Made by a program: the position numbers and the translations under genes. From Candidatus Chloroploca asiatica (GTDB lineage: Bacteria; Chloroflexota; Chloroflexia; Chloroflexales; Chloroflexaceae), in assembly GCF_002532075.1 (NCBI RefSeq), contig NZ_LYXE01000129.1, positions 1 through 35,031 on the forward strand: a DNA stretch of 35,031 nucleotides. Direction: 5' to 3'. Shown in pieces: positions 1 through 35,031 of the stretch. How positions within the stretch are numbered: position 1 is the stretch's first letter; every line of letters starts with the position of its first letter. A model generated the notes under the pieces. The model saw only the letters and a list, made by a program, of their open reading frames with translations. It did no database searches and was not told the origin of the DNA.

Positions 1-59
1 CTCCGTTGGTCGTTAAGCTCGCCAGAAGGCGGGTTGGGCCAAGAAGCCGCGCGGCTTGA

Positions 60-200
60 GCCGCTGCGGAGTGTCACAATTGTAGCCTCCAGCGGCCACT
101 TGACGATGATGACCGACTCATGAAGCGCTTGAAGGTGATTGCATCAATAACCATAGCGATCGTAACGCCGTTGGAGTTGATTCAGGAGGTGCTCCCGTGA
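60..200 (+). pseudogene. C-terminal remnant of a PIN-domain (VapC-like) toxin, tentative
   Basis: The frame ending at TGA 198-200 reads DDDDRLMKRLKVIASITIAI followed by VTPLELIQEVLP. This resembles the C-terminus of PIN-family toxins, where an acidic D-D-L motif precedes a final I-x-T-P-x-x-F-L strand and helix. The frame is closed upstream by a TGA at 57-59, so no full PIN domain (about 130 residues) is present. An adjacent frame upstream (ending VTIVASSGHL around 70-105) could be the missing strand after a frameshift. The last codon overlaps the GTG of the next gene, an arrangement typical of toxin-antitoxin pairs. The family call is inference from a short segment; it may instead be an unrelated small ORF beginning at ATG 120. 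Confidence 0.33.
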
Positions 201-418
201 GCAGCATACAACCGTTACCGCTGGCTGAGTTGAATACGCGGGCACTACGCGTGCTTATTCAAGAGATGGGTGTGGTAAACACGGCGCGTTTCATTCATCA
301 ATATACGCACGGCTTTGGGGACTATACCCAAGAGCGAGAACAGCTTTTCACCGATCTTACCATTGATGATATTGTTGCCGCCGTAGAGCGCGACCCGAAG
401 AGTGGGCGCGACTTTTGA
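197..418 (+). CDS. Small conserved-type protein next to PIN remnant, possible antitoxin
   Basis: This 73-residue soluble protein starts at GTG 197, supported by a strong AGGAGGT ribosome-binding site at 184-190 and by overlap with the stop of the preceding frame. It has no signal peptide or membrane segment. The pattern LNTRALRVLIQEMGVVNTAR, then FIHQYTHGFGDYTQER, then LTIDDIVAAVE, looks like a small family I associate with Chloroflexota and cyanobacteria, often beside PIN or RelE-type genes. That association is from memory and not verified here. The C-terminal half is acidic and helical. With its apparent partner decayed it may be an orphan. No biochemical function can be assigned from the sequence. 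Confidence 0.7.
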   Translation: MSSIQPLPLAELNTRALRVLIQEMGVVNTARFIHQYTHGFGDYTQEREQLFTDLTIDDIVAAVERDPKSGRDF

Positions 419-647
419 AGGCGGTACTATAAACCATAGATGAGTGGAAAGCTGCCCTGACGGTTGCAAAGGGCGTACTTGGATTGCCGAAGCGTCATCG
501 TTTGGCTAGGTATGTTTCGTTTGTTCTGGCAGTACTGCTGTGCTACCATTACCAAAGTACAGAACTGTCAGGCATTAAAATGAGGCACGCAGGCCATGCC
601 GCCTCGCTGCACCATGGCGTCAACGAAACCCACATCCAGTGTCGGCA
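419..647. other. Intergenic gap, nothing recognised
   Basis: About 230 bases between the small gene and the convergent transporter gene. No convincing ORF, strong hairpin with a U-tract, or RNA gene was seen. Confidence 0.5.
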
Positions 648-1865
648 TCACGCCTCGGGCTGAGGACGAGGCACCGGCACATCCATCGGGCGCAGATGAA
701 ACACTCCAAGCCCCACGAGACAGCATGTCGCCATAACTGCCGCCATCGGCACGGCCGTGCCATTGTGCAGCACCCCGACCAGCGTACCGGCGAGTGCGCC
801 GATGCTAAACTGCAACGTGCCAAGCAACGCCGCCGCACTGCCCGCTACCCGTCCGTGAGGGGCCATCGCCTCAGCGGCGGCATTGGGGGCCACGAGGCCA
901 TAGCCCGCAATGCAGATAAAGAGGAAGGGCAACAAGCCCAAAAGGCCCCCGAAGCCAGTCGCGGCAACCGCAACGAGCATCACGCCCGAGGTAGCAATGA
1001 CGGCCAGGGCGACACTGAGGATCGTGGTGCTGGTGAACGAGCGCAAGAGCCGACGATTGAACTGTGAAGCCGCAATCAAACCAGCGGCATTCGCCCCAAA
1101 GATCCAACCGTACAACTCGGGCGACACGCCAAAGAGTTCAATGAAGACAAAGGGCGACCCGGAAATATAGGCAAACATGCCCGCCGAAATAAAACCACCT
1201 GTCAGGGCGTAACTGACAAAATGCCGATCCCGTAGCAATAGACCATAAACGCGCAGCACAGCCACAAAGCCATCGTGACTCCGGCGCTCGCGGGGCAGTG
1301 ACTCCTGGAGTGCAAAGAGCACCAGCGCCACACAGATCATGCCAAAGACGGTCAGCACCCAGAAGACCGAGCGCCAGCCAAAATGAACGATGAGTTGCCC
1401 ACCAAGCACCGGCGCAGTAATGGGCGCAAGGCCCATCACGAGCATCAAGAGCGAATACATCCGCGCTGAACCCTGGGCATCGAAGCGATCGCGCACAATC
1501 GAGCGCGCAATCACAACACCGGCACACCCACCAAGCGCCTGGAGCAGACGCAACCACACCAGGCTGCCGAGCGTCGGCGCCAGCGCACACCCCACCGACG
1601 CAACCGTATAAATGATCGCCCCAACGAGCAACGGCTTGCGGCGGCCAAACCGGTCAGAAAGCGGCCCATAGACAATCTGCCCAAAGGCCAACCCCAGAAA
1701 AAAGACCGTCAGGGTCAACTGAGCCGCTGCCGTATCGGTGCCAAACTCGGCCCCGATCGCGGGCAAACCTGGCAGATACATATCAATCGAAAGCGGTCCA
1801 AACGCCGACAAAATACCAAGCACCAGGGCAAGTCGCCCGACCGATGAGGGAGGGTGGGTTTTCAT
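648..1865 (-). CDS. Bcr/CflA-family MFS drug efflux transporter
   Basis: A 405-residue inner-membrane protein with about twelve hydrophobic segments, the usual length for the Bcr/CflA (DHA1) subfamily of proton-driven multidrug exporters. The first helix carries the DMYLP signature (residues 28-32), and the loop between helices 2 and 3 has the MFS motif A, GPLSDRFGRRKPLL (67-80). An R-x-L-Q-A-L-G-G-C-A-G segment in helix 4 matches the family. Substrate cannot be told; bicyclomycin, chloramphenicol or sulfonamide export are family precedents. The gene stands alone. There is no clear Shine-Dalgarno before ATG 1865, and a 19-bp hairpin lies 12 bases upstream of the start codon, so its expression may be unusual. 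Confidence 0.92.
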   Translation of the reverse strand: MKTHPPSSVGRLALVLGILSAFGPLSIDMYLPGLPAIGAEFGTDTAAAQLTLTVFFLGLAFGQIVYGPLSDRFGRRKPLLVGAIIYTVASVGCALAPTLGSLVWLRLLQALGGCAGVVIARSIVRDRFDAQGSARMYSLLMLVMGLAPITAPVLGGQLIVHFGWRSVFWVLTVFGMICVALVLFALQESLPRERRSHDGFVAVLRVYGLLLRDRHFVSYALTGGFISAGMFAYISGSPFVFIELFGVSPELYGWIFGANAAGLIAASQFNRRLLRSFTSTTILSVALAVIATSGVMLVAVAATGFGGLLGLLPFLFICIAGYGLVAPNAAAEAMAPHGRVAGSAAALLGTLQFSIGALAGTLVGVLHNGTAVPMAAVMATCCLVGLGVFHLRPMDVPVPRPQPEA

Positions 1866-1876
1866 GGGTTCTATAG

Positions 1877-1918
1877 TACCACGGTAGGGCAGGGCTAGCG
1901 CCCTGCCCTACCGTGGTA
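1877..1918. repeat. 19-bp perfect inverted repeat (hairpin), loop of 4
   Basis: Arms 1877-1895 and 1900-1918 are exact reverse complements around TAGC. It sits between the divergent transporter and thrS leader, directly upstream of the transporter start. There is no T-run on either side, so it is not a classical intrinsic terminator. Confidence 0.85.
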
Positions 1919-1921
1919 TTT

Positions 1922-1960
1922 CTGACGCAAGATACCAGCTTTGCTGGCATCTTGCGTCAG
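1922..1960. repeat. Second tandem hairpin, 12 + 5 bp stem
   Basis: CTGACGCAAGAT (1922-1933) pairs with ATCTTGCGTCAG (1949-1960). After one mismatch, CCAGC pairs with GCTGG around a TTT loop. It follows the 1877-1918 hairpin by only three bases, and the stem sequences are unrelated. Confidence 0.85.
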
Positions 1961-2001
1961 ACACACCGGTTTTGCCGAGGGCTATGCCATTAGCAAAAAG
2001 C

Positions 2002-2030
2002 TTGACGCAACAAAAACAGAGGGGTACAAT
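2002..2030 (+). promoter_or_regulatory. Sigma-70-type promoter of the thrS T-box transcript
   Basis: TTGACG at 2002-2007 and TACAAT at 2025-2030 are separated by exactly 17 bases, predicting transcription start near 2036-2038, just before the T-box leader. Confidence 0.8.
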
Positions 2031-2036
2031 AGCGCA

Positions 2037-2297
2037 AGATAATCGAAAGCAGTGACGAGGACGAGTACCTCGTAGCCTGGTTGCCAGGGAGGGTGCGTCC
2101 AAGACTGGAAGCGCACCTCAATCAGCACGAGCGAAAACCACCTCTGAGCGGCCTCCTCAACGCGCTACGCAAGTATGGAGGCACGGTTTGCGCCCGTTAA
2201 CGCGCCGCAAGGATGCCTGGCCGCGCGTGCAGTCGTGCATCAAAGTTGGGTGGAACCACGAAGCAACCTTCGTCCCATAGTGGAACGAAGGTTTTTT
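2037..2297 (+). promoter_or_regulatory. T-box riboswitch (threonine) controlling thrS
   Basis: The leader contains the antiterminator T-box sequence GGGTGGAACCACG (2248-2260), followed at once by a terminator hairpin with a T-run. The 5' half has Stem I features: GACGAGGACGAGTA (GA/K-turn motif and AGTA) near 2054-2067, and on the opposite strand of the stem GAA (2133-2135), A, ACC (2137-2139), A, then CCTCTGAGC. ACC is a threonine codon in the position expected for the specifier, matching the downstream gene. T-box leaders bind uncharged tRNA through the specifier and the TGGA bulge with the tRNA acceptor end, favouring the antiterminator. The exact Stem I fold is inferred by eye. Confidence 0.9.
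2265..2297 (+). terminator. T-box intrinsic terminator before thrS
   Basis: AACCTTCGT (2265-2273) pairs with ACGAAGGTT (2285-2293), and CCA with TGG around a TAG loop, with one C-A mismatch. Six T residues follow at 2292-2297. The 5' arm lies just 3' of the T-box sequence, as expected for the alternative to the antiterminator. Confidence 0.9.
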
Positions 2298-2324
2298 GTC
2301 GCCTTTGCAGATGTGAGGTATGTG

Positions 2325-4097
2325 ATGCCAGTCGATCCAAATAATGATCCGTATTACCGTCTTCGCCATTCACTGGCCCATGTGATGGCCCAGGCCGTGC
2401 TAGAGATCTTCCCTGAAGGCAAGGTCGCCATCGGCCCGCCCATCGAGAATGGTTTTTACTATGACTTCGACCTGCCTCGCGCCCTCACCCCCGATGATCT
2501 GAGCACCATCGAAGCCGGGATGCGCCAGATCGTCGCCCGTGATGTGCCCTTTCTCTTTCGGGAAGTGAGTGCTGATGAGGCCCGCCAGCTCTTTCATGAC
2601 CAGCCCTACAAGCTCGAATTGATCGATGGGTTGGCTCAGGGCCTCGATGAGAATGGTGAAACAGCCAAAGGTGACACGGTCATCTCGACCTACCGCCAGG
2701 ATACGTTTGAAGACCTCTGTCGTGGGCCGCATCTTGAGCGTACCGGCCAGATTGATCCGGCAAGCTTCAAGTTGATGAGTATCGCCGGAGCCTACTGGCG
2801 CGGCGATGAGAAGCGCCCCCAGTTGCAACGCATCTATGGCACGGCCTGGAATGATCAGGCTGAATTGGAACAGTATCTCTGGCGCCTCGAGGAGGCGAAA
2901 AAACGTGACCATCGCCGCCTCGGTAAAGAGCTTGACCTCTATAGCATCTCCGATGAGGTCGGCGCAGGTCTGATCCTCTGGCACCCCAAGGGCGCTATGA
3001 TCCGCGTGATCGCCGAGGATTTCGCCCGCCAGGCCCACCTCAAAGCCGGCTACGAGTGGGTCTTCTCGCCCCACATCGGACGTGCACACCTCTGGGAGAC
3101 CTCGGGCCACCTCGAGTTCTACAAAGAGAGCATGTACGCCCCGATGGATATTGACGGCGAGGCCTACTATGCCAAGCCGATGAACTGTCCTTTCCACATC
3201 CAGATCTACCAGACCCACATGCGCTCGTACCGCGACCTGCCGCGGCGCTATGCCGAGTATGGCACGGTCTACCGCTACGAACTGAGCGGGGCGCTGCACG
3301 GCCTCACGCGCGTGCGCGGCTTCACCCAGGACGATGCGCATATCTTCTGTCGGCCCGACCAGGTCGAGGAGGAGATCGGGCGTGCGCTCGAATTCTCGCT
3401 CTATGTGCTCCGCGCCTTCGGCCTGAGTGACTTCACGGCCTACCTCTCGACCCGCCCCGAGAAGTACGTTGGTGCGCCTGAAGACTGGGAACGGGCCACG
3501 GCCGCGCTCGAGCGCGCCGTCGAGACCCATCAACTACCCTACCAGGTTGATGAGGGTGGCGGCGCCTTCTACGGACCCAAGATCGACCTCAAAGTCTATG
3601 ATGCGCTGGGGCGCGAGTGGCAGTTGAGCACCATCCAGTTCGACTTTAACCTGCCCGAACGCTTTGGGCTCGAGTACATCGGCGAGGACAACCAACCCCA
3701 CCGACCCTACATGGTACACCGTGCCCTGATGGGCAGCATGGAGCGCTTCTTTGGCGTCCTGATCGAACACTACGCCGGTGCTTTCCCGCTCTGGCTGGCC
3801 CCGGTACAGGCCGTGCTGATTCCGATCACCGACGCCCAGATCGCCTATGCGGAACGCGTACGGCAACAACTCGTCGAGGCTGGGCTGCGGGTCGAGGTTG
3901 ACACAAGTCGCGACCGGATGCAAGGCAAGATTCGCCGTGCCCAGTTGCAGAAGGTTCCATATATGCTTATAATCGGAAAGAAGGAAGAAGAAGCCAGCGC
4001 TGTTGCCGTACGCCTGCGGTCGGGTGAAGACCTTGGGGCGATCCCGCTTGATGCGTGTCTCGCACGCATGCAAGAAGAGATCGCCAATCGCACGTAA
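2325..4097 (+). CDS. thrS: Threonyl-tRNA synthetase lacking the TGS domain
   Basis: This class II synthetase charges tRNA-Thr in the cytoplasm. I chose ATG 2325 (590 residues), because the open frame upstream runs through the T-box terminator and cannot be coding; GTGAGG at 2313-2318 serves as ribosome-binding site. The editing-domain HxxxH motif is H15/H19 in RHSLAHVMAQAV. Next come the SAD-type segment, the zinc-site Cys in KPMNCPFHI, motif 2 (RYELSGALHGLTRVRGFTQD, then DAHIF), motif 3 (HRALMGSMERFFGVLIEHY) and a C-terminal anticodon-binding domain. Usual bacterial ThrRS is about 640 residues with an N-terminal TGS domain; here the protein begins directly at the editing domain. Confidence 0.97.
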   Translation: MPVDPNNDPYYRLRHSLAHVMAQAVLEIFPEGKVAIGPPIENGFYYDFDLPRALTPDDLSTIEAGMRQIVARDVPFLFREVSADEARQLFHDQPYKLELIDGLAQGLDENGETAKGDTVISTYRQDTFEDLCRGPHLERTGQIDPASFKLMSIAGAYWRGDEKRPQLQRIYGTAWNDQAELEQYLWRLEEAKKRDHRRLGKELDLYSISDEVGAGLILWHPKGAMIRVIAEDFARQAHLKAGYEWVFSPHIGRAHLWETSGHLEFYKESMYAPMDIDGEAYYAKPMNCPFHIQIYQTHMRSYRDLPRRYAEYGTVYRYELSGALHGLTRVRGFTQDDAHIFCRPDQVEEEIGRALEFSLYVLRAFGLSDFTAYLSTRPEKYVGAPEDWERATAALERAVETHQLPYQVDEGGGAFYGPKIDLKVYDALGREWQLSTIQFDFNLPERFGLEYIGEDNQPHRPYMVHRALMGSMERFFGVLIEHYAGAFPLWLAPVQAVLIPITDAQIAYAERVRQQLVEAGLRVEVDTSRDRMQGKIRRAQLQKVPYMLIIGKKEEEASAVAVRLRSGEDLGAIPLDACLARMQEEIANRT

Positions 4098-4106
4098 AAA
4101 TGTTAC

Positions 4107-4149
4107 ATCCTGAGGCACAAGCCAGCTACACTGGCTTGTGTCCCAGGAT
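4107..4149. terminator. Hairpin after thrS, no U-tract
   Basis: CACAAGCCAG (4116-4125) pairs with CTGGCTTGTG (4131-4140) around CTACA. The outer arms ATCCTG and CAGGAT extend the stem. It probably ends thrS transcription, but the T-run of a classical terminator is missing. Confidence 0.6.
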
Positions 4150-4179
4150 CGCAACCGAAATTAGCGGAATGAGGAGACT

Positions 4180-4617
4180 ATGACCGTAGAGACCGATATG
4201 CTCACCGATGCGGCTCTGCGCTTTAGCGAAGCCATCCGCGCTGAACGCGCCAGCACCCTCGATGCACTTGCCAACGAGCGGCAAGCCGCCCTCCAGATCA
4301 TCCAGGCGCTCCGCAACGAGACCAAACGCCGGACACGGCAATCGACAGGCCGATTTGCCTTTGGGCTCTTACTCGGCACAGCGATGGGCAGCGCAGCAAT
4401 CTATGTGCTGCATCAACGCGCCAGCGAAGAGATGCGGCTTGGGCTTACGGCACGCGCCGAGAGCACCGGTGTCTCGCTGCAGGAACGCGTGAAACAAGCG
4501 CTTGAAGCCGGCAAGCGTGCCGCCGCCAAGCAAGAACAGACGCTCTGGGACGATTATCGTCGTCGTATGATCGAACAGGCAAAACCGAAACCACGACAAG
4601 AAGATCCGCTCTTTTAA
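4180..4617 (+). CDS. Hypothetical one-helix membrane-anchored protein
   Basis: A 145-residue protein starting at ATG 4180 after a GAGGAG site (4171-4176). It has an acidic, charged N-terminal helix (residues 1-57), one hydrophobic glycine-rich segment (about 59-77, FAFGLLLGTAMGSAAIYVL), and a basic, coiled-coil-like C-terminal half. This layout recalls YtxH-like proteins, but the match is only architectural. It ends two bases before the CinA-like gene, so it is probably cotranscribed with the downstream operon. No function is assigned. The high charge and single helix suggest a scaffold or membrane-attached partner. Confidence 0.8.
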   Translation: MTVETDMLTDAALRFSEAIRAERASTLDALANERQAALQIIQALRNETKRRTRQSTGRFAFGLLLGTAMGSAAIYVLHQRASEEMRLGLTARAESTGVSLQERVKQALEAGKRAAAKQEQTLWDDYRRRMIEQAKPKPRQEDPLF

Positions 4618-4619
4618 CT

Positions 4620-5807
4620 ATGCAAGCAGAAATCATTGCCATCGGCTCAGAGTTGCTGCTCGGGACGACGGTTGACACCAATAGCGCGTACCTTGCCCGC
4701 CAGCTTGCCCGCGCTGGGGTTGAACTGGTGCGCAAGAGTTCGGTTGGGGATGATACCGAACGCATTGCCACGATGGTCAGCGAGGCGCTAGCACGGGCAG
4801 ATCTCGTGATCTGTACAGGGGGCCTCGGGCCAACGCTCGACGATGTTACCCGCGAAGGGGTCGCCCTAGCAATGGAACGCCCGCTTGAATTCCATCAGAC
4901 TCTGCTTGACCAGATCGAGGCCCGGTTTACCGCGATGGGTCGCACGATGAGCCCGAGCAACCGACGCCAGGCCTATGTTCCCACTGGGGCGCGCATTGTC
5001 GAGAATCCGCGGGGCACAGCGCCTGCGTTTATCGTCGAGGACGACCGAGGCACCGTGATCGTCTTGCCTGGCGTGCCGTATGAAATGCGGTATCTCTTCG
5101 AAAACGCCGTCATGCCCTACCTGCGTGATGAGCGCGGGATCACCGACGCGATCCTGGTCAAGACGATCCATGCGACTGGGCTTGGTGAAAGTGTGATTGG
5201 CGAGATGATCGCCGATCTGATGGCACAGACCAATCCGAGTGTCGGCATCTCGGCCAAACAGGCCCGTTACGAAATTCGGATCACGGCGCACGGAGCCTCG
5301 CAGGCCGAAGCCGAGGCCATGCTTGCCACGACCGAGGCGACCATTCGCGAACGCCTCAAACAACATGTTATTGGTGATGAGCCGTTACCCGCAACAGTTG
5401 CCCGCTTGCTCAAGGAACAGCAACTCACCCTGGCCCTCTACGAAACAAGCACGCTCGCCCCGATCTTCCGGGCACTCTCAGCGGTCAACGGAGGCACCGA
5501 ATGCATCAGTGGGGTCTTGATCCATCCGCTTGATCGTGCAGCCAACGAGGATGCTGCCGCCATTCTGTCACAGACGGGGGCGTTTGGCATTGTTGATCGC
5601 TGGCGCGCCGATCTCGGCCTCGCGTTTCAGGTGGCTGATACCAGCGACCAGAGCGGCCTGACCGCAGTGAGTGTCACCCTGGTCACACCCAAGGGAAATC
5701 GCCAGGTCACCCGTAACTATGACTTGCGTCAGACCGAAGGATGGGAATTTGTTGCGACCCTGGGACTTGATTTAATCCGGCGCTACCTGGTTGGAGAAGC
5801 AGCGTGA
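4620..5807 (+). CDS. cinA: CinA-like protein (MoCF-fold domain plus degenerate C-terminal domain)
   Basis: A 395-residue cytoplasmic protein. Residues 1-165 form the MoCF_biosynth-type domain with IGSELLLG (8-15), the N-terminal TNS, CTGGLGPTLDDVT (65-77) and LPGVPYEM. In CinA proteins this domain carries ADP-ribose pyrophosphatase or related activity. The C-terminal region (from about 255) aligns in position with the NMN deamidase domain. It lacks that family's AESCTGG signature (here LALYETSTLAPIFRALSAV) and the TGIAGP motif, so deamidase activity is doubtful. The stop overlaps the GTG of the next gene (GTGA), implying translational coupling. Confidence 0.9.
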   Translation: MQAEIIAIGSELLLGTTVDTNSAYLARQLARAGVELVRKSSVGDDTERIATMVSEALARADLVICTGGLGPTLDDVTREGVALAMERPLEFHQTLLDQIEARFTAMGRTMSPSNRRQAYVPTGARIVENPRGTAPAFIVEDDRGTVIVLPGVPYEMRYLFENAVMPYLRDERGITDAILVKTIHATGLGESVIGEMIADLMAQTNPSVGISAKQARYEIRITAHGASQAEAEAMLATTEATIRERLKQHVIGDEPLPATVARLLKEQQLTLALYETSTLAPIFRALSAVNGGTECISGVLIHPLDRAANEDAAAILSQTGAFGIVDRWRADLGLAFQVADTSDQSGLTAVSVTLVTPKGNRQVTRNYDLRQTEGWEFVATLGLDLIRRYLVGEAA

Positions 5808-6574
5808 CCTTTTTTGGCCGCACCGAGCCAGGGCCGCTTTCGCTCCGTCACGCGCTAGCAACCGTACACCGCGATCAATTCTGGTGGTTGCACTGTGGTG
5901 GCTACGGGCTTGCCACCCTCGTGGGGCTTGGCTTGCCCTTGGCCGCTGGTTTTGTGATGGAAAGCCTCGATAATAGTCGGCGCGGCTTCGCTACCCCACT
6001 GCCGCCCCCCGGCAATATTACCGTTCGATCATTGACCGGTCTCTTTGCCCTGCTCATTGACTTTGCGTTCCTGGTTCTACCGATCTTGATCGGGACGATG
6101 CTGTTGTTTGTCACCGGCATTGCCATGTTGCTCGCTGGAGTCACGGACGAACTGATCATTCAGAGGATCACGAGCTCAGTCGTGTTGGGCACAGGGATGG
6201 TTGTCGTGCTGCTTTTTTTAAGTAGTGTCGCTCCGGCTGGTCGACTTCGCTTTGCGCGTGAGGGCCACATCGAAGATGCCCTGAGGAGCGCAACACTCCG
6301 CTGGACACTGGGGCGTGCGAACCGCCGCACCTTTTTCCAGGCGCGACTGCTCTCACTGGTAGCCTATCTCCCCGCAGTGCTCTTGAGCGTCCTCACCCTC
6401 GGACTCGCACGGATCACCTTCCCAGGGCACATGGTCGTGCTTGGCCTCGGTCTCTGGCTGATCCTCAGCGCCATCATCTATGCGCACCTCGTCGTCGTGC
6501 AACTCTATGTCAGCGCCGAACGTCAGATCCAAGAGCACCAAGTGCAGCAAGATGCGTTACAATGCGAGGTCTAG
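5804..6574 (+). CDS. DUF4013-type integral membrane protein (first of a pair)
   Basis: A 256-residue protein beginning at GTG 5804, four bases before the end of cinA. Four to six strongly hydrophobic segments are visible (for example ALLIDFAFLVLPILIGTMLL, VVLGTGMVVVLLFLSSV, LLSLVAYLPAVLLSVLTLGL and LGLWLILSAIIYAHLVVVQL). The segment GHIEDALRSATLRWTLGRAN between helices resembles the DUF4013 pattern, where a membrane pair flanks an amphipathic loop. No catalytic motif is seen. It is followed by a clearer DUF4013 member, suggesting a paired or heteromeric membrane complex. Function unknown. Confidence 0.75.
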   Translation: MTFFGRTEPGPLSLRHALATVHRDQFWWLHCGGYGLATLVGLGLPLAAGFVMESLDNSRRGFATPLPPPGNITVRSLTGLFALLIDFAFLVLPILIGTMLLFVTGIAMLLAGVTDELIIQRITSSVVLGTGMVVVLLFLSSVAPAGRLRFAREGHIEDALRSATLRWTLGRANRRTFFQARLLSLVAYLPAVLLSVLTLGLARITFPGHMVVLGLGLWLILSAIIYAHLVVVQLYVSAERQIQEHQVQQDALQCEV

Positions 6575-6596
6575 ACGCATAACAAGGAGAGTTCTC

Positions 6597-7280
6597 ATGG
6601 ACATCGGCAAAGCCTTTTCGTTTGTCTTCGATGACGAACAGTGGCTTACAAGCATCCTGATCGCTGGATTGCTGGCTTTGATTCCGCTGGTTGGGCAGAT
6701 CCTAATCATCGGCTACATGCTTGAGACCGCGCGCCGTCTGGCGGCAGGCAATCCACGTCCACTGCCCCAATGGGATAACTTTGGCGAGAAATTCAACCTC
6801 GGGTTGGTCGGCCTAGGCATTGCGATCGTCTACGCGGTACCAGTGATCGTGATCGCGCTTCTGTTTGCGTGTGTACCGCTTTTTGCTGCCGGTGCTGGCG
6901 ATGCTGCTGCCGGGATTGCGGCTTTGCTCGTTCTGTGCCTGATGCCACTCATTATGATCGTCGCCCTGGCGACTCAGCCTCTCCTGATCGCCGGTACGGT
7001 ACGCTACTTGCAGACGAACAGTTTCAGTGAAGCGCTCAACTTCAGTGCGGTCATCACGATGGTACGGGGCGACCTAGGTGGCTGGGTTGTGCTCTGGCTG
7101 CTCCAGATTTTGTGTGGGCTTGTCGCTAGTGCAGGCGGGATCATCGTCATCGGCATTCTTTTCACCCTACCCTACAGCCAGGCCGTCTTTGGGCATCTGA
7201 TGGGGCAGAAACTCATCGCCTTGCGGACGCAGAACGGCTACAACTCTAATTTTGCCCCACCTGCCTCACCGATGGTGTAG
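6597..7280 (+). CDS. DUF4013-domain membrane protein (second of a pair)
   Basis: A 227-residue membrane protein. ATG 6597 is chosen for its AAGGAG site at 6584-6589; the open frame upstream to 6480 overlaps the previous gene. The N-terminus MDIGKAFSFVFDDEQWLTSI, the G-Y-M-L-E-T-A-R-R segment and LPQWDNFGEKFNLGL are characteristic of DUF4013 proteins, which have about five helices. The family has no established biochemical role. Tight spacing with the preceding membrane gene and the following phosphatidyltransferase gene places it in one operon, suggesting a role in membrane lipid or envelope maintenance (inference). Confidence 0.85.
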   Translation: MDIGKAFSFVFDDEQWLTSILIAGLLALIPLVGQILIIGYMLETARRLAAGNPRPLPQWDNFGEKFNLGLVGLGIAIVYAVPVIVIALLFACVPLFAAGAGDAAAGIAALLVLCLMPLIMIVALATQPLLIAGTVRYLQTNSFSEALNFSAVITMVRGDLGGWVVLWLLQILCGLVASAGGIIVIGILFTLPYSQAVFGHLMGQKLIALRTQNGYNSNFAPPASPMV

Positions 7281-7290
7281 AAGGATCAGT

Positions 7291-7848
7291 ATGGCTTCAA
7301 CGCGACTCTTCGAGCCACGTGAATTGCTCTATCCATCGAACATGCTGACAATCGCTCGGCTGCTGCTCATTCCACCAACCTTTCGCTACCTGCGGCAGCC
7401 CGAGCGACGGCGCGAAGCCCTAGCCTGCCTGGGGGTCGCGATGCTGACCGACGCCATTGACGGGCCCCTGGCACGGGCCCGTGGCGAAGTTTCGCCGCTC
7501 GGGGAACTGCTCGACCCGGTGGCTGACAAGATCTTGATCAACGGAACCGCGATCATCCTCTCAAAGACCCGCGACTTTCCCTGGTGGATTACGGGGTTGT
7601 TGCTTTTTCGCGACCTTGGCATTATCGCTGCCGCGCTGGTGGTCATCAAACGTCGCAGCCAAATCACCGTTGCCGCCAGCACCGGCAAACTCACCACAGC
7701 GCTCTTGACTGCGGCGGCCCTGCTCTACGTTGCCGACGGGCCACGCAGTGGCAAGCCAGCGCTCTACGTGGCAATGGTACCGTTTCTGCTCTCGTTCTTT
7801 CAGTATGGCAAACGGTTTCTGGCCGTCATGCGCAACCAGGATGAATAA
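7291..7848 (+). CDS. pgsA: CDP-alcohol phosphatidyltransferase, PgsA-like
   Basis: A 185-residue integral membrane enzyme. ATG 7291 is preceded by AAGGA (7281-7285). It carries the complete catalytic signature D-x2-D-G-x2-A-R-x8-G-x3-D-x3-D, with D54, D57, G58, A61, R62, G71, D75 and D79, which binds CDP-diacylglycerol and divalent metal. The N-terminal PSNMLTIARLLLIP is typical of phosphatidylglycerophosphate synthase, so sn-glycerol-3-phosphate is the likely acceptor. A different acceptor alcohol cannot be excluded. The gene closes the operon begun at 4180 and converges on the response regulator gene only nine bases away. Confidence 0.88.
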   Translation: MASTRLFEPRELLYPSNMLTIARLLLIPPTFRYLRQPERRREALACLGVAMLTDAIDGPLARARGEVSPLGELLDPVADKILINGTAIILSKTRDFPWWITGLLLFRDLGIIAAALVVIKRRSQITVAASTGKLTTALLTAAALLYVADGPRSGKPALYVAMVPFLLSFFQYGKRFLAVMRNQDE

Positions 7849-7857
7849 AGACCAGCA

Positions 7858-8628
7858 TTACGTCTGGGCTTGTGATGCATCGGCAGGTGGCTCGAGCGGC
7901 CCCTGCCGGATATCCTGAGGCGTCTCGATCCAGCCACGGCGCAAAGCAAAGAGTACCGCCTGAGTGCGGTCATTCAGCGACAGTTTGCGCAAAATCGACG
8001 AGATATGGTTTTTGACCGTCTGCGTACTAATATGCAACGAGTCAGCAATCTCTTTGTTACTCCCGCCAGCCGCAATACGTTCAAGCACCTCGATTTCACG
8101 GTCGCTGAGGGGCGTAAAGATCGGCACATCAACCGCTTCGGGGTCAGTGGGCAGCGCTTCGGGCAAACTCCGAAACTGCGTCAAGACCCGACTGGCGACC
8201 CGCGGTTCTTCCAGCAGCACATCATTAATCACATACTCGCCGTGCGCAACGCGGCGCAAGATCTCGATCAACGCCTGTGGCTTGACGTCCTTCGAGCGAT
8301 ACGCGGCAGCACCTGATTGCAACGCGTGAAACGCCTGCTCATCGCTCTCGTGCATGCTCAACATCACCACCCCGAGCCCCGGGTACTGACGACGGACGTG
8401 CCGCGTCAACGCAAGGCCATTCATACCTGGCAAATTCATATCAACCAGCATCACATTCGGTTCGGTATGCGAGTCGGCTTGGGCAAGCCACTCAAGTGCG
8501 GCTTCACCACTCGCAACATCACCGACGATCACGATATCATCCTCACCACTCAAGGCCCAGCGAACCCCCTGGCGAAAGAGCGGATGATCATCAACAACGA
8601 GCAATTTTATGGCAATGTGGGAGGCCAT
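7858..8628 (-). CDS. NarL/LuxR-type response regulator
   Basis: A 256-residue DNA-binding regulator. The receiver domain (about 7-125) has D13/D14, phosphoacceptor D63 (VDMNLPGMNG), S91 and K113. The C-terminal LuxR-type HTH is TPLSDREIEVLERIAAGGSN (172-191), continuing EIADSLHISTQTVKNHISSI. I chose ATG 8628 because AGAAGGA lies nine bases upstream; an in-frame ATG at 8661 has no such site. The start lies inside the end of maf, so the two are probably cotranscribed and coupled. No sensor kinase gene is adjacent, so the signal is unknown. Confidence 0.93.
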   Translation of the reverse strand: MASHIAIKLLVVDDHPLFRQGVRWALSGEDDIVIVGDVASGEAALEWLAQADSHTEPNVMLVDMNLPGMNGLALTRHVRRQYPGLGVVMLSMHESDEQAFHALQSGAAAYRSKDVKPQALIEILRRVAHGEYVINDVLLEEPRVASRVLTQFRSLPEALPTDPEAVDVPIFTPLSDREIEVLERIAAGGSNKEIADSLHISTQTVKNHISSILRKLSLNDRTQAVLFALRRGWIETPQDIRQGPLEPPADASQAQT

Positions 8629-9470
8629 GGCAAAGGTTCCTTCTGTTGGTGTGCCAGCCATGCATAATAACTTGCCGTCGCGTCAGCTAGCCCGGTGACA
8701 CCTGCACCACGCAACAAACGCACCACCGCAGCGAGCGGGAAGCCCACCACCGCAGTGTAACTTCCATAGACCGCTTGGATCAACTGGCCACCCATGCCCT
8801 GCAAACCATAGGCGCCCGCCTTATCACGCGGCTCACCCGTGGCAACATACGCCGTGATCTGGGCTTCGGTCAACGGCGCAAAGACGACCTCGGACATTTC
8901 GATATCCAGCCAGAAAGGACGCCGAGCCGCTGTCGCTAGAACGGCATGAGGAGCTTCGTGGTGCAACGGCAACCAGATTGGCTCTGGCAGAGCCTCATAG
9001 AGTGTGGTCAGATCGGATTCAGGTGGTGTCGCTGACGCAAAAGCCCCCGCGACACACAACCCGGTATAAACACGATGGGTACGTCCTGACAGACGCCGCA
9101 GCATCAGATGAGCTTCAGCATCGTCGCGCGGCTTATTCAACACCTCGCCATCAATCACCACCACCGTATCAGCGCCCAACACGACGGCATCCAGGGCGTG
9201 TGTAGCCACAGCGTGGGCTTTACGCCAGGCAAGCAGCGTCGGATGATAACGTAACGGCATTTCGGCGGTTGGCAGCGCCCCCAACACCTCGGACGGCACA
9301 TCGGTCTCGGCCTCCTCGGCATCAGTGGTCATCACGGTAAAGGTCGCCCCAAGCGTGGCAAGCAACTCGTGGCGACGCGGTGAAGCTGAACCCAGCACAA
9401 GACGGGGCTGACCCGTCTGTTGATGAGCATGCGTCTGATCATTATTTCCAGTTGGAGAAACTCTTGTCAC
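8607..9470 (-). CDS. maf: Maf-family nucleotide pyrophosphatase
   Basis: Maf proteins hydrolyse dTTP/UTP or modified nucleotides to monophosphates. The family motifs are present: SASPRR (28-33), VVLGADTVVVIDGEVLNKPR, LSGRTHRVYTG and DKAGAYGLQG. There is no ATG near the first motif. GTG 9470 gives 287 residues and lies about 38 bases after the predicted transcription start, whereas the in-frame ATG at 9596 lies upstream of the promoter. Typical Maf proteins have about 190-210 residues. The extra length is an N-terminal tail of about 22 residues, roughly 35 residues inserted between VYTGLCVAG and MSEVVFAPL, and a short C-terminal tail. Confidence 0.9.
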   Translation of the reverse strand: MTRVSPTGNNDQTHAHQQTGQPRLVLGSASPRRHELLATLGATFTVMTTDAEEAETDVPSEVLGALPTAEMPLRYHPTLLAWRKAHAVATHALDAVVLGADTVVVIDGEVLNKPRDDAEAHLMLRRLSGRTHRVYTGLCVAGAFASATPPESDLTTLYEALPEPIWLPLHHEAPHAVLATAARRPFWLDIEMSEVVFAPLTEAQITAYVATGEPRDKAGAYGLQGMGGQLIQAVYGSYTAVVGFPLAAVVRLLRGAGVTGLADATASYYAWLAHQQKEPLPWPPTLP

Positions 9471-9515
9471 AATGTATGGTTGCCTGAATTGATCGATCCA
9501 ATTGCGTACAGTGCG

Positions 9516-9544
9516 ATCATAACACTTACGTGCGTAGATCGCAA
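9516..9544 (-). promoter_or_regulatory. Promoter of maf
   Basis: On the minus strand TTGCGA (9544-9539) and TATGAT (9521-9516) are separated by 17 bases, predicting a start near 9509. It lies only 8 bases inside the direct repeat bordering the mobile element at 9564-9771. Confidence 0.72.
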
Positions 9545-9563
9545 GATGCAAGACGCTGGCGAA

Positions 9564-9771
9564 CAGGGCTGATGCATCATACGAAACCGGATACAAAAAG
9601 ACGCGCCATCAGGGCACCCGCAAGGGGTGCCCCTACCGGCCGGGGCCGGATCCGGTGTACGGGCACCCCTTGCGGGTGCCCCGGCGGGTACCGGCCGGGG
9701 GCCGGATCCGGTGTACGGGGACCCCTTGCGGGTGCCCTGGCGGGCGCATTCACGGAAGATGCAATCGTCCT
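9564..9771. mobile_element. MITE-like element, copy 1
   Basis: A non-coding element flanked by a 12-bp direct repeat GACGCTGGCGAA (9552-9563 and 9772-9783). Its left end (AGGGCTGATGCATCATACG) and right end (GATGCAATCGTCCT) are imperfect inverted repeats, and it matches the reverse complement of the element at 31439-31606. The first 65 bases differ from that copy at only a few positions. The interior holds palindromes of the GGGCACCCGCAAGGGGTGCC type and a roughly 55-bp tandem duplication (9634-9688 and 9689-9743). No transposase is encoded, so it is presumably mobilised in trans. Confidence 0.75.
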
Positions 9772-9830
9772 GACGCTGGCGAAGCGTCGGGGCAGCAGAG
9801 CCGCCCAAACGAAATGCATGAGAGTGCAAA

Positions 9831-9856
9831 CGGGCGCGGTTGATCACCCGCGCCCG
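9831..9856 (-). terminator. GC-rich hairpin after the GSDH lipoprotein gene
   Basis: CGGGCGCGG (9831-9839) pairs with CCGCGCCCG (9848-9856), immediately 3' of the minus-strand stop. There is no clear U-tract. Confidence 0.5.
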
Positions 9857-9862
9857 CTCCGC

Positions 9863-11167
9863 CTACTCCACCACCAGTCGGTAGACACCCCCACCGGTAC
9901 GGTCAACCAGATAGAGTTCGCCTGCTTCGTCTTCGCCAAACGAGGTGATGCGCAGATCAACCCGTCCAATGAGAGCGGTTTCCCAGCCTACGCCGTCGCC
10001 ATAGGTGCCCCAGAGGTTGCCCGTGCAGAAGTCGGTGAAGACATAGACGCCATTGAGTTGAGGAAAGGCCTGACCGCGATAGACATAGCCACCTGTGATC
10101 GAACATCCGCCTTCAGCACTGCCATGAGGATAGACAAAGACCGGTAATTCCAGGCCGGTCTGATCGCACGAACTAGCATTGAAGCAGCGATCGCCCTCCA
10201 TAATCTTCCAGCCATAATTTTCCCCACCCAGGCTACTGGCAGGCTGAACATGGACTTCTTCGAGCGCATTCTGGCCGACATCGGCAAGATAGAGGTCGCC
10301 CGTTGCGCGGTCAAAAGAGAAGCGCCAGGGATTGCGCAAGCCATAGGCCCAGATCTCCGAGCGGGCCGGATCAGCATTGACAAAAGGGTTGTTCGCAGGA
10401 ACGGCGTATGGTTCGTTGCTGTCAACATCAATCCGTAGCAATTTGCCGAGCAGGCTGCTCAGGGTCTGCGCATTATTCCAGGGGTCACCTCCAGCGCCAC
10501 CATCACCGGTGCCAATATACAGGTAACCATCTGGCCCAAATTTGAGCAAACCGCCATTGTGGTTCGCGGCGGGTTGGTCGATCGTCATGAGGATCGTCGC
10601 ACTCGCGGGATCGGCGCGATTGGGATCAGCGCTGAGCGTGTACCGTGCGACAACCGTTGTCCCACTCCGATCAGTGTAGTTGACAAAAAGGTGTCCGTTC
10701 TCGCGGAACTGTGGGTGAAAGGCAATACTCAAGAGACCCTGCTCATTGCCTTGCGAGCCAACCAGTTCAGTCAGATCAAGCAATGGCTCTTCAAGGCGCA
10801 CAGCACCTTGCACGATCCAGATCGCCCCCGCTTGCTCAACCACAAAGAGGCGGCCACTGCCATCACCAGCATTGGTGATGTGGGTCGGATTGCGAAACCC
10901 GTTCAAGATTGGCTCGACCGTGAGTTGCAACGTGTTGAGATCAGGCGGCGAGACAATGATCGTGGGCAAATTGATCGTCGTTGCGGTGGCCGCAGGCTCG
11001 ACAACAGGCGCACTGGGCACTGTCGGCGAGGCCGAACTCGTGACCGGGGTCGGGGTAAAAACCGGCGCAACAGGTGCAGTTGGCAGAGGAGTTGTCGCAG
11101 CTTCACGCGCACCACAACCAACCAGGAGCAACAGAACAGCAAAAAGCGCAACGATGCGAAAGCGCAT
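9863..11167 (-). CDS. Lipoprotein of the soluble glucose/sorbosone dehydrogenase (GSDH) beta-propeller family
   Basis: A 434-residue exported lipoprotein. ATG 11167 gives MRFRIVALFAVLLLLVGCGA, a signal peptide with lipobox LVGC, preceded by AAGGA. A Pro/Thr-rich linker (about 22-80) leads to a six-bladed propeller of the PQQ-dependent GSDH type. Recognisable pieces are GFRNPTHITNAGDGSGRLFV, NEQGLLSIAFHP, AANHNGGLLKFGPDGYLYIG (its NHNGG His is the general base in characterised members), LLGKLLRIDVD, AYGLRNPWRFSFD and GGENYGWKIMEG. It probably oxidises an aldose or other alcohol outside the membrane, if PQQ is available. Many family members have unknown substrates. It stands alone. Confidence 0.9.
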   Translation of the reverse strand: MRFRIVALFAVLLLLVGCGAREAATTPLPTAPVAPVFTPTPVTSSASPTVPSAPVVEPAATATTINLPTIIVSPPDLNTLQLTVEPILNGFRNPTHITNAGDGSGRLFVVEQAGAIWIVQGAVRLEEPLLDLTELVGSQGNEQGLLSIAFHPQFRENGHLFVNYTDRSGTTVVARYTLSADPNRADPASATILMTIDQPAANHNGGLLKFGPDGYLYIGTGDGGAGGDPWNNAQTLSSLLGKLLRIDVDSNEPYAVPANNPFVNADPARSEIWAYGLRNPWRFSFDRATGDLYLADVGQNALEEVHVQPASSLGGENYGWKIMEGDRCFNASSCDQTGLELPVFVYPHGSAEGGCSITGGYVYRGQAFPQLNGVYVFTDFCTGNLWGTYGDGVGWETALIGRVDLRITSFGEDEAGELYLVDRTGGGVYRLVVE

Positions 11168-11248
11168 ACGTGAAAGATCCTTTCCAGGTTTCAGAACGAG
11201 GGTTGTTATCAGCGTACCACAGAATACCTGGCTCTGCAGCACGACAAG

Positions 11249-11285
11249 GGAAACCCCTGGCTGACTAAGTCAACCAGGGGTTTCC
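11249..11285. terminator. 12-bp hairpin between two minus-strand genes
   Basis: GGAAACCCCTGG (11249-11260) and CCAGGGGTTTCC (11274-11285), with inner TGAC/GTCA pairing that leaves a TAA loop. It lies downstream of the secreted-protein gene and may terminate it; no U-tract. Confidence 0.6.
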
Positions 11286-11307
11286 TCCTGTGCAAAATGC
11301 CCGCATA

Positions 11308-11344
11308 CTGTGCCACACAGCGGCAAAGCCGCTGTGTGGCACAG
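11308..11344. terminator. 17-bp perfect hairpin after the secreted-protein gene
   Basis: CTGTGCCACACAGCGGC (11308-11324) pairs perfectly with 11328-11344 around an AAA triloop, ten bases past the stop of the minus-strand gene. No U-tract follows. Confidence 0.65.
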
Positions 11345-11354
11345 ATATCATCAC

Positions 11355-12611
11355 TTACTCATCGGGATTACCGTATTCATTCCAGTCGTAGGGATTGGGA
11401 TCAATGAAGTCGAGGTCAACCCGCGTGCGTGGATCATTGTCGAGACCGATCTCTGGGCTGACATAGGGGTTGAAGACCGTGCCGAAATTCTGCTCGAGGT
11501 TAAAGCCGGCAATGACCAACTGGCGGCTCTCGGCGCCCTGGGCAGTCAATTGATAGAACCCAACGGGCAGACGTTCGTCAAGCGCCAGTTCGACCAGGAA
11601 CTGCCCGGCAATCGGATCAGCAAAGGTTGAAGGGAAGCCGCGCACGGCCCCATCTGGGAAGGTGAGCCAGAGATCAACCCGCTCACCGGGGAAGAAGAGG
11701 TCGCCATTGGCATAGAAGACACTGCGCTGGGGGGCACTCATATCGGCAGGCACCACCACATAGAGTTGGGCCGGGCCGCGTTGCACAACAGGTGGCGCAC
11801 GCAACTCGAAGCTCGCAAAGACACGGAACTGACTCTGCTGTCCAAGGGCCGTGAAGGTATAGCGCCCGGTAGGATTCTTGCCTTCAAACTGGAAGGAGGT
11901 CGAGAGGGCACCAGCAGGCGTTGCCTGCACAACCTGCTGCCCGGGAGGAAAGTTGATCACGGTGCCATCGGGGGCGGTGATCCAGAGCGAGACAAGCTCG
12001 CCGCCAAGAAAACCGCGGCCATCAACTTCAACGATCTCCCCTTGGAAGGCCGCAGCGACATCTTGCCCGTTGCGGGTCACACGCAGGGTTGCGTTGCCAG
12101 CCGGCCCTGGCTGCCCACCAGGCGCCACCACAAAGAAGGCCGTTGCGTTGTTGATCCCACCGCTACTCAAACCACGTCCGCTGACAGTATAACAGCCATA
12201 CGGCCAGGTGCCAGGTACGGGGATCGTCAGTGAGAACTGGCCCGCCCCGTTCGAGACAAAACGGCTGGCGGGTGGGAAATTGTTGGGCAGATCGATCACA
12301 CCATCGAGCTGCTGACTGGCGGGAATCGTAAAGACCCGCCCATCAGGAAACGTTATGTCGACTGTAACCGGCTCAGGCCCAAAGGGTGGGGCAAGCACGC
12401 GGAAATAGTCGAAACGAGTGAGAAACGTCTGGCCCTGGAAGACCGCCGGGGCCGAACCACCAGTACGAGCACAGAAGGCTGAACCCTGTGGTGTAAACAC
12501 GGCAATCTGAGCTGCTGAAGCAAAGGCTCGGTAGCTCGAGAGCACCAGGATCAGACCAATGGTCAGCGTCATGCCGATCATGAACATACGCCGGACGTGC
12601 GCGGTGAGCAT
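11355..12611 (-). CDS. Secreted protein with three tandem beta-sandwich-like repeats
   Basis: A 418-residue exported protein. ATG 12611 has an AGGAGG site eight bases upstream. The N-terminus (basic MLTAHVRR, a hydrophobic stretch at 9-27, then a likely cleavage after ASA near 33) is a signal peptide. The mature part shows three repeats of about 105-125 residues. Each has a W/I-T-x-P-D-G strand (TFPDGR 87-92, TAPDGT 212-217, TFPDGA 317-322) followed 30-50 residues later by G-x-Y-x-x-x-A/G-x-G (139-147, 249-257, 351-359). This is an Ig-like or macroglobulin-like pattern. The acidic tail ends in DPNPYDWNEYGNPDE. No enzyme motif is seen; a cell-surface or matrix protein is likely. Confidence 0.8.
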   Translation of the reverse strand: MLTAHVRRMFMIGMTLTIGLILVLSSYRAFASAAQIAVFTPQGSAFCARTGGSAPAVFQGQTFLTRFDYFRVLAPPFGPEPVTVDITFPDGRVFTIPASQQLDGVIDLPNNFPPASRFVSNGAGQFSLTIPVPGTWPYGCYTVSGRGLSSGGINNATAFFVVAPGGQPGPAGNATLRVTRNGQDVAAAFQGEIVEVDGRGFLGGELVSLWITAPDGTVINFPPGQQVVQATPAGALSTSFQFEGKNPTGRYTFTALGQQSQFRVFASFELRAPPVVQRGPAQLYVVVPADMSAPQRSVFYANGDLFFPGERVDLWLTFPDGAVRGFPSTFADPIAGQFLVELALDERLPVGFYQLTAQGAESRQLVIAGFNLEQNFGTVFNPYVSPEIGLDNDPRTRVDLDFIDPNPYDWNEYGNPDE

Positions 12612-12687
12612 AGCTGTTCCTCCTGACAATGAGAATGTTCCTACCCCGTCTGGTAGAAACCTGAGAAAAATCTGATCGTCAGGTGAT

Positions 12688-12717
12688 ACAATACTCCTAA
12701 AATTCACGCACGAACAA
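12688..12717 (-). promoter_or_regulatory. Possible promoter of the secreted-protein gene
   Basis: Minus-strand TTGTTC (12717-12712) and TATTGT (12693-12688) with an 18-base spacer; start predicted about 70 bases before ATG 12611. Moderate match only. Confidence 0.35.
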
Positions 12718-12727
12718 GCAGCGTAGA

Positions 12728-13171
12728 TTACACGAATGTGACAGCGTTCGTTTCGCCGAGGAGGAGGGCACGGACTTGCTTGTACTCCTCAAGGCGCGCA
12801 TAGTCCTTCGCTGTCGGCGCGGCGATGCGACTAAGATCCATATTCTCGGCATTGTCGGCCAACTTCACCGCCCGTGCGACAGGATCGGCGGCAGCGCGCG
12901 TCGCCGCTTCCAAGCGGGATTCACCGGACCGCTTGGTGAGTGCCGCGACTGCGGAGACAACTTCAGCGGGGAACCCTTCAGACCGAAGCTGCTCCAAGGT
13001 GACCTGGGTATCCTCAACGACATCGTGCAGCACCGCTGCCATGCGTTCATGGGCCGTAGACATGCGCAACATGACCCGTAGTGGGTGGAGGATATAAGGC
13101 TGCCCCGCCTTATCGACCTGACCCGCGTGTGCAGCTGCGGCTAACTCAATTGCTCGTTCTAGTGTTGCCAT
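12728..13171 (-). CDS. HD-domain (p)ppGpp-hydrolase-like protein (SpoT/MESH1-type)
   Basis: A 147-residue stand-alone HD protein. Metal-binding residues visible are H29 (YILHPLRV), the HD pair H49/D50 followed by E53/D54 (VLHDVVEDT) and D106 (KLADNAENM), matching the hydrolase half of RelA/SpoT enzymes and small alarmone hydrolases. It has no synthetase, TGS or ACT domain. Likely reactions are removal of the 3'-pyrophosphate of (p)ppGpp or a related nucleotide hydrolysis. ATG 13171 is preferred (GAGGT upstream) over a TTG at 13210. The gene follows a short ORF and a nucleotidyltransferase gene on the same strand. Confidence 0.87.
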   Translation of the reverse strand: MATLERAIELAAAAHAGQVDKAGQPYILHPLRVMLRMSTAHERMAAVLHDVVEDTQVTLEQLRSEGFPAEVVSAVAALTKRSGESRLEAATRAAADPVARAVKLADNAENMDLSRIAAPTAKDYARLEEYKQVRALLLGETNAVTFV

Positions 13172-13193
13172 TTTTTCAATCTTACCTCGGTAG

Positions 13194-13355
13194 TCAAGAA
13201 ACGCTAGCAATAAAACCTATTTCTTCAATATAATATTCTGGCCATATTTTCATGTCCTCGTCAAAGCCTTCTTCTGCCAGAGCTTGTTCGTCCGCAGGCA
13301 CGCGTTTGGCGCTTTCGCGGGCTAAACGCTGCCGGCGCATGCCCTTGAAGGGCAT
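13194..13355 (-). CDS. Short ORF of uncertain reality upstream of the HD gene
   Basis: The minus frame ending at TGA 13194-13196 encodes 53 residues from ATG 13355. It has a basic start (MPFKGMRRQRLARESAKRV) and an acidic, natural-looking tail (EEGFDEDMKIWPEYYIEEIG). The frame is open a further 22 codons upstream without an ATG, so it may be the tail of a decayed gene. There is no ribosome-binding site, and an 8-bp palindrome (13337-13357) covers the start. It could be a small toxin-antitoxin-like component given the neighbouring nucleotidyltransferase. Not recognised. Confidence 0.28.
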   Translation of the reverse strand: MPFKGMRRQRLARESAKRVPADEQALAEEGFDEDMKIWPEYYIEEIGFIASVS

Positions 13356-13432
13356 GCAAGAGGGTTCGACGGCATCAACTGGACAGCGGTGTTCGGCGGC
13401 AGTTCTAACTGCCTCGTGCTTTCAAACGGTGT

Positions 13433-14005
13433 TTATTCTTGCTCTTTGTTGCGTTGAAAGCGCGAAATACGCTGTGTAAGGTCGAGAATAATATCTTGAA
13501 TAGCAGTTAAATCTTGATTACTGACATAAGGTGTGAGTTCAACGCTTATTTCTTGCATGTTTGGGTTGTGATAAAACATCAGTGTTGCTACATCATTTTC
13601 ATACAGCCCAACTCGGACAAAATCACCCTGCCTATAAAGCGAGGGTAGAGCATAGAGTTTCAGGAGGAGAAGACCTTTTACCGTTGCTGATGTAATTGTT
13701 CGCTCGAAAAACGGCTGCAGGGTAGTGTGATGTTTTTGAACATGGGCAAAGAGTGGATTTTTTGTGAGGAGGAAATCGATTTGAAGGTTTTGATAGATGC
13801 CACGAGCAAAATACTCGCTCTTACTTGTAATGGTGATTTCTTGCAGCTTCCGGAGAGCCGTCACATTGAGAATAAGATCGATATCTTCGGTGTTCCTCCC
13901 TTGAATATATTGAAGTAGCGCAATACCACCAACAAGAACATACTTCATTTTCCTTTGTTCGAGTAGACTAAAGAGATTGTTGACGGCTTGGAGTAAATCG
14001 TCCAT
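13433..14005 (-). CDS. Nucleotidyltransferase (AbiEii/MNT-like) of a toxin-antitoxin-type module
   Basis: A 190-residue protein with the nucleotidyltransferase-fold signature: YVLVGGIALLQYIQG (22-36) containing the GG motif, then TEDIDLIL with D41-x-D43 as metal-binding pair. The rest is helical and basic. I favour ATG 14005 (AAGGAGC ten bases upstream) over the in-frame ATG 14095. Base composition is clearly more AT-rich than the neighbours and codon use differs (many TTT, ATT, AAA), suggesting horizontal acquisition. Such genes often follow a small partner protein; a frameshifted candidate partner lies at 14238-14392. Family members act in abortive infection or TA systems; the target here is unknown. 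Confidence 0.82.
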   Translation of the reverse strand: MDDLLQAVNNLFSLLEQRKMKYVLVGGIALLQYIQGRNTEDIDLILNVTALRKLQEITITSKSEYFARGIYQNLQIDFLLTKNPLFAHVQKHHTTLQPFFERTITSATVKGLLLLKLYALPSLYRQGDFVRVGLYENDVATLMFYHNPNMQEISVELTPYVSNQDLTAIQDIILDLTQRISRFQRNKEQE

Positions 14006-14237
14006 GGTTGTTTGTGCTCCTTGCCATTGCTGAGTGTTGAAGAAACGAGCATTTTGTATAATCTTACCAATATGAATACTTGTTCGGGTTGTCATAGTAT
14101 TTTCTTTTCGTTACATCTAGACGCGCAGATTGCATCAGCACGCGATACGCCTGCCGGCGCGCCACAACGGAGGAAAACGGGGGCGTGGGGGAACGTGGTT
14201 CCCCCATTTTCAGCGTAGCCCTGCGCGTGGGTAACCA

Positions 14238-14392
14238 TTACATGGTTTGTCGCATACATTCCAAAGCAGCAAGCCATTCACGCACAGATTTCATGAGCCA
14301 AAATTGAGTATCTTCGGGCGCATCAACTCGTGAGGTAATTATAAACGCCGAACGATCCATCCGATAGGATAGGATTGTTGCGTATCAGCCAT
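14238..14392 (-). pseudogene. Frameshifted small partner gene of the nucleotidyltransferase
   Basis: From ATG 14392 (after GGCAGAG) the frame reads MADTQQSYPIGWIVRRL and stops. In another frame, 14360-14238 reads MDRSAFIITSRVDAPEDTQF, then WLMKSVREWLAALECMRQTM, and stops. The second part, with its FW and R-E-W-L-A-A-L-E-x-M-R-Q pattern, looks like the small helical proteins commonly encoded just upstream of AbiEii-type nucleotidyltransferases (remembered association). It is missing the C-terminal tail those proteins usually have. A single frameshift joining the two would restore one short gene; the early stop suggests further decay. Confidence 0.5.
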
Positions 14393-14717
14393 ATCTCTGC
14401 CTTCTGGATTGGAGGTATTGTAGCATACGAAAGCACCGTTGTGGCTAGGATTGCCCAGGTAGGATAAGAACGTAGCACGGCCCAACGCCCTGCGCATCAG
14501 CCGAGCCACCCCAATAGATCGGGGCAACATGCGAGCCGATTCCAGCTTGCAAAATCGGCCCGATCGCGCTCGACGCGCAGCGGCGCGATCGCATCGTCCT
14601 CCTTGGTGGCCCTGACTGGCGATGGGGCAAGGGTTGCTCAATGAGGTTGTGGGCAGCGGGCGAGACGCCCGCGTACCCAGGCTCGCAAAGTAACAGAAAA
14701 CGGCATTCCCAGAGCAG
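14393..14717. other. Intergenic region, possibly decayed coding sequence
   Basis: About 325 bases. Minus-strand frames here stay open over 60-100 codons but carry no recognisable domain. A stretch on the minus strand (IGPILQAGIGSHVAPIYWGG) reads naturally but is broken on both sides. I make no gene call. Confidence 0.4.
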
Positions 14718-15839
14718 TTAGGCTGCCCAACGCTGACGGCTCACGGTTGCATAGTGGTCAAGCAGTTCATCAAGGACATGCGGCCACGAGCGCTGTTCGG
14801 CAGCGGCCCGCCCGGCCTGGCCCATGGCGTGGCGCTGTTCGGGATTGGCGATGAGGCTGCGCAACCGTACCCGGAGATCGCTGGCGACGCCAGGCGCAAA
14901 AAGGTAGCCCGTCTGATGATCGCGCACCAGATCAAGGGTGCCGCCGCTTCGCGCACCGACCACCGGCAACCCCGAGGCCATCGCTTCCTGGATCACCTGC
15001 CCAAATGTGTCGGTATCCGAGGGAAAGACAAACGCATCAGCCGAGGCATACGCGGTTGCCAGTTCCTGACCTTTGAGGTAGCCGGTAAAATGGATGGGAA
15101 GCCCGTCGGCACGCCGTTCGAGTTCTGAGCGGAACGGGCCATCACCAACCACGACCAGACGCACTTTGTCAAGCCCGCGGAGGGCGTCGGGGAGAAGATC
15201 GACCCGTTTTTCGGCGGCAACACGCCCCACATAGAGCAGCAGGCTCTCGCCAGGTTGACAGCCGATCGCCTCACGCCAGGCCGATGAGCGGTAGCGGGGA
15301 TGGAACTGCTCGGTATCGACGCCCCGCCCCCAGAGGCGCAAACGGCGAAAACCCGACTGGCGCAAGGTCTTGATCGTATGCGTCGACGGGCAAAGCGTCA
15401 CGCGGCAGCGATTATGGATCCAGCGCAACCAGCGATTGACGCCAGCCTGGAAAAAACCGAGGCCATAGTGGCGACTGTAGGCCCCAAAATCAGTATGATA
15501 CGAGCCAACCAGCGGAAGATTAAGGTTCTGGGCCACAAAAGGCACCATCACGCCTGCGACCGCCGGGCCAACGAGATGGAGGAGATCAGGGCGGAAACGC
15601 CGTAAATGAGCGGAGAGCCCTGGTTGGGGGGGCGTCAGTTTGACTTCGGGGTACATTGGCAGGGGCATCCCATTCAGGGGGATAATCTGGGCACCGGCAT
15701 AGGTTGAGGGAGCATCGTGTGGGGCGATCAGCAACACCTCGTGACCACGGTGTTGCAGATATTCAAGCAACCGACAGAGCGTGGTCGTCACTCCATTGAC
15801 ATCGGGCAGGAAGGTCTCGCACATTAAGCTAATCCGCAT
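14718..15839 (-). CDS. GT4 glycosyltransferase (GDP-mannose-dependent alpha-mannosyltransferase-like)
   Basis: A 373-residue cytoplasmic or membrane-associated GT-B enzyme. ATG 15839 (MRISLMCETFLPDVNGVTTT) has GAGGTG upstream. The N-terminal acceptor domain contains GSYHTDFGAYSRHYG, typical of mannosyl- and glucosyl-transferases acting on lipid acceptors. The donor-binding domain has VGRVAAEKRVDLL, VVVGDGP and the EX7E motif in DTFGQVIQEAMASGLPVVGA. It resembles enzymes that glycosylate diacylglycerol or phosphatidylinositol; the exact donor and acceptor are not readable. It could act with the CDP-alcohol phosphatidyltransferases in this window. It stands alone between a remnant region and the M20-family gene. 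Confidence 0.9.
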   Translation of the reverse strand: MRISLMCETFLPDVNGVTTTLCRLLEYLQHRGHEVLLIAPHDAPSTYAGAQIIPLNGMPLPMYPEVKLTPPQPGLSAHLRRFRPDLLHLVGPAVAGVMVPFVAQNLNLPLVGSYHTDFGAYSRHYGLGFFQAGVNRWLRWIHNRCRVTLCPSTHTIKTLRQSGFRRLRLWGRGVDTEQFHPRYRSSAWREAIGCQPGESLLLYVGRVAAEKRVDLLPDALRGLDKVRLVVVGDGPFRSELERRADGLPIHFTGYLKGQELATAYASADAFVFPSDTDTFGQVIQEAMASGLPVVGARSGGTLDLVRDHQTGYLFAPGVASDLRVRLRSLIANPEQRHAMGQAGRAAAEQRSWPHVLDELLDHYATVSRQRWAA

Positions 15840-15937
15840 AGACACCTCACCACTAGCTCGCGTCGTCACGCTGCCAAGTGTAGTCGGGTTGCGTTAGCTT
15901 CAGGTTATCGTTGTTTTAACAGGGGATGAAAGATATG

Positions 15938-17272
15938 TTATTCTTCGCCTGCAACGGCGAGCACCAATTCAATCAAGAGATGGCCGTGGCGCATGAGATC
16001 GTCAAGCGCAACATGCTCGTCAGGGCCAAAGGGCAGATTATCAGGGTACGCAAGACCGACCGAGGCCACAGGACAATGCAGGCGTTCGACAAACAACTGC
16101 AACGGCAACGTAAAAGCCCCGGCGGGGACAGTGGGCAACAGTGCGTCAAAGACTGTTGCGCCGGCTGCAGCGACCTGGCGAATAAAGCGATTATCGTGGG
16201 GCGTATGAGCTGGTGCATAGCCACCTGGCAAGCGCTCGGCGGTGACATCACCAAAGCCACCCTCATCAAGGCAGGTGCGTAACAACCGGGACACCACGGC
16301 GGGGTCTTGACGCGGTACCAGTTGAAAATCGAGCACGGCGGTTGCCACCGAGGGCAACAAAGCCAGGTTGTGCTCGGGTTGGCAATGCATGCTACTCAGG
16401 TTACAGGTTGGCAGGGTAATCTCGGCACGCACCAACGCCACACCACGCATGCCAAAGAGAAACTCATCGGCCCCCCACGCGGCCAGACGCCCCGCTTCAT
16501 CAAGGCGCAACTGGCGCAACGCGGCATTCTCTTCCCGCGAAGGGCCTTCGACATCATCATAAAAGCCCGGAATGCGAATATCTTCGTCGGCACCTTTGAT
16601 ACTTGCCAGCGCCCAGGTCAGCCGCCAGAGTGGATTAGATAAAGACGGTGCCGCCCCCGGAGGCAGCGGATGCGTCGGCCCCCTTGCACTCAGGCTCATC
16701 TGCAGAAACCCTTTGCTGCCACTGTAGCAGAGCGGAATCCCTGCGGCATTGCGATCACCGATGCTGCCCAGGCAGGCATCGGCACCAATGAGGTCAGGGC
16801 ACGCATCGAGGGCTGCGGCAAGCGTGGGTGAACCAAGCAAGCCGCCGCCATCGGCGACAATGACTAGGCCGCAGGGCAATTCACCATAGGTCGCGAGAAG
16901 CGCCTGGATAGCCTGCATGTGGGCCGCCAGCGGGCCTTTGCCTTCGGCAACCCCACGCCCATAGAGCGCCCCATCACGCTCGGCAAGCTGGTATGGATTG
17001 TGTGACCAGGCCCGCCAGGGGCCAGGTGGGGCCGCATCAAACCGATGGTAGAGCAGCAGCGAGGCTGGATTGCGCCCCGCACGCCGACCGATCACCACAG
17101 GTGGATGCCCATTGGCAACATGCACCTGCATGCCAAGCCCGCGCATCATCGTCGCAAGCAATTCGGCACTCGTACGCAGATCATCCTCTTGCCCGATGCT
17201 CGATGGTTGCGCACAGAGCACACTCAAGGTGTGAATCAGTTTATCCGTCAGCAGAAAGGGTAATGCTGACAC
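15938..17272 (-). CDS. M20-family metallopeptidase homologue lacking the metal ligands (probable pseudoenzyme)
   Basis: A 444-residue protein with M20 dipeptidase-like architecture: LYGRGVAEGKGPLAAHMQAI, LYHRFDAAPPG, LLGSPTL, IPGFYDDV, and a dimerisation domain with LPTCNLSS and FQLVPRQDP. Every canonical zinc-site position I can align is changed. GHYD is HRFD (R77), the SDDKG aspartate is E110, the catalytic EE pair is G143-G144, the dimer-domain DLHSG is PLPPG (204), and the C-terminal NxHxPNE is LPFGPDEH. The frame is intact and full length, so it seems maintained. GTG 17272 has AGGAG nine bases upstream. A binding or regulatory role is more likely than hydrolysis. Confidence 0.8.
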   Translation of the reverse strand: MSALPFLLTDKLIHTLSVLCAQPSSIGQEDDLRTSAELLATMMRGLGMQVHVANGHPPVVIGRRAGRNPASLLLYHRFDAAPPGPWRAWSHNPYQLAERDGALYGRGVAEGKGPLAAHMQAIQALLATYGELPCGLVIVADGGGLLGSPTLAAALDACPDLIGADACLGSIGDRNAAGIPLCYSGSKGFLQMSLSARGPTHPLPPGAAPSLSNPLWRLTWALASIKGADEDIRIPGFYDDVEGPSREENAALRQLRLDEAGRLAAWGADEFLFGMRGVALVRAEITLPTCNLSSMHCQPEHNLALLPSVATAVLDFQLVPRQDPAVVSRLLRTCLDEGGFGDVTAERLPGGYAPAHTPHDNRFIRQVAAAGATVFDALLPTVPAGAFTLPLQLFVERLHCPVASVGLAYPDNLPFGPDEHVALDDLMRHGHLLIELVLAVAGEE

Positions 17273-17320
17273 AGTGGGGACTCCTGCTCTTCTTTATTCT
17301 TTATTGTGGTGATCCTTGTC

Positions 17321-17349
17321 ATTATAGCACGCCGCCCCGGTCCTTGGCA
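17321..17349 (-). promoter_or_regulatory. Promoter of the M20-family gene
   Basis: Minus-strand TATAAT (17326-17321) with an extended -10 TG (TGCTATAAT), and a weak -35 TGCCAA (17349-17344) 17 bases upstream. Confidence 0.65.
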
Positions 17350-17359
17350 GGCTCTTCAT

Positions 17360-17418
17360 CTCAGCTATTCTGGCAAAACGGGCCACCTTCAGTGGCCCGT
17401 TTTGCCAGAATAGCTGAG
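17360..17418. repeat. 27-bp perfect inverted repeat between divergent genes
   Basis: Arms 17360-17386 and 17392-17418 are exact reverse complements with a five-base CTTCA loop. It lies upstream of both the M20-family gene and parA, so it is not downstream of any gene end. The right arm includes the -35 box of the parA promoter. Confidence 0.9.
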
Positions 17419-17430
17419 AGTCTTTACAAT
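17402..17430 (+). promoter_or_regulatory. Promoter of parAB
   Basis: TTGCCA (17402-17407), 17 bases, TACAAT (17425-17430); start predicted near 17437. The -35 is within the right arm of the 27-bp inverted repeat, which could be an operator. Confidence 0.65.
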
Positions 17431-17475
17431 ACACGCAGCGACGACAACGTGATTGAGTCGAGCAGGTGCAAACAG

Positions 17476-18273
17476 GTGGAAGAACCTTTAGAGTCCGGGC
17501 GCGTGCGCATTATTGCAATTGCCAACCAAAAGGGCGGGGTTGGCAAAACGACCACGGCAGTGAATCTTGCGGGTCATCTGGCCCAACGAGGGCAACGGGT
17601 GTTGCTCGTTGATGCCGATCCGCAGGGCAATGCAACCACGAGTCTTGGCTTTGCCAAGCGTGAATTGAGCGCAACAACGTATGATCTGTTGATGCAGCAT
17701 CCTGAGGCGCAACAGGCGATTATCTCGTCGGGACGTGATCATTTTGACCTGGTACCCGCTGATGAGGATCTCGCGGGGGCTGCCGTTGAACTTGTTGCGG
17801 CTGACCGCCGCGAACGCCGCTTGCAACAAGCCCTGGCTTCACTCGACACACACTATGATCATGTGTTGATCGATTGCCCTCCTTCCCTCGGGCTGCTGAC
17901 GCTCAACGCGCTCTGTGCTGCCGATAGCGTGCTGATCCCCCTCCAATGCGAATACCTAGCGCTCGAAGGTCTGGCGCAATTGAAGTTGACCATTGACCGG
18001 GTGCGCGAAGGCTTGAATCCGCGCTTGCGCATCCTTGGGGTGGTAATGACGATGTACGATGGGCGCACCAATCTCGCGCAACAGGTGGTGAATGAGGTGC
18101 AACGCCACTTTCCCCGTCTGATCTTTCGTACCCTCATTCCGCGGAGTGTGCGGCTCTCGGAAGCACCCAGCCATGGCAAATTAATCGCCGAGTATGACCC
18201 GCAGAGTCGCGGTGCTCTTTCATATGCGGCCTTCACCGAAGAGGTGCTGCAACGCGAGGAGCGTAGCTCATGA
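17476..18273 (+). CDS. parA: Chromosome-partitioning ATPase ParA/Soj
   Basis: A 265-residue cytoplasmic ATPase. It has the deviant Walker A KGGVGKTTT (19-27), DADPQGNATTSLG (46-58) and Walker B-like HVLIDCPPSLGLLTLNAL. ParA dimerises on ATP, binds nucleoid DNA and moves ParB-parS complexes, contributing to origin segregation. There is no ATG near the Walker A; GTG 17476 is preceded by AGGTG at a fair distance and gives a standard N-terminus. The long open frame upstream from 16993 is antisense to another gene and is not used. The stop overlaps parB (ATGA), implying coupling. A predicted promoter lies 45 bases before the start. Confidence 0.95.
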   Translation: MEEPLESGRVRIIAIANQKGGVGKTTTAVNLAGHLAQRGQRVLLVDADPQGNATTSLGFAKRELSATTYDLLMQHPEAQQAIISSGRDHFDLVPADEDLAGAAVELVAADRRERRLQQALASLDTHYDHVLIDCPPSLGLLTLNALCAADSVLIPLQCEYLALEGLAQLKLTIDRVREGLNPRLRILGVVMTMYDGRTNLAQQVVNEVQRHFPRLIFRTLIPRSVRLSEAPSHGKLIAEYDPQSRGALSYAAFTEEVLQREERSS

Positions 18274-19391
18274 GTCGACGACGTGGCCTCGGTAGCGGTC
18301 TCGATGCGCTGATGTCCAGTGGCCCGACACCTGGTGTGTCCAGTGCGATCCGCCAGATCCCCCTTGATGCGATCCGCTCTAATCGCAGTCAGCCACGTTC
18401 GCACTTTGATGAGCAAGCGCTCGATGAACTGGCCGCGTCGATTCGCGAGCACGGGTTGATCCAGCCAGTCATTGTGACTGAAGATGACGAAGGTGGCTAT
18501 GAGTTGATCGCCGGCGAACGTCGCTGGCGCGCTGCTCGCCGCGCCGGGTTACGCGAAGTGCCCGCACTCGTCAAGAGCACAACACCCCAACAGTTGCTCG
18601 AACTCGCCATCGTTGAGAATGTGCAACGGGCTGACCTCAATGCGCTCGAAGAGGGGCAGGCCTATCAGACGCTCAAGGATGAGTTTGGCTTGACCGATGA
18701 GATGATCGCTCAGCGGGTCGGCAAAAGCCGGGTCACGGTCGTCAATACCCGGCGGCTGATCAAGCTCGCCCCGGCAGCCCGCCAGGCGCTGCTCGATGGC
18801 GCGATCAGTGCTGGTCACGGGCGCGCTTTGCTCCGCCTCGAAGAGCCCACCGAACAGTCCGCCGTACTCGAGTTGATCGTGCGCCGTGATCTAAGCGTGC
18901 GTGAGGCCGAACGCATGGCCGAGCTTGCCCTCCATCAACAGGTGCATCCGGCAACCCGCGAGGCCCTGTTGCACGGAACCATCAGTGCCGCCCACGCCCA
19001 GGCGTTGCTCCGTCTGGAAGATCCTGCCCTCCAGAACGCCGCCCTCGAACAGGTGCTTGCCCTCGGCTTGAGTACCCGGGCGAGCGATCAATTCGCTGCG
19101 TTGTTGAGCGAGGGCGTAGCGTTGGCTTCAGCCGTTGAACAGGTACGCGTCGCACCACCATCGGCCTCCTTGGCACCACATACACCTACGCCTACCACCG
19201 ACGATGAGCCTCGTCCCAACCGGCGCACGCCAGTTGACCCCAATGACGAAGAGGCCCGCCGCCTCTTCGAGAACTTGCTCGAAACCCCGGTACAACTGGT
19301 ACGGACAGGCCGCGAGATCCGCTTGACCATCACTGTCTATGACGATGAGCAACTCCAACACATCTACGAACGTCTCAACGGCACCGAATAA
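18270..19391 (+). CDS. parB: Chromosome-partitioning protein ParB/Spo0J with duplicated central module
   Basis: A 373-residue CTP-dependent DNA clamp. It shows the ParA-stimulating N-terminus RGLGSGLDALM (5-15), the CTP-binding GERRWRAAR (82-90), ENVQRADLNALEEGQAY (116-132) and an HTH around 142-165. The segment after the HTH is present twice: APAARQALLDGAISAGHGRA (167-186) through MAELA (about 220) repeats as HPATREALLHGTISAAHAQA (226-245) through FAALL (about 279). Ordinary ParB proteins have this module once and about 290-310 residues. The C-terminal dimerisation region (about 320-373) is intact. No parS-like TGTTTCACGTGAAACA site was seen in the window. Confidence 0.93.
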   Translation: MSRRRGLGSGLDALMSSGPTPGVSSAIRQIPLDAIRSNRSQPRSHFDEQALDELAASIREHGLIQPVIVTEDDEGGYELIAGERRWRAARRAGLREVPALVKSTTPQQLLELAIVENVQRADLNALEEGQAYQTLKDEFGLTDEMIAQRVGKSRVTVVNTRRLIKLAPAARQALLDGAISAGHGRALLRLEEPTEQSAVLELIVRRDLSVREAERMAELALHQQVHPATREALLHGTISAAHAQALLRLEDPALQNAALEQVLALGLSTRASDQFAALLSEGVALASAVEQVRVAPPSASLAPHTPTPTTDDEPRPNRRTPVDPNDEEARRLFENLLETPVQLVRTGREIRLTITVYDDEQLQHIYERLNGTE

Positions 19392-19701
19392 GATAGTCCA
19401 ACTACATGTTCTGACATGCTCGTAGCCTTGTCATGCTGAGCGCAGCGAAGCATCTCTGCCGTCGGGACGCCTGAGACCCTTCGTTCTACTCAGGGTGACA
19501 CAACGCTTCCCCTTCCCCAGCCCTCCCCCGCTGGGGAAGGATAAGGACGCCTCCCCGCAGCGGGGCGAGGTTGGGACGGGGCGAGAAGACAAGAAGCTTC
19601 GCTGCGCTGAAAAAGTTAGCGTAGTTGACGTTTTCAACGAAGAAACAGAGTTTGAGGGCGACAGCCCTCAACACAGCCTCGCACGAGGAGAACCATCCAG
19701 C
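19392..19701. repeat. Intergenic mosaic of dispersed palindromic repeats
   Basis: 19429-19456 and 19473-19500 form an imperfect 28-bp inverted repeat (about 20 of 28 matched). The left arm carries GTCATGCTGAGCGCAGCGAA, a kind of intergenic repeat common in many bacterial genomes. It is followed by an 11-bp hairpin (19511-19521 with 19530-19540) and a CCCCGC/GCGGGG palindrome (about 19552-19566). The open frame through this stretch is not coding. The pfkB ribosome-binding site GAGGAG is at 19685-19690. Confidence 0.7.
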
Positions 19702-20625
19702 ATGAGCCTCATTATTGCCTTTGGCAATCCTGTCTATGATGAAATCATTACGCCTTGCATCCGTACCGATGGTCGCGTGCTGTCGGGATGCTCCACCAAT
19801 GCCTGCCTCGCGCTGACCCGTTTGGGCCACCAGACGGCGCTGGTGGGCCGGGTTGGGGCTGACTATTACGCACGTTTTTGTGCCGATCTGCAGCACTATG
19901 GCATCACTGCCTATGCCACGCCAAGCGATCAGACCGGCGGCTTTCGCCTGATCTACGATGAGCGTGGCGACCGTACCCTGGATGTGCTTGGCCTTGCGCC
20001 GCCCATTACCGAGGTGCCAGCCTGTTGTCATGATGCAGCGGCGGTGATTGTCGGCCCGATCTTGCAAGAGACGCCCGTCAGTCTGATTGAACAGCTTGCC
20101 GCCGTCACGACCGCCCCGATCTTGCTTGATCCCCAGGGTCTCTTGCGCGAGATCGGGGAAGATGGTCGGATCGAGCATCGTGTGACCGCTGATTTTGCGC
20201 GTGCGGCCCGCCACTGTACCGTCATCAAAGCCAATGAGGTTGAGACGTATGTCTTGACGGGCCTTGACCCGCGGGCCAATGGCTCGGCAGCGGTGCGTGC
20301 CCTGCGCGAGTTGGGCTGCCAGATTGCGATTGTCACGCTCGCCGAGGCCGGTTCGTGGATCGACAATGGTGAGCGTCAGTGGCGCATCCCTGCCTATACC
20401 ACCGAGGCCCGTGATCCGACCGGGGCGGGTGATACGTATCTCGCCGGTTTTCTCCATGCGTATTTGCAAGACCAGACCGATCTCTATCGGGCTGGATGCG
20501 TCGGGGCGGCGACCGCCTCGATCTGGATCGAACATACCGGCCCCGATGCGCCTATTTCGCTTGCTGAAGTGGAACGGCGCACAAGCCTCTTGCTATCGTG
20601 CGACCCTGACGCTATACTTGATTGA
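19702..20625 (+). CDS. PfkB-family carbohydrate/nucleoside kinase
   Basis: A 307-residue cytoplasmic ribokinase-fold kinase. ATG 19702 follows GAGGAG at 19685-19690. Family signatures are the N-terminal GNPVYDEI, the NACLALTRLGHQTALVGRVG segment (PfkB signature 1 region, a variant of the usual GGxxxN), and signature 2 DPTGAGDTYLAGF with catalytic base D244 and the GAGD anion hole (241-244). KANEVETYVLTG is the usual N-x-x-E motif. The sugar or nucleoside substrate cannot be told; the neighbours (a phospholipid synthase and gatC) do not help. Confidence 0.88.
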   Translation: MSLIIAFGNPVYDEIITPCIRTDGRVLSGCSTNACLALTRLGHQTALVGRVGADYYARFCADLQHYGITAYATPSDQTGGFRLIYDERGDRTLDVLGLAPPITEVPACCHDAAAVIVGPILQETPVSLIEQLAAVTTAPILLDPQGLLREIGEDGRIEHRVTADFARAARHCTVIKANEVETYVLTGLDPRANGSAAVRALRELGCQIAIVTLAEAGSWIDNGERQWRIPAYTTEARDPTGAGDTYLAGFLHAYLQDQTDLYRAGCVGAATASIWIEHTGPDAPISLAEVERRTSLLLSCDPDAILD

Positions 20626-20641
20626 AGAGAGTAGTCTGTAC

Positions 20642-20682
20642 CGTCAGACCTCACCGGTCTTGAAGATCGGTGAGGTCTGACG
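20642..20682. terminator. 15-bp perfect (19-bp extended) hairpin after pfkB
   Basis: CGTCAGACCTCACCG (20642-20656) pairs with CGGTGAGGTCTGACG (20668-20682); inner GTCT/AGAT extends the stem to a TGA loop. No U-tract. Confidence 0.65.
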
Positions 20683-20735
20683 TAGGGTGATTCACTCATA
20701 GACATCCTCTATCGTTGAAGGCAGGAGCGACAACC

Positions 20736-21374
20736 ATGATGCCTTTTCTTGCACGCTTTCGTGCGATCTATGAAGAGCGCTCGCTCCCCCTTGGGCGGGT
20801 GTGTATGCGCCTCGGGCTCACTCCCGATGCCCTGACCTATCTCAGCCTTGGGCTGAGTGTCGGGGCCGGGTATGTGCTCTCACGGGGCTGGTTTGCGTGG
20901 GGCGTAGCCGTGATCTTGCTGGTGGGCCTGGCTGATGTGCTTGATGGCGCAACCGCCCGCGCCGGCGGAACCGCCAGTGAATATGGAACCGTCCTCGATC
21001 ATGTGACGGATCGTTATGCCGAGGCCTTTATCCTCGGGGGCATCATGCTTTCGGGGGTCGTCGAACCCGGCTGGGTGCTCTTTGCCCTCGTGGGCATGCT
21101 GATGGCAAGCTATGTTCGCGCACGCGCCGAGGCGACGCATAAAATCGTGTCGTGCAATGTGGGCTTTGCGGGGCGCCAGGAAAAACTTGGCTTGTTGATC
21201 CTGGGCCTGCTCTTGCATCCGCTCTTTCCTCAGTTCAATCTGTTACACTGGGCGATCATTGCGATTGGTGTAGCTTCGCACATCACCGCAGTCCAGCGCC
21301 TCCGCTATACACGCCAGATGCTGGTTGGGGCAAATGACCACCGTGATCTTTCACAAGGATCAGGGGTAGCCTGA
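20736..21374 (+). CDS. CDP-alcohol phosphatidyltransferase (phosphatidylinositol-phosphate synthase-like)
   Basis: A 212-residue membrane enzyme. ATG 20736 follows CAGGAG. The full catalytic signature is present: D67, D70-G71, A74-R75, G84, D88 and D92. The conserved segment VGFAGRQEKLGLL, and the length, resemble archaetidylinositol- or phosphatidylinositol-phosphate synthases rather than PgsA, so inositol-1-phosphate is a plausible acceptor. This is inference. About six membrane helices are visible. It is the second CDP-alcohol phosphatidyltransferase of the window and sits 18 bases before gatC. Confidence 0.88.
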   Translation: MMPFLARFRAIYEERSLPLGRVCMRLGLTPDALTYLSLGLSVGAGYVLSRGWFAWGVAVILLVGLADVLDGATARAGGTASEYGTVLDHVTDRYAEAFILGGIMLSGVVEPGWVLFALVGMLMASYVRARAEATHKIVSCNVGFAGRQEKLGLLILGLLLHPLFPQFNLLHWAIIAIGVASHITAVQRLRYTRQMLVGANDHRDLSQGSGVA

Positions 21375-21392
21375 AGAAAGGAAACGATTTCT

Positions 21393-21683
21393 ATGCCATT
21401 GAGTGATGCCGAAGTAAGCCACGTTGCCCGCCTCGCCCGCCTTGGTCTCTCTGACGAAGAGCTTGCGCTGATGCGCGATCAGCTTTCCCATATCCTGGAG
21501 TATATCGAACTCCTACAAGAGGTTGATGTCACTGGGGTCGAGCCGACGGCGCAAGTGACCGGGTTGGTCAGTGTGATGCGTCCCGATGTGGTGAAAGGTG
21601 CGCTGAGTCGCGACGAGGTGCTGGCGAATGCGCCGGATCAGCGCGACGGGATGTTCCGCGTCAAACCCGTCTTTGAAGACTAA
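21393..21683 (+). CDS. gatC: Aspartyl/glutamyl-tRNA amidotransferase subunit C
   Basis: A 96-residue protein matching GatC along its full length: LSDAEVSHVARLARLGLSDE, then ELALMRDQLSHILEYIELLQ, VDVTGVEPTAQV, RPDVV and FRVKPVFED. GatC stabilises the GatA-GatB complex that converts Glu-tRNA-Gln (and, where needed, Asp-tRNA-Asn) to the amidated form. Since asnS is present in this window, the complex here probably serves mainly Gln-tRNA. gatA and gatB are not in the window. A GAAAGGAAA site precedes the ATG. Confidence 0.95.
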   Translation: MPLSDAEVSHVARLARLGLSDEELALMRDQLSHILEYIELLQEVDVTGVEPTAQVTGLVSVMRPDVVKGALSRDEVLANAPDQRDGMFRVKPVFED

Positions 21684-21758
21684 GCACCGCTGCAACAACC
21701 AGGGCCGGCCCACCGTCATAGCCTTAGCGAGGTGATGTGCGTTCGAAAGGATGAGGCA

Positions 21759-22193
21759 ATGCATAACGGCAATAGCAGTGGTCGAGGCCCTGTGCGCGTT
21801 GGTGGCTGGTATATTAAACCGATGTATCTCTATATCGGTGCAGCGATTCTTATTGTGGCGGCGATTGTTTTGATTATGCGCTTTCTCAGCACGAGTCTGG
21901 CGATGCACTTTGGGGCGTTTGCCGGGATCTTGTTGCTCGTTGGCAATGTCCGTGAGTTGATCGGCCAGTCCTATGGTGATCGTGGCAGTACCGCTCTGCT
22001 CAATGTGCTCGTTGGCGGTGGCCTGATCTTTGCCTGGCTCTCCCAGTTCTTTGGTGTGTTGCTCTGGGTGCCGGCGCTGATCCTGGTCGGCATTGCGACC
22101 CCGCTCATCTTTGGGCGCTCGTCGGTCTACCGGGGCTATCTCACCGCCGCCCGCTCGGCGGTTGACACGGTGAAACGCACCGTCGTCCGTTAG
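21759..22193 (+). CDS. Hypothetical small membrane protein
   Basis: A 144-residue protein from ATG 21759, with AAGGATGAGG directly upstream (an in-frame GTG at 21732 is less likely). Four hydrophobic segments are visible (about YLYIGAAILIVAAIVLIMRF, LAMHFGAFAGILLLVG, LLNVLVGGGLIFAWLSQFFG and VLLWVPALILVGIATPLIFG). The C-terminus is basic and cytoplasmic. No known motif is recognised. It ends just before a bidirectional hairpin facing the glycosyltransferase locus. Confidence 0.78.
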   Translation: MHNGNSSGRGPVRVGGWYIKPMYLYIGAAILIVAAIVLIMRFLSTSLAMHFGAFAGILLLVGNVRELIGQSYGDRGSTALLNVLVGGGLIFAWLSQFFGVLLWVPALILVGIATPLIFGRSSVYRGYLTAARSAVDTVKRTVVR

Positions 22194-22200
22194 ATGGTAC

Positions 22201-22230
22201 GCCGTGATGCGCAGATCTGCGCGTCACGGC
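22201..22230. terminator. Bidirectional palindrome between convergent genes
   Basis: GCCGTGA (22201-22207) pairs with TCACGGC (22224-22230) and GCGCAGA with TCTGCGC, with one T-G position between. It overlaps the stop codon of the minus-strand gene. No U-tract. Confidence 0.65.
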
Positions 22231-24731
22231 ACGATTACCGCTCGATCAAGCTGATATGCCAGTAACCGCAATTGCCCTACCTGCGGCCCTTGCTGGGCAA
22301 TCAGGTCCAGCGCACTCGGTACAAAGGTGGCACTCGCGGTCGTGATGACGAGGTGACTCCCTTCGGGTTGTGCCGGTAGCGGGAGGCATGCCTCTTCGAG
22401 GCTGCGCGTGAGGGCGATGCGTCCGACCTCCTCCACCCCAACGCTTACCGTCACCACCGGTAGTTCCAGATCCTCTGGCCAGCCAAGTCCGCTCAGGTGG
22501 AGGCAAAGCTGCTGCGGCGCGCCGTTGCCCGCCCCGGGGAAGCGCAGCATGGCTGTGCCGGTCGCCCAACGCGTGGTGGCACCCAGATCGGGATCGTAGC
22601 GGCCTAAATAAAACCCTTTGATGTAGCCAAGGTCGTTGTCGTCGGCAAGTTCAAGGCGATCGTCTGACAGCCGCGGCGGGTAAAACCATTGCCACGTCCA
22701 GGTCACCGGGTTCTGGTCGTCGACCAGCGAGGGGCCAAATTCGCGTCGCGCCGCTTGCAGGTCGCCCATCTGCCGCAAGAGTTCGCCGGCAACCACAGCT
22801 GTCTGCCAGGCTGCCAGTGGGCGCTTCGGTTGCGTTGCGAGCCGGTCAAGCCCTGCCTCCGGTCTTCCTTCCAACCCATCGAGCAATGGTGCGCCGACGG
22901 CGGCCGCATACGACGGCAATGCCGGCGACGCTAGGGCCGCCCGCGCTGCAACCCTGTCACCCGCGCCAAGCGCTGTGCGCAACGCTTCTTCTTGCAAAAA
23001 GCCCTGCCGCGATGCGAGTGCCAGCCGCGTGTTGGCGATGCTCGACGGGTATGGGCCGAGGAACGATGACCAGGTCGCGTCGGCCCCGGGCGCACGCGGC
23101 TCGAAATAGGCGTAGGGTGCTGCCGCCACCAGCAAGAGCAGGCTCGCCAGCACGCCGCACGCAGCCCCGTAGCGCGTCCGCAAGGTTGCGCCGAGTTGCG
23201 GCAGGTGCGCTAGCGCAACCCCGGCGAAGATCAGGGCAAAGGGCATCAGCGGAACGCGAAAGCGGTTGATCGCAAAGAGCAACGGCGCCGCCGCAAGATT
23301 GTAGAGCAACCAGAGTCCGATCAGGCCAGCGAGGGCGTGCGCGCCTGCGCTGCCCGGCCCGGCCCGCTGCCGCGTGCGTAACGTCGCCCAGCCAAGCAGA
23401 CTCAGCGGCAAGACGAGCACATAGAGCAGGTCGTCAAGCGTGACCAGCGCCAGCGTATACCAGACGGGCAGCCTGCCGAGCGCAAAACCACGGCTCAACC
23501 GTTCGTCACCGGTATAGTTGATCTTGAAGAGATCGATCAGTTCCGTCAGGCTCTTGACCACAAAGGCGAGCGGCTTGGCCTGCAAAAGACACAGCGCCTC
23601 GGCGCTCAACAGTTGCTGCCGATCACCCTGACGCAGCGTCGCTACCGTCGCCAGCGCCGCGGTCAAACGCGGATCTTCGCGCGCATAGAGGCACGCCGCC
23701 GGACGCGCTACGCTTCCATCAGGGTGATACCGCTCGTTGAGGAGATCCTCGCGTTGCGCCACACTCAGTTCGGGCAACAGCAGCGCAAGCACAAAATTCC
23801 GGGTTGGCTCATCACTCCGCCCGCCATCATAGGCCGTCCGTGCGCCCAGCGCCAGGTTGAACGCGCCCGTCGTATCGACGGTGATCAGCCCGCCATAGGC
23901 GCGACTCGCATAGAGTGACCAGGGCGCGACGATCAAGACAAAAGCCGCAAGCACCAGGCCCACCTGCACCATCGCCTGGCGCAGCCTCGCCGTCGTATGC
24001 CAGGCCGTCAGCCCCACCCAGGCCAGCACGAGCGGCACAAAGCCGAGCGTCAACCCTCGGGTCAGGGTTGCCAGGCCCAGCAACATGCCTGCCGCCAGCA
24101 AAGGCCAGTTGATCTGGGGAAGGAAACCGCCCCCGCTCGCATGACTCTCCCCAGCGCGACCGGGGCGGGCGAAATCTTCCTCATGCCTCACCCAAACCGT
24201 GGCCCAGCGCCCAAACATCAGCATCGCCGCCAGCAACAGCGTCGTGAACAAAGTCTCACTCAGCAACAATTGCGCATAACTCGCCAGCGGCAGATAGACC
24301 GCCATCCCGAGCGCCGCCAACCCGGCCGCAACGCGCTCACGACCCTCCCCCGGACGCACAACGAACAACACCAACAGATACGTCAGGACGATATTGGCCA
24401 GGCTCAACAGCGTCTGCGTGACAAAAATCGGCCCCAGGTCGCGCCCAAAGAGGCCAACATGCGCCGCAACAAAGAGCGGATAGAGCGGTGCGCGTGTCCA
24501 GAGGTACTGCGTATGCCAGGCAAAACCTCGCCCATTAGCAAGCCAATCTGCCGCCGCCAGATATTCAGCTTCGTCCGAGATAAGCCCCACGCGAGGCAAG
24601 CTGTCCCACAAGGCAAGACGCAGCACAGCCCCGATCAACAGGGCAAGCCACAGCAACCAGTGGGTTCGAAGCAGCACGCTGAGTCGCGTGAAAGACGGCG
24701 TGCGCTGCGTGCTCGTTTTCGCAGTAGCCAC
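22224..24731 (-). CDS. GT39/PMT-like membrane glycosyltransferase
   Basis: An 835-residue multi-pass protein of the GT-C superfamily (ArnT/PMT-type), using polyprenyl-phosphate sugars on the outer face of the membrane. The catalytic acid pair is in the first extracellular loop, D53-E54 of GLISDEAEY. About 11-12 helices follow up to residue 540. The C-terminal 290 residues are soluble: a helical part (TPR-like, LRTALGAGDRVAARAALASP) and a beta-rich end (LCLHLSGLGWPEDLELPVV, VSVGVEEVGRIAL). The start GTG 24731 is 11 bases after the preceding gene, in an operon. The acceptor (glycan, lipid or protein) is unknown. Confidence 0.85.
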   Translation of the reverse strand: MATAKTSTQRTPSFTRLSVLLRTHWLLWLALLIGAVLRLALWDSLPRVGLISDEAEYLAAADWLANGRGFAWHTQYLWTRAPLYPLFVAAHVGLFGRDLGPIFVTQTLLSLANIVLTYLLVLFVVRPGEGRERVAAGLAALGMAVYLPLASYAQLLLSETLFTTLLLAAMLMFGRWATVWVRHEEDFARPGRAGESHASGGGFLPQINWPLLAAGMLLGLATLTRGLTLGFVPLVLAWVGLTAWHTTARLRQAMVQVGLVLAAFVLIVAPWSLYASRAYGGLITVDTTGAFNLALGARTAYDGGRSDEPTRNFVLALLLPELSVAQREDLLNERYHPDGSVARPAACLYAREDPRLTAALATVATLRQGDRQQLLSAEALCLLQAKPLAFVVKSLTELIDLFKINYTGDERLSRGFALGRLPVWYTLALVTLDDLLYVLVLPLSLLGWATLRTRQRAGPGSAGAHALAGLIGLWLLYNLAAAPLLFAINRFRVPLMPFALIFAGVALAHLPQLGATLRTRYGAACGVLASLLLLVAAAPYAYFEPRAPGADATWSSFLGPYPSSIANTRLALASRQGFLQEEALRTALGAGDRVAARAALASPALPSYAAAVGAPLLDGLEGRPEAGLDRLATQPKRPLAAWQTAVVAGELLRQMGDLQAARREFGPSLVDDQNPVTWTWQWFYPPRLSDDRLELADDNDLGYIKGFYLGRYDPDLGATTRWATGTAMLRFPGAGNGAPQQLCLHLSGLGWPEDLELPVVTVSVGVEEVGRIALTRSLEEACLPLPAQPEGSHLVITTASATFVPSALDLIAQQGPQVGQLRLLAYQLDRAVIVP

Positions 24732-24742
24732 TGACCTCCTCG

Positions 24743-26878
24743 TTACGGCTCGTTGGCAACGACCTCGATGCTCCCGAGCACCAGGCGGTCGTCACCAAGC
24801 GTATCGCCTCCACGAATGCGCAGGCGACCGGCGGGGGTCGGGTCGTTGGGATCGTAGAGCCCAAGCAACATGGTATAGGTTCCAGGCGCGAGATCGGCAG
24901 GCAAATGGATCGTTCGGTCGTCGCGGGCCGGTTTGCCGGGCAACCAGGTGCTCGTCGGGAGGTAGCCTTCCAACGGGGGACCATCTTCGCCAGCCGCCGG
25001 TGGCTGGTCGCACGCCTGGCACAGGTGGAGAAAGAGACTATAATCCGCCTCGAGGGGCGCGGTAACTTCCCAGAAGAGACTGAGCGGAACATTGCCTCCG
25101 GCACGATAAACGCCAGGGCCAACGGGCATGGTCGCCTTGAGCGTGTACCCCTGAAAGATCAGGTCATCGCCAAAGATTGCGCCCACCGGACGTGCGGGCG
25201 TCGGCGCAGCCGCGCCAGTATAATAGGGCTCGGGGGCTTGCTGACAGAGCAGATGCGCCCCGTTGAAGCGCCAGATGCCACACGGCCACGTGCGCTGCTC
25301 GCGACTAAAGCGCCAGTAGTTGCCGACCAGGCCATACTCATCACCGGGTAACGGAGGATCAACCGTGCGCGCGTGTTCAGGGGCGATCACCAGAAAACTT
25401 CGGGTAAAGCCGGCCAACCCCGCCCGCCGCTCGAGATCCCACTCGCGCTGCCCAAAACTCGTCTCGCCCTGCCAGAAATTCGCAAACGTCAGCGGCTGGA
25501 GCGCGGGATCACGACTGAAACGAGCCATGTAGTAGTCATACAATGGGCGCAGATAGTTGGGGTGCAACACAATGGCATCGTCAGGATGCACCCGTGTCGC
25601 CAGTTCCGCAAACGCTTCGCGGTACTGCTCTTTCACCGGATCGCCCGAAAAGAGCCCGAAGACCGGTTGCACCAGGGCACGACCTCCGGTAAAAAGTGCG
25701 CCTGCCAGCAGCAGTGCATAGGCCGACACAAGCCCATAGGTCAGACTCTTCCGCACTATGCGCGTACGTTGCCCACTCACCTGCGCCGCGCCAGGCTTCA
25801 GCAGTGGATAGGTCAACAAGAGCAGCCACGCCGGATAGATCATCATCAAATAGCGTGCCTCGTAAAGCCTCGTCACTACAAGCTGGAGCAGGAAAAGGCC
25901 CAGCGGCACAAAGAGCATCACCAGCACAAAGGCAGCGCGCAGGCGGGTCGCGGAACGGCGCAGATCAACCAGGGCAGCCACCAACCCCAGGCCAGCCAGC
26001 AGCAACCAGGGCAGCAGCCACCACGACGGGCTATCGCCCGGCCAGCGGTCGAGACTAAACCGCACCACCGTCAATTCAAGGGCCAGCCACGGGTCAGCAG
26101 GAATCGCGGCACCCGCCGCCGAGCGCCCGGCAGCCTGTTCGCCACCAAGCCCGCTGATCATCGCGATGACCAGCAAGCCGGAAAAGAGCCCCGCCAACGC
26201 CGGGGCCAGCAAGTTCAGCCAAGAGCGTGGCCGATGGCCGACAACTTGCAGGGCCATCAGCCACGCCCCCGCCGCAACAAGCAGAATGCTCAGGCGATGG
26301 ACAAAGAGCGCCACCACACCGACCACAAGCAGCAGCGCCCAGTCACGCAGCGCCCCGGTGCGCAGCACACGGGCAAGCGCCCAGAGCACCAGCGTTGCAT
26401 TGAAGAGCAACAGGCTATAGACCTTGGCTTCCTGGCTATACCAGATGGCGAAAGGCGACGCGAGAAGGATAAGGGCCGCCGCGAAACCAGCCCAGCAGAT
26501 CCCCGGGGCACGCGGGCGGCTTTCCTCTAACCCCAGACGCGCCACCTCAAGACTCATCAGGTAGACCAGCGGTACTGCAAGTGCCCCCGCAAGCACCGAC
26601 GGCATCCGCAGCGCCGCCTCGCTCTCTCCGGCAAAGCCCATCCAGCCCTTGAGCAGCACGTGATAGAGTGGATAGGCCGCATTGGGGCGCAAAAGGTCGG
26701 CGAGCAACACCGACCACGCCTGACGACTCAACTCCCAACTACTGCCCTCATCCAGCCAGAGGCTCTGCGCCTCAAGGCGATAGAGGCGCACCAGCAGCGC
26801 GGCCCCAAAGAGGGCCACCACAAGCAGCGCATGTTTCCAGAAAGCACCTTGATTCTTCGCGACTGCCTGCATGATCAC
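24743..26878 (-). CDS. GT39-type membrane glycosyltransferase with C-terminal beta domain
   Basis: A 711-residue GT-C enzyme with the common bacterial motif SLWLDEGSSWEL (catalytic D43-E44) in the first external loop, about ten helices, and YPLYHVLLKGW. The C-terminal part (about 555-711) is a predicted beta-sandwich of a kind often fused to Chloroflexota GT39 enzymes (DLIFQGYTL, LSLFWEVTAPLEADYSLFLH, GTYTMLLGLYDP). GTG 26878 overlaps the stop of the upstream GT4 gene (GTGA), which supports the start and shows coupling. It probably transfers a sugar from a lipid-linked donor outside the membrane. Confidence 0.88.
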   Translation of the reverse strand: MIMQAVAKNQGAFWKHALLVVALFGAALLVRLYRLEAQSLWLDEGSSWELSRQAWSVLLADLLRPNAAYPLYHVLLKGWMGFAGESEAALRMPSVLAGALAVPLVYLMSLEVARLGLEESRPRAPGICWAGFAAALILLASPFAIWYSQEAKVYSLLLFNATLVLWALARVLRTGALRDWALLLVVGVVALFVHRLSILLVAAGAWLMALQVVGHRPRSWLNLLAPALAGLFSGLLVIAMISGLGGEQAAGRSAAGAAIPADPWLALELTVVRFSLDRWPGDSPSWWLLPWLLLAGLGLVAALVDLRRSATRLRAAFVLVMLFVPLGLFLLQLVVTRLYEARYLMMIYPAWLLLLTYPLLKPGAAQVSGQRTRIVRKSLTYGLVSAYALLLAGALFTGGRALVQPVFGLFSGDPVKEQYREAFAELATRVHPDDAIVLHPNYLRPLYDYYMARFSRDPALQPLTFANFWQGETSFGQREWDLERRAGLAGFTRSFLVIAPEHARTVDPPLPGDEYGLVGNYWRFSREQRTWPCGIWRFNGAHLLCQQAPEPYYTGAAAPTPARPVGAIFGDDLIFQGYTLKATMPVGPGVYRAGGNVPLSLFWEVTAPLEADYSLFLHLCQACDQPPAAGEDGPPLEGYLPTSTWLPGKPARDDRTIHLPADLAPGTYTMLLGLYDPNDPTPAGRLRIRGGDTLGDDRLVLGSIEVVANEP

Positions 26879-28107
26879 GCCCCGACTACAGCCTGAAACA
26901 CCGCTTCAAAGCGCTCGGCGGTGCGCTCCCAGGTCAGGCTTTGCTCGATCCGGGCACGGGCCATCGCACCAAGGCGGTGCGCCAGCGCGGGATCATCCAT
27001 CAAGCGCAGCAACGCCTGGGCCAGCGCAGGCGCATCACGTTCGGGCACAATCAGGCCATTGACCCCATCGTCAATGACATCGGGCACCCCCGCCACCCGC
27101 GACGCAACAATGGCACGCCCAGCGCCCATTGCTTCGAGCAGCACATTGGGCAACCCATCCACTCCATCGCGCACAATCGGCAGCGCAAAGACATCAGCTG
27201 CGGCCACATAGGTCGAAGCACGCTGGCGTTCGAGTTGTCCGGCAAAATGGACGCGCTGGGTCAAACCAAGGGCCGACACCTGGCGTTCAAGCGCCTCACG
27301 CAGATCACCATACCCAATAATGACCAGACGCGCCTCGGGGTGCAAGCGCAGCACCTCCGGCCAGGCCTCGAGCAACACGCCAAAGCCCTTCTTCGCCACC
27401 AGGCGGCCCATCCCCATCACCAGGGGCACCCCATCGGCCAACCCAAGTTCGGCGCGTACAGCAGCGCGTGCCGCGGGATCAGGGCGGAAATGCTGCGGAT
27501 CAACGCCATACGGCACCACGCTGCTCGTCGCAGGGCGCGCACCGAGGGCAAGCGCCCGCACCCGCAGATCATTGCTACACGCGGTCAACGCAGCCGCACT
27601 GCGCAACGCACTGGCCGCTGCAAGCGCCAGCGTCCAATGCCGTTCGGCCAGATAGACATCGCTGCCGTGCAGGCTCACCACGAGCGGAAGGCCCATCAGC
27701 GCGGCGGGCAACGCCGCAGGCGGCCCATTGGGCAGCACCCAGTGCGCCTGAACCAGATCATACGGCTGCCCCGACGCCGCACCAGCCACAAGCTCGCGAG
27801 CCACCGCCCCCAGTGAAGCCCCAAGCGCAAACGGCAGCGCCAGCAGCGTACGCCGCTTGATTTGCGTATCGCTAATCAACGACTGTGCATAACCCCAGAC
27901 ATTCAACGCCGGATGGGGCGCATACCGAAAGATCCGCAGGCGAACGCCACGCTCCTCGGGTAAACGGCGCAAATCAGGATGGAAAGGCATCAACAGCGTC
28001 ACCGCATGCCCACGCGCTGCCACCCCTGCCGCAATCTCTTCAATAAAGGGAGCCGTCGTCTCACCGGGCCATTTAGGAAACGACGACGCAAGCATTAAAA
28101 TTCGCAC
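26875..28107 (-). CDS. GT4-family glycosyltransferase
   Basis: A 410-residue GT-B enzyme. The likely start is GTG 28107 (reads MRILMLASSFPKWPGETTAP), a typical GT4 N-terminus; a TTG at 28113 and an ATG at 28095 are alternatives. The acceptor domain has GHAVTLLMPFHPD, HWVLPNGPPAA and SLHGSDVYL. The donor domain has VPYGVDPQHFRP, GMGRLVAKKGFGVLLEAWP, LVIIGYGDL and an E-x7-E region DGLPNVLLEAMGAGRAIVAS. It works in the cytoplasm, presumably building the glycan precursor used by the membrane GT39 enzymes of the same operon. Specificity is unknown. Confidence 0.92.
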   Translation of the reverse strand: MRILMLASSFPKWPGETTAPFIEEIAAGVAARGHAVTLLMPFHPDLRRLPEERGVRLRIFRYAPHPALNVWGYAQSLISDTQIKRRTLLALPFALGASLGAVARELVAGAASGQPYDLVQAHWVLPNGPPAALPAALMGLPLVVSLHGSDVYLAERHWTLALAAASALRSAAALTACSNDLRVRALALGARPATSSVVPYGVDPQHFRPDPAARAAVRAELGLADGVPLVMGMGRLVAKKGFGVLLEAWPEVLRLHPEARLVIIGYGDLREALERQVSALGLTQRVHFAGQLERQRASTYVAAADVFALPIVRDGVDGLPNVLLEAMGAGRAIVASRVAGVPDVIDDGVNGLIVPERDAPALAQALLRLMDDPALAHRLGAMARARIEQSLTWERTAERFEAVFQAVVGA

Positions 28108-28212
28108 ATACAACTCACTGCTATGCTGTCAAACGATCCTTTATCGTTTCGTTCTGGCGGCCAAACCGTCCAAACGAAAGCAAACAGAGGAGGGTAAGGA
28201 CGCAAGCGTCCC
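28108..28212. other. Gap inside the glycosyltransferase locus with a short hairpin
   Basis: GGACGC (28198-28203) and GCGTCC (28206-28211) form a short hairpin directly after the stop of the large GT gene. No ORF and no clear promoter were seen in the 105 bases. Confidence 0.4.
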
Positions 28213-31200
28213 TCAGGGAAGCCCTTGTTCAACAGGCGGCATCCGATACACAAAAGCGCGAAAATCGTCGGTCGGACTAGCATAGATCAACTCAAAGCCA
28301 TCAATAACATCACCAACCTGATTGGAATGATCCATCAGCGGGGCCAGCAGCCTTCCGGCATCGCCCTTGACCCGTTGCTGATTTTCGAGCACAAGATACT
28401 GGGCATCATAGTGACGTGCAATGGTCAGGAGGAGATCCCGATCACCCGTATTGGGAATCATCACCGCCGGTCGCTCGACATGCCAGTTGAACTGCCAGGG
28501 GATGCGCGTCATCACCACGGCCTCTGGGGTCGTATTGGCCTGCAGCCAGGCATACGCGGCCAAGTCAGGCTGCCAGATCACCGGCTCATTGCGCACCTTA
28601 TTGGCAATATCGGGGCGCGAGAAGCCGATGATGCTATGCAAGGCGACCACTACCAGGATCAGGCCCAGCGGTGCCCAGCGCCGATCACTAACCGCGGCAA
28701 GCCGATCATAGCCCGCCCAGATGATCCACGAAGCCAACAGGGCCAGCCAGGGTAGCAGCATCACCCAGTAACGATGCTCATCAGTACGCCAGTAGGTCAA
28801 CATAAAGACCATATATGGTGCAAAGGTAAACGCGAGCAAGCCAAGCAAGCGGCGGCGGAAACGCAGCGCCCCAATGACACCAATCAACGCCAGCCACGCA
28901 CCGAGGCCCGACAGAATATTTTTGCGCTCGTTGCCCCCAAAGAACCAGGCGAGATCGTCGGGCAAACCACGCCAGACCGGCATCAGATAGTCGCGCAACT
29001 CGCGTACCTGGGTCGCAAATTTCTCGCCGGTCTTATCAAAACCCCAGCGCAAAATCCAACTCCGATCAGGCAAGCCAGGCCCACCAAGCTCGGGGGTAAA
29101 GACACGATAGATCTCTTCCCAGGCATCGCCACTGCTGCCGCGATAGCCAAGCACCCAGGCATCGTAGCTCTCGGTCGAATAGACTGGCTTGCCAAACTCG
29201 CTCAGATTGCGCACCAGATATGGCGAGAGCACCACCAATGCAATGGCTGTCCAGACCGCAACTGGCACCAGCAACGCCGCCAGGCGCGTCAGCGACGGCC
29301 TGCGCAGCAACGCCCGCCAATCAGCAGGCATCTGTTGCCACAAAAACCAGAGGCCCATGCCCAGGGCGAGCATCGCCCCCGACGGCTTCTGCAGCATCAT
29401 CAACCCCGTCAACACGCCCGCCGCCACCAGCGCCCGGTTCACCCCCACTTCGCGGAGATACGCCCGCAGAGTTCCCGCCACCCCAGTGGGAGGGGGCGTC
29501 GCCGCCCCAGCGCGAGGGGGCGTCACCACCAGTACCTGCTCAGTCGCGTCCACCCCAGCGGGAGGGGGCGTCGCCACCCCAGCGCGAGGGGGCGTCACCG
29601 CCCCAGCAGGAGGGGGCGTGGGAGGGCGCAGCCCTCCCCGCATAACATACCTTTTTTTCTCGTGAGGGCGTGGCACCGCCACATACAACAAAAAGATCGC
29701 CCCCAGGCTAAAAACCACAAACCCCAGATCATTCGTCACATAGATCGTGAGACGAAAGAAGAGAAAATTCGTCAAGGTCAAGATCGCCGCCGTCACCCCA
29801 ACCCGCCGATCCCAGAAATGCGTCCCGATGACATAGATGAGCACCAACAGGATCACATTGAAGAAGAGATTCGGCAGCTTCGCGGCCCACGCTTCAGGCC
29901 CAAAGACCAGAAAAAAGGGCGCAATCCAGACCGGTTGCAGCAAGGGCCAGGTCTCTTGCGGGCGGGTCACGCCCTCGATCAGGTGATAAAACTGCGTCAC
30001 ATAATCAACAACCCAGCCACGTCCAGCGGCGAGATTGCGCGCCACCACCGCATTATCGGCATAATCGGCATGGCCCACATAGGACATGCGTGCAATCACC
30101 CAGGCTTGATACGCGAGCCAGATCACCGCAAAGCCGCCCAGCACGATGAGTGACCCACGATGCGAGCCAAGCCACGCGACAATGCGATCACTAAGCTGCG
30201 GCAACCCCTCGCGCCCGAGCACGAGCACCAGCGCCAGCAGACCCGTTCCGAGCAAAGCAATCAGCAGCGAATCGGGAAAGAGGGGCAAAAAGAGGGCCAC
30301 ACCCGAGCTACTCAACCAGCCGAGCCCCTGCGCGAGGGCATAGACAAAGAGCACCAGCGCCGCCGCGACCAACCCGTACCCAAGCGCTGCGCCACTGACA
30401 TACCGGCGTACAAGCGCCCGCACAAAGCGCAGCAGCGCCGGATACCAGACGATGAGCAGCAACGCCCCCAGAACCCCAAGGGCCACACTGAGCGCAGCCC
30501 CCATCCAGATACGCGTCACCGCGAGCCCGGTCGCCGCCAGCGCCACCCCCAGCGTCGTCCCAACATAGACCACGGGCGTTGAGCGCACGATCTGGTTCAG
30601 CAAGAGATAGAGCAGCAGGGCGGAAGCAGCCAGCAAGCCAACAGCACGCCAGGCAGGCGGATAAAAAGGCGGAGCCGACGCTTCAACGGCACGTACCCGC
30701 ACCTCGGCCAGACGAAAGCCTTTTGGCCGCGGATCGACCCCAAAGCTCGCGGTATCAGTAAACGTATGCGAGCTCGCAAAATCAAGCCGCAGATCGCCAC
30801 TGGTACGCACGACAGCCGGAACACGAAACGTATATTCAGCCCACCCACTGGATGGCGTAAACTCACCGATAGGCACCCCATCGGCGCGCACGGTCACCAC
30901 CGGCTGGGCAACAGATGCCCCGACCACATCGTCAGGCCACCCCTGCGCCGTAACCGTCAGATCAAGCTCGGCCCCGGCCCCTACATGGGGCAATTGCAAC
31001 AAGGCATGTTGGCGCGTCCAACGGCTACGACCAGTCGGCGCATCGGGCGTCAGATCATCAGCAAAAAGATCGCCCCGTGCCACCGCATCAGCCCCAAGGC
31101 CCGCTGTCGTCGCTAAAAAAAGCCGATCACCAACCCACCCGACGAGCACACGACCTTGCGGGGGAGCCTGATAGGCCAGCACGCCGACCAGCAGACTCAA

Positions 31201-31320
31201 CAACAGCACCATCCCTACCGCGCTCAGGGCACTGCGCCAGGTTCCTACCGTCGGCGCAACCAGGGGCGCAGCACCTTTACGCTTGGTCAGGCTCTCAGAT
31301 TGTAGATCCGCAACACCCAT
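28213..31320 (-). CDS. Large GT39/PMT-like membrane protein with N-terminal beta domain
   Basis: A 1035-residue multi-pass protein. ATG 31320 lies about 43 bases after a predicted transcription start; the open frame extends further upstream but into repeat DNA. The layout is one helix (about 35-52), an extracellular beta-rich region (about 60-205), several helices, then a GT-C core. Its first loop carries GHADYADNAVVARNLAAGRG (around residue 415), where the Asp residues are candidate catalytic acids. A Pro-rich low-complexity insert of repeated octapeptides (TPPPAGVA-like) occupies residues about 567-614 in a cytoplasmic loop. It is first in the operon. Substrate unknown. Confidence 0.83.
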   Translation of the reverse strand: MGVADLQSESLTKRKGAAPLVAPTVGTWRSALSAVGMVLLLSLLVGVLAYQAPPQGRVLVGWVGDRLFLATTAGLGADAVARGDLFADDLTPDAPTGRSRWTRQHALLQLPHVGAGAELDLTVTAQGWPDDVVGASVAQPVVTVRADGVPIGEFTPSSGWAEYTFRVPAVVRTSGDLRLDFASSHTFTDTASFGVDPRPKGFRLAEVRVRAVEASAPPFYPPAWRAVGLLAASALLLYLLLNQIVRSTPVVYVGTTLGVALAATGLAVTRIWMGAALSVALGVLGALLLIVWYPALLRFVRALVRRYVSGAALGYGLVAAALVLFVYALAQGLGWLSSSGVALFLPLFPDSLLIALLGTGLLALVLVLGREGLPQLSDRIVAWLGSHRGSLIVLGGFAVIWLAYQAWVIARMSYVGHADYADNAVVARNLAAGRGWVVDYVTQFYHLIEGVTRPQETWPLLQPVWIAPFFLVFGPEAWAAKLPNLFFNVILLVLIYVIGTHFWDRRVGVTAAILTLTNFLFFRLTIYVTNDLGFVVFSLGAIFLLYVAVPRPHEKKRYVMRGGLRPPTPPPAGAVTPPRAGVATPPPAGVDATEQVLVVTPPRAGAATPPPTGVAGTLRAYLREVGVNRALVAAGVLTGLMMLQKPSGAMLALGMGLWFLWQQMPADWRALLRRPSLTRLAALLVPVAVWTAIALVVLSPYLVRNLSEFGKPVYSTESYDAWVLGYRGSSGDAWEEIYRVFTPELGGPGLPDRSWILRWGFDKTGEKFATQVRELRDYLMPVWRGLPDDLAWFFGGNERKNILSGLGAWLALIGVIGALRFRRRLLGLLAFTFAPYMVFMLTYWRTDEHRYWVMLLPWLALLASWIIWAGYDRLAAVSDRRWAPLGLILVVVALHSIIGFSRPDIANKVRNEPVIWQPDLAAYAWLQANTTPEAVVMTRIPWQFNWHVERPAVMIPNTGDRDLLLTIARHYDAQYLVLENQQRVKGDAGRLLAPLMDHSNQVGDVIDGFELIYASPTDDFRAFVYRMPPVEQGLP
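29478..29621. repeat. Six 24-bp tandem repeats inside the GT39 gene
   Basis: Six in-frame units of exactly 24 bases, one of them (29526-29549) strongly diverged. On the coding strand each encodes an octapeptide of the type TPPRAGVA or TPPPAGVA. The next 20 bases form a GGAGGGC/GCCCTCC palindrome. The rest of the gene has no such bias, so this is an inserted or expanded repeat. Confidence 0.9.
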
Positions 31321-31369
31321 ACATGATGACACACTGCAACAGACCCGACGTTCGGGCACACCAGCACAC

Positions 31370-31375
31370 ATTATA
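31370..31375 (-). promoter_or_regulatory. -10 box of the glycosyltransferase operon
   Basis: Minus-strand TATAAT (31375-31370), predicting a start near 31363. No good -35 is seen at 17 bases (ACCCCC). Confidence 0.5.
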
Positions 31376-31407
31376 CAGCTAATCGCCTTGGCGGGGGTGT
31401 AGCGCTG

Positions 31408-31437
31408 TTTGACGCAAAGGCGCAAGGGCGCAGAGGC
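31408..31437. repeat. Single inverted copy of the 30-bp repeat
   Basis: 28 bases (31408-31435) are the exact reverse complement of part of the third unit of the tandem array at 33151-33289. The array and this copy therefore border the restriction-modification scar in opposite orientation. Confidence 0.8.
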
Positions 31438-31438
31438 C

Positions 31439-31606
31439 TAGGGCGATTGCATCTTCGGTGTAAGCACCCCGCCAAGGCACCCGTAAGGGCACCCGCAAGG
31501 GGTGCCCCTACAGGGCCGGGGGGCGGGCCCGGTGTAGGGGCACCCCTTGCGGGTGCCCTGATAGCGCGTCTTTTTGTATCCGGTTTCGTATGATGCAATC
31601 GCCCTA
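31439..31606. mobile_element. MITE-like element, copy 2
   Basis: A 168-base element with 15-bp perfect terminal inverted repeats, TAGGGCGATTGCATC (31439-31453) and its complement (31592-31606). It is flanked by a direct repeat CGCAGAGGC (31429-31437 and 31607-31615). Inside are GGGCACCCGCAAGGGGTGCC-type palindromes. It is inverted relative to the copy at 9564-9771, with which it shares nearly identical end sequence (ACGAAACCGGATACAAAAAG in reverse complement). The element has landed in the end of a 30-bp-type repeat. Confidence 0.82.
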
Positions 31607-31640
31607 CGCAGAGGCTGATAGGATAGAGATTCGGTGCTGA

Positions 31641-31805
31641 TTATGTGGTATTGACCAGAAGCTGGTTGATGCCCTGCTAAAGACCCTCCAGAATGCGCGG
31701 CGGGCCGATTTCTGTATCGGGTTCTTTCGCTTGAGCGGGTGGGGTCAGGTAGCCGATGCGCTTGATCATTTCGCCGGTGGCGAGCAGGCGTGCTGCCGCG
31801 TGCTC
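31641..31805 (+). pseudogene. N-terminal scrap of a PLD/helicase-type protein
   Basis: The frame reads GIDQKLVDALLKTLQNARRA, then DFCIGFFRLSGWGQVADALD and HFAGGEQACCRVL, before turning into Arg/Pro-rich nonsense. The pattern K-x-A-D-F-x-x-G-(Y/F)-F-x-L-x-G-W resembles the start of phospholipase-D-like nuclease domains found at the N-terminus of some SNF2-type helicases. Homology ends near 31800, exactly where the methylase frame takes over in another register, indicating a deletion junction. A TGA lies just upstream at 31638-31640. Confidence 0.5.
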
Positions 31806-33093
31806 AGACGAAATCCGCGCCGTCCAGCGCGAACTGACCGTCTACCGCAACGCCCAACTCCAATTCAACCCCTCAGCCGCCGAAGGCCGCACCGCCCGCC
31901 AGACCATCCGCGCCCGCCTCGACAGCATCAACGCCGGACTCGACGCCGACCTGCTCAAAATCGGCCAGATCCATAAAGAACCCGACGGCAGCTACAACAC
32001 CCAACCCTTTCACTGGTTCACCGCCTTCTACGAAATCCTCGACGAGGGCGGCTTTGATGTGATCGTGGGGAACCCGCCGTATCTCGAGTTGCGAGAGGTC
32101 GACTACAAGCCGCAAGGCATGAATTCCCTGAGCAGCGGTGCCATTCATGCGATGTGCGTAGAACGAGCACTCCTGATGCTTGGAAAGCAGGGTTACATCA
32201 GTATGATCGTGCCGCTAGCGCTTGTCTCGACGCAGCGCATGCAGGGGGTTCAGCATCTTATCGAGTGTGGTCGTACCGCATGGTATGCGAACTATGCCTG
32301 GCGGCCAGGCAAGCTCTTCGATACCGTCAACCGGGCGCTGACCATCTTTGTTGGGGCACCGACGGCGGAGCCGAAGACCTACTCAACGAGCTATCAAAAG
32401 TGGTACAGCGAGGCCCGCGACCAGTTGATGGCTATCCAGTCATACATTGAGGTGCCGCGCACACGGCCAGCTTTCTGGGTGCCAAAGCTCGGGGAACCGA
32501 TCGAGCAGAAAATTCTCAAGAAGTGCCTGGACATTCCGACACGGCTCCAGAACTTCATGGCTAACACGAAGCATCGCGTGTACTATCGTACTACTGGAGG
32601 CTTGTACTGGAAGGTCTTCACAGACTTTGCACCGGCATTTGTGGTGAACGGGCATTCCGGCTCATCTTCACGTGAGACATGGTTTTCGCTGTCCAAGGCC
32701 GATTATGTTCGCTCCGCCATAGCGGCGCTGAGCAGCAATCTCTTTTGGTGGTGGTACACCATTACCTCTAACCTTCGTGACCTCAACCCCTACGACATCC
32801 AAAACTTCCCGGTGCCAATGTCAGCACTAAGCAACGTCAAGATCGCCCAGTTGGGACATGCCTACCTTGCTGATCTTCAGGCTAACAGCCACATGTTGGT
32901 TCGGATGCAGAAGAGCACTGGTCAGACGGAAACCCAGTCGTTCAAAATCCAGAAATCCAAACCCATCATCGACGAAATCGACCGTGTCCTCGCAGCCCAC
33001 TACGGCTTCACCGACGAAGAACTCGACTTCATCATCGACTACGACATCAAATACCGCATGGGGCGAGAAGCGAGCGACAGCGGGGAAGATTGA
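31756..33093 (+). pseudogene. 5'-truncated Eco57I-type (type IIG) DNA adenine methylase/restriction protein
   Basis: The open frame of 445 residues carries the C-terminal half of a large restriction-modification enzyme. It has FDVIVGNPPYLELREVDY with the N6-adenine methylase motif NPPY (106-109), then IVPLALVSTQRMQ, a target-recognition region (about 200-400), and an intact C-terminus (PIIDEIDRVLAAHYGFTDEE). Complete relatives have about 1000 residues or more, with the SAM-binding motif and nuclease domain before this point; these are missing. Real coding similarity seems to start near 31804 (SDEIRAVQREL), so the ATG at 31756 belongs to the junction sequence. Probably inactive. Confidence 0.8.
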
Positions 33094-33098
33094 CGCGA

Positions 33099-33289
33099 AG
33101 GATTTGACGCAAAGACGCAAAGGCGCAAAGAATCATAATATAAAAATTCTTTGCGCCCCTGCGCCTTTGCGTCAAAATCTCTGCGCCCCTGCGCCTTTGC
33201 GTCAAAATCTCTGCGCCCTTGCGCCTTTGCGTCAAAATCTCTGCGCCCCTGCGCCTTTGCGTCAAAATCTCTGCGCCTTTGCGTCAAAA
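33099..33289. repeat. 30-bp tandem repeat array with inverted partner
   Basis: Four direct units of exactly 30 bases (33151-33180, 33181-33210, 33211-33240, 33241-33270) and a partial fifth (33271-33289). The core is GCGCCTTTGCGTCAAAATCT, with only a few substitutions between units. An inverted related stretch (33099-33133) could form a long hairpin with the first unit across an AT-rich loop. It lies between the methylase remnant and the end of asnS, seven bases from the asnS stop. No unique spacers are present, so it is not CRISPR. Confidence 0.9.
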
Positions 33290-33295
33290 AAGCCG

Positions 33296-34618
33296 TTACG
33301 GGTAAATCCGGTACAGCATCCGCGGGAACGGGATCGTTTCGCGGATGTGGCGTGTGCCGGTGATCCAGGCAACGGCGCGCTCAATGCCCATGCCAAAGCC
33401 ACTATGCGGCACGGTGCCATAGCGACGCAGGTCGAGGTACCAACGATAATCGGCCACATCTAACCCATGCTCATTGATCCGCCGTTCCAGCAGATCAGGA
33501 TCATGAATGCGTTGCGAACCGCCGATAATCTCGCCATAGCCTTCTGGGGCCAGCAGGTCAGCACAAAGCGCCACCTCGGGCCGCGCTGGATCAGGTTCCA
33601 TATAAAAGGCCTTGATCGCCGCCGGATAACGCTCGACAAAGACCGGTCGATCAAACTGTGAAGCGATCAATTGCTCGTGGGGCGCCCCAAAATCCTCGCC
33701 CCAGGGCACCGGCGTGGCGCCTTCGACCTCGCCCTGATGCGCGTTGATCAACTCCAGCGCATCGTCGTAGCTGATCCGTGGGAAGGGCGGCACACACCGT
33801 TTCAGCACCGTCGTATCGCGTTCGAGCACATCAAGATCCGCCGCACGCCGTTCGAGTACTCGCTGCACAATCGCACTCACAAACTGCTCTTGCAGCACCA
33901 GATTATCCTCGTGATCGGCAAACGCCACCTCGGGCTCGATCATCCAGAACTCGGTCAAATGACGGCGCGTCTTGCTCTTTTCGGCACGGAAGGTCGGGCC
34001 AAAACAGTAGACCTTGCCAAACGCCATCATGCCGGCTTCCACATAGAGTTGCCCGGTCTGCGCGAGATAGGCCTTGCCGAGATCAAAATAGTCCGTCGCA
34101 AAGAGATTGCTGGTACCCTCAGCCGCCGTCGCGGTGAGAATCGGCGAGTCAAACCGAATAAAGCCCTGCTCATTGAGCCACTCTTGCGCCGCGGCAATCA
34201 CCTCAGCGCGAACGCGCAGCAACGCATGCTGGCGAGCCGAACGAACCCAGAGGTGGCGGTGTTCCATCAGAAACTCGACGCCATGATCCTTGGGGCTAAT
34301 CGGATACTCCACACTCGGGCCAACTAGTTCCAGCTCATGCACATCAAGCTCAAAGCCGCCAGGGGCACGCTCGTCAGCACGCACACTCCCCGTCACCCGA
34401 CAGGCCGCCTCTTGGCCAAGTTGCTGGGCCAACGCAAACGTCGTCTCGCTCACCTGCTTCTTAAAGATCACACACTGGATCGTCCCGCTCCCATCACGCA
34501 GCAACAGAAAGACCAGCTTGCCCTTCCCGGTCTTATGATAGACCCAACCCGCCAGCGTGACCGTCTCTCCGACATACCCGGCAATCCTGGCAACGGTGGT
34601 AGTTGGCTGCAACGACAT
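33296..34618 (-). CDS. asnS: Asparaginyl-tRNA synthetase
   Basis: A 440-residue class IIb synthetase. An N-terminal OB-fold anticodon-binding domain ([20 protein letters not shown]) is followed by the catalytic core: motif 2 [20 protein letters not shown], then [29 protein letters not shown]; and motif 3 [17 protein letters not shown]. The ending [12 protein letters not shown] is typical of AsnRS rather than AspRS. ATG 34618 has AGGAG about ten bases upstream. It charges tRNA-Asn directly, so GatCAB is not required for Asn here. No T-box was seen upstream, unlike thrS. Confidence 0.96.
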
Positions 34619-34659
34619 ATAGCATACTCCTGATCTACATCAACCGACATTCGCCTGCC

Positions 34660-34688
34660 AGTATGCCACGAGAAAAGAGGCCTGGCAA
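34660..34688 (-). promoter_or_regulatory. Promoter of asnS
   Basis: Minus-strand TTGCCA (34688-34683), 17 bases, CATACT (34665-34660); predicted start near 34653, giving a leader of about 35 bases. Confidence 0.6.
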
Positions 34689-34738
34689 ATGTGGGTGCGA
34701 AGTAGTCAACCCCACGGCCCGTGCGGAGCATGCGCGTC

Positions 34739-34811
34739 AAACCGGCCAGGTGCGCGCCGGGACACCGCTCTGTCCCCCCAAGGATCGCGACGGCGCACAC
34801 CTGGCCGGTTT
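34739..34811. repeat. Long hairpin upstream of the asnS promoter
   Basis: AAACCGGCCAGGTG (34739-34752) pairs perfectly with 34798-34811; after one mismatch GCGCC pairs with GGCGC. A smaller inner stem GGGAC/GTCCC sits in the loop. It could end a transcript coming from outside the window. Confidence 0.75.
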
Positions 34812-34830
34812 CCCGGCGCGACGCATCCGC

Positions 34831-35031
34831 CCGCAAGGGCATCCGCAAGGGCATCCGCAAGGGCATCCGCAAGGGCACCCGCAAGGGCATCCGCAAGGAC
34901 ATCCGCAAGGACATCCGCAAGGGCATCCGCAAGGGCACCCGCAAGGACATCCGCAAGGGCACCCGCAAGGGCACCCGCAAGGGCACCCGCAAGGGCACCC
35001 GCAAGGGCACCCGCAAGGGCACCCGCAAGGG
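34831..35031. repeat. 12-bp tandem repeat array running off the window
   Basis: About 16-17 contiguous copies of a 12-base unit CCGCAAGGGCAY (variants GGGCAT, GGACAT and GGGCAC). Variants cluster: more T near 34831-34920, uniform GGGCAC from about 34948 on. The unit equals the stem of the mobile element core (GGGCACCCGCAAGGG). The open frame across it is a by-product of a 12-base unit being a multiple of three. Confidence 0.93.

Follow-up and report, generated by a model that had tools for sequence, protein, structure and literature searches.

Candidatus Chloroploca asiatica carries a family of ISAs1-type MITEs that probably inserts at a fixed distance upstream of pre-existing promoters, with promoter-bound RNA polymerase as the likely guide. 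Bacterial transposons are usually thought to land almost anywhere or at a short DNA word. The family was recognized in a stretch of 35,031 nucleotides (here called the window; contig C128 of the 5.84-Mb, 199-contig genome that was searched), where one of its copies lies directly upstream of maf. The same spacing between element and predicted promoter recurs at dozens of copies in three Chloroploca species.

The MITE copies of the window

The features of copy 1 and of the maf locus are as follows, with LE and RE denoting the left and right ends of the element and TIR the terminal inverted repeat.

9564..9772, + strand: MITE copy 1, 209 bp, with LE at 9564 and RE at 9772
9564..9579, + strand: left TIR of copy 1, CAGGGCTGATGCATCA, a degenerate version of YAGGGCGATTGCATC
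9757..9772, − strand: right TIR of copy 1, CAGGACGATTGCATCT read inwards
9553..9563, unstranded: target-site duplication of copy 1, copy on the promoter side, ACGCTGGCGAA
9773..9783, unstranded: target-site duplication of copy 1, far copy
9610..9739, unstranded: interior of copy 1, G+C-rich palindromic units of the GGGCACCCGCAAGGGGTGCCC type, whose number differs among copies
9539..9544, − strand: predicted −35 box of the maf promoter, TTGCGA, first base 19 bp outside copy 1
9516..9521, − strand: predicted −10 box of the maf promoter, TATGAT, after a 17-bp spacer
8607..9470, − strand: maf, Maf family nucleotide pyrophosphatase (PF02545, 175 bits; TIGR00172), with a likely GTG start at 9470

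Copy 1 is flanked by the exact 12-bp direct repeat GACGCTGGCGAA (9552-9563 and 9772-9783), as described in the initial annotation, and the sequence between the repeats starts with CAGGGCTGATGCATC and finishes as the inverted version GATGCAATCGTCCTG. Because the family ends are of the Y...R type (counting the terminal base as the element's, Y on the left and R on the right in 61/68 complete copies), the G at 9772 is read as the last base of the element and the duplication as 11 bp, which places copy 1 in the minority with duplications of that length. The reported match between its ends and an inverted copy at 31439 was recovered, the arms 9565-9636 and 31534-31605 being 94% complementary over 72 nt. 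The closeness of the element to the maf −35 box, given earlier as 20 bases, was also borne out; the distance is 19 bp, and the same offset recurs family-wide. With TTGCGA at offset 19, a 17-bp spacer and TATGAT, copy 1 follows the insertion rule set out below.

The RNA fold of the palindromic interior of copy 1 has a z score of −6.05, showing that a strong hairpin can form, which may insulate or terminate. At maf, insertion would have brought 209 bp, among them a strong palindromic stem, right up to an intact promoter on its upstream side. The −35 and −10 hexamers are untouched, and the three Chloroploca species share them unchanged, including the one without the element; the maf core promoter is therefore independent of the element. 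An effect on maf through the upstream sequence or the hairpin is possible. At the orthologous promoter, the C. mongolica maf locus (L061, 2341-2720) has two complete MITEs in tandem, separated from each other by the 10-bp target. Khr17 has no element at maf, but its site was rejected as an empty site that is not clean: some 80 bp to the right are missing as well, and one GACGCTGG is left.

The second copy of the window comprises the following features.

31439..31606, − strand: MITE copy 2, RE on the left and LE on the right, no promoter at offset 18-20
31429..31438, unstranded: target-site duplication of copy 2, left, CGCAGAGGCC
31607..31616, unstranded: target-site duplication of copy 2, right, CGCAGAGGCT

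The two duplicates of copy 2 are identical at 9/10 bases. C. mongolica lacks this copy at the same site and has one CGCAGAGGCT there, next to a repeat array that differs from the one found here. Copy 2 breaks the insertion rule, the best LE-side promoter score at offset 19 being 0.3. On the RE side, a TATAAT occurs 63 bp from the element, across short repeats that differ between the species.

Size, ends and distribution of the family

The initial annotation described a two-copy family and proposed a genome search for further copies. That search overturned the two-copy reading: the genome has about 100 copies, a number that favors a mobile element. The family ends are of the ISAs1 type, YAGGGCGATTGCATC. 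With one mismatch allowed, the 14-bp end AGGGCGATTGCATC gave 217 matches in the genome vs 1 for the reversed control, a difference that rules out chance; searches for left and for right ends gave 101 and 103 matches, with none in the controls. When 101 left ends (the window copy added by hand) were paired with 100 right ends, 62 copies came out complete and 77 ends stayed single, many of the latter at contig tips. Under looser criteria, the retrieved loci contained 68 complete copies with TIRs, 120-495 bp long. Copy length grows with the number of internal G+C-rich palindrome words (Spearman 0.68). Neither window copy encloses a frame that resembles a transposase, as judged by eye from the list of open reading frames. 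The feature is a MITE: it is short and without a gene, has TIRs and a target duplication, reaches a high copy number and has a transposase-bearing partner.

Exact ends numbered 158, 136 and 93 in the three Candidatus Chloroploca genomes. The other 58 genomes, taken from the same family and order, comprised 8 with one or two exact end matches and 50 with none. A contig search returned at least 63 stretches and, among the matches listed, all were in C. mongolica and Khr17. On the strength of the 61-genome pattern search, the family was not seen outside the three Chloroploca genomes.

Some MITE copies hold long minisatellites with 21- or 12-bp units (L041, 1060-1290; L051, 1-80), and contigs end in arrays of this kind. 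In the window, a 12-bp tandem array of CCGCAAGGGCAT/CAC at 34831-35031 reaches the contig end and uses the same words as the MITE interior; it may represent a broken element or a minisatellite that arose from such an element.

Target duplications, empty sites and repeated hits

At a fixed offset of 10 bp, 34/68 complete copies have flanks identical at 8/10 positions or more, a level reached with a frequency of 0.0013 when flanks of different copies are paired. At 80% identity, lengths of 6-9 and 12-14 bp give at most 3 copies each and a length of 11 bp gives 6. The target duplication is normally 10 bp, and in a minority of copies 9 or 11 bp.

Empty sites were sought by querying 14 predicted ones in C. 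mongolica (G001) and Khr17 (G002); L003 matched repetitive DNA and was set aside. At four of the 14 loci the match ran unbroken across the junction, where the target is present once (L031, L029 and L036 in C. mongolica; L006 in Khr17). Together with copy 2 of the window, this makes five clean filled/empty comparisons with one target copy and no element, so that the empty-site check suggested by the initial annotation supports the duplication at copy 2 and four other copies; copy 1 has no clean empty site. Split matches, consistent with a filled site, were obtained for L006, L017, L020, L028 and L032 in C. mongolica and for L030 and L029 in Khr17. A Khr17 insertion near window position 6530 was considered as a reciprocal empty site and set aside as not clean. 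Since insertions differ between the species, an active source existed after the species had separated. The reading of the element as a MITE with a target-site duplication thus holds, with TIRs, duplications, empty sites and transposase-bearing relatives with the same ends.

Facing TIR ends at most 80 bp apart form ten pairs, with a gap of 10 bp in 6 of them and gaps of 6, 9, 11 and 63 bp once each. Two of the 10-bp gaps (L055 and L134) have both ends from this MITE in the same orientation, for which tandem duplication is possible. At three others (L172, L174 and L076) the neighbor has the 14-bp end with at most 2 mismatches and a different interior, and because the interior differs these neighbors are not explained by duplication. 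The neighbor at the last one (L020) is a weak, doubtful match. The 10-bp gaps fit what is expected when the same externally fixed target is hit twice.

L172 and L174 had been considered as right end-to-right end pairs of this MITE, a reading that was dropped as the neighbor shares only the TIR. TIR-like ends with a foreign interior were noted at L172 (~690-720), L174 (~735-765), L076 (~2228-2258) and L173 (~682-712); two of these neighbors share TTCTTCCGTCGCCGTA, and perhaps they belong to another type of element that has these ends in common with the MITE.

Predicted promoters at offset 19

Promoters were predicted with a matrix of E. coli sigma70 hexamer frequencies and spacers of 15-19 bp. 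Offsets are 0-based from the element end, 19 being the 10-bp duplication plus 9 bp. Before the offset counts, 59/230 ends of this genome and 114/218 of the other two species were left out as redundant or too similar to another flank, and sites of the sister species were taken as independent when more than 15 of 50 bases set them apart from every site of this genome. Expected counts for the slot (score of at least 9, offset 18-20) were derived from the slots at 60-270 bp.

Outward-facing promoter matches at score 9 are concentrated next to the element, with 37 in the first 40 bp vs 2-6 per bin over the following eight; inward-facing matches rise much less, to 6 and 10 in the two nearest 40-bp bins vs 2-4 further out. 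At the 83 own left ends, the −35 box starts exactly at 19 in 25 matches and at 18 and 20 in 4 each. A promoter at 18-20 is present at 28/83 own left ends (0.09 expected) and at 11/88 own right ends (0.27 expected). The independent sites of the two sister species behave alike, with 19/53 left ends (0.21 expected) and 5/51 right ends (0.12 expected). On the LE side, the model-free base profiles of both sets have TTG at 19-21, followed at 39-47 by a block resembling TGnTATAAT.

Complete copies were scored individually; a copy counted when one or both of its flanks had, at the fixed position, a joint promoter score of at least 7.5 or a good −10 box. By this measure 45/68 copies have a promoter, compared with a mean of 2.5 at 24 shifted offsets, and 23/68, copy 2 of the window among them, have none at the offset. 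One MITE (L190, 812-1068) is flanked on either side by a predicted promoter at offset 19. It is mainly the LE that faces the promoter (61/136 LE vs 21/139 RE, p = 8.5e-8), and an outward open frame of at least 90 codons follows 33/37 ends with a promoter vs 64/95 (p = 0.015). The promoter is present in the four empty sites of relatives that were compared; at one of them the spacing in C. mongolica is exactly 19 bp and in this genome, with one extra C, 20 bp. These comparisons show that insertions are anchored to predicted sigma70-type promoters, mainly on the LE side, and that the predicted promoter is older than the insertion.

Promoter complex or DNA word

We propose that an ISAs1-family transposase supplied in trans would capture the upstream face of promoter-bound RNA polymerase, or of polymerase and sigma at the −35/UP region, and that the DNA would be cut around −55/−46. 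In transcription coordinates the duplicated target lies at about this place, which is the upstream edge of the polymerase footprint and the alpha-CTD region. An element arriving there would settle without breaking the promoter or the gene and could thus multiply.

The strongest competitor is direct recognition of the DNA, in which the transposase would read a TTGAC-like word 9 bp past the duplication and polymerase would be uninvolved. The offset does tend to track the −35 box, which starts at 19 in 5/5 cases with a 16-bp spacer and in 8/15 with an 18-bp spacer. Anchoring to the −35 box depends on these few unusual spacers, since in 74 strong cases the positions of the −35 and −10 boxes spread about equally (sd 1.78 and 1.80). 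A good −35 box at 19 is followed by a good −10 box in 76% of 45 cases vs 3.7% of 729 elsewhere, a co-occurrence indicating that the whole promoter is recognized. The −10 box also stands out by itself: 62% of the 94 ends with a good −10 box at 41-43 have no good −35 box at 19 (background, 89% of 238), and the −10 box alone peaks at position 42, at 62/275 ends vs 1.2 per position, with a smaller second −10-like peak at position 37 (16/275 ends). Because the two boxes co-occur and many sites combine a good −10 box with a poor −35 box, the promoter complex is favored over a short DNA word, and direct recognition appears unlikely.

The element might instead aid the promoter, through an end that resembles an upstream element or through insulation by the hairpin, and be kept by positive selection. 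A one-sided orientation preference and a strongly palindromic interior would suit such a role, but the relatives examined have the promoters without the element, and we regard this explanation as improbable. Still less probable is random insertion followed by survival of the harmless or useful sites upstream of promoters. It would account for the similar promoter frequency in copies with a fresh duplication (17/34) and in the others (19/34), and for terminator-like hairpins (stem of at least 12, within 60 bp) at 12/68 insertions vs 52/2137 control windows not confined to intergenic DNA, an enrichment that would place the copies in tolerant space. Harmlessness, however, cannot yield near one-base precision: of the strong matches within 60 bp of own left ends, 25/36 are at offset 19 exactly and none is at 25-60. 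Hairpins were also considered as the primary target and discarded, such stems lying near 12/68 insertions and promoters at 45/68; they are read as the intergenic setting. Hardly credible is the initial suggestion that an ordinary MITE happened to land near maf, where it may alter regulation: the element is a MITE and does lie upstream of maf, but the part played by chance is refuted, since dozens of predicted promoters with no relation to maf show the same offset in the three species.

Transposase-bearing relatives and the wider ISAs1 family

The transposase-bearing parent envisaged in the initial annotation was found in part: relatives with the same 14-bp ends exist, and in both of them the transposase is broken. 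In this genome (L059), identical 14-bp ends surround a 767-bp relic with the start of an ISAs1-type transposase. In Khr17 (L138), the same ends surround 1,231 bp with a transposase in two open parts split by a stop, which match NF033564 (ISAs1 family transposase) with 152.7 and 177.8 bits (cut-off 70) and also PF13808/PF01609. The Khr17 element likewise has a predicted promoter 19 bp outside it (score 15.3). Neither this element nor the relic showed a matching duplication.

Searches of the three draft assemblies with PF13808 gave two hits here, the relic and a divergent ISAs1 copy that contains a stop. C. mongolica gave one, a divergent ISAs1 whose 456-codon frame is open and whose ends are different, and Khr17 one, the stop-interrupted element. 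No intact transposase with the MITE ends was among them. Derivation of the MITE from the insertion sequence by internal deletion is unsupported, the ends differing beyond ~16 bp.

The ISAs1 family has CAGGG-type ends and duplications of 8-10 bp. The MITEs resemble it in their CAGGG-type ends, 10-bp duplications, relatives of 1.2-1.4 kb and matching transposase models, and differ from it in having no gene and in ends that diverge from the relic and the Khr17 element beyond ~16 bp. The 10-bp peak of the MITEs has its counterpart in duplications of 10 bp at 18/22 wider ISAs1 loci. These come from a set of 51 loci (22 from Chloroflexota genomes, 26 plasmid loci of four phyla and 3 from Chloroploca), of which the 22 with clear ends and a duplication were scored; the remaining 29 did not combine a clear TIR with a duplication. 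The set excludes seven short loci of Chloroflexota as well as L239 and L250 from plasmids. L245 was lost to the TIR filter, although it has a perfect 10-bp duplication and its own best promoter score falls at offset 19, and L223 and L233 are less firmly delimited than the other loci.

At the predicted slot, 6/22 loci reach p < 0.05 (binomial 0.0006) and 9/22 p < 0.1 (0.00015); without the Chloroploca element the counts are 5/21 (0.0032) and 8/21 (0.0006). No promoter signal at the slot was seen at 13/22 loci. Among loci with TIRs and no duplication, promoters stand at offset 19 beside L226 (11.8), L229 (8.0) and L236 (8.6). Promoter anchoring may thus reach beyond the genus, with a weaker signal than in the MITEs and perhaps in some ISAs1 lineages only. 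With slightly less than even confidence, we go further and suggest that promoter-anchored insertion could be a property of ISAs1, or of large lineages of it, across phyla, with promoter-bound RNA polymerase as the landing pad. This would be a second, independent bacterial origin of transposition guided by the transcription machinery, exploited by the Chloroploca MITEs at dozens of promoters per genome.

Other features of the window

An array of 30-bp units, TCTCTGCGCC..TTGCGCCTTTGCGTCAAA, occupies 33094-33293, and a single inverted unit of it at 31408-31435 adjoins copy 2, where C. mongolica has a different array. A perfect 28-bp inverted repeat with a 5-bp loop (17359-17419) lies within the upstream part of a parA-like frame. 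About 290 bp between parB-like and sugar-kinase-like frames (19393-19685) are absent in C. mongolica and are possibly another mobile repeat. A T-box leader (2043-2280; Rfam RF00230, 100 bits) extends over the start of a threonyl-tRNA synthetase-like frame; these frames were named by eye. Rfam found only this T-box in the window, outside the MITEs, and a plasmid search by DNA similarity gave no match.

Comparison with known systems and significance

Insertion 15-17 bp upstream of the −35 box of sigmaA promoters has been described for TnGBS/ISLre2 (p-MULT 3) and some of the ISKra4 group (p-MULT 4), both of the Mutator superfamily (PMC3942029). Most p-MULT 3 elements are oriented, and an asymmetry of the ends was proposed to set the orientation (PMC3942029). 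In the available text of that study, fixed-distance promoter targeting is called an atypical trait of two Mutator-type lineages, and ISAs1 has 0 occurrences (PMC3942029). The Chloroploca MITEs work like these elements in their fixed distance upstream of the −35 box and in their orientation preference. They differ in their distance of 19 bp, in being non-autonomous and high-copy, in their Chloroflexota host and in a partner transposase that matches only PF13808/PF01609 and NF033564, not the Mutator superfamily.

In yeast, insertion of Ty1 and Ty3, which are eukaryotic retrotransposons, is steered to the start regions of genes by the transcription machinery, in that case RNA polymerase III. The comparison with the Chloroploca MITEs concerns the way of working only, and no relationship is claimed. 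No report of promoter targeting by ISAs1 or by the Chloroploca MITEs was found in the mainly open literature, including the accessible parts of PMC9208149, PMC3281130, PMC10433421 and PMC11448079, and the main text of the Chloroploca genome paper contains no "transpos", "insertion sequence" or "MITE". What is new here is the insertion rule, for which precedent was found only in unrelated, Mutator-type transposons.

The described species C. asiatica was available only in enrichment culture (PMC6180586). Dozens of natural insertion sites are available for testing promoter targeting, the family ends mark likely promoters in Chloroploca genomes, and the transposase is a candidate promoter-mapping tool. 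That a transposase family unrelated to the Mutator type reaches nearly one-base precision suggests convergence, with the transcription machinery serving as a safe place to land.
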